Shown here one piece after another: positions 1 to 64,000 of a stretch of 64,000 nucleotides of DNA. Position 1 is the stretch's first letter; the number at the start of each line of letters is the position of its first letter. Made by a program: the position numbers and the translations under genes. The DNA comes from Bryum argenteum (Eukaryota > Streptophyta > Bryopsida > Bryales > Bryaceae), in the NCBI GenBank assembly GCA_037043015.1, contig CM073321.1, positions 34,574,101 through 34,638,100 of the forward strand, in the 5' to 3' direction. The notes beneath the pieces are model-generated. The model worked only from the letters and a program-made list of their open reading frames with translations. It was not told the origin of the DNA and did no database searches.

Positions 1-3000
1 AAGGTGCAAGACCATTTAGCTCTTATCGAGCTAAATAGGCTTGACTTCAACGAGGTACGAAACCATTTGGCTCGACGCGAGCTAAATGGGCTTGACCTGA
101 ACGAGCAACGAGACCAATTAACTCGACTCCTGCTAAATGGGTTTGGAATTAAACAAGGTCCGAGACCGTTTAGTTCGCCCGAGCTAAATAGGCTTGACAT
201 GAAACAAGATGTGCGACCATTTAGCTCGGGTCGAGCTAAATGGGCTTGAGATGAAACGAGGTGTGAGAATATTTAGCTTGACGGAGGTAAATAGGCTTGA
301 CCTGAACGAGGAGCGAGACCATTTAGTTCGACTCGTGCTAAATGGGCTTGGAATGAAACAAGGTGCGAGACCATTTGGCTCCACTCGAGCTAAATGGGCT
401 TGAGATGAGACGAGGTGTGAGACCATTTAGCTCGAGTCGAGCTGAATGGGCTTGACTCGAACGAGGTGCAAGACCATTTAGCTCGAATCGAGCTAAACAG
501 GCTTGACTTCAACGAGGTGCAAGACCATTTGGCTCGACGTTAGCTATATGGCCTTGACCTGAACAAGGTGCGAGACCATTTAGCTCCAGTCCAGCTAAAT
601 GGGCTTGGAATGAAAGAAGATACGAGACCATTTAGCTCGCCCAAGCAAAATGGGCTTGACATGAAACGAGGTGTGAGACTATTTAGCTCGAGTCGAGCTG
701 ATTGCGCATGACCTGAACAACGAGCAAGACCATTTAGCTCAAATCGAGCTGATTAGGCTTGACTTCAACGAGGTGCGAGACCATTTGGCTGGACGCGAGC
801 TAAATGGGCTTGACCTGAACGAGGTGCAAGACCACTTAGCTCGAATCAAGCTAAATGGGCTTGACCTGAACGAGGTGCGGAACCATTTAGAACGACTCGA
901 GCTGAATGAGTAGGACCTGAACTAGGTGCAAGACTATTTAGCTCGACTCGTGCTAAATGGGCTTGGAATGAAACAAGGTGCGAGACCATTTAGCTTGCCC
1001 GAGCTAAATAGGCTAGACATGAAACGAGGTGTGAGACCATTTAGCTCGAGTCGAGCTGATTGCGCATGACCTGAACAACGTACGAGACCATTTAGCTCGA
1101 ATCGAGCTTAATAGGATTGACTTCAACGAGGTGCGAGACCATTTGGCTCGACGCAAGCTAAGTGGGCTTGACCTGAACGAGGTGCGTGACCATTTAGCTC
1201 GACTCCTACTAATTGGGCTTGGAATTAAACAAGGTGCGAGACCGTTTAGTTCGCCTGAGCCAAATGGGCTTGACATGAAACGAGGTGTGAGACTATTTAG
1301 CTCGAGTCGAGCTGATTGCGCATGACCTGAACAACGAGCAAGACCATTTAGCTCAAATCGAGCTGATTAGGCTTGACTTCAACGAGGTGCGAGACCATTT
1401 GGCTGGACGCGAGCTAAATGGGCTTGACCTGAACGAGGTGCAAGACCACTTAGCTCGAATCAAGCTAAATGGGCTTGACCTGAACGAGGTGCGGAACCAT
1501 TTAGAACGACTCGAGCTGAATGAGCTGGACCTGAACTAGGTGCAAGACTATTTAGCTCGACTCGTGCTAAATGGGCTTGGAATGAAACAAGGTGCGAGAC
1601 CATTTAGCTTGCTCGAGCTAAATAGGCTAGACATGAAACGAGGTGTGAGACCATTTAGCTCGAGTCGAGCTGATTGCGCATGACCTGAACAACGTACGAG
1701 ACCATTTAGCTCGAATCGAGCTTAATAGGATTGACTTCAACGAGGTGCGAGACCATTTGGCTCGACGCAAGCTAAGTGGGCTTGACCTGAACGAGGTGCG
1801 TGACCATTTAGCTCGACTCCTACTAATTGGGCTTGGAATTAAACAAGGTGCGAGACCGTTTAGTTCGCCTGAGCCAAATGGGCTTGACATGAAACGAGGT
1901 GTGAGACCATTTAGCTCGAGTCGAGGTGATTGGGCCTGACCTGAACAAGCTGCAAGACTATTTAGCTCGAATCGAGCTAAATAGGCTTGACCTCAACGAG
2001 GTGCGAGATCATTAAGCTGAATTCGAGCTGAATGGGCTTGACCTGAAGGAGGTGCGAGACCATCTAGCTCGAATCGAGCTAAACGGCCTTGACCTGAACG
2101 AGGTTTGAGACCATTAAGCTCAACTCCTGCTAAATGGGCTTGGAATGAAACAAGGTGCGAGACCATTTAGCTTGCCTGAGCTAAATGGGCTTGACATGAA
2201 TCGAGGTGTGAGACCATTTAGCTCAAGTCGAGCAGATTGGGCTTGACCTGAACGAGGTGCGAGATCATTTAGCTCGACCCGAGCTAAATGGGTTTGACGT
2301 GAACGAAGTGCGAGACCATTTAGCTCGACTCGTGCTTAATGGGCTTGGAATGAACCAAGGTGCGAGACCATTTATTTTGCCCGAGCTAAATGGCCTTGAC
2401 ATGAAAAGAGGTGTGAGACCATTTAGCTTGAGTCGAGCTGAATAGGCTTGACCTGAACAAGGTGCAAGACCATTTAGCTCTAATCGAGCTAAATAGGCTT
2501 GACTTCAACGAGGTGCGAAACCATTTGACTCGACGCGAGCTAAATGGGCTTGACCTGAACGAGCTGCGAGACCATTTAGCTCGACTCCTGCTAAATGGGT
2601 TTGGAATTAAACAAAGTGGGAGACCGTTTAGTTCGCCCGAGCTAAATGGGCTTGACATGAAACGAGATGTGCGACCATTTAGCTCGAGTCGAGCTGAATG
2701 GGCTTGACCTGAACGAGGTGCAAGACCATTTAGCTCGAATCGAGCTGAATAGGCTTGACTTCAACGAGGTGCGGGTTCATTTAGCTCGACTCGAGCTAAG
2801 TGGGCTTGACCTGAACGAGGAGCGAGACCATTTAGCTTGACTCGTGCTAAATGGGCTTGGAATGAAAGAAGATACGAGACCATTTAGCTCGCCCAAGCAA
2901 AATGGGCTTGACATGAAACGAGGTGTGAGACTATTTAGCTCGAGTCGAGCTGATTGCGCATGACCTGAACAACGAGCAAGACCATTTAGCTCAAATCGAG

Positions 3001-5080
3001 CTGATTAGGCTTGACTTCAACGAGGTGCGAGACCATTTGGCTGGACGCGAGCTAAATGGGCTTGACCTGAACGAGGTGCAAGACCACTTAGCTCGAATCA
3101 AGCTAAATGGGCTTGACCTGAACGAGGTGCGGAACCATTTAGAACGACTCGAGCTGAATGAGCTGGACCTGAACTAGGTGCAAGACTATTTAGCTCGACT
3201 CGTGCTAAATGGGCTTGGAATGAAACAAGGTGCGAGACCATTTAGCTTGCCCGAGCTAAATAGGCTAGACATGAAACGAGGTGTGAGACCATTTAGCTCG
3301 AGTCGAGCCGATTGCGCATGACCGAACAACGACGAGACCATTTAGCTCGAATCGAGCTTAATAGGCTTGACTTCAACGAGGTGCGAGACCATTTGGCTCG
3401 GACGCAAGCTAAGTGGGCTTGACACGAACGAGGTGCGTGACCATTTAGCTCGACTCCTACTAATTGGGCTTGGAATTAAACAAGGTGCGAGACCGTTTAG
3501 TTCGCCTGAGCCAAATGGGCTTGACATGAAACGAGGTGTGAGACCATTTAGCTCGAGTCGAGGTGATTGGGCCTGACCTGAACAAGCTGCAAGACTATTT
3601 AGCTCGAATCGAGCTAAATAGGCTTGACCTCAACGAGGTGCGAGATCATTAAGCTGAATTCGAGCTGAATGGGCTTGACCTGAAGGAGGTGCGAGACCAT
3701 CTAGCTCGAATCGAGCTAAACGGCCTTGACCTGAACGAGGTTTGAGACCATTAAGCTCAACTCCTGCTAAATGGGCTTGGAATGAAACAAGGTGCGAGAC
3801 CATTTAGCTTGCCTGAGCTAAATGGGCTTGACATGAATCGAGGTGTGAGACCATTTAGCTCAAGTCGAGCAGATTGGGCTTGACCTGAACGAGGTGCGAG
3901 ATCATTTAGCTCGACCCGAGCTAAATGGGTTTGACGTGAACGAAGTGCGAGACCATTTAGCTCGACTCGTGCTTAATGGGCTTGGAATGAACCAAGGTGC
4001 GAGACCATTTATTTTGCCCGAGCTAAATGGCCTTGACATGAAAAGAGGTGTGAGACCATTTAGCTTGAGTCGAGCTGAATAGGCTTGACCCTGAACAAGG
4101 TGCAAGACCATTTAGCTCTAATCGAGCTAAATAGGCTTGACTTCAACGAGGTGCGAAACCATTTGACTCGACGCGAGCTAAATGGGCTTGACCTGAACGA
4201 GCTGCGAGACCATTTAGCTCGACTCCTGCTAAATGGGTTTGGAATTAAACAAAGTGGGAGACCGTTTAGTTCGCCCGAGCTAAATGGGCTTGACATGAAA
4301 CGAGATGTGCGACCATTTAGCTCGAGTCGAGCTGAATGGGCTTGACCTGAACGAGGTGCAAGACCATTTAGCTCGAATCGAGCTGAATAGGCTTGACTTC
4401 AACGAGGTGCGGGTTCATTTAGCTCGACTCGAGCTAAGTGGGCTTGACCTGAACGAGGAGCGAGACCATTTAGCTTGACTCGTGCTAAATGGGCTTGGAA
4501 TGAAAGAAGGTGCGAGACCATTTAGCTCGCCCGAGCTAAATGGGCTTGACATGAAACGAGGTGAGAGACCATTTAGCTCCAGTCGAGCTAAATGGGCTTG
4601 ACCTGAACGACGTACAAGACCATTCAACTTGAATCGAGCTAAATAGACATGACTTTAACGAGGTGCGAGACTATTTGCCTCGAGGCGAGTTAAAGGGGAT
4701 TCACTTGAACGTGGTGCGAGACCATTTAGCTCGACTCGTGCTAAATGGGCTTGGAATGAAAAAAGGTGCGAGACCACTTAGCTCGCCCGAGCTAAATGGG
4801 CTTGATTTGAACGAGGTTTGAGACCATTTAGCTCGACTCTTGCTAAATGGGCTTGGAATGAAACAAGGTGCGAAACCATTTAGCTCGCCCGAGCTAAATG
4901 GGCTTGACATGAAACGGGGTATAAGACCATTTAGCTCTTGTCGAGCTGAATGGGCTTGACCTGAATGAGGTGCGAGACCATTTAGCTCGACTGGAGCTAA
5001 ATGGGCTTGTCTTGAACGAGGTGCGAGACCATTTAGCTCGACTTGAGCTTAATGGGCTTGGGTTGTCCTGGAAAATTATA
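1..5080. repeat. 51-bp palindromic satellite array (P1 array)
   Basis: About 99 head-to-tail units of 51 bp fill this stretch; the CTTGACCTGAAC segment recurs every 51 bp, for example at 809 and 860. Each unit contains a 13-bp arm CCATTTAGCTCGA, one central base, and the complementary arm, giving a 27-bp near-perfect palindrome, followed by a linker of about 24 bp. Units vary by point changes such as CTCCTGCTAAAT in place of one arm. Higher-order duplication is visible: blocks recur at an offset of 614 bp (701 and 1315; 1019 and 1633) and at 1,638 bp (1315 and 2953; 1633 and 3271). Because 51 is a multiple of three, spurious 17-residue periodic ORFs stay open on both strands. I do not treat these as genes. 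The array starts before the window. Confidence 0.95.
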
Positions 5081-5170
5081 TTTTTTGATCTAGTTAATTA
5101 GGCATCGAGCTAAATGGGCATCGAGCTGAATGGACATCGAGCTAAATAAACATTGAGCTAAATGACCTGA
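5081..5170. repeat. Degenerate edge of the P1 array
   Basis: After a break at about 5055-5110, four short copies of a half-palindrome, CATCGAGCTAAATGG and close variants, follow at roughly 17-20-bp spacing. The linker and second arm of the 51-bp unit are absent, so this looks like a decayed or differently amplified array margin. Confidence 0.7.
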
Positions 5171-5562
5171 AAGTTTAAATGAGCGCATTTCAGCAGAAAA
5201 ACCCAAATCTCGAGGCCAAGTACACAAATTTTAAGAGGTACATTACTCCGCGAGCAAAATTCCAAAACATTGTTCCCCGCAATGTACAGAACAAGCTCCA
5301 AAAGCGCAAATTCAATGTAAATCCTAAAAATCAGAAGTAGGAACTTACAATCGGCGCAAAAAACTCGTCGAAAAATTCGATGAGGATGCAGCAGCGCCCA
5401 AAATCACCGAGCATGAAATGATAACGAGCATGAAAGGGAGGACGAGGACGAGCAGATAAAAGCTCGTGGAACAATGCGCTGGAAGCTCTTGCGGACGATG
5501 CTTGCTGCAAGACGAGAAAATGAACATGAAAACGAAGCAAAGCGCGAAAGCCGAAGCAGGGC
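5171..5562. other. Unassigned spacer
   Basis: No convincing gene is seen. Overlapping short ORFs on both strands show no recognisable domain. The base composition is mixed and no tandem period is visible. Confidence 0.4.
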
Positions 5563-6545
5563 TGTGACACCAAATACCTCTTGCAAGGACCTGGGCACAA
5601 TTGGGCCGGAAAATGGTGTGGAAAGAAATTCTTCGAAGCAATGCACTTTTTACCAGTTCTAATTCTCACCAAGCTCTTCATTGGGGTGAATGCAAAATTT
5701 AATACCATGCAACATGCTCACATTCCAATTCCATGCATTGAATCCCACAATTCATGTAATAAACTTAAACAAGATCAACATACACAATCCTATGATATTG
5801 CAAACTGAAATAAAAGTTTTGACAAGTTTACAAGGGCTTTCTAGGAAAAAATTCAGCAGCGCTTCCGCGTCCCGCTACAAAACCCTAAATTCCTAACCAA
5901 ACATGCAAATTAAACAACCATAGTGGCCGGGACAATTTGGGCAGCGCTTCTGCGCTTAGTTCTTGCCCAGTGCCAACAAGAGACTCCAATCAGCAGTCAT
6001 ACTAACATTCAACTATTCACACACTTTGAACCAATTCATGCACCATAGAATTTAACGGCAATTAAACTTGACTTTCTTTCACACAACAAACACGATTCAG
6101 CTATTCAAGCCTAACAAGCTAATTCACAAAATTGACAAGGATGAGGGAAAGAACTCCCTAGCGGTGGTACGGAGTCTAGATCGATTAGCTCTTCCGTGAT
6201 CCCACGCTGACGCAAACCACTTCCTCCTTCCAACGGCTCTAGCTCCTTGCTCCAAATCAAACGTGTGAAGTGTCGTTGGAAAGAAGGAGACTTGATCTAT
6301 GTTGTTCCCAAGGCTCAGCTCCTGTATCGCTATAGATTGTGCGCTATCGCCCTTGAAAGTTCTGCTGCTCCGATTCGGCGGCTACCAAACTCCTCTTTTT
6401 TCCAACGGCTGTAAATCCTAGCTCGTTGCTTCAAATTGGACATAGAAAGTGTCCTCGAAGAGAGGACGACCTGATCTAGGTCATCCCTAAAGCTTAGCTC
6501 TTCAATTGTCGTAGATTGTGCACTATCGCCCTTGAAACTACTGCT
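5563..6545 (+). mobile_element. LTR-like repeat fragment, same family as the 24.2-26.7 kb element
   Basis: It begins TGTGACACCAA, like the element at 24209, and shares the later landmark AAAATTCAGCAGCGCTTCCG (5845), which matches a block near 24700. A second GGGCAGCGCTTC block follows near 5938. A tandem duplication with a 179-bp offset lies at about 6210-6560 (ATTGTGCRCTATCGCCCTTG at 6336 and 6515). The right side abuts gag-derived sequence directly, so no right LTR end or target duplication is found. It is an old, truncated piece. Whether it belongs to the same element as the neighbouring gag is not established. Confidence 0.55.
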
Positions 6546-6549
6546 GCTC

Positions 6550-6990
6550 CTATTTGGCGGCTACCAAATTTTGGCGGAAACATTGCTCGGTGGGGTTGTT
6601 GTCCCCACAATGGTGTGTTACCCCCGTTTGGTTTGGGCGGTGTAGGCCGGCTATGTGGTGGGACATACGAGCTTGGATTAAGTGGACTTGGGCAAAATCG
6701 GGGAGTATGACCAAATTGCCGGCAATTTGTGCACCAAAGGTTAGATGGGTGTACCCCGGTTTCACTTACAGGTGGTGGTGCATTCATGCTTTTAGCATTA
6801 ATGGCCATGGTCAATTGGTCCCCTAGAGACTTGATGGTGTTCATCATATCCACCTTAAGATCATCATTGGCCTTTTTTAAACCGTTCCTCCAATTCCACC
6901 AACCGGTCCACCTTAGGAGGTTCCGGTTGAGGGTGCCATTGAAGTTGAGGAGCCGGTGGCCTTGAATCAAGGGGGTTGGGTTGGATTATT
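6550..6990 (-). mobile_element. Partial second copy of the Ty3-type gag 3' region
   Basis: This stretch repeats the coiled segment and zinc-knuckle part of the adjacent gag at high identity, including the CTNCRQFGHTPRFC knuckle. It lacks part of the later Cys/His-rich region seen in the full copy and joins LTR-like DNA on its low-coordinate side. It is a fossil fragment, probably from local duplication of a Ty3-type element. Confidence 0.7.
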
Positions 6991-8886
6991 GGCCCGTTGT
7001 TGCCGTGTCCTGACCGCCACATGGTGTTCAACCGGTTCCCCCACTACCATAGCAACCACGGTGTCCACCTCCTCATGTATGATTAAATGCATACTTTGAT
7101 GTATAGGGGGGTGGGCCGTGTTTGGGATGACCCCCGTGGTCGAAGGACCACCAGGAGGTACAATGCTATTCCGGACGTCTTGGGAGACCATTGGGTTGGC
7201 GTATACCGCCGGCGGTTGAACACTAGGGGGGACCGGTTGCATCCCCATGTAATATTGGAGCGGGGGGTTACCTGGTCCCGCACCTTGGCTTTGGTCCGAC
7301 GGTGGTGGAACATAACTAGTAGTAGCCATTGGATACCATGGAGTCGAGTATGTTTGTAAAAGGTACCCTTGTGCCGGCTTATCATAGAAGAAGCCTTGGG
7401 TGGGGGTTGAGGAACTTGAAGCCCCCGGAACGGTTTCCGGCTTTGCCTTTTTTTGGCGGAAACACCGCTCAGTGGGGTGATTGTCCCCACAATTGTCACA
7501 CACCACGCCGGTCTCCACCCAACATTTTCCCGGACCAATGGGGTGAAATCGCCCACATGTAGGGCACGGTGTCCCCTTCGGTAATGGTGGATTACCCCCG
7601 GTTGGTTTGGGCGGTGTAGGCCGGTTATTGTGTGGGACATACGGGCTTGGATTAAGTGGACTTGGGCAAAATCGGGGAGTATGACCAAATTGCCGGCAAT
7701 TTGTGCACCAAAGGTTAGACGGGTGTACCCCGGTTTCACTTACAGGTGGTGGTGCATTCATGCTTTTAGCATTAATGGCCATGGTCAATTGGTCCCCTAG
7801 AGACTTGATGGTGTTCATTATATCCACCTTAAGATCATCATTGGCCTTTTTAAACCGTTCCTCCAATTCCACCAACCGGTCCACCTTAGGAGGTTCCGGT
7901 TGAGGGTGCCATTGAAGTTGAGGAGCCGGTGGCCTTGAATCAAGAGGGTTGGGTTGAACATAACCGGAGGTATATGGTGCCATAGGCCTAGATGGCTCCC
8001 CTGGGGTTTGACCCTCCCTATGAGGGGGTTCGTAGTGAGTGGGGATAAATGAAGGAACCGGGACCACCGATCGGGCCCACATTCGGTTATTCTCCTTCTC
8101 TATGCTCTCAACTCGGGTGGCAGCGGCTTGGGCATCACCCACCGTTTGGGGCATGGAGTTCAACACATCCCGGATTGTGGATTGTTTGTTGAATCCTTGG
8201 ATGAAGTAATACCGGATGGTGTCATCGGTCAAGTGGTTGCCCACGAACCTTGTTACCACCGTATTAAACCGGCTTATATACTCCGTGATCCCCTCGGTGG
8301 GCCCTTGCCTTATCTCCGTAAGAGCTACCAAGGCATTTTGTTGCCCCGTCTCGGGCCTAAATTGCCTCAAAAAGGCCGTTTGTATGGTCGGCCAATCCAC
8401 AAACGTTCTGGGGGCGTGTGAGCGGTACCACTTATATGCCGCCTTCTCTAAGGTGGTGGAAAACCAAACCAACCAATAGTCTTCTTCGGGAATGACATTG
8501 GTCACGAGGGTTTCAATATACCTCTCAATATGATTGGAGGGGCCCTCGTGAGCCATCCCGGAGAACTTCGGAAGGTGCATGGGCATACCCTGTGGCGCTA
8601 ACCCCATAGGCATCACTATTGGAAGCCCTCGTGGGGCCATCATTGCATCCGCCGGGTCAGGCGCAACCGGGGGTACCGGGGCGCCTGGGTTGAACGGTTG
8701 CGCCATGTAAATAGGACCAACTGGGAGCACCAGAACCGAGGAGTTTTCTACCTCTGAAGCCCCACCCTCCAAATCCTTGGGTTGGACTTGTTCTAATTGA
8801 CTGAATCTACTTTGGGCATCCCTTTGCCGTGGTAAGTCACGGTACAATCTTCCCCATTGAAGTGTTACCATTGGTGATTGCTCCAA
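6967..8886 (-). CDS. gag: Ty3-type retrotransposon Gag polyprotein
   Basis: An open frame of about 640 codons encodes a structural Gag. A low-complexity N-terminus leads into a retrotransposon-gag domain at about residues 100-250, with the characteristic W-Y segment (EKAAYKWYRSHAPRTFVDW) and the FLRQFRPETGQQNALVAL stretch. A short coiled segment follows near residue 340. Next come a CX2CX4HX4C zinc knuckle (CTNCRQFGHTPRFC) and two further Cys/His motifs (CPTC...H...C and CDNCGDNHPTERC). The tail is rich in Pro, Gly and Gln. Gag would bind RNA and assemble the particle. No protease, reverse transcriptase or integrase follows on this strand, so this is a gag-only remnant or a non-autonomous derivative. 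The frame looks whole over this length; the element as a whole is broken. Confidence 0.85.
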   Translation of the reverse strand: MEQSPMVTLQWGRLYRDLPRQRDAQSRFSQLEQVQPKDLEGGASEVENSSVLVLPVGPIYMAQPFNPGAPVPPVAPDPADAMMAPRGLPIVMPMGLAPQGMPMHLPKFSGMAHEGPSNHIERYIETLVTNVIPEEDYWLVWFSTTLEKAAYKWYRSHAPRTFVDWPTIQTAFLRQFRPETGQQNALVALTEIRQGPTEGITEYISRFNTVVTRFVGNHLTDDTIRYYFIQGFNKQSTIRDVLNSMPQTVGDAQAAATRVESIEKENNRMWARSVVPVPSFIPTHYEPPHREGQTPGEPSRPMAPYTSGYVQPNPLDSRPPAPQLQWHPQPEPPKVDRLVELEERFKKANDDLKVDIMNTIKSLGDQLTMAINAKSMNAPPPVSETGVHPSNLWCTNCRQFGHTPRFCPSPLNPSPYVPHNNRPTPPKPTGGNPPLPKGTPCPTCGRFHPIGPGKCWVETGVVCDNCGDNHPTERCFRQKKAKPETVPGASSSSTPTQGFFYDKPAQGYLLQTYSTPWYPMATTSYVPPPSDQSQGAGPGNPPLQYYMGMQPVPPSVQPPAVYANPMVSQDVRNSIVPPGGPSTTGVIPNTAHPPIHQSMHLIIHEEVDTVVAMVVGEPVEHHVAVRTRQQRANNPTQPP

Positions 8887-8992
8887 TCATTGAATTTTGA
8901 CTGCAGGAGAATTTAATGCCAATGTTACTCCATCAATGAGAATTTCAACCAAGGTAAATGGGAAGCTTAGGGAAACAAACCACACTACTAAC

Positions 8993-9013
8993 CAGAGTTA
9001 TCTTATTAGACAC
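8993..9013 (+). repeat. Left terminal inverted repeat
   Basis: CAGAGTTATCTTATTAG followed by ACAC pairs with 17596-17616 at 19 of 21 positions. A second imperfect inverted motif, GGACATGTCT...AGACGTCC, lies inside at about 9047-9068. Confidence 0.65.
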
Positions 9014-9195
9014 AATTTTTGGAATGTCTGTTTGATTTGTCGTATTGGACATGTCTGTTAGACGTCCAATCATGGAAATGTCGACCGTACCAAAAATTAC
9101 ATAGTAAAAAACTTGTTGAGATTTACCTTGAGGTGAAAAGCTATTTTCCTACGTGGCGTAGGGTTGATAATGACGTAGAAAATCAAAATACACAT

Positions 9196-9440
9196 CACAG
9201 TGGGCGACCGCGGGTGGGCGACCTCGCTAGGCGACCGACGGTGGCACAAGGGCGAACGTTGGTCGCCTGCTGCGATCGCCGATCGCCCTGGCTGCCGCGC
9301 GTAGGCGACCGGCGGTCCAGTATGGAGACCGGCGCTCGCCCTGGCAACCGCTACTAGGCGACCGCCGGTCCAGTACTGAGCGACCGACGATCGCCCAGGC
9401 CATGTGGCGATCGCTGGTCGCCTTGGGCACCGCGTGTGTG
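9196..9440 (+). repeat. Left subterminal GGCGACC repeat cluster
   Basis: About ten degenerate copies of GGCGACCGCCGGTCCAG, several reduced to GCGACC or CGATCGCC, lie about 200-450 bp from the left inverted repeat. The GC content is much higher than the DNA either side. The same motif recurs at 13240-13480 and 17148-17420. Confidence 0.8.
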
Positions 9441-9777
9441 GTGACCAGCACTATGGTTGAATATGAAACAAGAAAGATAAATTCATATTGGTACAAAATG
9501 AGCTTCAAAGCATGTTTATGAATACCTTTTTATCGGAAACAAGGTCAATGGTGCATTTCATAGTACAAATTTGTCCATGTCTATAATCATAGTATTCATA
9601 TATATGATGTAACTACATATACCGAACTATATATATTATACTCCGAAACATACTAGGATACCAAAATATTGTAAGCTAATAGTTGCCCTACTTGCAGTAC
9701 ATTGTAGTATTGTACTGAGTACTAACAATGAACTTCGTACTTCCAATCCAAAATAACAAAATTCTAATAACACGTCT
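9441..9777. other. AT-rich spacer 3' of the minus-strand gene
   Basis: No gene is seen. The sequence is AT-rich with several ATATAT-like runs and would include the 3' flank of the minus-strand gene that ends at 9778. Confidence 0.5.
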
Positions 9778-11287
9778 TTAGGTATCCTTCAATGTATACG
9801 TATTGTCGCTTGATACTTCATCTGCGTTTGGATTGGTTTCACCTAGAGACTCATCAGTGCTTTGGTCGCCATCCTCGTCTTCATCCTCTGTCTTATTGCG
9901 TACTTCACACTCAACCTCACTCGCCAAATTGCGCAATTCCGTGTCCGTAGTTGTTTTCTTGTTCACTGTAACGAGGCGCTTCAAGGGCCGTGAAGCATTA
10001 GTGATCCCGTTTGCGTTCAGTGGTAGATGTCGCATTGTACGTGTATTCGGATTATTGGATGAAGCAATCCCAGCATGGACTTCTTCATGTACGCGTACTC
10101 CTTTCCGACATCGTCAGTCGTGTGCCTTCCTCAAACGCTTCTGGCCTCGTGTAATACGATTGTGAGGTTGTGTAGATGGCCCGACGTCTCGTGCCACTGC
10201 CAATGCCCGGGTGCATGTTGGACTTGATGGTTCTATCTTGACCTCCATCTTCGGCAATACCATACGAGTTGTATGGGCCCCTTTAGGTTGGGTAACCCTT
10301 GGGAACAATTGTTGTAGAGGTACATGGGAGTCATCTCCGTTAAGAGTTGAATTCCTTGATCGAATGGTTGAAACTCTAGGTGACCCCACTTCCATGCAAC
10401 CTAAATTGGATACATCGTCAGGTTCCACTTTAATTTGGTCCATTTGAACTCCTGCCGTGGTAACCGTGCACTTCACACTCTCAAGTTTATCGTCGTTGTT
10501 AGAGTGTGGGCTGCCTTTAAGTGGACCAATGATACCTTCATCCATCCGGTTTACCAAGTCTTGTTTCGCTAGGCAGGTACTCTCTTGGAGTTGTAAATTT
10601 GCCACTCCTTCTCCTTCTGTGTCGCTGGCGAATACCGCAAACTCGCGAGTCAGTTGTGGAACATCCTGGTCCTCATCGAACTCAAACGGGTCCTTGACAT
10701 GAAAAGTCATGTTTCCTTCGTTGTCGTTCCAATTCTCTAGGTCGTCGTGTTCGCTACCGTCATTGACATAATTGTCGTCATCCGCCTCCGGATTATCCAT
10801 GAATACACCATCATCCCATTCATTGTCCGGTACATAGTCTTCTTCGTCAGAGTCTTCTTCTTCTACGTACCACGTTCTCGGCGATTTGGTACGTTTTTGG
10901 CGCTCGAGTTTGGCGTACATCCAGTAAATAGTCTAGAGCTTGAGATTGGTATCGTGGCCCCCAAGTAGACTCAGCATATTGACTTTCTTCCGAATCTTCC
11001 ATGGAGGCATGACCTTCACCGTCGGTTACTCTCTTCCCATATTGATTCCATCGATGTTCCATTGGATGGAGCCCCCTCTTGAATGTATTAGAGCTCACAT
11101 CAAAATAGCCTCCAACGCAAAGGAAGAAGATCATCCGATTACCCTCATGCTGTGAACCTTGTCCGGCAAGTATTGGTGCAACTCTTAGAATCTCGTTTGG
11201 GTCAGTCTCCCAATTCAATTGGGAGCTAGGCGTACTCTTCTCGAGATCATGTTCACCTCTACGCCAACTCCAAATAAGGTCTTTACT
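9778..11287 (-). pseudogene. Acidic C-terminal region of the RING-H2 gene
   Basis: This continues the frame of the RING segment. A short conserved-looking block (NWETDPNEILRVAPILAG, FFLCVGGYFDVSS) is followed by a highly acidic region rich in Glu, Asp and Asn (EEEDSDEEDYVPDNEWDD), then patches of Lys-Val-Glu-Pro and Lys-Ile-Glu-Pro (IKVEPDD, VKIEPSS). The latter resemble SUMO-acceptor sites of the psi-K-x-E type; that is an inference from motif only. One frame change near 10.92 kb and one in-frame TGA near 10.10 kb interrupt it. The end at 9778 is a normal stop. Composition suggests a nuclear protein. Confidence 0.5.
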
Positions 11288-12559
11288 CTAGAATCGAACC
11301 TCGTCATTAGTCTCAGCATTGTGTTCCCAAGAAGGCGGCATATAAGTTCTTAGATTGAACATCTCGTAAAACCGCTCGTGAAAAGGCGCTTTGCATATAG
11401 CACAACGACTTTGAGTCAAACAATGAACTAAAAGACACTGCGGATGATACATATGGACACATGAGCCTAAAGCCCATCCACCCTCAGGTCCAAATGGATT
11501 TAGGCATATGGGACACGTAGAGTGATCCAATACAAACTGCGGAGGGTTGGGCCACAATAATGTCTTGGATGCTACATCAACATGTGCCGACATGTGGTGT
11601 TTGAAATTCCACCCGGCCTTGCTCCAATCTACAACCTCTGTAGAACTGTCATCTTGCATCTTGATGTCCATCATAGGAAGATTATCAAACAATGTATCCA
11701 CACCGGGCCACGAAGTCATACCGAACGTTCGTCGACCAGCTCCACTAGTAAAATTCTTATCGATCTTCTCCAGCTCCGCTGCAACTTGTCTCCCTCTCTC
11801 CACCAAAAGTATACATGCCACCTTCCAATGGTAGTAAGTGGCTGACAACTGCTCCAAACGAGCTTGCAATTGTTGCTTTTCCTTTAGTAAGGAGTTGTAT
11901 CCATCAGAGGACATGAAATGGGGATTACGAACAGGGGGGAACAACGGTAAAGATAAAGAATCTTGAGAATCACTTCGTACATCTTCTTCTCGTTCGAGGC
12001 CCGACATATTAACAACACATGGCTGAGCTTTTACAGGATGGCGCAATATAGGGCGTTGCGGTGACATTTCTCCAAATGCCAAGTCCTCTGTAAGGTTGAA
12101 GACAACTCTATCAACATCCGCCATGTCAGATTTCTCTACATCTCCACGAATGTTACGTGCGTGAGATAGTTCTTGCATCTTCTCGCGCATGCGTGCATAT
12201 TCTACGCAAAATTGGTCCCCTTCTTTCACCTTCTCCTCATAAATTGCTCGTGTTTTTTCGAGATCCGCTTGCAATCTTGCTATGACGTCGTCTTTGCTCT
12301 TCAGAAGAGCTTTGAGATCAGAAGACGTGTCAAGTTCTTTCAATGGTAAGATGCAAGTACCATGGGGCTCTACTACGGGTGGATGATTACTTGCTATTGG
12401 AGGGCGAGAGCCACCTATTTCAGGAACGCGGCCAGGTAAATTACGACGATGATCCGCATCAATCACCTTATTTGGAGGGAGGAAGAGGTTGTTGTACTTG
12501 ACGCACCGCCTTACGAGGCCGCGAACCATCCGAGTCATCGTCCTCTTCCGATGTAGCAC
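11288..12559 (-). CDS. Coiled-coil and RING-H2 finger segment
   Basis: An open frame of about 420 codons. Residues about 85-135 form a charged heptad-like coil (LKALLKSKDDVIARLQADLE) and a second coil lies near residues 225-270. Near residues 350-395 is a RING-H2 finger: CPIC, then C-V-H-M-Y-H-P-Q-C, then CAIC, which matches the C-X2-C, C-X-H-X2-H-X2-C, C-X2-C pattern. The known role of such a domain is E3 ubiquitin ligation. The C-terminus (RTYMPPSWEHNAE) is distinctive but unknown to me. Translation continues in the same frame into the next segment after one in-frame TAG. Confidence 0.65.
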   Translation of the reverse strand: MLHRKRTMTRMVRGLVRRCVKYNNLFLPPNKVIDADHRRNLPGRVPEIGGSRPPIASNHPPVVEPHGTCILPLKELDTSSDLKALLKSKDDVIARLQADLEKTRAIYEEKVKEGDQFCVEYARMREKMQELSHARNIRGDVEKSDMADVDRVVFNLTEDLAFGEMSPQRPILRHPVKAQPCVVNMSGLEREEDVRSDSQDSLSLPLFPPVRNPHFMSSDGYNSLLKEKQQLQARLEQLSATYYHWKVACILLVERGRQVAAELEKIDKNFTSGAGRRTFGMTSWPGVDTLFDNLPMMDIKMQDDSSTEVVDWSKAGWNFKHHMSAHVDVASKTLLWPNPPQFVLDHSTCPICLNPFGPEGGWALGSCVHMYHPQCLLVHCLTQSRCAICKAPFHERFYEMFNLRTYMPPSWEHNAETNDEVRF

Positions 12560-13100
12560 TATGATAGGAAGCCTCTTCCATAGTCTTGGTAATAGACCTC
12601 GTCACTCCCATGCCACCATTAGGAGCGTCAGGGAATCTTAGAATGCCTGTCGGAATGTCACTCGTTGAAGGTCGTGTTACATGCTTCCCCTTTTTGACAG
12701 TTGTCCAATCCACTCGTATACCAAGAGCAACCTTGGCGTATACTCCACGAGCAAGAAACAATGGAACCTCGTTGCGCTCCACACATGGCATGCCATACAG
12801 GACTTGGTAAACCTCAATGCATCGTTGTTTGAAGTTTGGGCATTCGCAAAACTTAAGATTTGCCTTGTTGGTGCGCAGATGAAAATGGTGACGAGACAGA
12901 GGGAATTTCTTGTCAATGTGACACCATTCAATGAACGATTCACAAGTGGCCATCGTCCACATATCTGGTTCATCTTCCCAACCTCTGAAGGCAAGCTTAT
13001 TTGGATTTTGAAGCACGTGTAATCTTTTCCGTTGTGGAGCGCCCTTCCTCTTCCTCTTCTTGTCGTCCTCTTCCTTCCGAAGTTGCCCGAGAGTAGCCAT
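12468..13100 (-). CDS. N-terminal part of the RING-H2 gene, unknown domain
   Basis: The best start is the ATG at 13100, giving MATLGQLRKEEDDKKRKRKG, a lysine/arginine-rich nuclear-localisation-like stretch. A conserved-looking block of aromatic, Cys and His residues follows (WEDEPDMW, FIEWCHID, HHFHLRTNKANLKFCECP, RCIEVYQVLYGMPCVERNEV), then an acidic-serine linker. I do not recognise this domain. Paired Cys and His residues suggest metal binding but no standard finger spacing is seen. The frame moves to that of the next segment in the overlap at 12468-12559, by a short intron or by one frame change. Confidence 0.55.
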   Translation of the reverse strand: MATLGQLRKEEDDKKRKRKGAPQRKRLHVLQNPNKLAFRGWEDEPDMWTMATCESFIEWCHIDKKFPLSRHHFHLRTNKANLKFCECPNFKQRCIEVYQVLYGMPCVERNEVPLFLARGVYAKVALGIRVDWTTVKKGKHVTRPSTSDIPTGILRFPDAPNGGMGVTRSITKTMEEASYHSATSEEDDDSDGSRPRKAVRQVQQPLPPSK

Positions 13101-13239
13101 GGATGAAATAGCCAAAATGGCGAATAGTTATTACCTACCCGGAATGAGCATGCAGCCAATTTAATGGATGTAAGACAACGCGCCAGGCCAGTAAACCCAA
13201 ATAAGAAGTTCAGATACGATGGGGGAATATACAGGGCAA

Positions 13240-13480
13240 CCTCGCGCTGGGGCGACCACAAAATCAAGGCGACCGGCGGTCCAGATAGAGGTACGACGTT
13301 GCGTGGCGACTGGCGGTCCAGTGAGGGCGCGACTGCAGGTACAGCTGTCGCGACGCAGGAGGTGGGGCAACCGCCGGTGCAGCTGTTCACGACAGCGAGA
13401 GGTAGGGCGACCGCCGGTGCAGCTGTCGCGACAGCGGGACGTAGGGCGACCGGCGGTGGGCGACTGTAGGGCGACCGCCG
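13240..13480 (+). repeat. Central GGCGACC repeat cluster
   Basis: Degenerate copies of GGCGACCGCCGGTCCAG mixed with GTGCAGCTGTCGCGACAG blocks (three copies). It lies between the 5' ends of the two divergent genes and immediately upstream of a TATA box, so it may be a shared promoter region as well as an element repeat. Confidence 0.75.
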
Positions 13481-13491
13481 GTCTCCAGGGA

Positions 13492-13499
13492 TATATAAA
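13492..13499 (+). promoter_or_regulatory. TATA box, plus-strand promoter
   Basis: TATATAAA follows directly after the GC-rich repeat cluster and would start transcription at about 13525, toward the pseudokinase gene. The leader would then pass through 13.56-15.1 kb, so that stretch is either a long 5' UTR or intron, or a later insertion. Confidence 0.45.
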
Positions 13500-13561
13500 C
13501 CCCAACTCGCGGGTTTGATATTACTTTTCCCCAAACCGCTACCGAACTCTCATCCGCCCTG

Positions 13562-15110
13562 TGTCGCGACCCTAATTACTCCAACTCTTCTTTCTCTTAG
13601 TGAGCCTTACTTGGTAGCGGAATCACGGCTCACTTAGTTGGTAGCAATCGGCCACGACTTTGCTAACACTTGCATGTGCCCCACACACACAATGTTAGCA
13701 CCATTCTAAGTCAAGGTGTCCAACCCACCTTGACTCCATAACTCATTATCCGGTACTCATTACCCGGAACTCCCACCAACACATGGGTATGCCAACCCGG
13801 AACTCCCACCAACACATGGGCATGCCACTTGGTGGCACGGGGCGGCCTTCCACACATGTCCAAGCTCCCAAGGGTGCTACTAATCACCCCCGGAGCTAAC
13901 CGCCCTTATCCATTGTCCAACTTCCCACTAGTCCCCTTCCACTCTTGTTTCACACCCCATTCGGGACTTTGCCGTAAATCCTTCCGGAATCCGGCACTAG
14001 TTTTCCCGGGGACTAGTTTGGATCGGGACTCTTTCCAACCCAATGTTGCGGGATGCTCAAGAGCATCCCACAATGCCCAAGATGTAGAAGTGAAGCTTCC
14101 TTTCCATGCCTCACCTTCTTGAGCCATTCCCGGTCACTCCCGGGAACCGGCACTATTTATCACGGGGACTAACTTGGAGAGGGACACTTCCCAACCCCAT
14201 GTTTAGAGATGCTCCAAAGCACTCTCCATTTTCCACAAGGTGCGGGAGTGAGGCCCCATCCCAAGCCTCACCCCTTGGAGCCACCCCGGCTCCTCAAGGC
14301 ACCATGTGCAAGTGAGGAGGGAGACCACCCCTCCTCATAGTACTCTCTGGAGTCTTCGGTAGGCCCCCTCCTCTTGTGTTGAGGGGCCTTCCGTGACACA
14401 CTTTTGTTTTGGAAGACCACCCGTTTTTGCCTTAGTCTCAAAAACGGGCCGTATCTTCTTCTCGGGCTAACTTGTAGCTCAGTTATCCAAATGGGACGTG
14501 CGAGCCCATTTTCGACATCTGCTCTTCGAGTAGATGTCGATGGAGTCCTTACTTGTCCCAATCGGAGCTTCCATGTGGGAGCTATGCTCCTCTGAACATT
14601 CGGGAGTCCCGGGAGGCAGCAGTCCCGGAGTCCCGAAGTCCCGATGCTTTGGAGAGACATATCTCCCAAAGCATTGCTTTGCTCCTCACGAGCCTTAGCA
14701 TTTTGGAAAGCTCTTGTCTAGAGCTTTCCAAAGACATGCAACATGTCGCCATCCATGGGGGACGACATTTTGAGTCCCGAAAGGCAACACTCCCGAGTCC
14801 CGGAGTGTCCCGGAACGCGCTCCAACTTTGGAGAGCCATATCTCATGACTCACAACTCGAAATCGCGCGTTCTTTAGACCCATGGGTGCGTGCTCAAACA
14901 AGGTTTTCAACCATGTAAGACACGCCACCAAGTTCGTCCCAAGCACAACGCTATTGCGTGCTGTTTGCTCGGGACTCTCCTTGGTCTCCTCACCTTGTCT
15001 CTTGCCAAGCCCGGGACGTCACTCCCGGGGTCCTCTTGGCTCACCACGGTGTTCGGGCATCCTTTGGAAAGGGATGTGACACTGTGTCCTTGCTCGTCTT
15101 AATGATGCGC
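13562..15110. repeat. Hairpin-rich repetitive spacer, possibly inserted
   Basis: No gene is seen. The stretch starts TGTCGCGACC, an LTR-like start, but no matching end or flanking duplication was found. It contains a 156-bp-offset tandem duplication (CCGGCACTA at 13991 and 14147), two copies of AACTCCCACCAACACATGGG (about 13770-13820), many GTCCCGGAGTCCC words, and strong inverted repeats: GGAAAGCTCT...AGAGCTTTCC near 14706-14731 and ATGCTTTGGAGAGA with its complement near 14643-14673. It is tentatively an old non-coding repeat in the leader of the pseudokinase gene. Confidence 0.45.
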
Positions 15111-15200
15111 ACTGCCGGGTTGTCTGAGGAGTTTTTGAGGTTTGGTGCACATTGATAGCAGGGGGGAGATTTTCTGCCGGTTTTTTCAAGAAGTTCAACG

Positions 15201-16757
15201 ATGAGTAAATCCAAAAAGCATCAGGATGGACAACAAACATGGCATGTTGATGCCTCCGAAACATTTGCACCAGACCTTGGTATGCAACAACCTAGTGGAA
15301 GTGGAGGCCATAGGAGGAAGAGGAGACACCCAAAAGAAGTAGCTCCCGGATTCCCAACATCAGATTATACTAGGTTTGCGGAAAAAGCATGCTTGGATTG
15401 GTATGAGGAAACGGAGGCTCAATTCCTAGAGCACAACTACCTTAAGAATGTTAGCACGGGCAAAGGGAGATTGAAGAAGAAATTGGAGGCGGTAATTATG
15501 AAGGCCATGGCGGAATCCGAAGAATTCCAAGATGTGGATTATCATTCGCAGTACCAGTTGTGGATGGATAATACAATTGAACAATGCATCGTCAATGAAA
15601 AGGACTTGTGGAAGAAGCGATTTGGACAGAGGCGTCTAACACAAGAGGAGGACCAGTTTAAACGCAAGATGGATTGGTGGCGATTCTATGTCCAAAAGCT
15701 TAGCAAAAATAAAACCCGAGGGATGTCATGGGAAAAAACCGCTTTGCGCGCCACATTTGAACGAGACACAGGGTCGGGGGTGGTGTGGATTCCTCAAGAT
15801 GCTACGATAGAAGCTCTATCAGCCCGCGACATGGAGGGAGGCCATGGACTGGTGCGGAAGGTGAAGATTGTTGAAGTAGACCACGTTCCAAGTAATATCG
15901 AGTTTGCAGCAAAGCTTTCCAAGAATTTGAATATTCAAAAGAGGAGGATAGAGACTGTAGCAGAAGCTCTTGTATGTCCTTTGAATCATCCAGGAATTAT
16001 CAAGTTTTGGGCGTTGCATACAAGGACATTCGAAGCTTACTCATATTGGTGGAATGGAGGATCACTACACGAAATGTTGAAGTTGGATGAGAAGGTCGGC
16101 GACAAACATCTTCACTGGTCAAAAGTAAAGGAAGTTCCGAGTCTCACTCAAGAGGAGGCTTTCAGAATTAGCCTTTTCCGTGAGCACATGATGAAGTTAG
16201 CTTGGGGTTTAGTGTACATCATGAATCTGGTGCATAAGACAGGAGTACTTCGCAACAACCTATCCCCCTCGAACATACTATTGCATTTCCCAACTATCGG
16301 AGAAGACAAGATTTGTATTGGAGTGTGTGACTGGACGATGGCATTTCGTTTAGTAGAACAACAGCCTTCACGTTACGGATACCAGACGGAGAAGAAAAAA
16401 AAAGAAGATATGGCACGTCGATGGTGGGTGGCGCCCGAGATGTTCTATACTTATGGACCTGAAAGTTCTGATACAAATTTGAACGTCCAGGAACTTCGAC
16501 ATCAAACTACAGTAGCATCTGATTCGTATGCGGTTGGCAAGCTCATCCAACTGATTGGTGTGCAAAAGGAATTCGACGAAGAATTATTTCCGAATTCGAC
16601 GGTGCGATATTCATTCCTATCAAAAGTGTTATCACTGACCAGGCATGAATCGGAGAAGAGAATGACCTGTGGGGAGGTGGTGAACCGCTTGATGGGGAAA
16701 CCATTTCATATGCTTCCACCGGAGTCTGTATTTAGAGAGGACGGTTTTAGTTTATAA
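15201..16757 (+). CDS. Intronless pseudokinase
   Basis: A complete 518-residue frame begins at ATG 15201. Residues 1-50 are basic and disordered, and residues 55-180 are helical and charged with no known domain. Residues about 215-505 are protein-kinase-like: LNHPGIIKF (262-270), the catalytic-loop equivalent RNNLSPSNIL (351-360), a DFG-equivalent CDWT (376-379), an intact APE (411-413), and the C-lobe DSYAVG aspartate (441). The catalytic Asp of HRD is Asn, the loop Lys is Ser, and DFG keeps only its Asp. By known kinase chemistry it should lack phosphotransfer activity and could act as a scaffold or binding module. It is the only uninterrupted gene in the TIR-bounded segment, which hints at constraint or recent origin. 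Lack of introns fits a transposon-borne or retrocopied gene. The kinase subfamily is not identified. Confidence 0.8.
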   Translation: MSKSKKHQDGQQTWHVDASETFAPDLGMQQPSGSGGHRRKRRHPKEVAPGFPTSDYTRFAEKACLDWYEETEAQFLEHNYLKNVSTGKGRLKKKLEAVIMKAMAESEEFQDVDYHSQYQLWMDNTIEQCIVNEKDLWKKRFGQRRLTQEEDQFKRKMDWWRFYVQKLSKNKTRGMSWEKTALRATFERDTGSGVVWIPQDATIEALSARDMEGGHGLVRKVKIVEVDHVPSNIEFAAKLSKNLNIQKRRIETVAEALVCPLNHPGIIKFWALHTRTFEAYSYWWNGGSLHEMLKLDEKVGDKHLHWSKVKEVPSLTQEEAFRISLFREHMMKLAWGLVYIMNLVHKTGVLRNNLSPSNILLHFPTIGEDKICIGVCDWTMAFRLVEQQPSRYGYQTEKKKKEDMARRWWVAPEMFYTYGPESSDTNLNVQELRHQTTVASDSYAVGKLIQLIGVQKEFDEELFPNSTVRYSFLSKVLSLTRHESEKRMTCGEVVNRLMGKPFHMLPPESVFREDGFSL

Positions 16758-17147
16758 TATCAGTATATCTTCTTGCAATTCATAGACTCCTATGGATGAC
16801 CATCTCACGTCATTGAGTGCTCATTTAGCCATGTAATTCACAAATTATACTTGCAATATATACAATCTACTATTTGACATATTGTTCCAGTTCTAATAGA
16901 TTTTTGCAACTCTTATAATTATGTTCCCTTTTTACACTAGTCACATATGTATGTCACCACATTTTTTGTTACATGAGTTTCAAACCTCATGGTTGATGTT
17001 AGCCTTTTCTTCAGGGGTTCGTGGATTGTTGTAATTTGTTTCATCTTAAATTCTTAATGCTTCATCTACGTTTGTATAACGAGAATTTTGGGTAATGTTG
17101 GATAGCAAAATAACTTATTCTATTCGGGGGAAGCCTCCAATGCAAGG
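16758..17147. other. AT-rich 3' flank
   Basis: No gene is seen. This AT-rich sequence follows the pseudokinase stop and presumably contains its 3' UTR. Confidence 0.5.
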
Positions 17148-17420
17148 CGACCCTAGGCGACCACTGGTCCAGGGGCGAAAATAGGCGACCGCCGGTCAAG
17201 CGAGACCGCCGGTCCAGCGAGACCGCCGGTCGCCCTGGGCGATCGTCGGTGGCTCATGGGCGATCGTCGGTCGCTAAGGCGACCACCGGTCCAGAGAAGG
17301 CGACCGCCAGTCCAACCGAGGCGACCGCCGGTCTAGACGAGGCGACCGCCGGTCCAGAGAAGGCGACGGCCAGTCCAGCCGAGGCGACCGCCGGTCTAGA
17401 CGAGGCGACCGCCGGTCCAG
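17148..17420 (+). repeat. Right subterminal 21-bp GGCGACC repeats
   Basis: From 17278, about seven copies of a 21-bp unit GGCGACCGCCGGTCCAGAGA(A) run in tandem. They form a 63-bp higher-order period: the CCAGTCC, CCGGTCTAG and CCGGTCCAG variants recur in order twice. More degenerate copies precede them. The cluster ends about 175 bp from the right inverted repeat, mirroring the left cluster. Short ORFs through it (alternating TGPEKAT and TGLDEAT) are by-products of the 21-bp period. Confidence 0.85.
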
Positions 17421-17595
17421 TCCTACGTGGCGCAGTCGCGAACCGTATTGCTGAGTTGTATACATGACGTGGCAGCCACGTAGGATGCAACATGGACAGG
17501 GTAAATCAAGGGTAAAAAAAAGATTCTGTAGATTCTAGTAGACATTCTGAGGCTCAATATCTGTCAGACATGTCGTGTCTGTCTGACGTCCGACA

Positions 17596-17616
17596 GTGTC
17601 TAATAAGACAACCCTG
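17596..17616 (-). repeat. Right terminal inverted repeat
   Basis: GTGTCTAATAAGAC followed by AACCCTG is the complement of the left repeat with two differences. TGTCGTGTCTGTCTGACGTC just inside resembles the left subterminal words in shuffled order. Confidence 0.65.
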
Positions 17617-17937
17617 TCTAGAGTTGATGCGCATGCTGCTTTTGAGGATGCCCAGGGCCTTCGTTAAATTATTGCAGCTGTCGGGCACGGCGTGAGGGTG
17701 AGTTCGATCAATAACCTCAATGTCAATGTGTAACAAGGATTTGTTGTTGATTGGTCATATGTTGCCTTCATCTTGGTGCATTTCTGATGACAAAGTGGAT
17801 TTTGTCAGAGTTGGTGTGCACGGAAATCGAGGCAAATGTACTGTTTTACTTGTGCACAGTTCCCAAGAATTATTCTCACAAATTACTGTGCACGAATATC
17901 GAGGCAGTTTCTTATCACAAATGCATGTAATATGGAC
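17617..17937. other. Unassigned spacer with GTGCACGRAATCGAGG repeat
   Basis: No gene is seen. A short direct repeat, GTGCACGGAAATCGAGGCAA, recurs in diverged form about 73 bp later (near 17816 and 17889). Confidence 0.4.
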
Positions 17938-18572
17938 AAGCTCATTTAGCTCGAGTCGAGCTAAATGGAGCATCCACGTACAAATATGGCATATTTAACT
18001 AAATATGGACAGTCTGCAGTCTACAATTAAGAACAATAGTTGAAAATTGATTTCTAGAATCTAGGTTCTATGAAGATACTCTTTCAATATGTAGATTTTA
18101 AGGTCATGGATGGAGGGATCTCCCCTTGTTTTAAAGTCCACAAATAAGCCCAAAGTCCATATTTAGTGAATTGATGCATAAATGCTCCGAGTTCACGAAT
18201 TTGTCTAGTTGAACTATTCAGAGGAAGACCATTTAGCTCAACTCGAGCTAAATGGTCATCCACCTAAGTATAATTTGAGTTTCCTTGGGAGATGATTGTA
18301 GGAGGATCATTTAGCTCGAGTCGAGCAAAATGGTCATTAAGCTACAACTGCTTCGATGTGAGCGTGATGGACAGTTATCTTGATGACCATTTAGCTCGAC
18401 TCGAGCTAAATGGGCATCAGGATATTTGGTCATCAACAAACACCAAAGTATTTGTAAAAAGACGACTATTTAGCCTGACTGGAGCTAAACGGTCTTCCTT
18501 TTAGAAATGCTTCGAGGTTAGCGTGATGAACAAATATCTTCATGACCATTTAGCTCGAGTCGAGCTAAATGG
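17938..18572. repeat. Dispersed P1 palindromes at about 78-bp spacing
   Basis: Six copies of the P1 palindrome, arms CATTTAGCTCGA around one base, are centred near 17955, 18240, 18316, 18395, 18478 and 18555. The spacing is about 76-83 bp for the last five, not the 51 bp of the satellite, and the intervening linkers are different. Two linkers share TTAGCGTGATG(A/G)AC...ATCTT...TGACC, so part is a duplication of about 160 bp. This is the same palindrome in an unrelated sequence context. Confidence 0.85.
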
Positions 18573-18760
18573 CCATACAATTTCCTCAATGGTCATACAC
18601 ATTTCTGTTTGCAAGTATATTAATTTACCAGTGATTACTCATGATTGTGTGTTTATTGCTGGCATTCAGGTAATCATGGAATTGAGTGAATCCGATGGCG
18701 ACGGAGATTGTCAGCGTCTTTTTTCTGAGGTAGTGGATTTACTAATTCTATAATAGGAGT

Positions 18761-18988
18761 TGGAAGCTTAGCCATGCTATCCATGAGGGTTGGTCACTAC
18801 TTGATCATTTACGAGTTGATCAATTTAACGTCGCTGTTTATGCCTGCGATCATCCAAAGGGAAAGAAGGTGCGACCGTATGAGTTGGGACAACGAAACTC
18901 ACGATTCTTAAGGACTAAGAGAGAAGAGGACACTATAAAAAAACCATCGAATTTTAGAGGTCTTAAGATTTCGGTAGATTACTTTTAA
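18761..18988 (+). pseudogene. Exon-like coding remnant of unknown family
   Basis: After an acceptor-like TAATAG, an open stretch of 75 codons reads WKLSHAIHEGWSLLDHLRVD, then FNVAVYACDHPKGKKVRPYE. The even residue composition and lack of repeats look like real protein. There is no start codon. The end of the frame runs into the fold-back repeat that starts near 18950. I do not recognise the family. Confidence 0.4.
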
Positions 18989-19745
18989 GATGTCTTGTTG
19001 TTTTACACAATGTCTTGCAAGATGAGAAGAGATCTTGCCGTTCTGAGGATGTCTTCAACTAGGAGTGCGGGATGACTTGAAGACATCCAAAGTTACGTGG
19101 ATGTTTTATAAGCTGCCACGTTGGCAAGAAATTCTGGTTTCACCAAGTAAAAAATTCTGAAAGTTACCGATACGGAGGTAGAAATTAGCCTGGTTGTAAA
19201 AACATGATAATGCGTAGCGATTTGTAGGAGGACAAAAAAAGGAACTTCATCCTTTTAAATACTCTTTTGTTATATGTGCATTATGATTTTATTTTGTACA
19301 ACTAAAAATATCAAACTATTAATTTCATAATATTAATCTTATAATTGTAGATTTTTTCATGGGTCCAATTTTAATTTAAAATATATATCATATGAATATT
19401 TGGGAATATTTTAATTATAAATACTAATAAAATATTTAAATAAAATAAAAAATTATTAAATATTAAAATATTAGAGTATTATTATTCAATTATTATTTAA
19501 TTAGTAAAATCATTTAGTTAGCAAATATAGTTATTTAAATAAATACGGCAATTTTTGCATACTTATGAACGAAATTATACGTGGATATTTCATTAATTTC
19601 ATAATTTACAGCTATCTATCTACATGGTAAACAAAAGTCCACGTCGGAGAAGAGTACATGTCATACAATGTCTATTCAGTGTCTTCGTAGACATTTAAGT
19701 AGATGTCTTACAAAACATCTTAAAAGATATTGTGTTATTGGGATG
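18950..19745. repeat. Degenerate fold-back element with AT-rich core
   Basis: The left part has CTTTTAAGATGTCTTGT and the right part has, inverted, CTTTTAAGATGTTTTGTAAG, flanking about 600 bp that is extremely AT-rich between 19.24 and 19.62 kb. It resembles a MITE-like remnant of the family that carries GATGTCT repeats. Borders are imprecise. Confidence 0.45.
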
Positions 19746-19779
19746 ATTTTCATCGAGTTCAGTGGATGAACAGAGGCGA

Positions 19780-20080
19780 CTAGGGTTTGCTGTTGCCGCC
19801 ATAGTTAGGTCATAAGACTTTTAAGTAGAAGTAGAGGCTACATAAAGCTCATTTTTTCCTTCATTTTTTGAAGGAGTTAGTGTTTAGAGTGTTGAGGCTA
19901 GGATTTGCTTGTTCATGTAGTTAGTGTTTGCTGCCGCCGCCATAGTTAGGTCATGAGACCTTTAAGTGAAAGAAGAGGTTGGACAAAACTCATTTCTGCA
20001 TTAGTTTTTCCCAAGGAATTAGTGTTTGAAGTGTAGAGGATTTCAAAATTGTTTTCATTCAGTTTAAAATTATTGTTAAG
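19780..20080 (+). repeat. 139-bp tandem duplication
   Basis: TTTGCTG(T/C)(T/C)GCCGCCATAGTT recurs with a 139-bp offset (about 19787 and 19926) together with the following TAAGACTTTTAAGT region. Diverged AAACCCTA words follow to about 20290. No gene is seen. Confidence 0.6.
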
Positions 20081-20289
20081 TACAATAAGAGTATAGTGTT
20101 TGTAGAGAGAGCCATGAACTTGTAGTTACCAGATTTCTAAAGCATCATGTACAAGAAACCCTAGGACTTGTAGTATTTGAATTCTTGTGGAAAAAACCCT
20201 AAAACTTGTTATGGAAGAAACCCTATAACTTACAATATTTGCTTTGTTGGGGAAAGAACTTCAAAGCTTGATTAATTGTAGTTGATAAT

Positions 20290-21210
20290 CTGAAAATGTC
20301 ATCAAATGTTTATGATGATGTCTGCAGTGATGTCTTAGAGCATGTTTATGAAGATGTCTAAAAAGATGTCTAATTGTGTTAATTGAATTCTATTTTGCAG
20401 GGTGGAACATGAGAGGTCGGGGTCCCCGTACGATGGTAAGGAAAGCTTAAAGAACACATGAACATAGAAGAAGTATGTCAAAGTAAGTGAGTTGCTGTTT
20501 TTCACAACTTCAGAGAGGCGGCAAAACACGATGTGAGGCCGCAAACAGATGTCTGCATGGATGTCTATGAAGTTGTCTTAAATGATGTCTTCAAGGATGT
20601 CTTCAGGGATGTCTTCAACGATGTCTGCCTGAATGTCTAAGCAAATGTCGGCAAGAATGTCTAACTGTATCGATATCTTGAGGTCATGATAAAAACTATA
20701 TCAACCTAGGTAGTGCAATTAAATGGAACTAAATCACAATTTTTTGCCTTTACAAACCTCTTGTTTAAATGCAGTCGATATTGACTTATTGAACATGTGC
20801 TGCGGCAGGAAATGCATATGAACGTAGAGGCATTGACAGCAAGCAATGGTAGTAAAGGGACATCGTGGAGGGACATCGTCTTTGAAGACATCCTATAAAA
20901 CATTTTGTGAAATATCACAAAAACCACCTCCAAAACATCCTCGCAAACATCTTTAAAACATCATATAAGACATCATATAATTTTTTTTGTAAGACCATAG
21001 AAAACATCCTATACACATTCTGCAAAGCATCATTTAAGACATTGTGCAATATGAAAAGTAATCACTACAATGTCTAAGAGGACGACTCCGACGACGTCCT
21101 TAGACTACTATACACATCATCGTAGACATTGTAAAATGTCTCATAAGACATTGTAAAAGGTCTCATTAGACATCCTTTTATGTTTTGTAAGACATCCTTA
21201 GATGTCTTTC
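20290..21210 (+). repeat. GATGTCT minisatellite, first block
   Basis: Dozens of degenerate GATGTCT words (GATGTCTTCAAGGATGTCTT and relatives) occur at about 12-24-bp spacing, switching to the complementary AGACATC orientation after about 20880. Near 20398 the sequence TTTTGCAGGGTGGAACATGA matches TTGCAGGGTGGGATGTGA near 49455, which looks like a splice acceptor plus exon start shared with the 46-50 kb copy. Confidence 0.75.
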
Positions 21211-21244
21211 AATGTCTTTTATGACCATTATTTCAATATAAAAG

Positions 21245-21480
21245 CAGTCAAAACTATGCTGACGTGGCATGCGACGTCGGATTTTCCCCGGTGCCACGTC
21301 TGATTTTCTCGGGTGCCACGTCAGATTTTCCCGAAACCACGTTGGATTCTGACGCCGCCACGTCACGATTCAATTGACCACAGAAAACTTCACATCAGGA
21401 TGAAATTCATCGTCATGTGGCACTGCCCGTCCACATGGCGCTGATGTGTCCTCCACGTGACCCACTTCTTACCTAAGTGG
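21245..21480 (+). repeat. CCACGTC block, copy 1
   Basis: Four to five tandem variants of GTGCCACGTCGGATTTTCCC, starting ATGCTGACGTGGCATG and ending CGCCGCCACGTCA. They are followed by CATGTGGCACTGCC. The same ordered set lies at 49650-50190. It marks one side of the GATGTCT repeat family. Confidence 0.8.
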
Positions 21481-23090
21481 GCTGGTCAAGCCGAGAACAG
21501 CCAACATCTTCAGTTGACGAAATTGATACCAATGTCAGGACTTCCGCAAGAAGAAGTGCCACTCTAGAAACTGCTTACCGAGATACACTCCACCAAGATG
21601 TCCACAAGGTGGACATCTGTGAACCACCGGTGTATGTATTGCCAGCATTTCGATAAACGCTGGTGCAAACTTACGAAACCACCAACGAGTTCATGTTCAC
21701 CCAACCCTCTAATCAGTAAGCGTAGCAAACCTGATCTGAAAGTTGTTGAGCGCAAATGCAGCTATTCAAAGTTGATTCTCTGGCTTTAATGCACTCCCAC
21801 TCCCAGACAGGAATTCTGCGGACTCTCCACCTGCTCAGTCTCCAAAACCTACATGAAAAGCACACGCGTTTCAAGAGCGGCACTTCAAGCGCGAGTACTG
21901 CTCCAGCTTGCTCCAGCAAAAAAAACACTCGAAAAGTGAAATGCAAAAGTAGAAGCAAAAACCCTGAATTGTGTTCAAAGCACAAACCCAAAACAGAAAA
22001 GGAAAAAAAAGCAAACACGAAGGAGCGAACAACGCACAGACGGAGCTCACAGAGGAGGAGCGTACAGCGCCCAAGACGGAGCTCACAGCGGAGGACGTGC
22101 AAAGCGGAGACAAAGAAGAATACAAAGAGGATCACGAAGAGGATCACGCGTCAGATATCTGTGTCAATTGTACATCGAAATTCTCATTCTAAAGGAGAGA
22201 AGTGAATCAATTAACACACGCTCATATATCAAATTTGTAGGATCCTGTAAAGCACCTCACAGTGGTCTGATTATCATATCCACCATCTCAGTGTTGGTGT
22301 TTTGTCGCTGCGAAATTGCTCAAGTCTCAAGCTTTGAATTCGATCACTATCCTTCCTCATAGCAGTTACTTTAACTTACTTAATTCCGCATTTCACGCTT
22401 TGACAATTCATTGCCCTCTCGATGGATGGATTGTCTGTTTTAGCTTAGAGTCCAGCTTGATTTCTGGAGATTTGATGTCGCGATTTTTTAAAAATTGAGA
22501 GATTTTTATAAAAATTTGCCATCTTTCCCCACTAGTTGACAGCTTCATGCACTTCATCGACCTTCTTGTTTTTAAAAACTATCATTGTTTATAGATCAAC
22601 GCGGAGATCTTAAGGCGATGATTAAAGAACGGAATTTAGATTTGTGCTCATATTGCAAGCTGGTGAAATTCTATTTCTGGATCTAGGGTTTTCCTGAAAG
22701 TGTTTGCGGTCTCGACAGTCTGAGCACAGAATGAACTCCATACATAGAGTTCCTCTTTACGAGATTGTTTTCAATTCAGAACGAATTGAGTTCTACAAAG
22801 TTTCTGTTTCGGAATATCTCAGACGACCACGCCACGCCTGTCTCTGAATTGAAAGAGCTCTTGTTTGGAATGTGGGCGTTGAAACAAGCTTGAGTCTTGT
22901 CTGGTGAAACGAAGTCCTGTTTTATCTGAGTGCATTTCTTTACTAAAATTGCTTGAGGTTGCAATAAGCACTGAGATAGCATCAGGTTGCAAGTTCTTTT
23001 GCATTTCAGATCAGCTTTTGCATTTCAAATCAGGTTGCAAGTTATTTTGCATGTTTGGATTTCTGCATTGAAGTTGCGCTTCTGCATTGA
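21481..23090. other. Unassigned region with low-complexity ORF
   Basis: No domain is recognised. A 149-codon frame at 21756-22205 on the plus strand is rich in Lys, Arg, Thr and Ser with internal RRSSQRR and KRITKRIT repeats; I regard it as probably non-coding. A frame at 21598-21789 holds CMYCQHFDKRWC, which is finger-like but isolated. The rest is AT-rich. Confidence 0.35.
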
Positions 23091-23102
23091 CATTGCTTGA
23101 GC

Positions 23103-23356
23103 TGTATTTATAGCGTGTTTTAGTTCAACCCAATTCAATAGCTGCGCATTGGTACAACTTAGGGTTTTGGCTCATTCATTCTTTTTTGTGCTTTGTCAGA
23201 AATTAGTGAGGGAACTCAGTGCGAAGTGCTGGATTCTTAGGTGTGGTGGAGAGAGTCGTAGTACACTCGATTAACGCTAGAGTTTTGAGGAACGGCTACT
23301 GTACTCACCGACAGCAGCCTGGACGCACATCCAGCCTTCACTTCGCAATCTTTCAG
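23103..23356 (+). promoter_or_regulatory. Probable promoter and 5' non-coding exon of the 27-34 kb gene
   Basis: A TATA-like TATTTATAG near 23105 is followed by a leader that ends CTTTCAG at 23356, directly before the donor GTGAGCTC. The coding part begins at 27158 immediately after an acceptor (GTGTGCGCAG). The pairing implies a 3.8-kb leader intron, 23357-27157, that contains the P2 tandem array and a solo LTR. Transcript data are not available. Confidence 0.4.
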
Positions 23357-23554
23357 GTGAGCTCCAAATTCTATTGGCTTTGTTTCGATTGAAGAAATCA
23401 TTCGAATTGATTGGGATTGTTGTTGAATACTAAAATCTACGCCGTATGTAGATAATGCTTCGTTTCACATGATTACCAGTATGCCAATGCACTGAATTGA
23501 TTGTAGGTAATGCTTTTAAGTAATGCTATTGTGATAAAAGAACCAGTATCCTAG

Positions 23555-23960
23555 GTCAATCGTAGAATCAACCTCTTAGATTTTCTGAAAGCCCGCCCAA
23601 AAAACTAGGTGTCCTCGGCATTTTAGAAATGAAATGCGCATCAGGAGGCTAAGTTTTCTGAACAGCCGCCCAGAAAACTAGCCGTCCTTGGTATTTCAGA
23701 AACAAAATGCGCGTCAGGAGGCTAAGTTTTCTAAACGGCCGCCAGATAATAAGCAGCCGTCGGCATGTTAAAGAAGAAATGCGCGTGAGGAGGCTAAGTT
23801 TTCTGAACAGCCGCCTAGAAAACTAGCTGTCCTCGGCATCTTAGAAATGAAATGCGCAAGTGAGGAGGCTAAGTTTTCTGAACGGCCGCCCAGAAAAGAA
23901 GCTGTCCTTCATAGTAGAAATGAAATGCGGATTTCAGGAGGCAAGGATATCTGATAATGC
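23555..23960 (+). repeat. 73-bp tandem repeat carrying the P2 palindrome
   Basis: About five units of 72-75 bp; CAGGAGGCTAAGTTTTCTG and close variants occur at 23642, 23715, 23787 and 23862. Each unit contains TTTTCTGAACGGCCGCCCAG(AAAA), an imperfect palindrome with core CGGCCG. Further single copies lie near 24040, 24125 and 24150. Confidence 0.9.
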
Positions 23961-24208
23961 TTCGTTTCACATGATTGCTAGTATGCCAATGCACTATTTT
24001 TCATGTGGGTTACAAAATGCATTAAGAATGAAGAGACTAAATATTCTAAATGGCCGTCCAGAAAAAATCTGTTCTCAATCTTTGTGTGAGAAACGATGCA
24101 GAAAGATTAGAAGAACTAAATTTCTAGAACGGCCGCCCACTAATTTCCTGAACGGCCGCCCAGAAAAACAATTGATTAACAGTTGTGGTTAACACATTTA
24201 GAGATTAT

Positions 24209-26743
24209 TGTGACACCAACTTCCTCATGCAAGGTAATTGGGCACACATGGGCCAAGGGGTGATGTGTTACTAGTTCCTTCCAAGCAATGGAATTCTCCA
24301 AATTCTCATGCAAACATGCGATGCTCCTTCAAATCTCAACAAAAGGTCCAAACACACAAGTAACCTCAATCCTCCCTATAAATTGCAATTCCATGAGTGA
24401 CTCAAGTTCCAAAACCCATCAAAATTGAGCCTAGGGAGCTACAATTGCATCCCTTGAGCCACTAGGGCATTGGGCTCAATTATGGGGTCAAATAGGACCT
24501 AAACTCAAGCAAAAGCCCCCAAAATACATCAAACTATACTACTACAGCACACTTTCTAAGCTCACAAAAATGGTAGATTCCATTGTAAACCTCCATTTCT
24601 TGGTTCCAAGGCAATCAAAACCCATACACATGCTCATAACTCATTTCTACAATGCAAGATACACTTAAATGAGATACTAGGGTTTCCTAGGAAAAAATTG
24701 GGCAGCGCTTCCGCGCTTGACCCAATACTTCCAAATTAAGCCCTAAATTCAGCAAATGAACAAAACTTTGAACAACAAGAACCTAGTGAAATTCGGGCAG
24801 CGCTTCCGCGCTATTCCCTTTACGTAGGCCCAAATTCAACACTCCCAAAACCACCACAGCAGTGCGATTACACAAACCCACACCACTAAGCAATTTACTA
24901 GTCAAGTCAAATCTTCAATTTAAGCAAAGACACAAAACATTCACTCATTCATACAAAACCCCACTATCTAAGCATCACAATCACCACACATACAATTGCA
25001 AATCCTTTTTGTTGGCAATGTAAATTACCATTTTTACTAATTGAGTTATCCAGCACTTTAGAAGTTACTGAAGAGTCCAACAAGATGAGGAAAAGAGCAA
25101 GAATTGAAGGACCAGAGAAAGGAGGACTCCCTCTCATGGATCAGAGCAATGCTGCAAGGAATGGCGGCCAACGTCGACACTGGCCTGAAGACCGGTCCCG
25201 ATGTCGGCGTCGATGCTGTCCGACACGTTGATGCCGTCCAGCGTCTGCCGTGTCTGCCGTGGAGGCCGGAGTAGAATCGGCCCTCCTCACTCGTCGTTGA
25301 TTGGCCCTCGTGGTCACCTTGCCGGTGCTGGTTGCTGTGAATCACGTGCTCCTGGCCGATCCAATCGGCTGGTCTACCGGCAGGCTGATCGCCGATCTCG
25401 TCGAAGCTGCCGTTGTGAATGTCTGCTCGGTGTTAACCTCCGTCGCTGCGGCTTCCGACTCCTTGCCTCCTCGTTGTTGTCATGATCGCGATGCTGCTCC
25501 TGCCCGGGCCCTGGCGAGGCTCACCGAGGTCTTTGCCGCGGCGAGCTCTCTCCGGGCCGTCAATCTTGGCGTCGTGGCCGATGCCGGCCGACACACCAGT
25601 GCGGCCCGGCGGCTCGGTGTAGTTGGAAACGGACGTCCGCCTGCCGAGTTGGCTTCGCCGGTTCGATATTCCTTGGCGCGGCAATCACGCGCCTGCTGCC
25701 GTGTAAACCCCGCCCCCGATCTGCTTGAACCTCCGAGTTTGTCGCAGCTCGCTGGTGTCGGTTGATCTGCCGGTTGTGTCGTCCCTTCCGTCGTGCCGCC
25801 TCACCGAGCTTCCTCGCTAAACTACGACGACGATACCGGATCTACCGAGCCGGGATTCATGGCCGGCCCTTCGTTGCGGAGTCATCCGCCCACCTCCGAC
25901 CTCCGGCAAGTTCGTCTCCTTCCTCGTCGGCCGCCGGTTCCCCGACGTGATCTTTGGCCACGGGTGACGCTGCCTCGGCGTTGGTTCCGCAACCTCGCAG
26001 CCAGATCTACCGGCCACACCTCCGACTGAATCTGAGTTGCACCAGGGAACCTCCAATCCTGCAGCCTCACTCTCCTTACCAATGCACACTCCCACCAAAA
26101 GAACACAACCTAATTTCGTGGAATTTTTTCCACTACTTGAACACAACTAGGGTTTCTTCACCCCAACACTAGCTAGAACTCATGAATTCGCGACAACAAC
26201 CCAGATCTCACAAAAAATTGCTTCACAAAACACACACACACAAAAACTAGCCTAACGGCCCCTCCTCTCACTCTCCCCTCCCTGGCTGATCCAGGGAGGT
26301 TGAAGCAAAAAGCTTCATCCGTCCAGTTGGGCAGATTTCATCCGTCCAGTTGGGCAGATTTCATCCGTCCAGTTGGACGGAATTCTATCCCTAGTTTTTT
26401 CCTAAACAATTAGACAAGACAAAGGCACCAAACTTCACATTAGGGGTTTTGTAGAGGGTAAGGGCAAAATGGGGCAACCCGACCCCTACTTAGGAATACG
26501 TAATCGCTAAAACATCCTAAAAACTCGCCATTTAATATATTGGCGTTCATCAAAAATACCGATTTGGTATAAATTAGAGCAAGAACGACCGCTTGTGCCA
26601 AAACCCCCTTTGAGACCACGGGTATTCCGTGAATCCACGAAATGAGCTAAAAAGTCTAATTAAACCATGGAAACCTGACAATTACGCGCTAAACCTTGCG
26701 GGGAATGTATTCCCGCTAGAGTGAACCGTTTCGCGGGTTCACA
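24209..26743 (+). mobile_element. Solo-LTR-like element with ATTAT target duplication
   Basis: The sequence starts TGTGACACC and ends TTCACA, giving TG...CA termini. It is flanked on both sides by the 5-bp duplication ATTAT (24204-24208 and 26744-26748). It shares ordered landmarks with 5563-6545 and, in reverse, with 31736-33685: CCTTCCAAGCAATGGA, GGGCAGCGCTTCCGCGCT and a GTGAACCGTTTCG end. The centre (25.1-26.05 kb) is GC-rich and opens spurious ORFs. Three tandem CATCCGTCCAGTTGG words lie at about 26320-26380. No internal genes are present, so it is a solo LTR or terminal-repeat derivative, about 2.5 kb long. The intact target duplication suggests moderate age. Confidence 0.7.
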
Positions 26744-26764
26744 ATTATGTAAAGACTTCTTTCT

Positions 26765-27095
26765 CTAAAGTGCCGCCCAGAAAAAACAGTCAATACCTAT
26801 TCGTCTGCAACTACTAATTATTGTCTATCGAAACATGTATCGTATTTCTGAACTACCGCCCAGAAAAAACAAGGGGCAGGGCCGTTCAGAACTAATCGCT
26901 ACAAAATCCACAGAAGGTGTTGCAGTTTGTCTAGAACAAAAGAACGACCTTTGAAGTCGAACAAAACTTGGGTATGACATTCCAAACATGCTAGATATTT
27001 CTAAACGGTCGTCCAGAAATAGACAGTGGAAGATAACGACTTGTACTAAGGCTGTCTACTTAAGGTAGTAAAAATAAATCTGGACGGCTATCCAG
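26765..27095. repeat. Scattered P2 palindromes in the leader intron
   Basis: Copies or half-copies of the P2 motif lie near 26770, 26848, 26880, 27000 and 27078 (for example TTTCTAAACGGTCGTCCAGAAA split around its centre). The last ends about 60 bp before the translation start. Confidence 0.75.
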
Positions 27096-27157
27096 ATTTA
27101 TTTAATCTCTGCGCTTCATCTTTATAACATAAGTGTGTACGTTTGAAGTGTGCGCAG

Positions 27158-29071
27158 ATGGAGTCTTTTAATGAATCCGCGCCACCTCTAGTCGGATACC
27201 TTAAAAAAGATGAGTTAGATCTAGGACGATGGAATGAACTTTTAGAAACGAAGGTTCCATTGCGTCTTGTATCCAAGAACAGTACCTGGTTCGTCGAAGT
27301 GCATGATGGAGATGGATCTCCCTACTTCACTCTTTGCCTTGGCTTTAAAACCGCATCGGGGTCTCATAAGTGGCGACAACTCAAAATGATCACAGTGATA
27401 GGAATGTATCCCCGCGAAGGTCACGTCTTCCTCAACGTTGTTAACATGGATGTAGGAGTCTGTGGTTGCATCATTCTCTATCCCGAAGACTGTGCAGAAT
27501 TTGACGTGTACTACCTACAGAAATCCTCAAGGCTACTGAAGGATTCAGGCTACAGAACATCTTGCGAAGTATTCCTCCAAAATAAATTCGAGCCAATCAA
27601 CCCAGGCGATTGCTTGCAGACGTACCAGGAACTACGTGTCTTCATCAACAACGACTTCAAGACTGCTAAGGGGGTAATCACGAAAGCGGCAGAGCTGCAG
27701 GCGAAGCGCATGCAGAGGAACTCTGGTATGCCTGCACATCCGCCCAGTGATTCTACTCCTGCCTCCACATCCAAGGGCAAGGAGGTTGTGCCTCCGTCAC
27801 CGCGATCCACATCCAGTAGAGCAACGGACCAGCAAAGAACTCCTGCTCCGACAATGGACACTCCGTCCACGCCCGTCGAAGCAAGGCAGTCCATTGGATC
27901 TGCCCGTAATCCGCCCACGACGCCATCCAGTACGCATTCTGCAGGAAATCGTAGCCGCCCTCCTGCTCGATCTGCTTTACCCGGAGCTGGTACAATGCCC
28001 CCACCGCGTTCCGTATTTCAGAGATACGACGGTGTGGCCGACAGTGTCTCAAACGAGCGCGACGGTGGAGAGGACGTCGGAACTCAGGGCACGCAGTCAA
28101 CTGCTGCCGCCCCCACCCGTAAAAGGGTCCGTGACACGGTAAAGGCCTCAAAGAAGAATCCCAAGAAGAAGGAGGCGACTGAAGCGGAGAGAGGGCAGTC
28201 CAACGAGGCAACGGAAGAGCCATTGCGGGAAGCTAGCGAGGAACCTGCAACTGAAATCCCCGAAGAACTCGTGACGGTCATCGACGAGGCAACCGCTTCG
28301 ATTACCGCGGTGAAGAAGACCTCGGTGGAGACGTATGCGAGCGGTGGCAGATGGAGCGAGTATCCAGACACGCTTCCATTCAACCCGGACATGGTGCCGG
28401 ATAAGTTGTCCGTGAAGATGAAGACGAAGAAGAAGGCTGCGGACAAGGCAGAAGAGCTTATACTGTACGAGGAGCTCCAAAGACATGTAACGACAAACTT
28501 AATGTTCAAGAAAAATGCCGAGTACATGTACATCTTTGGTCAAGGGCGGTACTTCCAGCTAGAGGTCGGGGACATGGAAAAATCTGATCCAAAGTCCGGG
28601 AGGATCTACAGGCCTTTGGAGCAAGCAGGCATTACTGCAGTCCTGAAGAACATGGTCACTCTGCAATTCAACAAGCAGATTCTGACTGTGATGCCAAACA
28701 CATCAACGAGGCCTAAGAGCTGGATGGACTGCGTAAGAGCAGGTTCATTTTGGATCATCAACGGCCAACACACTTTGGCAGCGGCTAAACTTATCATTGA
28801 CGGGAAGATCAAAGTCAGTGATAAGAGAATCAAGCACCGGCTGAGGATATGGACGTGCGAGATAGTGTGGTCGGATAACCCATCACACTTGCACACGCTG
28901 TCGTACAAATGCAACGACGGCCACGACGAGCAACCATACCTTACGTCCGCTCCTGCAACTGTAATGCACCTCCGCGAAATCTGGAGCAACCATCTCCGAC
29001 CCAAGATGTGCAGAAAGAACATGAAGTACGCCAAGGAATCGGAAGAAGAAGCGCAGCATCTGACATATGAG
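27158..29071 (+). CDS. Exon 1: N-terminal domain and ParB/Srx-like GQHT domain
   Basis: It starts at the ATG at 27158, directly after an acceptor; the open frame extends a few codons upstream but has no better ATG. Residues 1-195 are a compact unknown domain (PPLVGYLKKDELDLGRW). Residues 200-400 are a Pro/Ser/Thr-rich, then Lys/Glu-rich, disordered linker. Residues about 410-638 form a second domain with GSFWIINGQHTLAAAKLII near 529-547. The GQHT segment resembles the DGQHR/GGQHR motif of ParB-like and DndB-like folds. That is a motif-level resemblance only. The exon ends TATGAG before GTACG. It is uninterrupted for 638 codons. Confidence 0.65.
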
Positions 29072-29330
29072 GTACGAATGCTGTCAACATATTTCTTTAG
29101 CCCTAACATGAAATGTTTCTGGGCAGCCGTCCAAAACTATTTCTCCTTTAACTGCAACCTCAAGCTCTAACATGAAATGTTTCTGGGTGGCCGTCCAGAA
29201 CTATTTCTTCGTTAACTGCTTATTAGAGAAGTACCCTAGCTGACACAATTAGAACGCTTCTGAGTTAGCCTGCAGTAGCGTGTGTTTACCATCCAGTGCC
29301 TTCAGCGCTCTGACATGTGAATGTGTGCAG

Positions 29331-30724
29331 CGCTTCAAAGAGCAGACCATCGAGACTTTGGAGTCCGCTAGAAATGCCAAGAACAAGAAGGGGGAGATGC
29401 AGCACATCGTCTTGAATAGCCTTGGAGAGATTCGGCTCGTGATGTCATCGAATGCGGTGTATGCCAAGTGGGTTCAGGTCTTCTCGAAGTACCAGACACT
29501 TCAACTCCACGATCCTGACACGAAGCAGCCGCTGAAGGATCTGCGGGACGACAGGGAAAAAAAGATCAAGTACCCGCACTTCGAGATCTCCTCGACGTTC
29601 TTGAGACCCCTTGTAGGTCTCGATGATTCACAACTCGAACTACTTGCGGACCACATCCTGGCGGATGATCCGAAGGTCTACCTTGGGATAATGAGGCAGC
29701 AATTTCCAAAGAACTGGACCCGGGCCCAACGGATGCAATCGTGGATCGAGAGGAAGAAGTTCAAAGTTGTGATTATCAAGATCGTGATGGGTATGGTCAT
29801 GAAGAACAAGTACTCGAAGGTGAATAAGTCATCCCCAATGACGCCTTTGTTCTACAATTCTGGTGGGTAGCGAGGAAGTACCTCAACGTCAGGACATTCC
29901 ACGTCAACCATGCCATGCGCGTTGTTGGAAAGGACTGGCTGAAGATTCAGATCACCAAGGGAATAACAAGACCCCCCTCCCTCCGGCAAGCGAGAGCGTG
30001 GTAAGGATGATGCTGAACAACCGGGTGCGTCACATGATCACTTTGCGGGCAGCGGACCACTCCTTGAGGATATAGAAGAGCAATTAGCGGATGTTCTCCA
30101 ACAATCACTTCTGCTGGCGTGGGGGCAAAGTATTTTTGTACGACCAAGGCCCGCCACTGTCAACATGTGCAAGGTTGGCATCCTCGACTTCAAGATGCTG
30201 CCGAGTCTCGGAGAAGAGGTATCCTTGCAACAAGGATACAATGTGTACTTGAGCAGCTTGGTCGATCTCCTCTCGTCACACTTCGATGAAGTCGCCACTT
30301 GGATGTTGATCTATTCGCGATTAACCAAGGACTCTGTAAAGCGGATCGTATCCAAGTACTTCCCCAACCAAACAGTTCAGACGAGAGTACAGTACAAGGC
30401 CGGCAAGGACGAGCCTCCTCGGAATACGAAAGAGGAGATCCGGATCCTATACGTCCAGACCGTGGATAGGAGTATTGTGACGTGCGAGCAAATGGTGGAG
30501 GAGGAAGATATTACCGAAATCCCTTGGTTGAATGAGCCAGACTCAGAAGTGGAACTACTGGACGACACCGCCGACAACATCGAGACGTATCGCAGCGATC
30601 TTTGGCCTTTTGTTGCGAGGTGCGAATTGAGGACGGAAATGTACATTCTTGGACAAATACTACAGACCCCAGTGGATCGGTGTTGCTCCACTTCTGCGAG
30701 CTCAAAGCATTGACGGCATGCGCG
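29331..30724 (+). pseudogene. Exon 2, interrupted helical region
   Basis: It begins RFKEQTIETLESARNAK after GTGTGCAG. The open stretch to 29870 is followed by two compensating frame shifts at C-runs. Protein sense continues as WWVARKYLNVRTFHVNHAMR in a shifted frame, then VGILDFKMLPSLGEEVSLQ. Another shift near 30.63 kb precedes SVLLHFCELKALTACA and the donor GTAAGT at 30725. Blocks such as YPHFEISSTFLRPLVGLDD look conserved, but no named family is evident. Confidence 0.5.
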
Positions 30725-30982
30725 GTAAGTGCCTCCTTACCATTGATGTGAATTTCCTTCACTACCACGCTTATTTCTGGGCGGCCGCCCATAAACATTC
30801 GTCCCTCGCTGTTGGGCACTGCATAGCTGTTTGATTCAGTTGTATGCACGCAACTTATCCCCTTGCATTCTCTATCCCACTATTTTTCTAAACGACCGCC
30901 CAGAAACATTCGATCATCGCTTTCAGTCAAATGTTTGCGCTGATGACTATATGTTCTCACTCATTTCTGCGGCTATTTACAG

Positions 30983-31735
30983 ATGCTTTGCAAGTCCAAG
31001 ACTAAGGAATTGGGTCCCAGGAGCCAACTCCTCTGGAGCCACTCGTGGAGCGAGTAATGACATCCAATGCCCTTGTGATGGACGCAACTTTGGATGCTCT
31101 GGAGGTGGCCGTGGTACAACGGGATCCTGCTCGTACTGTCGATTCCATTGCAGAAGTCGTTCTTGCCGCCGTTAAAAATTACATCAAGATGTTAGAGGAG
31201 CGGGTCAAGGTGGCAGAGGAGAAGCTGGCTGCAAAATGTGCGGATAGCCGCGGAACCGCGTCCAAGACTGTCATTGATCTGGATGCCGTGGACGAACCTT
31301 CGCTCGAGAGCAGGATTCAGCTGCGACAGGACTTTCACGCTCACGACAGGGAAATCGTCCTGGAGGAGATAAGTCGGGCTAAGCTTCCCGAGAGCTCGTC
31401 TTTGGCATCGAAGCCCAACGTCAAGCTGCAGGTCGATGTGATTGCGGCCACGCTAAAGAAGCTGGGAGCACAGGAGGCCACGAAGTACATCGAGGTCTAC
31501 AGCACCCTCGACGTGGTGATAAAGAAACACGAGGAAGAGAAGATGGACATGAATAAGAAAATGGAGGACATGATGGATAGTATAAAAAAGGACATGCAAG
31601 CCATGATGGAGAGTGTGAAGATGGCACAAGCAATGACTTTTGCTGCTTCTTACGGCTACCCACCTGGCGTGTACCCGACAATGCCAGCTTTTGCCTGTAT
31701 GATCACTCCTGCTGGGATGATCCCTGCTCCAGGGA
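30983..31735 (+). pseudogene. Exon 3: coiled coil and Pro-Gly-Met tail
   Basis: It begins after TATTTACAG. One frame shift near 31.02 kb separates the first codons from the main frame. The main frame contains VKNYIKMLEERVKVAEEKL, a coil, then KKHEEEKMDMNKKMEDMMDS, a Met-rich coil, and a tail of ITPAGMIPAPGM repeats. An LTR-like element interrupts the tail, and the same frame with the same repeats resumes at 33686 (GMIPPPGMVLPQAM). Confidence 0.55.
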
Positions 31736-33685
31736 TGTGAATCGCCGAAACGGTTCACGCTTGTACGAAACATTATCTACAAGCGTTAGTCTAATATTTT
31801 TACGTTCGAAATCCCCAATTGGGGCAATTAGGCTAATTCCTTCGGTTTCCGGAATTTCTATGATAATTGGAGGAGTCTTGCCTAGATGGCTCGGTGGTTG
31901 TTTATTCTATTCTAAATTAGTAATATTAAATTGCGTCCAAGTTTCATGACATGTTTTTGGTTATGTTTTATTACTTTATCATTATTCATAATTGCTCAAG
32001 ATTTCTCCTAGTTAATAAACTAGGGAATTGGTAAAACCCTGCGGATGAAATGCTGGATGAACAATGTTTCATCCGTTTGAACTGGATGAAATTCTACCAC
32101 ATCCAAGTGCCCGACTAGGGAGAAGGAGGAGAATTAGGGTTGATGTTTTTTGGTGGGTGTGAGTTTTTTGAGAGGTGTGTGGGAAGAGTGTGTGGAAGAA
32201 GAGATCTAGATTTTTGTTTCTTACGTGTTGGTGGTGTGTTTTGGAAGTGTGTGTGCATGAGAGTTAGAGGGTTTTTTTGGGGGAAGTGAGTTTTTGGTTC
32301 GTGAGTTGGGGCAGAGGCTAACTTGGTGGAGCCAGATCTAGGACAGGGATGCGATACGGCAAGACGATCACGATTGCTGCAACCAGCACGAGCACGAGCC
32401 GAAGGGGGAGACGACGGTGAAGCGACGACAACGAAGAGCAGACAGGAGCGGCGCCGCAGCAACCACCAACCTCAGCTGCCCGATCACAGCAGCAACAGGA
32501 CGAGGATCATCACTACGGTGGCGGCCAAAATTAGCAGCGCCGGCTCCGAATTGGCAGCAGCAAAGGATCGCGAGGGCAGGAGCGGAGAGGCTTCGGCAAC
32601 ATCGATCCAGCACCGACGACGGCGGCAAGTACATGATTCGGCACCATCGGCCGAGGAGCAGCGCGGCGAACAAAACGCCGACACTATCACCAACGGCGAC
32701 ATCGACAGTGTCGGAACTGCCGATCGGATCCAGCACCGACGGGGGAGTCAGCACCGACACCCCGCCGGCAGATCGGCACGCAGTTGCCGGTAGCAGTTCG
32801 GCGGGGTAGCAGCGTCGGCTGGGTCGAAGGGGGAAGTCAGCAGCGACACTGCGCCGGCGGATCGGCACGTTGGTGCCGGCAGCAGCTCGGCAGTGTAGCA
32901 GCGTCGGTGGGATCGGAGTCGACACCAACAACCAGCAAGAACGCCATCCACTGGAGCAGACAGCAGGCGGTACGTTGGACTGGGTAGCTGAACCGTACAC
33001 GAGCGGTGGAGACCAGCATCGCGCGCGACAAGGGCGATCAACATTGGGCGATCGACACTTCAACAGCAGCGATTGGCAGCGAGCCCAGGAAGGGTGGCGA
33101 CCCACCTGTGCACTGACACACGAAGCGATCAGAACGAAGGCCAGGGCTTCACCAAAGCCTTGTCCCCTCTGTGATAATACGGAGGGTTGACAGGGGACAT
33201 TAGAGAGGGAGCTCCTCTCTCCCCATTTTCCTTACTGAAAACTTATTCCTATTTGCTTTTCCCCGACAGTTTGTGTTGAGTTTGTGAACTTCTATATCAA
33301 AAATGGCAATAATATTTGCCCAAAAATTCGTTGTGATGATTTAAGTGGTGTTGCATGCTCTTGTTGTTGGTTTTTGCCTTGGATTGGAATGTTGGATTGG
33401 ATCGCTGATTTTAATGATTAGAGGTTAGTAGACACCATCAGTAAAGATAGTGCGGAAGCACTGCCCAAATTGTGGGTTGAATTCATAAATTTAGGTTAAA
33501 AATTCGGGAATTTGGGCCAAGTGCGGAAGTGCTGCCCAATTCACCTCCGAACTTCAGACTTTAGGTTGAGAAGATTAGATGAATTATTGCTAGAGTGTCC
33601 ATTGCTTGGAAGGTTGTTTTGCTTGCACCCACCCCCACGCCTCAACTTGTGAGTTAGAACCGGAACACCGGGATTTAACCTCACA
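31736..33685 (-). mobile_element. Solo-LTR-like element inserted in an exon, AGGGA target duplication
   Basis: The ends are TG (31736) and CA (33685). The 5-bp sequence AGGGA flanks both sides (31731-31735 and 33686-33690). In reverse orientation it carries the landmarks of the element at 24209-26743: CCTTCCAAGCAATGGA, two GGGCAGTGCTTCCGCACT-like blocks, a GC-rich core (32.3-33.15 kb) and the GTGAACCGTTTCGGCGATTC end. Its length is 1,950 bp. It has no internal genes; GC-rich ORFs on both strands in the core are by-products. It sits inside a Pro-Gly-Met coding repeat of the host gene, whose frame continues on the far side when the duplicated bases are counted once. Confidence 0.75.
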
Positions 33686-34217
33686 AGGGATGATCCCTCC
33701 TCCAGGGATGGTCCTTCCTCAGGCAATGATTCATCCTCCTATGGGGAACCCTTCAGTCCAAGCCATTGCCGCACCGATTGCAGATGCCGCCTTCCTCACC
33801 GAAGTGAGCACATACCAGGTCGTCGTTGTACCTGATCTAGCAACCCTGGCCACAAATTAGGTGCCTCCTGCATCGACACTTGCCTCGTCTTCCGCTCCAG
33901 CCCCAGAGTCCATCGCCCCCCCCCCTTCCCTCGCTCCGGCCCCAGATTCCAGCGCCCTCGCCCCGGTGAGATTCGAGCCCGACTCCAACCTGGAGGATCT
34001 GCATCTTTCGCGGTACGACATCGAGAATCAGCAGGTGACCAAACCCCGCACCGACGAGGGAATGCCTCGTCGTTTGGAAGTCTTCTTGATTATCGATTGA
34101 CCATGATTTCTGATGTTGGAACTCTTTGTATGTCATTTGCAGGCGATCCCTGCTGTCCACCGCGCGGAGGTAGACGTAGACAACAAGAGTAATTCGGTGG
34201 GTTCCCATCTATCATAG
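33686..34217 (+). pseudogene. 3' exons of the GQHT gene
   Basis: GMIPPPGMVLPQAMIHPP continues the Pro-rich tail to a TAG at 33858, after which the same frame goes on with an Ala/Pro/Ser-rich stretch (SAPAPESIAPPPSLAPAP) and FEPDSNLEDLHLSRYDIEN. A last exon starts after TTTGCAG at 34143 (AIPAVHRAEVDVDNKSNS) and stops at 34215-34217. The donor before it is not resolved. Confidence 0.45.
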
Positions 34218-34690
34218 TCTGCCACCGGGGTCAGAATCCTCAGAGTTGATTCGTACATGAGTTATTGGTGTAGATTATTTCTGTACTAGTGTAGCGGGGC
34301 CGTTCCCCTAGAATCAGAGCGAGTCGCTTGTATCAATGTATTATTCATGAGCTCGCTCATCTTGATTAATGCAAAAGAAGCATTTTTTTTCTACGTGACC
34401 CTGGTCGTAGATTCTCAGAATCCAATTCATTACGCTGCAATTTCTAACAGGGCCATGAGGCGATCACGGGCTTAGCCTTGCGTGTTTAGGAGGGGCTAGG
34501 AACTGAGGATTGCCCACTAGCACCATCGGCTTTGTTAGAACCTCTTTCGAATTCTCTACCGGTTGTCTCCCCAGTTGACAACTCTCTCGCGCTAGCCGCC
34601 TCTACCACTCGGCCTCCACAGGTTAGGCCTCTTATCGAACAGTGCAATGCGTCTATTCTCTGAACCAACCGTTTGTCATCTTTGATGATT
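34218..34690. other. 3' flank of the GQHT gene
   Basis: This is probably 3' UTR and intergenic DNA. A GATTAATGCAAAAG segment lies near 34356. No gene or repeat is recognised before the P2 cluster. Confidence 0.4.
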
Positions 34691-35420
34691 GCAGGGAACA
34701 TTATGGGCGGCCGTCCAAATTCTCTCCAAGCTTGGGATTTCTGGACGGCCTCCCAGATTGTCTCCATGCTTGGGACCACAAGGCGCTTGCATAGTATCGT
34801 ATCCTTTTCGGCCCCCTCGGTTTTCTGGGCGGCCGTCCAGATTCTCTCCAGCCGTGGGGTTTTTGGAAGGACATCTAGATTGTCCCCTTGCTTGGGATCA
34901 CTAGGCGCTAGTATAGTATCGTCCCCTATCCAGCCTTCAGTTTTTTGAGAAGCACTCGGTTTCTTCGATGAAGATCTTAGGACCGCGGTTCAGATGTATG
35001 ACGCTCGCCTTTGACCATTGAACCCACTCCCCTCCCGGCTATTCTTTATGGCTCCCTCAGTTTTCTGGGCGGCCGTCCAGATTCTCTCCAACCTTGGGAT
35101 TTCTAGGCGGCCTCCTAGATTGTCTCCATGCTTGGGATCTCTAGGCGCTAGCATAGTATCGTACCCTTTTCGCCCCCCTCGGATTTCTGGGCGGCCTCCC
35201 AGATTGTCTCCATGCTTGGGATCACTAGGCGATAGTATCGTGTCGTCCTCTATTCAGACTTGAGTTTTTTGAGGAGCGCTTGGTTCCTTCCCATGAAGAC
35301 CATTTAACCAACTCCCCCCCCCCCGGCTATTCTTGATGTCTTCCTCAGTTTTTTGGGCGGCCGTCCAGATTCTCCCCAAGCATGAAATTTCTGGGCGGCC
35401 ATATAGTTTTCTTTATAGTG
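34690..35420 (+). repeat. P2 palindrome cluster in diverged tandem units
   Basis: TTTCTGGGCGGCCGTCCAG and its variant with CCTCCCAG recur near 34705, 34738, 34830, 35060, 35100, 35190, 35352 and 35388. They alternate with ATTCTCTCCAANCTTGGGA and TTGTCTCCATGCTTGGGATC followed by CTAGGCGCTAGTATAGTATC. The repeating unit is about 115-130 bp and contains two P2 sites. No gene is seen here. Confidence 0.85.
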
Positions 35421-35691
35421 CTTATCAAGATGTTCCTTCCAAGTCGTTCCGGAGGATGATGTGATGACTCACGACGTCTGCACCGCGCTTCAGATGGTTG
35501 TCGCTCGCTTTCCCCAGTTTCGCTCACCTGCCATCCCCGAATTTTACCACCCACATTTATTTAAAACGGTCGTCCAAAACATGTGTACCTACCTCTATTG
35601 CATAGTCGATCACGTCGGTTCTCGGTACTTCATGTTTGCTTATGCTTTCTAGTTGGATCTTGGGCTGCCTATTTTTACAAGGCCATAGTAT

Positions 35692-36671
35692 TTGCACGTC
35701 ACCTATCCTGCGTACGAGAAAATACAACCCAGTTTCATGAAGTATTTTGTTATATTGGAGCTTGACGGCGTGCTCTGTGGTATTGAGCACAATATGGGGT
35801 TTCTCCAGAACTCGCCCTTGGATTGTATTCGGCCATCCTTCTCTGAGGGGGCGGACTTCCGTCCCCAGACCCGGACAATCTTCAAAGACTACGTCCTTAG
35901 GTGTCGGCCGGGAGTGCAGGAATTCCTCGCGTTTCTCACTAGCGTCTGTCACGTTGGTATTCGGACTAGCATGCCGAGGAATATCACGCAGAATATGGTC
36001 AGGTTTCTTTTCCAGAGACTGACGCAACCAAGAGAAATCCTCTCTGTCAAGGATTGCACTCACATCATTGAAACCAGGCCGTAGTCCGAGTGTCAATGTC
36101 CGGTTAGAGAGTGTTGGTTGCGCCCATATCCATGTCCAGGTCACCCCTCTACAATGCGGCCTAACCTCTGGCCACCGAGACGACTTACGTCCGGCATGTC
36201 GGGCACGCAAGAGATAGGCTGCACGTTGAGGTCCTTCACAAGATGGTGTAGGGCCAGCCCAGATTCTGTAAGCCCGATATATGTTTAAATGCGTCCAACA
36301 CACTACTCATAGACTCCAGCCCCGAATCGGCACTCCTCAATCCTCGATACAATGCAATATTTTCCATCGTTTACAAGGGCAATTCCAACGATCACGTGCT
36401 CCGCCAGTCTGTGGCGAAGTACATTTTCCACATCGTCAAGTCCGGAAAAAGTATTCCGCGCTTCATGGCCTATACTTGGAAATACAACGGCCAAGAGCTA
36501 GACCATTCGCTACGTGCCAGGGCGTTCACTTTTAAAGTCCGACTTTGTGCCAAGTACACGGACAGATCCCTTAAACTGGAGAACTTGGTTTATATTCCGT
36601 CCACGCACTCACAGAGAGGAGCCGACTATTTCACTCGTCGCAGGGTGCCCGCAGTAATGCCTCGTCTCTAA
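35692..36671 (+). pseudogene. FCP1/NIF-like (HAD-family) phosphatase relic
   Basis: The first part (ATG at 35737) reads MKYFVILELDGVLCGIEHNM, then RPGVQEFLAFLTSVCHVGIR, matching motif I and the following strand of FCP1-type HAD phosphatases, which remove phosphates from proteins such as the RNA polymerase II tail. A second part from about 36270 reads NASNTLLIDSSPESALLNP, matching the NTLLIDDSP motif, followed by YNAIFSIVYKGNSNDHVLR. In motif I the nucleophile Asp of DxDG is Glu, and the acidic pair of the later motif is Asp-Ser. Catalysis is therefore doubtful. Frame changes and at least one stop separate the two parts; introns might explain some. P2 motifs flank it on both sides. Confidence 0.55.
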
Positions 36672-37590
36672 TGCAGTGTGAAGCATGGTCCTGTCGACAG
36701 TATCGTCGATATCGTAGGTTCCGGGGTTCGTCCGTCCTCGACACCGCGGAAGGCGCCGGTTCCTCCGATGGCGACGGTGCAGTGACTTACATGTGACGCC
36801 TTGGATGCTCATCGCCTTGGATGCTTAACGTTGACGGTGAATTTTGCCTTCTACTAGTTTATGCACTTCCTCGTCCCTTTCTCTTCGTTTGTGACTATGC
36901 ATGCTGCCATATTCATGTCTCTCCCCCCCCCCCTCATACCACCCACTTTACTAATATCCCACAGGGATTTATTAGGACCCCCGGAGTTTCCACGACTTGT
37001 TGGGATACTTCTGACGAGTTGGGTTGTGGGCGACGACCATCTTCCTGAGTGGCCGTCCAAAAAGTTGGTGACTTAACGGAGCATGGTGGCGCGTGGAATT
37101 TGCTAGTCTTTGGAATTCAATGTCAACCTTATATTGTATGGTCAATAATAAAATTCCTCTGTCGTGCTATTCCACTTGCTTTTGACTTCCTTGCTTGTTT
37201 TTCTATCTTATGCTGATTTTGGAGTGTTTGTTCCATTCGACGCGCACTTGCCTTGTATAGTCATTGTATGGAATCAATGACCTTCTTCTCCAGCCGGCGT
37301 TCGTATGCAACGAATCAAGTAGGAGTACTAATGTTTGGTACTCGCCATATCTGTTCGTAGCGTAGACAAATGGTCCGGAATGACCCTAAACTAGCACATC
37401 AGCACATCTCCATCCAATACCTGCAACCTTCGAGTCTCTAATTCTTGCCTTCCTTGAGCTGCTCCATCTCCTCTGCCCCTTGACAGTCTCCAATGGCTTA
37501 CAGATAAGGCTTGGTAACCATCGCATGTCGAGTTGATCCAAAGCAGTCATCGTGTTACGCTAAACTTGAAGAGCATTTTCGGGCACTTAC
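36672..37590. other. Unassigned region with one P2 site
   Basis: No gene is recognised. A short frame, DLLGPPEFPRLVGILLTSW, follows an acceptor-like CCCACAG near 36963 and ends just after a P2 half-site (GTGGCCGTCCAAAAAG near 37051). It may be a further exon of the phosphatase relic, but this is unsupported. Confidence 0.3.
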
Positions 37591-37594
37591 TGGT

Positions 37595-38060
37595 TTTCAG
37601 GATCTTTTTGAAGGCAATCAGAGACTTCATAGTCGAGAGTAGACTTGGGATTGTGCTCCTTCAACACGTAATTCGTTATAATGGGAATATTAAGATTATC
37701 AAATTGAGCTTGAGTTGAGCCAAATGTACTGTGTGGGTAAATTTAGCTCGACTCCACCTAAACCCACATTTCTCAAAATCAGTGAATAATAACATTATAA
37801 CGAATTACGTATTCTTCCTGCTCTTGCATTGTACTTACACTCAAAGATTTCCTCGGTGCTGAGCTCTTGGATTACGGAATCAGTAGCACTGAAAAATTGT
37901 TCAATTCTACTGATATTGTAATCCAAGTGCTCGACACCTAGGGAATCCCGATAGATAAGTCTGCAATTCGTTGGGTGTAAGTACGGAGCGAGAGCTGGAA
38001 GAAGCACAATCCCAAGTCTACTCTCCACTTCAAAGTCTCTCATTACCTTAGAAAATCCTC
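37595..38060. repeat. Fold-back repeat made of BTB-gene fragments
   Basis: GAGAGTAGACTTGGGATTGTG with its surroundings at about 37600-37655 is repeated in inverted orientation at about 38000-38050. ATAACGAATTACGTA lies inside near both arms. The minus-strand reading of the right arm, MRDFEVESRLGIVLLPALAP, matches the tail of the BTB relic at 40.24-40.4 kb (MRVFKVESRLTWVC). Between the arms are degraded P1-like words (TTTAGCTCGACTCCACCTAA near 37741). Confidence 0.6.
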
Positions 38061-38352
38061 AAATTCAGTAAGTGCTCGAAATTGCTCTTTAAGCTTAGTG
38101 TTATGATGATTGCCTTGGATCAACTCGACATCACAAGGTTACCGAGACTAATTTGTAAGCGATTGAAGACTTTCCAGATTTCCAGGCAGTGGAGATGGAA
38201 CAACTTAAGGCAGACAAGTTTTAGAGACCTGAGTCTTGTAGTTATTGGGATGGAGTTGTGGTGAAGGAGTGAGAAGATGTTTTATTTCTCCCCTTGCTCG
38301 TATCACATTCTCTTAACAACTCGAGCTACTACAAAGTAACACGGAGTAAGTT

Positions 38353-38610
38353 ATGGCAGTACGATTGATTGTTCAAAAATGGTCGGAACGGAAAATGCCC
38401 AGAACGACACTAGATTTGAGAGGTCATGAATATAGGTCGTTTAACGTGAATGTTGCGGCGGATTATCGGAAGTTCCGGGCTTCGCCCGTCCGGGGTTCGA
38501 CCGTCCGGGACACGTCAAAGGGAGTCGGGTTTCGTGAGTATGACTGGTCGACTTTGGATGCACTTGGCGACAAGACGTCGAAACCATCGGATGGAGCGCG
38601 CTCACGCTGA
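38353..38610 (+). CDS. Small unknown ORF
   Basis: An 85-codon frame starts at an ATG (MAVRLIVQKWSERKMPRTTL) and has a varied, basic composition. No domain is recognised and no splice signals are clear. It may be chance. Confidence 0.25.
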   Translation: MAVRLIVQKWSERKMPRTTLDLRGHEYRSFNVNVAADYRKFRASPVRGSTVRDTSKGVGFREYDWSTLDALGDKTSKPSDGARSR

Positions 38611-40240
38611 GTCGCCTACCCCTCCGCACCTCCCCCCCCCTCTCCAACTTTAGTGGCCATGAATGCGGCATTGTTCTCTCTCTTGTGGATCTGACTAAAT
38701 TGTCTTGTCCCCGATTCTCCACAAAGATTTGGTGCGGTCGACGGCCATGGTTTTGGACGGCCGTGCAGAAGTTCGTGGGACAGTTACTCATATGAGCCAG
38801 GGAGTCCACACACACACTCTGGCGTGACGGCTGCTCGATAAAGCCTTGAACTTTGCGTGGCGGCTCGCCACCCACAAGTAATCAAGCGAGCATGCACGAG
38901 CTCGACTGAGTTTCTGTAGTTGCGGTCTCCGTCCTCTTCCAAGGCGACAATACTCTGCATCGTACTTGTGAGCAATAATCAGTTAGAGAAAGCGATTGCT
39001 CAGACTTTGTCCGAGTCAATCGGGCAGTTTACTTCTATTCATGTTGATCAATATTTAACAGCTTTGTTTGTCTAGTCCCAAACGCTTCACACTAAAGTTG
39101 GACTTGCTGATTTTTAATAAATTTGGTCTCCCATCCCGCACACGCGGCGTGGAATTCTTTGCATATTGGTCTCATTTTTGCTCGTCTCTGCTTGTATCTC
39201 GCTTCTGTGCTGCCCAATACCTGAGTCTCGACATTCAAATGTTTTGAGCGGCCGTTCAGATCTTCTGTTGCGTGCTCCTGCGCCGACCCTCAACAAAGAC
39301 GCCGTCGTGACTCATAGTTTATGAGCATCATGGTTCTCCACTGTTGTTTAGGAGTTCCGTGTCTTGGTCCGGGACGACCCTAAACTAGCCTGCCCTTGTA
39401 GATTCAACCTTGCTGACTTACATGGTTCTCGACTGTCGTTCAGAAGCTGAAAAATCTGTATATCAAACTAAAGAACTGCCAAGCATACGTTGACAAGCAT
39501 AATAACATCATATGTCCTTAGCTCCGATAACAAAAAAAAAGGTGACTATCTTAGAGTTGCGTATCGACATTCTTGTCGTCCCACTCGTTACTGCTTCGAT
39601 CCGGGCTCTCTCTGCACTCACTCGTACGCGTCCTTGCTTCGATCCGGGCTCTCTTTGCAAAATCCCGCTCGCGGTAATAAATTTAGAGCCAGTACTGAGG
39701 AGTTTAGAGAACCAAACCAGATAAGAATCTCGATCCAGAATCCCTTACAGACAAATTTATCTCTAGTTTGAAACAAACAATGTTTTTTCAAATTCTGGTT
39801 TACAACCTCTCTTCAAAGCATGCAAAAAAACTATATTGCAGAATCATAATTGCAGATGCGTGCACATCTCCGCTCCCACAAACGCTCTTAGTTTCTTGTA
39901 GTCACGAACAACACTAGTTAATAAGTTGAATTCCTAATAACAAGATATTTACAACCTCGGCCTCGAGATAAAAAACTATGACTTGATTTGATTAATGCGC
40001 AGAAGTCCGTTAAGAACTAAAGTTCAAAACAAAAACCTCCTTGTAGATCAACTGTTGGTCCGAAAGTACTTACTTATTGCTCTGAAGCTTCGAAGTGCTA
40101 GCTGACGTGAATCTTCGGAAGAAGCATGCAGAAAAATTTGGTGCACTTGCTCAGCGTTGGTCTTCATCTGCCCAAGAAAGACACGTACCTTCATAACTTC
40201 GTCGTAATTTCCGAATATAGAGTTGTAACAAGTTTCACTG
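38611..40240. other. Unassigned region with two P2 sites
   Basis: P2 copies lie near 38752 (TTTTGGACGGCCGTGCAGAA) and 39240 (TTTGAGCGGCCGTTCAGATC). An 18-bp direct repeat, CTTCGATCCGGGCTCTCT, occurs at about 39594 and 39635. No gene is recognised. Confidence 0.4.
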
Positions 40241-40748
40241 CTACAGATTTTGTAATTTAAGTGCTCGGCACTGCCAATTATTCGTAATTGATGCCAACAA
40301 TTTCAAAGGTTCAATTTCCTGGCCAGAGCTACAAGAATTACAAACCCAAGTTAGTCTACTCTCTACTTTAAAGACTCTCATTGCCACATAAAGATTGACA
40401 AAATGTTGATCGATGGCACCACTCAACTGCGGCACTTGGACGTCGGCTTCGTTTGTAGTGTACAAAACCAGACAAACGCAACTCAACACATTCCGGTGTG
40501 CTTCCATAGAACCACCCCATGCATGGATTGTGATATCCGTGGGAATTCGTTCTTCCAGCATATTGAGCACAAAATCCGAACATCTCCACTTCACATCTGC
40601 TCTCCTTGTTGTTGATTCTTTTGAAGACAGAAACTTCGAGATGTCCACATTCAAACAAGGAACTGAAGAAACGAGGAACCGACTCCATACTCTGTAGTGA
40701 AATGTCACCCTGCGCCATACGGATAGCTTTGGAGCTGTCAGAGAACAT
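40241..40748 (-). pseudogene. BTB/POZ domain gene fragment
   Basis: The minus strand reads LEERIPTDITIHAWGGSMEA followed by HRNVLSCVCLVL, the start of a BTB/POZ fold (pattern DITI...GGS..AHR.VL). BTB proteins commonly act as CUL3 adaptors. The central BTB helices are missing; the translation jumps to a C-terminal part (FVNLYVAMRVFKVESRL). The overlapping frame upstream (SLQSMESVPRFFSSLFE) also looks protein-like, so a frame change is likely near 40.6-40.7 kb. The fragments at 37.6-38.05 kb are related. Confidence 0.5.
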
Positions 40749-41164
40749 ATGAAAGGGACAATGTCATCTTCGGAACAAAAGCTCCAGTAGAACTCACATG
40801 TGCTGCATTATAACATAACAAAGTGAGGAAAACAAAACTCGTGTAGCCCGTCAGCTCCGTTAGGTGGTGACCACAAGGTGATGATTATTGGTTCATGCTT
40901 AATATTACTTAACTTAGTCAAATCAGGTTACACTCCATGCATGTTCTCTCGATATTGATTAAAATAATCGTTGTATCCTTTCTCTAAGCTGTTGATGAAT
41001 TAGCTTGGGGTTCCTTAGATATCATGCATGCAAAAGGTGATTGGGTGACTGATGTGTAGTGACTTGATATATGCTGAATATTAGAATTTGGAAGCTTTGA
41101 AGGACTCAGCATGCTAGATGATTCGGTACACTTGCTTTTTCTGTTGCACAACATCTAGTTAAAA
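40749..41164. other. Unassigned AT-rich spacer
   Basis: No gene or repeat is recognised. Confidence 0.4.
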
Positions 41165-41705
41165 AAAGATATAGACACGATGACTTCAGCCTACTTATAT
41201 CAGGAAAAAACTTGAAAGTTCTAGTATCGTGTAATCATGTTTCAGGACTGCAGTTTGGAAACGCGGGTGATGTAGTGATTCTCATGAATGTGTTGAAATT
41301 CACCTTATCTTTGCAATAAATTCTTCTTTAATACATTGTCAGGATCATGAACTCTGATGGAGGGTGCTATTATAGGATACAGGAGGGAGGTGTGATACCA
41401 CTTATATTAGGAAATAAATCTTAAAAGTTCTTGTACCGTGTAATCATGTTTCAGGACTGCGGTTCGGAAACACTATTGATGAAGTGATTCTCAAGAATGT
41501 GTTGGAATTCACCTTGTCTTTGCGATATTCCTCTCAAATACATTGTTGGGTTCATGAATTCTGATGGAGGGTGCTATTATAGGATAGAGGAGGGAGGTGT
41601 AGTACCACTTATATGAGGAAATAAGACTTCAAAGTTCCAATTCAGAGTATTATTTTCAGACTGCAGTTCAATACACTGGTGATGATTCTCAAGAATGTGT
41701 TGACA
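41165..41705 (+). repeat. 208-bp tandem repeat, about 2.6 copies
   Basis: TTCAGGACTGC(A/G)GTT recurs at 41241, 41450 and, diverged, 41656. Each copy continues with GATTCTCANGAATGTGTTG and GAGGGTGCTATTATAGGAT. No coding sense is visible. Confidence 0.85.
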
Positions 41706-41904
41706 ATTAGTGCATACTGCATAAACTTTCCGATGCTTTGCTCATAAATTATGCGAATCTTGGTCTTTTTGGCCAATTCTTGCTTAGTTTTCTGATTTTT
41801 GCTTCACAATTCTGCCAAATTGACTCCCTTTTTTCCATATTATCCCCAAAACGTCCCCATTTCACGTATATTTCTTCATGTTTTTCTCATTCTCTCACCC
41901 CAAA

Positions 41905-41952
41905 ATTGTGCCATTTTAGCGGAATAACGCCATTTTAACGGAATTGAGGTTA
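41905..41952 (+). repeat. Orphan end of the 42.9-kb MITE family
   Basis: GTGCCATTTTAGCGGAATAA and CCATTTTAACGGAATTGAGG match the right 45-50 bp of the MITE at 42895-43131. No inverted partner was found upstream, so it is a truncated copy. Confidence 0.7.
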
Positions 41953-42894
41953 TTGGTTCTAGAGATGAAATTCTAGTTGAGCATTCGGAGGGTCAGCAAT
42001 TCAAGTTTTACAAGCATGACAATGGATGGCCCATGATGCAGTATAAGATGTTATGCACAGACAATGAGTGGTTACCTTCTACTGATGGAGGTATAAAATT
42101 GTGGAAAGAAGACCCAAGTACAGGAAAACCATTGTTACCTACAGGTAAGATGAAACCTTTGGCGCCCATTCCCATGAAGAACCGTGATGACATTGTAAAA
42201 GGCATTGGAGGGTTTATTAAGATGTGGGAGACTTCATGTGCGGAGGACATATCAGGAGAATTTCGTCGACGTCGTGAATTTGTTATTTGTCGTTGGCGAG
42301 CTGTGAACCTTGCGTTGGTTGAACCTATAGAAGTGTCTTCATTTTTTAAGAACGGGTGTTGGCCTTTAACTCGAGTACATGCGACACAAGAATTCTTAGA
42401 TACAGGCGAATTGCGAGAGGAATATGGGCTTGATCCGCACTTTATCGGACGGTTGTGTGATAGACTAAGGGAGTCGTTTCGGGTTGGTCGAGATGTTTCG
42501 GGTTGCTGGATATTTTGTAGCTCTACGTCCAGCCGATGGGGATGCTCGTCCTTTCTGGATTGCTAGGGCTTTAACTGATTGCGATGTTGATCACAACTAT
42601 CCAGTCTGTATTCAAATGCAATATTTTCAACCTACATCAAAAAATAGTGTTGTTCAGGAAACCTATGCTGGTTGGGATACAAAGAAGACTTTCAAATAGA
42701 CAGTTGAAGACACTCACATTCCGGAATGGCTTCATGCTAATGCTATTTTTATGTTATGGAAATCAAGTGCAAAACTTGGCTCTCGGCGTCCAATTATTTC
42801 ATTATCGGAGCGTCAAATCGACATCATCAAACAAAGTATTGAGCGGTTTGATTGTGGAGTGGAGTAGCCTGACATCCCTAGTTTATTTGGGCAT
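41953..42894 (+). pseudogene. Unknown conserved gene relic, split by frame changes
   Basis: The frame at 42033-42566 (DNEWLPSTDGGIKLWKEDPS, RDDIVKGIGGFIKMWETSCA) gives way near 42.5 kb to another frame with FWIARALTDCDVDHNYPVCI and TYAGWDTKKTFK. After one TAG at 42697-42699 it continues IPEWLHANAIFMLWKSSAKL and SRRPIISLSERQIDIIKQSI. The composition is strongly protein-like. I do not recognise the family; the FWIA...VQ-type arrangement loosely recalls chromatin-reader-like modules, but I make no claim. A MITE is inserted just beyond the last readable codons. Confidence 0.5.
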
Positions 42895-43131
42895 AACCCC
42901 AATTCCGTTAAAATGGCACTATACCATGTGCCATTTTGTCACACTAGATTTTACATTTGTGCTCATATAAAATGGTATATTCTGTAATATCACTTCTTTA
43001 TATACATTGTCACTCATTTTCCCTAATATCACCTTAAAATTCTGTTATATCACATGGTTTTTGAACTACAGTTCAGAAAGTTGAGGTGTGCCATTTTACC
43101 GGAATAATGCCATTTTAACGGAATTGGGGTT
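42895..43131. mobile_element. MITE, 237 bp, with GCAT target duplication
   Basis: The left end AACCCCAATTCCGTTAAA and the right end in reverse are identical over 24 bp. A second inner inverted block (GTGCCATTTT and AAAATGGCAC) strengthens the hairpin. GCAT flanks both ends (42891-42894 and 43132-43135). The interior is AT-rich and non-coding. The superfamily is not assigned; a 4-bp duplication is unusual for Tourist or Stowaway types. Confidence 0.8.
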
Positions 43132-43137
43132 GCATGC

Positions 43138-43170
43138 CAATTTAGCTCTAGCCGAGCTAAATGACCTCAG
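43138..43170. repeat. Single P1 palindrome
   Basis: AATTTAGCTCTAGCCGAGCT and AAAT form a diverged copy of the 27-bp palindrome found in the 51-bp satellite, standing alone next to the MITE. Confidence 0.65.
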
Positions 43171-43540
43171 TGCAATTCGTGCAATCAATTTATCATGTCG
43201 TGACTTTTTACCAATAGAATCATCTTAGAAATGCACGTAGAAGTCCTATCTCTTTTCTTTGCTAGCGGTTGATATCCATAGTTAAGTATTGGTACAGTTG
43301 TTGTGCCTTAAAGGTCAACGATTCAAGTGTTTGTATTTTTTTGGCGTTGATTGTCGATTCCCAGGTTAATTGAGTTTATCGTTTTCTTGTGCTCTTTTTG
43401 CAAATTGCTGTCGGAATGCTTTTTGCGTTTGCTACTTTCATCATCTTTTGTATTCACTTTAGCTCTACAACACACGCGTTTCGCTCAATACATATGTTGG
43501 AATTTAGGTCGATTGGTTTTTGAGAGTTTGAATATTACCA
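43171..43540. other. Unassigned spacer
   Basis: No gene is recognised. CATTATAACGAATCACGTAT near 43540 resembles ATAACGAATTACGTA in the 37.6-37.8 kb fold-back. Confidence 0.35.
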
Positions 43541-43825
43541 TTATAACGAATCACGTATTTTTGTGAGATATGGGTCCGTGCCAACAGACGCGTGATGCTC
43601 TCGAATTACTGCAATTCGTTGTCGTTGACCTCCATGACAATTGCGGCATGGACAGTAGTATGATGTAATGTTCTTTGTTGTAGCCACACGTAGCTCTGTC
43701 TGCAGGATAAGGTCACCAAGTGGTATGTGACGCATAGTTCGTTCATCAGCATCAAATCGGATTCTTGCGCCATTGCGAATTTGGTAAGTACTCATTGGAA
43801 CAAGTTCGATGACAGAAATTGCCAA
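43541..43825 (-). pseudogene. CACTA (En/Spm) transposase-associated domain fragment
   Basis: The minus-strand frame contains YYCPCRNCHGGQRQRIAVIR, EHHASVGTDPYL, matching the pattern CPCxxC...H...G of the transposase-associated zinc domain found at the N-terminus of plant CACTA transposases. The next part of the transposase is not found downstream. It is a short remnant, or a host gene carrying the same domain. Confidence 0.5.
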
Positions 43826-44459
43826 ACAAAAATCAACACGTAAGCAATTCTCATCTCAATGAAATACCACAGGGATTATGTTGACATAATTGAACATTGT
43901 CAGATTTCTTCATGCCTTTCTTAAATGTCGATGACTATAACCATGCGGACGCAATGACGTTTCTGCAGACATCTTTCATGACATCTTTACAGATATATAT
44001 TTTCCTGTGCATGTATAGGTCACTTACCACTATGTATTGTCTTGTTATGTACAGGCGTCAATGGCAATGTAGTTGGATGAATACAGTTTCTCCGTCATCA
44101 ACAATTTTTTCTCCTTAAAATCTTTGAAACATTCTGCACAGATAATGATCAGAACCTTAGCGCTACATGTAGCTGTCTCTGCCGATACAGCATAAACACT
44201 ATTTAACTTATGCATTTGGTAATGCTAGAAGACACCCCATACATTCAATAAGCGTGTACATGTAAATGCGTACAATGAAATATCAAGAAAACCTCTCTAC
44301 TAATAAGGACAACTCAAGTATCAACAACTTCTAACATACACACATATACAAGTTCAATTGGCCAATGGACATAATCATCCTTCATACATATTGTTCGTAC
44401 ATAAAAATCTATAAGCACAAGCTCTCAATAATTTTATATATTGTATTGTATTACACATA
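43826..44459. other. Unassigned AT-rich region
   Basis: No gene is recognised; only short frames without domain sense. Confidence 0.35.
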
Positions 44460-44800
44460 GTACTCTTGTAAGCCGAACCTAAATACTATTCCTCTGTCAT
44501 TGCAATACATACTCTCTCATATAGGAACTGCTCATAGTTGTCCTCCCAATTCTCAAACGGATAACATGCGATATAGAACCATGAGATAGTGAACATGTTG
44601 CTGTAGTAAAAATCATCTTCAAGATTTGCAATAAAAGCTTTGGTGTTCAACAGACCCGCTCAAATGAATACATATTTTCAAGATATTTGAACACGAGGCA
44701 CTGCAAGTAATTTGCGTGTTGTTCCTCATACTCTACGAATGGATACAGCTTATATGGATGATCACACTTTCCCACGGATTCCAAATCTGACCATGCTTCT
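44460..44800 (-). pseudogene. Decayed unknown coding remnant
   Basis: On the minus strand YPFVEYEEQHANYLQCLVFK and then, after a frame change, SWFYIACYPFENWEDNYEQF are readable, ending in a stop near 44482. Both parts share a YPF.. E.. E...Y..L pattern, so the protein may have been internally repeated. The family is unknown. Confidence 0.35.
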
Positions 44801-45479
44801 CTGTTTAACGCCATGTAGAATTGTACATGTAAAAGTCACGACTAAGAGGCCATGGACACACAATACATAAGTAAAGATGTAAAAACAAAAGTAAATTACG
44901 ATGAGATTATATTTTACAAGATTTTCAATGTGAAGACTAAACTCAATCGTAAACATGGCCTTGCCCTTCAATCATATTTCAAGCCATTCAAACATAAGAT
45001 ATCAATTTCTACACTTCAAATTTTTAATCAAAATTGAACACCATATTATTTTATTTTTTACTTTGATCCTTAAAATCAAAGAATCTTATGGTTAATAGTT
45101 TGATACTTCGTAACTTCTCGGAAATTCTCACGGTACTCGACTACAGAGTTCACCTTCCCTTTACTGAATATCCTTACATTTCAGAAACAACATCTTGTTG
45201 TTACTATTCGTCAACTCTACTGTAACCAGGATGTCTAGACAAATGTCTTCGAAGATGTCTAAAAACATGTATAAAAAAATGTCTTAGTGGATGTCAGAAT
45301 GAATGTCTATGAATTATATGTTCTGATAATAAGTTACACAAACTCGTAGTCGACGTGGCTCAACATTTTTAGGTCACACTCTACCACTGTAGACAGATTT
45401 TTCTTCAGTACTTTAGACCCCCACTTTCTTCTTAAGGTAGTATGAAAATCTAAACTAGTGCACTTCATTACATTCAAAC
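44801..45479. other. AT-rich spacer with a few GATGTCT words
   Basis: No gene is recognised. GATGTCT words appear at about 45230-45310. Confidence 0.4.
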
Positions 45480-45749
45480 ATGGGAGACACTACACAATTC
45501 TTTGATCATGATAGAAATATAGTTTGTAGAGATTATGTACCGGAGATAGTGCGAGAAGCCAAGGTTACACACGCAGCTCTCCACGTTTTCAAGAACGTTG
45601 TTGATCAAAACTCAAGAGTCACTCCTCCTCCACCAACAATGAAGAAGAAAAGTGCAAGTTGCACTACCCAATTGCGGTGCAGCGCTAGATTTTTGCAACA
45701 TCTAGAGGCACTTCAAGAAACTCAAGTACCTCCCCTCACATCTTTCTAG
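45480..45749 (+). CDS. Unknown ORF, 89 codons
   Basis: It starts at an ATG (MGDTTQFFDHDRNIVCRDYV) and has even composition with a Pro run (TPPPPTMKKK) in the middle. No domain is recognised. It may be a remnant exon. Confidence 0.3.
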   Translation: MGDTTQFFDHDRNIVCRDYVPEIVREAKVTHAALHVFKNVVDQNSRVTPPPPTMKKKSASCTTQLRCSARFLQHLEALQETQVPPLTSF

Positions 45750-45839
45750 ACAACTCTTGCTACTACAGGAAATGCTCACAAGGAATGCATCTGGAACACT
45801 ACATTTAGCATCAAAACTTCAATTTTTTTCTACTCCGCA

Positions 45840-46520
45840 GCTCCGCAAGCGAGCGGTCCGAAGTGAGGTTGCGGGCGGTAATGGGGTCCGCCGCACGGGA
45901 ATGGGGCGGGACGGCGGGCACTCGGGAATGGGGCGGGCGGTCGGCAATGGAGCGGGCGGTCGGCAATGGAGCGGGCGGTCGGCAATTGGGCGGGCGGTCG
46001 GCAATGGGGCGGGCGGTCGGGTGGGCTTCGGCGTGCGGGCGGCCTACACGCGGGCGGTGGCCTACGAGCTGTCAGCGGCGTACATGCGGGCCGACTTCGG
46101 GCGGGCTTCGTGCTGGATTCTGCCAGGCTTCGGCCGGTCTTCGAGCGGGACTAGGGCGGTCTTTATGCGCCTTACAAGCTGTCTGTCAGCGGCGTTAATG
46201 TTGCCTTCTTCTGTAGCAGCTCCTGATGTCGTCTTTTCCTCCGCATGTTGTGCTGCTGTCGGCTAATGCAGCTCGTGCGGTCCTACCCCCCCTCCTGAAG
46301 GTGCGGTCCTCCCCCTCGTGAAGCTGCTGTCCTCCCCCTTGTGAAGTTGCGGTGCTCCCCCTCGTGAAAGTTATGTCAAAGTGCTGTTGTACTTGGTCGC
46401 TCGTGTTGCCGTCCTCCCTCCTGCTACGATGCTGCCGCCTCAACCTCTTGCTGCCGTCCTCCCTCCTGCTGCGGTGCTGCCTTCTCACCCTCCTGCTACT
46501 GTAATCTTTCCCCTCTTGCT
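45840..46520 (+). repeat. GC-rich minisatellite island
   Basis: A 19-bp unit, CGGCAATGGAGCGGGCGGT, repeats about five times from 45925 (starts at 45942 and 45961). Diverged GCGGGC words follow to about 46150. From 46262 a second, pyrimidine-rich repeat (GCGGTCCTCCCCCTCGTGAA, about 24 bp) and CTGCCGTCCTCCCTCCTGCT repeats follow. The GC content is far above the flanks. ORFs in it are by-products. Confidence 0.8.
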
Positions 46521-46529
46521 GCCGTGTAA

Positions 46530-48340
46530 GTTGCACTTTTTAATTTGTAATTTGCTTCAAGTTTTTAATTTTTTTCAAGTTATTTGCTTATTTGCTATCA
46601 GAATTGTTGCTATCAGAATTGTTGCTCATTACTTAGATGTTTGATTCAAGTACTTTGTTTACTTTCTAGATGTTTGAAAGGATGTCTACAAGTTGGTCTA
46701 AAATGACTTAAACAATGTCTAAAAAGATGTCTAAGATGTCATCAAAGATGTGTATAAAATGTCTAATTTTTATTCTTTAAATACAGTACGGCTTCTCAAC
46801 TGATTAATGATGTAGGTTTTGCTTAAATGAGTTCAATGTAATACAGAGGTAGGTGATGATGTTCAGTTAGTTGCAATTTGTAATATTGTGTTGCAATTTG
46901 TACTTTTCTTCAAGTTTGTAATTTGCTTCAAATTTGTAATTTTTTTCAAGTTATATGCTTGATTGCTATCAGAATTGTTGCTCATTATTTAGATGTTTGA
47001 TTCAAGTACTTTGTTTACTTTCTAGATGTTTGAAAGGATTCTACAAGTTGGTCTAAAATGACTTAAATGATGTTCAAAAGGATGTCTAAGATGTCATCAG
47101 AGATGTCTAAAAAACTGTATAATTTTTATTCTTTAGATACAGTATGGCTTCTCGGTTGTTTAATGATGTCGGTTTTGATTAAATGTCTTCAATGTAATTC
47201 ATAGGTAGGTGATGCTTTTCAGTGTGTTGCAATTTGTAATTTTCTTCAAGTTTGTAATTTTGTTCAAGTTATTTGCTTGATTGCTATCTAAATTTGTAGC
47301 TCATTAATTAGATGTTTGATACAAGTACTTTGTTCACTTTCTAGATGTTTGAAAGGATGTCTTAGAAGTTGGTCTAAAATGACTTAAATGATATCTAAAA
47401 GGATATCTAAGATGTCATTAGAGATGTCTAAAAGGATGTCTAATTTTCATTTGATTCCTAAAGTACGACTTCTCAACTAGTTAACCCCTAACTTTCCTTA
47501 AAACCCCGAAACGGGTTTTGGAGGTTCTCCCACGAGAAAAACTCAGCCAACTTTTACCATTATAATCTTAGAAATGAGGAAAAATGAACGGTTCAAATTT
47601 GGTATGTGAGAAGAATTTCAAGTGAACTTTGAGATCTTATGGTTGAATCTTTTAAAAATGCTTAGATTCAGAAATTTTGAGCTTAATCTATAGGAAGGTC
47701 AAATTTTGTGACTTAGATTGTTTTGCAACAAGGAAATTTAAGGGTTAATGATGTAGGTTTTGGTTAAATGAGTCCAATGAACTACTGAGGTAGGTTATGT
47801 TTTTCAATGTGTTGCAATTTGTAGAAGTCTGTTGCAATTTGTAATTTTCATTCTTTAGATACAGTACGGCATCTTCGCACTTTAATGATTTAGGTTTTGA
47901 TTAAATGACTCCAATGTAATACAGAGGTAGGTGATGCTTTTTAGTGTGTTGCAATTTGTAATTTTCTTCAAGTTTGTAATTTTGTTCAAGTTATTTGCTT
48001 GATTGCTATCATATTTGTAGCTCATTATTTAGATGTTTGATACAAGTACTTTGTTTACTTTCTAGATGTTAGATAGGATGTATACGAGTTGGTCTAAAAG
48101 GACTTAAATGATGTCTAAGATGTCATCAAAGATGTCTAAAAAATTGTCTAAGATGTCATCAGAGATATCTAAAAGGATGTCTAAGATGTCATCAGAGATG
48201 TCTAAAAGGATGTCTAAGATGTCTACAGAGATGTCTCAATGGATGTCTAAGATGTCATCAGAGATGTCTCAATGGATGTCTAAGATGTCATCAGAGATGT
48301 CTCAATGGATGTCTTAATGAATGTGTGTGGTTTCAGGGTA
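46530..48340 (+). repeat. 320-360-bp repeats with GATGTCT minisatellite
   Basis: CTCATTA(T/C)TTAGATGTTTGAT recurs at 46625, 46981, 47301 and 48021, and again at 49189. Each unit holds GTTGCAATTTGTAAT, CTTCAAGTTTGTAATTT and a run of GATGTCT words. From 48108 to 48317 the words settle into a clean 33-bp unit (GATGTCTAAGATGTCATCAG then AGATGTCTCAATG), which opens an artefactual MSKMSSEMSQW periodic frame. Confidence 0.85.
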
Positions 48341-48383
48341 AGAACTTAGAAGCTTTTGTCGTGTGGCAAGCACGGCGTGTGAG

Positions 48384-49051
48384 GATGGCAAAGAAGAGTC
48401 CACCTAAGCGCAAACGGTCGCCCCGCAGGGCTGAGCAGAGCAGCGACGGAGATGATGCATCTCGTTGACAAATTCAAGAGCGTAGGTGGAAGCATCGCCA
48501 AGACTTGAAGGTACCTGCATACGCTAAAGCTAAACAATGCTGGAAGATGTGCAACCCACCTCTAGTAAGCGCATGAAGGAGGTGCAAGACTCTCGGTAAG
48601 TAAACATCTAGTCCTCTCTAACAATTAATAAGACAATGATTTTTCCTTCTAACGATTAGTGAGACAATGATTTTTGTTGTTCAGCCGCAGAATTGAAACA
48701 TCGGAAGATGTCGAGGACGATGAGAACAATGACGATGAACACACAGACAACGATGATAGCTCAGAAGATGTTTGAGAGATTCAGGTTCCGGTGCAACGTG
48801 CGAAAGCAGTGGAACGCAAACCCGACGGTGGGAAGGTTCCTGTTAGTGTGGGTGTGAGGAAGCCTCTCACCGTGGATGAGAAGGGCCGCCCGTACGGAGC
48901 ACTTGTAATGGCATTTGAGCAGGATCTGCGCTTGATGACCAGGGCCTTGGATCCCTGCTACAACATGCGTGACCAGCCTTACGAACTGAGGGAACAGTTC
49001 TTTACACGCTTGTTGGAAGGTACAGCCATTATGTTTCAGAGTCAACTCTGA
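48384..49051 (+). pseudogene. Two-exon basic/acidic protein with GRPYG motif
   Basis: From ATG 48384 the frame reads MAKKSPPKRKRSPRRAEQSS, a nuclear-signal-like start. The first exon ends before GTAAGT at 48596, and the next begins after GTTGTTCAG at 48685, joining in phase as SRRRIETSEDVEDDE. An acidic patch precedes VDEKGRPYGALVMAFEQDLR and LDPCYNMRDQPYELREQFF. The GRPYG-type segment loosely resembles plant transposase-associated proteins (Transposase_24-like), which I hold at low confidence. There are in-frame TGAs (near 48469 and 48773) and one frame change near 48.55 kb. The arrays around it would lie in its outer introns. Confidence 0.45.
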
Positions 49052-49640
49052 ATCCTTTTAGACATCTCTAATGACATGAAAATCCATAAAATGTTGCAGT
49101 TTGTACTAGTATATTGAAATTTGTAACTTGCTTCAAGTTTGTAAATTTTGTTCAAGTTATTTGCTTGATTGCTATTAGAATTGTAGCTCATTATTTAGAA
49201 GTTTGATAGAAGTACTTTGTTTACTTTCTAGATGTTTGAATGGATGTCTACAAGTTGGTTTAAAATGTGTTTAATGATGTCTAAAAGGATGTCTAAGATG
49301 TCATCAAAGATGTCTAAAAAACTTGTCTAAGATGTCATCACAAATATTTAAAAGGATATCTAAGATGTCATTAGAGATGTTTAAAAGAATGTCTAAGATG
49401 TCAATACAGATGTCTAAAAAACTTGTCTAAGATGTCATCAGAGATGTCTAAAAAACTTGCAGGGTGGGATGTGAGGGGGGCCGGCTCTATGCAGACTGTG
49501 GACCGAGGTTGGAGAACACCAAGGGTAAACAAGACTCTGACCAACCGACGATATCAGTATGGCCATATAAGATGTCTTGTATGACATCAAAGATGTATTC
49601 CGTGATGTCCGAAATCAACTGAATTAAAGCATAAAACCCC
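49052..49640 (+). repeat. Continuation of GATGTCT repeats with possible small exon
   Basis: One more 320-360-bp unit and GATGTCT words run to about 49460. There, AACTTGCAG precedes GGTGGGATGTGAGGGG, the counterpart of 20398. This looks like a splice acceptor and exon conserved between the two copies. Confidence 0.65.
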
Positions 49641-50340
49641 CAACAAATGCTGACGTGGCATGCCACGTAATTTCTCCCGGATACACGTTGGATTTTCTCA
49701 GATTCCACGTCGGATTCTACGGCAGTCTATCACATTTTAAAAGACCACTTCCAAGACATCTCAAACACCTTGTACGACATCTTTTAAGACATAAAACATG
49801 TCTTCTAAGATATCTTGTAAGACATTGCATACGTCTTGCAAGCCAGCTTGTACGACATTTAAGATGTCTTGCAAGACACTTAAGTCGTCTTCAATGATGT
49901 CTAAAACTATCATGATAGAGCATAAACCCCCCAAAATATGCTGACATGGCATGCCACGTCATTTTCCCGGGTCCACGTGAACTTTTTCCGCGTGCCACGT
50001 TGGAGTTGGATTTTTCGAGTGCCACGTCGGATTTTCCCGAGTCCACGTAGGATTCTGGCGCCGCCATGTCATCTTTTGTGAGACCATGTAAAATTCCACA
50101 TCATGATCCATTTCATCCTCATGTGGCACTGCCTGTCCAATTCAAGCTGATGTGTCATCTACGTGGCACCTACATGGCACACTTGCTACCCTTCCAAAAT
50201 TACCTTAAGACATCTTTGATCTTAGGACATCTTCCTGTCTATTTAGATGTCTGCATAGACATCTGTCATGTCTAGGATGTCTTATGGTCTACAAGACATC
50301 CAAATTAATGTCTACATTGTCTTTCTAGACATCATTTACA
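49641..50340 (+). repeat. CCACGTC block, copy 2, with inverted AGACATC words
   Basis: ATGCTGACGTGGCATGCCAC occurs at about 49648, followed by GGATTTTCTC and CCACGTCGGATTCT. A run of AAGACATC words (49740-49900) leads to a second set (49938-50065) ending CGCCGCCATGTCA. CATGTGGCACTGCCTGTCCA follows, as at 21415. GACATC words continue to 50340. Confidence 0.8.
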
Positions 50341-50388
50341 ACATCACTAAAAACGCAGGTTTCTTACAGTGTGGGTACCCCTTCCTTG

Positions 50389-51999
50389 CTAACATATACA
50401 GACTGCAGGCCACGGATGCATTGCAGACGGTCTACCACCAAACTTCAGCACCGAAACTTCATCAATGAAGCATGCTAAGTGCTTCTGCTGCAACCTAAGC
50501 CGGGAGTCCACATCCTCATACTCTGCCTCCTTTGCGCTTAGCGCCTTCTGGGCCTTCAACAACTTGTTCATATTCGCGGTTTTCATTTCATCGGCCAGCC
50601 ATATTCGACTGGCTACCTCTGGGTCTACAGACTTGTATAGTCGCTCCAACTGGTCGTTGCACAGATCCAGAGATTTCTCATATCCGTCTACTTCCACCCT
50701 TGCGTTGTCCCTGGAATGTGACGTTGCCACCTTGACGTTTCTACTCACCCCAATTTCGCGTCCCAACACCCTGATAAGATTCTCGATTCCCTCCACACGC
50801 TCAGCAATTATGAGTCTCGTGTCCACCTCTTCCTTCCGTATCCTGGACGCACAAACCTCGGACACATCCTGCACATGATTGGAATGCAAATGAACCCAAC
50901 AGTATTCTTAAGATCACTCTGATCCACTCAACAATACTCCTAAATCCAAACAGCACCTTCTAAACGGAAGGAGAACGAGATCCCAACAGTACTCCTAAAT
51001 CCAACAGCACCTGCTAAACGGAAGGAGAATGAAATCCCAACAGTACTCCTAAATCCAAATAGCAATCCCCTACAGAAGAAGAACGCATGCCAGGCTGAAG
51101 CGCCAAAATCCAAACAACACCTACTAAACGGAAGGAGAGCGCATGCCAAGCCGAAACTCCTAAATCTAAACAGCAAAGGAATTGTATGCACTATCACCTT
51201 TTTTGAAGTCCCAGGTGTTGTCCCTATTGTTGCCAGACCCAATGCAGTAGCTATATCCACCTTCTCCTTCTTCAGCCGTTTCCAACTCTCCATCGTAGGT
51301 GACAAGCCGAACTACTTACAGTACAGAAGCTTCTCCCCAATTTTTCTCACCCGACTCCGCTGGTTCTTGTTCGTCTCCTGAGCAAAGGAGGCCCAATCAA
51401 TCGTCCCCTTCCCGGAGTCGGTTTCTTCCACAATGCCACGAGCAAATTGGATCTTCAATAAAGAAGGCATGGAATTTTGAGGGTACTGATAAATCTTCCA
51501 ATGGATTTCTCTCACCCGCTCCAGCACGTCTCGTCTCTTTAAACCACTGCCACTTGAATCCTGCATGTCCTCTAGCTCCGTGCCGCTTGTCAAACAGCGC
51601 TACGCATCTCTCATCTCTGACGTCCTTCTCGGTCAATCGATGCGCGTTAATCCCCTCGCAGCCCAACTCCAACACCTTCCTAAAGTCCTTGTACGTCAGC
51701 TCCGGAGGCTCCGGCTTCAACTTTGCAAGTTGGGCGTCGACGTCATCTTTGTCTTCGTCGTCCTCAATGCTTGATGTTGGTGGGCAGGACATACCACCTT
51801 CCCTTGACGACGAGGGTGCACCGTGGTTCTTTGCGTCAGCAGCTTTCTTCTGCTCCGCCATCTACTTAAAAACTAAAACCTTCTTCTTTGTTGCCTTCTT
51901 CGCGTCTGCCGCCTTCTTTGTCTTTGCCGCCTTTTTTGCTTCCGCCACTTTCCTGCCGTCCGGCGGCAAGTTCTTGTCCGATCGCTTCATGACTGGCAT
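50389..51999 (-). pseudogene. Unidentified spliced gene with Lys/Ala-rich start and coiled coil
   Basis: The first ATG (51999) gives MPVMKRSDKNLPPDGRKVAE and then repeated AKKA/TKKA, histone-H1-like. An in-frame TAG is followed at once by MAEQKKAADAKNHG (ATG 51861), so the first 45 codons are an upstream ORF or a split N-terminus. The next part (LTYKDFRKVLELGCEGINAH) shifts frame near 51.5 kb to SLLKIQFARGIVEETDSGKG, then VRKIGEKLLYC before GTAAGT. A short exon, MESWKRLKKEKVDIATALGL, precedes an intron holding 54-bp repeats. The last exon after GTGCAG encodes a coiled coil (RVEGIENLIRVLGREIG) ending at 50389. The family is unknown. Confidence 0.5.
50930..51180. repeat. 54-bp tandem repeat in an intron
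   Basis: ACTCCTAAATCCAA(A)CAGCAC recurs at 50936, 50991 and 51044, with diverged copies to 51180; CTAAACGGAAGGAGA lies in each unit. Confidence 0.75.
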
Positions 52000-52149
52000 C
52001 GCTAAACCCAAAACCCTCTCTTGGCTTCAAGGTCCCACTCGGCAACAAACCCTCACTCTACAACAAACCCTCACCACCTCATTAAACCGACCGCTTCCTA
52101 CATCCCAGCACATGCTCAACAAAAGGAGAACACCAAAAAGGTAAACAGC

Positions 52150-52833
52150 ATCCACAAATTCCAATTAATGATGTAAAGCCGAATTAGGTTTCTTTGGTGT
52201 TCTCGTCAAAACACGCAGGCATACTCCTTGCTTTTGAGGACATTGAGTTAAAGCTCGAGTACGTTGTGTGCGCTGTAATGCAGGTCTACAAAACAAAAGA
52301 AGAACGCTGTGGAGGCTTCGCGCGAAAATATTAAAACAACGAGGGTGACGCAGTTTTCCAACCTTGGCGCCAACGAAACTGATAGCCCGCGCACATGGAG
52401 CTGAGGGAGGGCTGAAACAGGGCTCTTCAGCCACCCTCAGCCTGCTGTGAGCCCTCTCCGAGGCTGACGGCAAAACGAGCTACCAGCTCAGCCCACCCCA
52501 CAGCCAAGTCGAGCGGCTCCTGCTCGACGCTCCACCAACCTGCCCTAAAAACCAAAAGTGACCCACTACCCCTTAACTCCACTTACCTCCATCCCCTTAA
52601 CCCTCACTTCTTCCCTTATTCCTTTGTATTTCCTTCATCCCCTCACCCACCACCTCTTAATTCTTATCCACCATATCCAAAAAAAAAAACAACAATCAAA
52701 CACAAACACCTATAAAACACATGCATGGACACAAACTCTCTCTCTCTCCCCCTTCTTCCTAGTTTCTCCTTCTAGGGGGTTTTTTCTTTTGTTTTGAATT
52801 TCTAGTTTTTTTTTCTTCTTCTCTTACGCTACC
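52150..52833. other. Unassigned upstream flank of the Harbinger element
   Basis: No gene is recognised. Self-complementary GGGCTGAAACAGGGCTCTTC and CAGCCACCCTCAGC words lie near 52410-52440. The terminal inverted repeats of the Harbinger element could not be located. The last 200 bp are pyrimidine-rich, like a leader. Confidence 0.4.
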
Positions 52834-53695
52834 ATGGCAAACTCTCCCACCTATACCTCACAATTTCTTAGCGTACTTCAAGGCCAAGTTCCACTAGATT
52901 TTGGTTTTCAATCTTTCTCCTAGTGCCGTTTCCACACCTCCAAAGGTTCCTCGCCGCGAATGGAATGTTGATTCTACGGCTTGTTTGTTAGAATTGTACG
53001 AGGAGAGATATATTGCTAACAATAGGAATCCGATGGGCAGGGAAAAATTCATAGAAATTGCTGATATTTTGAATGTTTCTCACCCCATACATCCTGCTCG
53101 TACTCGTGATCAATGCAAGGCTAAGATGGAGAAGCTCAAAAAGAAGTTGAAGTCGGAGAACAAAGAGATGGGGCAGACGGGAGCGGCAACATCCAGTTGG
53201 GAATATTACGAAAAGATGCAAGCGATGTTTGGAAGCACCGCAAAGATGAGCGGTTTACCTGGAGGCATGGACAATGGCGCTTCTGCATCAAATTCGCGAG
53301 ACTCACTTCAACGACCGGTCCACATTAACCTTGAGGAGGATATTCCAACCCCTCAGTCTCCGACCCTACAGCCTCCGTCCCCTCGCAGTGCAGCTTGTTC
53401 TCGACTTGGCGTTTCTGGCAAGCCAAATGCCAAGCGCCGGAAGGTAACAGGAGATTCTGTACATGCAGCAAAATTAGCTGCTGAGTTTGCAAGATCTAAC
53501 GAGGTGGAGTGTACTAGGCAGGAGGCGCAGATTGCAGCTCAAGAGCGAGCGGACCGCCTTGTAGAGAGGATGTTGGACATGGAAGAGCGTCGTTCGCGAG
53601 AAGCCATGGCCTCCGAGGAGCGCCAAACAGAGAGGATTGTAAGCGGGCAGATTGAGATGGTTAAGCTTTTAGCTAGTATTTTACAGGCGAATTAA
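52834..53695 (+). pseudogene. Harbinger Myb/SANT-like (trihelix) DNA-binding protein
   Basis: ATG 52834 starts MANSPTYTSQFLSVLQGQVP and runs to TAG 52921. The main frame, one base off, is open from 52901 to 53695, so a single-base indel just before the TAG is likely. The domain starts VPRREWNVDSTACLLELYEE and continues RTRDQCKAKMEKLKKKLKSE, with the W-K-W spacing of Myb_DNA-bind_4. A Pro/Ser linker and a C-terminal coil (RADRLVERMLDMEERRSREA) follow. In this superfamily the protein helps import the transposase and bind the element ends. Confidence 0.75.
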
Positions 53696-53860
53696 GGAGA
53701 TCGCACTTAGTTACTATTACGTATGTTTTTATATCATATGTACATGTTCTATTTATACTTCCTAATTATTTATATCAATATATAGTATAGGAGTTTAGAT
53801 ATATATTACGTGAGGTATTATATGTTTGGTTTATAACGGACATATTATATTGTGTTTTTT

Positions 53861-53935
53861 ATATTATATATATATATTTTTTTTTATTATATTATATTAT
53901 ATTATATTATATTATATTATATTATACTTTTGATG
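53861..53935. repeat. TA and ATTAT microsatellites
   Basis: A TATATATATAT run is followed by about nine ATTAT units (53887-53931). The whole 53.7-54.3 kb interval is AT-rich and non-coding; a second TA run lies at 54298-54313. Confidence 0.9.
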
Positions 53936-54324
53936 TCATATTATTTATTTTTAAAGTTAATTTTACTTTATTACAAACCAAAATAAATTCTAAAATAGTA
54001 GAATAATAATTGGTAATATTTTGTTGCATATTATTATCTACGATATATGTTTATTTTCAAAGAACCTTAATTCACATATAGTTTTGAGTCTTAATAATTT
54101 TTGTATTTATTTTCATAAATATAATTTGAACTCCAATAACGTTTCAATACATTTAAAACACTAATAAGTTATAGTAATTTTTTTTTATGGAATTAGAAGT
54201 TTCATTGTACATTTTGGAAATTGTTTCATAAATTTACGTAAAATCAAATACAATAGCTATGTGAGTATAATAATAACGAATAAAAAACATAAACCGTATA
54301 TATATATATATAGGTACATGACTA

Positions 54325-55692
54325 TCATTCATTCCGTGGATGTCTGGCTAACCACGATGCAAATATAGCCTCTCTAACACGCTCTCGAGCAATCCTACCT
54401 GCATCATTGTCAAGTGGATGCTCGTACCCTGGAATCTGAGCATACTGTCTCTCTCCTATATCATACTCAGCTGGTTCGGGCATACCCTGCAACTGACAGA
54501 AGTTGTGCAATGCACAACAAGCTAAAATATACGATCCGGCTCTGTTCACCATAGGGGTGAACGATCTCAGAATTCTCCAACGGTTCTTTAGAGAACCAAA
54601 ACTGTTCTCTATCAGAACCCTTGCTACATTCATCGCAAAATCAAACATGTTCCGATCTACAGCCAACTAACTCCTCATCTTAAAATTCTTTAGTAAATAG
54701 GGACGAAGAGGGTAAGCTGAATCACCTAATAGGAAAGGTGAAACCTCCACTCCACCAATATCGAGCACAGGCTCCCTCAAAATCGTACCGGCCATCAACT
54801 TCACACCGAGAGAAGAATCTCGAAATGCAGCTGCATCATGCGCTCCACCAGGCTGATCACAGTACACATCCCAGAATAGCTTGTCAGCATCACAAACACC
54901 GTGCACAAGCACACAAAAGAACCTCTTCCGGTTAAAGAAGTCTCCCGGCGCTAGCGTAAGAGTAAGAAGACGTTTAGTGGCTAGAGGTACGTGGGTCCCA
55001 TCTATAACCCCACAAATCTGAGAAATGCCTGTCATAGCCTCAAACTCAGCGATAGTAGCAGCTAACCGAGCACCAGTTGGTATCTGAACGAAATGACCAT
55101 ATAACATGTCCTTTTGAGAAAGAATGTTACAAACTATGACCGTGTACTTGCGGATAGTAGACGCTCCTACGTTGTATAGATCAACCATGAGCTCCGGCCT
55201 TACTCTGTGTGCCAATCGATACAAAACTAACTTCAGAATCGTGCCTGGAGAGAGAGGTATATTATGAATATTCTGAATATGAGAGAGAGATCTAACAAAA
55301 TACGGCGAGAACTGCAAGAAAGGGGTAATCAAGGCAACTAAGTGCTCAAAAGCGACAAATGTCATCCTATATGACTATAAGTATTGCCTATCTAAGAATT
55401 CGGGTGAGGTAAACCAGACATCTCTTTCAATAACATCAGAATGAATATTCTGTCACGGAATCTTCCACCACATCCTCTCAGAATCATCTACCTCTCTAGG
55501 AAGTAACATAGACAAAAGCGGTAAACTCTAGTGCAAAATAGAACGGCCATCGGATAAACAAACTGGTCTGTGCAGAAGACAAGACCTAAAAGATCTAAAA
55601 TGCCTCGTGGCTCTACCCGGTCTAGGAACGGGGAAGAAAACGGATAATATGAGCCAAACGCCAAGAATCTGCGCTATCGTAAAGTCCGCCAT
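54325..55692 (-). pseudogene. PIF/Harbinger DDE transposase
   Basis: From ATG 55692 (MADFTIAQILGVWLILSVFF) one frame runs to 54325, about 455 codons, with four in-frame stops and no frame shift. The stops lie near 55529, 55457, 55376 and 54653. Catalytic residues are readable: Asp in QICGVIDGTHVPL, Asp in GGAHDAAAFRDSS, and Glu in VLIENSFGSLKNRW after the last stop. All four stops could come from single C-to-T or G-to-A changes, the pattern expected from deamination of methylated cytosine. The family cuts and pastes DNA; this copy cannot. Confidence 0.85.
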
Positions 55693-55769
55693 TGAAACAT
55701 ACACAAAACGCAAGAAAAAAAAAGAGAGCTCTAAAACACGAAGAATGCCACTTAAACGCAAATGCACAA

Positions 55770-56327
55770 AGAATCTTTTAAGCTTAAATAAATTTCAACC
55801 TTAAATGAGATGATAAGGTTATCCACCTTATCCAATTGCCATGTGGCAAATTAATAAAACAAAATAAGAAAAAAAATCTTTAAAAATTCAACCTAACTTA
55901 ATTAAATAATATACAAAGGTGCTTCTTTTAGTTAGTTTTATTTTTTAGGTAAAGATATAAAGTTATAAAGTTATAAAGTTAGTATCTTAATTAATGAAAA
56001 GTTATCAAAAAAAATCTAAATAGCATCTAAATTAATTAGGGGTAAGAGGGGGGGGGCTAGGAATACAGTGGGAGGGTAGAGGGCTGGGAGAGCAAAGGGG
56101 GGGGGGGGGAAATCATGGAGGGGCGGGGTTAACCATGGGAGGGATGGGGTAATTGGGGGGGGGCTGGGCTGAGGGCGAGGAGGGGGGTTGGCTGCCCTGC
56201 AGCCAGCTGCCGGCCCTTGCCGCAGCAGCTGCCGCTAGAGCCCCTCCCAAAATTAGGAGGCCTGGCCCAGGCCCAGGCTGAGGAAAAATTGTCCATGTGC
56301 GATGGCCATGAGAGAGATGAAGGTCAC
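55770..56327. other. AT-rich then G-rich spacer
   Basis: No gene is recognised. Three GTTATAAA words lie near 55950-55980. From 56048 to 56180 there are long G-runs (up to about 13 G), candidates for G-quadruplex DNA. Confidence 0.5.
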
Positions 56328-56440
56328 CAGTGATCACCAGTCAACCTTTGGTAGGTAACAAGTGATCACCAGTCAACCTTTGGTATGTAACAAGTGATCA
56401 CCAGTCAACCTTTGGTAGGTAACAAGTGATCATCGGTCAC
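56328..56440 (+). repeat. 32-bp tandem repeat
   Basis: TGATCACCAGTCAACCTTTG followed by GTAGGTAACAAG starts at 56331, 56363 and 56395, with a diverged fourth start at 56427. Confidence 0.95.
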
Positions 56441-56729
56441 CAGTCTGCGCAGTTAATGGATAGGGATTGTGCCGCGGGGTGGAGGCTGTAATGATTGCCA
56501 AGGTTTGTGGCAATAGGGGGGGCACTAATGATTACCCTGAACCCCATCCAGTAACCACTAGAGTCCAAATGCAATAAATGGAATAAGCTACTTATACTAA
56601 AAAGTACCACTCACATTTCCTCACAATAAACCTTTCACTTTCACTACGTAGAGAGTACTCCCAGACCCATCCAAGATCCACGCTATCCTTGACTTGACCC
56701 CACCCACGAATGAAAAGGGTGTCTAAAGG

Positions 56730-58970
56730 CTGCTTGGCATTTCACATTTCAATAGAATTTACATCGAGAAGCTTGCTCATCTGACGGCACCAATAGCTGC
56801 CTTGAATCATGCAGGGTACTCTTACCCAAGAGATTAGGCACCGGCAGCGCTGATAGCTTTCGATAAAATGAAACAGGCTTATTCTGAAGCCCCGATACTA
56901 CTTGCACCAAATTGGGCCAAGCCATTCGACGTCTACATAGATGCCTCCAAAATTGCAATGGGAGTTATGTTAGCGCAGAACGTCAACATTAAATATGATC
57001 AACCGGCAGCTTACGCTAGCAAGTTGCTAAACCAAGCTGAAAGCAACTACTCAACCACGGAACGAAAAGCACTAGCTATGGTCTACGCAGTCAAGAAATT
57101 TCGACATTACTTGCTAGGAAACAAATTTCGATTCATAGTTGACCACCATAGCTTGTCTATTTAGTAAACCAACCTTTGATTACCGGACGAGTTGCTCGGT
57201 GGATCATGATCCTCATGAAATATGATTGCAAGGTAGTTTTTGTATCCGGAAAACGACACATAGTAGCAGATTACCTCTTCAGGGACACCAATACCACCGA
57301 AGAGGGCATAGACGACTCCTTTAATGAACCATATATCAAAGGTGCCTCGCTGAAAGCCAGCATTGCCACCACGAAAGCCCAAAAAGATTGGAGACAGGAT
57401 ATCATGGCTTACTTGGATCAAGGCATAGTTCCAGAAGGACTACCAGGCACACAAAAAATCAACTTCCTGCGTACCACGTTGCCATACACCGTAGTTGACA
57501 ATAAACTGTACCGCAAAGGTGCCGATCTTGAGATCAGACTCTGTATGCCCACCGAGGAGCAATAACAGATCGTTAGTAGTTTCCACGCTGGCCCCGCACG
57601 CGGACACCAAAGACCGGATACTACAGTTAAGAAAATACTTGGTGCTAAATATTGGTGGCCTACGGTCCACAAAGATGTACTGACATATATCAAAAATTGT
57701 CACGTTTGTCAGACTGCAACCACCAATTTCCAACATCAAGGAAAGGTGCCACTCAAATCTACAGCGCCATTAGAACCATTTCAGCAATGGGGACTAGACT
57801 TCGTGGGACCAATGAAACCGGCAACGAAACAAGCATACAAATACATTCTGGTGGCCACGGATTACACCACCAAGTGGGTAGAGGCAAAGCCGTTAGGCAA
57901 CAATACTACCATGGTCACAGCCACATTCCTCTAAGAGAACATCATTACTCGCTTTGGATGTCCCTTGGAGATCATCTCAGATCAAGGCAAGCATTTTGTC
58001 AATGCAGTCATTGAGGATCTCATGGATAACCATCTCATCAAGCACATGGCAAGTACAGTATATTATCTCTAAGAGAATAGACAAGCGGAATCCGCGAACA
58101 AAAACCATTCTAAACATGTTGCGCAAGTTTGTGATTGCTAACCAAGTAGATTGGGATGATTGCTTGCTCGCAGCCTTGTGGGCCTACAGGGTGGCCACTA
58201 AAGCAGCCACCCAGTACAGCCCCTTCAAACTAGTTTATGGAACGCAACCGTTGTTACCGACAGAATACATTGTGCCCACATTTAAATCCATACAGCCACG
58301 AGACTATCAACCTCATCGCATTTTAGTAGCCCGCATGGAAGATCTGCACAGGCTCGAAGAATTCCATGGAGACGCAAAGCTAAATATCTTACGAAGACAG
58401 GAGCCTAGTGCAAAATATTTCCAAGGCTCTAAACCCCCTCGAGTATTCCAAAAGCGTGATCAAGTATTCTGGTGTCCAAGAGATCCAAAAATTCGGAATT
58501 CCAAATTATGAACAATTTGGCATGGACCTTACAGGATGCAATTAGTTTTACCAAACAACACGGTTTTCTTGGTAAGCAACAACAACTACGATGTCCAGGC
58601 AACTATTGTCAACGCGGCAAAACTCAAGCAATATCATTCCAACACTCCCAACCAACATTCAACTGTTAGCTTGAGACAGCTAAAAATCCTCCTATCCACG
58701 GAGGCACAGGAACAAACATCTTCGCAAAACACCACCAACTCCACGGATAACACGGATACCACAGAAGCAAGCCTCCCCCTGATATATCTGAGTCACATCC
58801 AAGTAGCCTATAACAACGGCCGAAGCAACCGGCACAGCCATCATCACCATGGGCATAAAGACATCATGGTGAATGATGAAGACTTCCTCGAGTTACCCCC
58901 GCTAGCCATGATATGTACTCGAAGGCCTATCATAGCCGCCGAAATAACCCTTGGCCGATGTTACTGACAG
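56730..58970 (+). mobile_element. pol: Ty3-type retrotransposon pol remnant, broken
   Basis: Readable parts in order are: the tail of reverse transcriptase just before 56.87 kb; RNase H at about 56.87-57.16 kb (FDVYIDASKIAMGVMLAQ, TTERKALAMVYAVKKFRHYL); the integrase zinc-binding region with an HxxC-type segment (57.5-57.7 kb); the integrase core ([37 protein letters not shown]); and the downstream GPY-like region (58.2-58.6 kb). The order RNase H then integrase places it in Ty3 rather than Ty1. It is truncated on the left and has at least five breaks. No LTR pair was found. It is a fossil, unrelated in position to the gag at 7-8.9 kb. Confidence 0.8.
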
Positions 58971-61190
58971 TCATAAGGACCACTCCGCCGACCTCAAACC
59001 CTAGGGCCGCGGATACCAAGGAGTACTTCAGGCCAGCACGGCCTCACTGCCCTCACTTACGCCATCATACGCTACCGCACTCCCTCACTCCTCGCTCTCA
59101 CTCACTGCGTTGCTTCTACTCTCTGTCTCTCTCTTCGAGTCTTTATTCTCGTCTCACACTCTCACTCTGAGTCACTCCACGGTTTCCATGGCTTCCCGGA
59201 GTCTTACACCTCAAAAGAAGCCGGACCAGCCCTTTTACATGTCGAAACAGGTTCTCGACTGCCGCACCAAGGTTGACGGAGTTTGGACGCAGAACAGAGG
59301 GCTACACCGCTTTTGGGAGGATGAAGACCTAGAAGCTCAACATCGACCACTGCAGACAATTCGTGGATACCTGGCGCGTCAAAGCTGCGGAGGACATTAC
59401 CCCACCACCACCGTTGATGGAGTCCAAGTGCGATTCTCAGCGGCGTACCTGTACCACCAATATGGGTGGGACGACACCGGTATCACGAAGTGGACGGAGA
59501 CCTGAAGTTATCCGAAACCTGATAATGCGCAGAGGCTACCGATATTGGAGCAGAAGAGCAAGCACGGCTACGATGTCTTCGCAGCCCAAGCACAGCTGAA
59601 GGAGCCGTGGTTTGTTTGTATCCGCGGCATCCTCAGCCAAATTTACTTCCGGTGCAATTGTAACAACATACTGCCCGCGCACTTAGAATTGTTGCTACTG
59701 GCGGATGCAGGAGCCAAGATTAACTAGGGCATGCTTCTCAAAGATCACCTGCCTGTGGAATTGCAAAACCACCACCGGTATTACGACTACGCAAGCCCCC
59801 TTGGCCCGTTCTTGTTGACCAATATCATACGATACCTGCGGTACTAGAAGGAGCACAGCAAATTGCCACCCATGGCAAACTTCGTGGAGATCCAGCGACG
59901 AAAAACACCGTCCCCCATGAAGCGTGTCAGAGACGCCGTGGCACCAAGTTCCAGCAAGAGAGCACGCACTTAGTACGAGGTTGTCTCCGGCTACACCGAG
60001 CACTCACTGGCGGACCAATTGGACAACCAAGCGACAGCTATGGTGGCATGCGTCCAGAAGGTGGTGCATTAGCTGCAGTCTACGGAGGCCCAGCAACGGC
60101 AGCTACACGAAGACAATGAACCGTGCGTAAAAGCCACGCAAGACCTGTACACACAGCTGTGCAAAAAGGAAGAAGAATTAGGTCAGGCGAATTAAAATGT
60201 GGAAGAAGCAAACCGCGCCGCCCAAGTAAGCTTGCGGCAAGTTGAATCCATATATAGGCCTTGTCATCACAGCTTCACGAGGTCACCAAGGAGAGGGACA
60301 ATGCGAGGGAGCAGATAACGTCCCTACAGACTCAGAATAAGGAACACCGTCAGCAATGCCGGAGTTTGATCGACACCAATCCAACTAACCCAGAAGCACA
60401 AAGTCTGGAGATGCGTCGCCAAGTCGTAGCTACCAAGGCAGAAAATTTTGAAGCCAACAAACAGGCTTGGGTCCACGATGCCGCAGCTGTCTTGGAAGAA
60501 ATCTTGTTCAATGCTATCCGACAACAACCCCGGCAGACAAATGAGATCGCAGTCGACTTGGTGGCAGCCTGCATCAAACAAGCGCTCACAATTGAATGCA
60601 GACTATGACCTAGAATGGCGCGAGTCCAGCCATGACGACACAAACCTTCCCACGGACGCCACGGTCGCCAATTGCGAGCAACCACCGGTGCAGGTCACAA
60701 GAACGCAACAGTTCTCTGACGTGGTCACCGTGGATGGAGCAACAAAAGGCGCCAAGGAGGACCAACAGGGGTATCAAAGTATGGCCATGACAGAAGAACA
60801 AATGGAAGAGCAAGTGCACATACCAGAACACCTGACCGATGCCGAGCAGACGCCACAACCGTCACCGAGGGCAGCAGAAGAAAGGGACCAGTCGCCAACT
60901 CGCCCGCCATCATCCTCCACGATATCCACCGCGTAGCCATCAACCACGTGATGTCGATGAAGAGTATCTACATGCGCACGATGAAGTACAACAGTACTTT
61001 ACCAACCACCCCCATCTGGCACAAAGTTTCATGGATCCGACTGCAAGTGATGTCCAATGCCTCGGGTGCAATAAAATGTTGGGCAAAACAGTCCATGATG
61101 TCCATGAACATGCCAATACGGTCCGGAATCAACCGTTACTATACAAGGGAATTGCCGCGGCTATCCGATCGTTGTACAATGACTAGCCTC
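58971..61190 (+). other. Unrecognised coding remnant downstream of the Ty3-type pol
   Basis: A pyrimidine-rich leader (59.05-59.18 kb) precedes protein-like sequence starting MASRSLTPQKKPDQPFYMSK. Later pieces include a coiled coil at about 60.26-60.6 kb (VTKERDNAREQITSLQTQN) and a Cys/His segment near 61.05 kb (VQCLGCNKMLGKTVHDVHEH) that resembles a C2H2-type finger. It may be an extra coding region of the Ty3-type element or a separate captured gene. It is broken in several places and treated as a fossil. Confidence 0.4.
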
Positions 61191-62744
61191 CACCAAGACG
61201 ACAACAAAAGCTGCCACGGGAACAGATTCGTCTCGACAGGAGGCCTGCCGAACGACGCTCCAAGCGTTGACAAACCCGGGGACGAATTGCGCTCTTACAG
61301 AGAGGGCAAAATGTTTCCCGACCGACATCACAGGGCAACCACGGCAACCAAGGCGGGAACAATAGCGACAACAGGGCAACAATAGCGGCAACAGGGCAGC
61401 ACACTTGACGGATGTATAGCCACCGAACAGGGCACCATGGCGACCGAGGCAAAGGCGGTAGCTGCTCACCGAGAACACCACGGCATTGCAGATAAGGGCA
61501 CCACCCGATTTCTAGCACCTCCATGGTGCACCGTAACATATAAAGCAGTAGAAAATAGGAGAGAAGGCACTCGCAGTAGTCACCGTAGAAGTATACGTTC
61601 GGATTAGCCATATACTTGAATGTACTATGATTCCATGGTACGAATGCAAAGGCCACGAGCCAAACTCGCTCTCTCCCATTACATTGTCCTTCCCGCTCTC
61701 TATTCTCACTCTCCGTGTCTGATTGCTGTGATTGCTTGGATAACCATAGCTAAAAACCTAACTCCTTTTCCCCGATATCTCGACTCGCAAGGTCTCCACA
61801 GTATCTGAATAACCATAGCTAGATACTCCGGACCTGTGTACCTTGCCTCGGCAACCTCGAAGTGTCTCGAATTGCCAAAGACTTCTTCCTATATCGCCTT
61901 CATACAGTACGATTGGTCCCGACTCTACTTCCTCGATATCCTTGTTCACCCCAAGACTCTATAGAAAGAAAAATGGGACTCCCCCTTCTCGACTCCAACG
62001 ACTCCATAGTATTCCACCTCTGTTCACTTTGAGAATTGAGGCTCACTCAGTTATTTCCATTCCTTTTATCATACAGAACCGCCTCCCCCCATTCTGGATG
62101 AACTCGTAAAGTATTCCATCCATGCTAACCCATGTTAACAGCCGTATAATAGAAGGTGAATACGTTCCATACTAGCAAGAGGAGAGGATTTGTTAGTGTG
62201 TGTAGAACGAGGAAGATCCGAGCATGAGAGTTTTGAATTGCTTGTTTGTCTCTCTATGAGTTATAAGGGAGGGACTTCAAAAAGAGAAAAGTAAAGTGCG
62301 AGAGAGACAGCTGGTGAAACTTAGATCACCCATATCATCCGGTAGAGAGTGAAGTAATTCCGCACTCTGCAAAAGAAAAGGAAGGATCCCTCCGACGATC
62401 TACGAAGGTAAAACTAAATCATTTGTGAACTAACATAGTAAAGTCTATTTGGTTACGGTTACGGCCCTTTTGTGGAAAAACCGGATCAGGAGTTGTCCAG
62501 AATACTGTGGGTTGGGGTCTGTGACAACCGGATTAGTTTAAGACAAGGGTGGCTTAAGAGGTTGACCGGGTAAAGAATAGGTTATAAGAGTCCTAAGTAA
62601 ACCGGTCGTTGTAGCGGTGATCTGGTGTCCTCAACCGGAAGAGACCTGCATTTCACAAAATCTCCGAGGAATGTTATCTGGAAGGTGGTCCCTTTTGCTA
62701 TGTATTATCATGAAAATGGGGTATTTTTGGGCCTACTATGTTTG
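61191..62744. other. Unassigned region
   Basis: No gene is recognised. GGCAACA/GGGCAACC words cluster at 61330-61400. A pyrimidine-rich stretch at 61660-61720 resembles the leader at 59.1 kb. Confidence 0.35.
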
Positions 62745-63029
62745 GTAACTCACGACATCATGGAGGAGCTCTTTCTATGCGGCCCAATTCAAAGCCACTA
62801 GATATATCTAATGAAGCGACACATGAAGGATTATGAACCTTTGTATGCTAGGCGAGAGGGTTGCATGGCCGAGGCATATTCTATGGAAGAAACACTTGGA
62901 TTTTGCTCAAAGTATATTGAACATTATCGCGCTACATCCCGAAGAGTGTGGGATGCAAATGAAGAGCAGATAGTGCACGATGAAATGGTGGAGGGCAATG
63001 GAATAAGGCGAGTGATGTCCTTCTCGTAA
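62745..63029 (+). pseudogene. CACTA transposase DUF4218-like fragment
   Basis: LVTHDIMEELFLCGPIQSH, then MKRHMKDYEPLYARREGCMA, then YSMEETLGFCSKYIEHY and TSRRVWD follow the pattern of the DUF4218 region of plant CACTA (En/Spm) transposases (GP...R.MK..K.Y...R..GCMAE.Y...E.L.FC..Y). An in-frame stop interrupts it near 62803. It is a decayed DNA transposon. Confidence 0.7.
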
Positions 63030-63529
63030 CTGAATTGACAACTTTGTAGTGACAAACACTGCTACACTTCAGCACTACAGAAGGTGCCAAGTCATATCTT
63101 ATATGCGCACTTGAATTTTCAACGTATATGTTAACGACTGTAAACGTGGGTTAATGTGCCAAAACATTAGTTAATATGTGTGTTATTGAAATCTATGTAA
63201 AAATAGGTTATGATGCGTCATTGTGTACATTATTTCCCTCTAGTCTTACGCAAACTCTCTTTGACTTTTGTTCATGCTTGCACACACTCGTAATGCTAAT
63301 TGTACATTGTAAGGCATACGAGGTGGAGCAGAATTTGAAGTGCACACTACGCTACCAGCAAAATTGAGTAAGACCTAGGCAAAGGAGACGTAAGCCCTTA
63401 GCCATGCCTTCACAGATGAGGGCTTTGCAACCATTTTTGGATTTGTTGAGGGTAGCCGTTGACACCGACCGTGCTACTGGCTTGAGAGGCATTGATGAAA
63501 CCACGTATGATTTGTCTAGGCCTCCCTTG

Positions 63530-63990
63530 CTTTGTACAAGTGCTTAGCGGTCAATAAAGGCTTATGGCATGCACTTCCGTTGTTGTTCAGTTGAAGCTTC
63601 AAGCAGTACCATGGACAGTGGAGTGTACGCAACTTTCACTGACGATGCGGGGGCAGAGACGGAGGATTATGTGGGTTGGATTGAAGAAATATTTGAATTA
63701 GAATACAGTCGCACGTACGTCGTAGTTCTAGTATGTTCATGAGTTAAAGGAAGAATAAGAGGTGTTGCATCAACTATGAAGCAAGATGAACATGGGTTTC
63801 TCTGTATGAATTTTGCATATCATTACAAAGTATCTTTGGGACCCTAGTTGTTTGCGTTCCCTACTCACGTACAACAAGTGTTTATTGTGGTCGACGAGGG
63901 CGCGTGGAAAGTGGTCTGTAAGGTTGAAGTTCGAGGCAGTTGTGGCAGTCGTGCCTTTGCTGAAGAACATGACAATGCGGGTGCACAAAT
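63530..63990 (+). pseudogene. CACTA transposase DUF4216-like fragment
   Basis: SIKAYGMHFRC, then GWIEEIFELEYSRTYVVVLV, DEHGFLCMNFAYHYKVSLGP and THVQQVFIVVDEGAWKVVCK follow the DUF4216 pattern found downstream of DUF4218 in the same transposases. In-frame stops occur near 63739 (a TGA where Trp is usual) and 63844. The fragment lies 500 bp beyond the DUF4218 piece in the same orientation, consistent with one CACTA element running toward the window end. Confidence 0.7.
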
Positions 63991-64000
63991 CTTTAGTCTG

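Follow-up and report, generated by a model that had tools for sequence, protein, structure and literature searches.

Introduction

Elements of the hAT superfamily are usually pictured as small, one-gene transposons, with short terminal inverted repeats (TIRs) whose consensus starts with CAGRG and transposases that carry an N-terminal BED zinc finger; Ac has a single transposase gene. According to the sections of PMC3260210 that deal with Ac/Ds, this system comprises the 4.6-kb Ac element with its hAT transposase, 8-bp target duplications, subterminal motif arrays, and internally deleted copies (Ds-del). In the VANDAL MULEs of Arabidopsis, the anti-silencing protein VANC is described as reading repeats, and its motifs are fast-diverging tandem repeats in non-coding regions (PMC10398659; PMC5735166). 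Arabidopsis also has VANC+Ulp1 (KIU/Kaonashi) elements, in which accessory proteins can be joined to Ulp1, a domain of the ubiquitin-like pathway (PMC13317346). In a term search, the main text of a review of giant eukaryotic transposons contained no occurrence of the word hAT (PMC6431247).

Here, we analyzed a 64-kb stretch of the genome of the moss Bryum argenteum (C1:34574101–34638100, called the window below), with searches run over the genome of 258.8 Mb. Contig C12 of this genome carries a 505-aa frame for the RuBisCO large subunit, as a photosynthetic organism probably would. One segment of the window derives by internal deletion from a hAT family with many copies, the longest form of which that we read is about 19.5 kb.

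Terminal inverted repeats and target duplications

The preliminary description of the window had reported 21-bp inverted ends about 8.6 kb apart:

8993–9013, + strand, left TIR, CAGAGTTATCTTATTAGACAC (end comparison and genome matches)
17596–17616, − strand, right TIR, given as its reverse complement, CAGGGTTGTCTTATTAGACAC (end comparison and genome matches)

These ends pair as inverted 21-mers with 19/21 identity and fit the CAGRG start. Because chance alone would give approximately 0.9 pairs of inverted 21-mers at ≥ 19/21 in a 64-kb stretch with even base composition, the pair in the window alone proves little, and it was the genome search that settled its reality. The 21-bp end had 654 genome matches at ≤ 2 mismatches (326 forward and 328 reverse), compared with none for a reversed-pattern control. 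The left 121 bases had 39 further scored matches at 93–95% (E ≤ 2e-43; 40 of 244 candidates scored), and the right 177 bases also had 39, at 92–95% (E ≤ 2e-67; 40 of 276 candidates scored). Among neighboring ends within 35 kb in the first 100 exact ends listed, of the 654 and all on C1, 14 pairs faced each other and 5 faced away; the facing pairs were 4.1–32.9 kb apart, including two at 19.4–19.7 kb.

The copies studied comprised twenty regions of ~10 kb and one more, and both ends were visible in seven copies besides that in the window. The preliminary description had named the absence of any second locus with both ends as grounds for giving up the element, and this ground does not hold. Perfect 8-bp target duplications flanked five of these seven copies (L030, L031, L035, L047, and L049/L032, with the sequences CTTTGGAG, GTACCAAC, CTTCACAA, GAGATGAG, and CTCTAATA); a sixth, L043, matched in 7/8 positions, and the flanks of L041 had no matching 8 bp. 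At the window copy, our reading of the flanks agreed with the earlier one that the 8 bp do not match. Recombination between two copies, or the loss of one flank, is a possible cause. When the two flanks of the window element were joined, no continuous genome match to an empty site was found. The right flank is itself a repeat: 37 of its 38 other scored matches begin at query positions 194–200 and one at 208, and all reach position 400. For the left flank, the 40 scored matches included its own locus and no other, and none of the other loci read supplied an empty site.

Full-length parent and hAT transposase

The longest copy read lies at C1:37014955–37034435 (L049 and L032) and measures 19,481 bp between its duplications. 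Its genes are, from the left, transposase (−), W4 (−), W3 (−), W2 (+), W1-RING (−), and kinase (+), where W denotes a domain described below. Several of these six genes are interrupted in this copy, and the transposase is in several pieces. Its left part encodes a hAT transposase, with Pfam matches to DUF659 (4e-39) and Dimer_Tnp_hAT (1.3e-6); an N-terminal Cys-x2-Cys piece had no Pfam match. In the full copy, the TIR pair encloses the transposase with these hAT domains. The domains are deleted in the window copy, where the following features trace the history of the segment:

10114–10920, − strand, acidic C-terminal tail of the hAT transposase, the sole part of it found in the window copy (the same protein tail comes after the DUF659 and dimerisation regions of L049)
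10915–10916, no strand, deletion junction, ~12.2 kb of the parent missing (coordinate arithmetic against the long copies)
13566–15081, + strand, later insertion of a high-copy LTR-like repeat (~1.5 kb) flanked by ctgtgtc (absent here from the long copies read)

Positions 9304–10916 of the window are 93% identical to positions 758–2409 of L049. At the junction, 40 of 261 candidates were scored, and none of the 39 from other places spans it. Where a long copy extends this far, the sequence of 10915–13565, or part of it, runs directly into that from 15082 onward. The inserted repeat has 38 further near-full copies at 95–97% among those scored, some of which occur as same-strand pairs 6–13 kb apart.

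Judging from its ends, duplications, and transposase sequence, the element family is a member of the hAT superfamily, and the earlier view of a large mobile element with subterminal repeats and hAT-like ends was borne out. The segment had also been described as having no known transposase, which is correct for this copy and incorrect for the family; it is a trait of the window copy because the ~12.2 kb that were deleted include nearly all of the transposase. The mobility protein had been sought in the domain at 12.5–13.1 kb. That assignment, in which the W domain is the transposase, was rejected because the full copy has a hAT transposase, the core of which is deleted in the window copy.

The gene order was also examined around the best 40 of 95 transposase copies listed, using 85 of 152 rows for W1 and 35 of 86 for the kinase, with the lower rows hand-picked. 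Within 40 kb on the expected side, a W1 gene accompanied 29 of the 40, 22 of them at 11.6–13.3 kb, and a kinase gene accompanied 13. On the wrong side of the same 40 copies, there was neither a W1 nor a kinase gene. Stops are present in many copies of the W1-RING, kinase, and transposase genes; stop-free transposase frames of 1,000–1,073 amino acids (aa) were found in four rows of the transposase listing, and a frame of 1,073 aa lies around C7:18353–18370 kb.

The W1-RING gene and the W domain

The window copy retains one block of accessory genes on each strand, as the preliminary description had recognized, including the ubiquitin-type and kinase-type genes that it had proposed. The minus-strand block is a broken W1-RING gene:

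10847–11134, − strand, 3′ portion of W1-RING, truncated at the deletion (sequence shared with the 786-aa frame of L036)
11288–12538, − strand, RING-H2 part of W1-RING, its frame interrupted before it joins that of the W part (zf-RING_2 at 1.5e-5, under the Pfam cut-off)
12468–13100, − strand, W domain, forming the N-terminal portion of W1-RING (at least 152 genome matches; no Pfam relative)

The domain at 12.5–13.1 kb had been treated as separate from the RING gene; in other copies they form one protein, with the W and RING parts in a single 786-aa frame in L036 and L044. Ten rows of the W1 listing have stop-free W1-RING frames of 786 aa or more.

The W domain has ~110 residues with the pattern GW...YIxWCHIxKLFP..RH..H...N.ANL..C...F..RCIEV...LY...EV...VYAE..L...VDW, and it is present as four paralogues in one element (W1-RING, W2, W3, and W4). 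Apart from the RING, the W proteins scanned matched no Pfam family above the cut-off, a search of the PDB by sequence gave no relative of the W domain (best E 2.9), and NCBIfam gave nothing near a cut-off. In viral contigs, 15 pattern matches to W were obtained, none of which was confirmed. Structure prediction reached a pLDDT of 37.3 for W1 alone and 48.7 for the W domain with two sequences, a helical model too weak for a structure search.

The RING-H2 assignment holds in that all eight Cys/His zinc ligands are present in an alignment of the window, L036, L053, and L047, and that the relative in L047 scores 29.3 bits; the window open reading frame itself falls just below the Pfam cut-off (25.6 vs. 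27.3 bits), and the RING of L053 scores 15.4 bits. In the PDB, the RING matched RING finger protein 24 by sequence at 5e-5.

The kinase gene and selection among copies

The plus-strand block is a kinase-like gene:

15201–16757, + strand, accessory protein kinase gene, open frame whose catalytic sites read HNN and DWT (PF00069 at 4.3e-6, under the Pfam cut-off; at least 86 genome matches)

We read 11 other copies of this gene, in which the catalytic motifs were AAK in 10, HND in 10, and DWG in 9, with a stop inside the DWG motif in 2. The designation as a pseudokinase therefore fits the window copy, which has no catalytic Asp, and not most of the others; as a family trait it was rejected, the Asp being kept in 10 of the 11. 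This rejection is qualified by the fact that the window frame is open and those of the other copies are interrupted. Ten of the 11 carry stops and all 11 have frame-breaking indels relative to the window frame. The kinase stretch of L033 passes both Pfam kinase cut-offs, and five further rows of the kinase listing cover nearly the whole protein without a stop. A search of the PDB by sequence gave nothing at E ≤ 0.01. On these motifs, it is plausible that the family encodes a kinase and that the window copy lost the catalytic residues; alternatively, the window gene may be a pseudokinase maintained in this one copy.

Synonymous and nonsynonymous substitutions were counted separately for shared and singleton changes. 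The ratios for shared and singleton substitutions were 19:22 and 85:186 in W1-RING (8 rows), 36:71 and 78:221 in the kinase (12 rows), and 12:59 and 62:147 in W2 (8 rows). The evidence of constraint among copies is weak at best, with a hint in W1-RING, a weak signal in the kinase, and none in W2; the samples are small and the copies mostly decayed.

Repeat arrays at the ends and gene starts

Of the 27 GGCGACC/GGTCGCC motifs in the 64-kb window, 23 lie inside the element, one at 9864 and 22 in three clusters:

9203–9422, + strand, left subterminal GGCGACC cluster (motif count, 5 forward and 2 reverse)
13251–13476, + strand, central GGCGACC cluster, flanked by the diverging genes for W1-RING and the kinase (motif count, 5 and 0)
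17146–17423, + strand, right subterminal GGCGACC cluster, partly a 21-bp tandem array (motif count, 9 and 1, at 17146–17410)

The clusters had been described as having the same orientation, which is strictly true of the central one and nearly true of the left and right ones, given their two and one reverse motifs.

Each of the 32 gene starts examined was preceded by 3–12 motif cores within 450 bp, whereas the initial 450 bp of the gene itself contained none; elsewhere in the window, the background was 0.2 cores per 450 bp. These starts are the recognisable ones of W1, W2, W3, W4, and the kinase at 14 loci in closely related copies, and they consequently represent five types of gene and should not be taken as 32 independent observations. 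Of the 30 interior motifs in the full copy, 23 fell in five 450-bp promoter windows, that of the transposase resting on an estimated gene start, and 168 of 18,280 circular shifts reached this number. A motif cluster at ~7.9–8.06 kb in the full copy adjoins no recognised gene start.

W-RING genes beyond this family

The W-RING combination is conserved in three diverged lineages, the element family and those represented by L053 and L047. L053 is a GTDB record labelled uncultured cyanobacterium and is very likely a eukaryotic contaminant; its intact W-RING frame of 814 aa has 42% identity over 745 aligned residues, and it differs from the W-RING of the element at 46, 40, and 66% of codon positions 1, 2, and 3, respectively. 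Another W-RING gene, also divergent, with one interrupting stop and a presumed start, is present in L047; the family of this type comprises 112 scored loci.

Each of the three lineages has its own GC-rich repeats ~140–440 bp upstream of the W-RING start, counting the presumed start in L047. In L053, a tandem array with a 21-bp period lies ~210–390 bp upstream, and in L047, tandem arrays with 14- and 41-bp periods lie ~220–420 bp upstream of the presumed start. The presence of arrays of different sequence at a similar distance in two other lineages suggests a tie to the W-RING gene, and would be expected if a binding protein and its site evolved together.

We also compared the positions of W genes of this L047-type family with 150 matches to the hAT dimerisation domain. 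A convergent W gene lay at 3.3–5.2 kb beside 43 of the 150 matches, where ~0.5 are expected by chance; for the same 150, none of the other three arrangements of W gene and hAT match was found within 8 kb. From this pattern, it appears that hAT elements in this genome repeatedly carry a W gene, with a RING where it was read, as their second gene. The spacing suggests that, in a second hAT family, the W gene and the transposase share one TIR pair.

Discussion

Taken as a whole, the observations are very probably best explained by a deleted copy of a multi-gene hAT element whose accessory proteins would act through the repeats. The hAT transposase would cut at the 21-bp ends, helped by the subterminal arrays as in Ac, and leave 8-bp duplications, and deleted copies such as that in the window would move, or have moved, in trans. 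Less certainly, one or more element proteins, with the W proteins as candidates, may bind the motif at the gene starts, and binding may switch on the element's own genes or shield them from silencing. W1-RING might then bring ubiquitin-ligase activity to the motif sites or remove a host silencing factor, and the kinase might adjust that machinery.

The specific proposal that we derive from these steps is a hAT lineage with its own repeat-guided regulation, in which W proteins, one of them RING-fused, would recognise fast-evolving GC-rich arrays at the ends and gene starts and either counter silencing or coordinate expression, as a convergent counterpart of VANC and VANC-Ulp1 in another superfamily. 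We advance it tentatively, as possible and clearly below an even chance.

A different account, which we place not far short of even, is that the arrays at the gene starts serve the transposase only, as extra sites or for autoregulation, and that W-RING and the kinase act elsewhere, for example, in host repair or the cell cycle. Because the Ac transposase binds its own subterminal motif, as stated in part of PMC3260210, one DNA-binding protein could explain all the arrays, and the array of the full copy that lies away from any recognised gene start is in keeping with this. Against it, arrays stand upstream of each accessory gene tested, and the W-RING genes of the two other lineages are preceded, at a comparable distance, by arrays of other sequence.

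The accessory genes might instead be passive cargo, host genes that were captured and are hitchhiking and decaying. The neutral-looking singleton substitutions, the stops and frameshifts in many copies, and the lack of constraint on W2 are what such cargo would show. We nevertheless regard this as unlikely, given the fixed orientation of W genes beside other hAT matches, the retention of W-RING in a second organism with third codon positions the most changed, and the ten long stop-free W1-RING frames among those listed.

It is more doubtful still, and indeed improbable, that several smaller hATs, nested or fused, were frozen into the 19.5-kb form, with the inner arrays as old termini. The inner arrays resemble the subterminal ones, and nested insertions do occur in L035 and L047, but the end did not recur internally in L032 (searched at ≤ 3 mismatches) or L049 (≤ 4), and the arrays sit at gene starts. 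The two divergent gene blocks of the preliminary description are real; a composite of two transposons is not supported, the full copy having shown no inner end at these limits. That the W domain is a new mobility enzyme is scarcely credible: it has no known relative and occurs in several copies per element, but it is only ~110 aa long, one element holds four paralogues, and the hAT transposase of the full copy explains the ends and duplications.

A hAT family of 19.5 kb and six genes would show that this superfamily, too, is able to evolve regulatory kits of several genes. The features behind this are the hundreds of ends, a conserved new domain fused to a RING, kinase motifs kept in most copies read, and the shared arrays, and the element supplies defined proteins and DNA sites for testing. 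In the open-access literature, Repbase and subscription papers aside, we found no report of a hAT element with W-RING or kinase genes.

Compared with the VANDAL elements, the moss element is similar in having tandem motifs in its non-coding DNA and an accessory protein fused to a domain of a ubiquitin pathway, with W as a putative reader of the repeats. It differs in belonging to another superfamily and in a fusion to RING rather than Ulp1; we claim no homology to VANC, and no Pfam model reached its cut-off on W. As an oversized element with accessory genes, it resembles the giant eukaryotic transposons treated in the main text of the review (PMC6431247). A further likeness is to Ac/Ds as portrayed in the relevant sections of PMC3260210, with a hAT transposase, 8-bp duplications, subterminal arrays, and deleted non-autonomous copies; unlike the 4.6-kb Ac, the moss element extends over 19.5 kb and carries five more genes, with arrays upstream of each accessory gene tested.

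Short Copies and Nested Insertions

Six copies of about 3.8–5.7 kb carried the ends of the giant hAT family (at loci L030, L031, L035, L041, L043, and L047), and no coding part was recognised in any of them. Because they retain the family ends but lack a recognised coding part, these copies constitute a non-autonomous class of the family. Three of them (L031, L035, and L047) also share a 1.5-kb stretch from the middle of the full element.

Family members were also found inserted within one another or within their kin, at the following three loci:

L035, 2451–8182: short copy inserted in a long copy, inside its kinase gene; duplication CTTCACAA
L010, 823–1002 and 1501: family copy adjoining a W-type gene fragment
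L047, 3648–8348: short copy located where a second-family W-RING gene has its 3' end

Chromosomal Distribution and Surroundings of the Element

The family was enriched on C1, the contig carrying the window: this contig represents 17% of the genome, yet it holds most of the transposase and W1-RING copies counted, namely 30 of the 40 transposase copies tested (the best 40 of 95 listed) and 58 of the 85 W1-RING matches used (85 of 152 rows, the lower ones chosen by hand). This contig may correspond to a chromosome rich in repeats or to a sex chromosome.

Elsewhere in the window, the following features lie outside the element:

6967–8871, minus strand: Ty3-type gag ORF (Retrotrans_gag, 3.3e-13), immediately left of the element
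17940–18580: right of the element, several palindromes, nearly perfect and of the CATTTAGCTCGAGTCGAGCTAAATGG type, noticed by eye
52898–55374: ORFs resembling, by eye only, both PIF/Harbinger element genes (a trihelix-like protein and a DDE nuclease)

W-RING Gene in a Record Labelled Cyanobacterial

The contig CADCWO010000051.1 (GTDB record L053), assigned to a cyanobacterial MAG, encodes a hAT-type W-RING protein and is therefore probably eukaryotic contamination.
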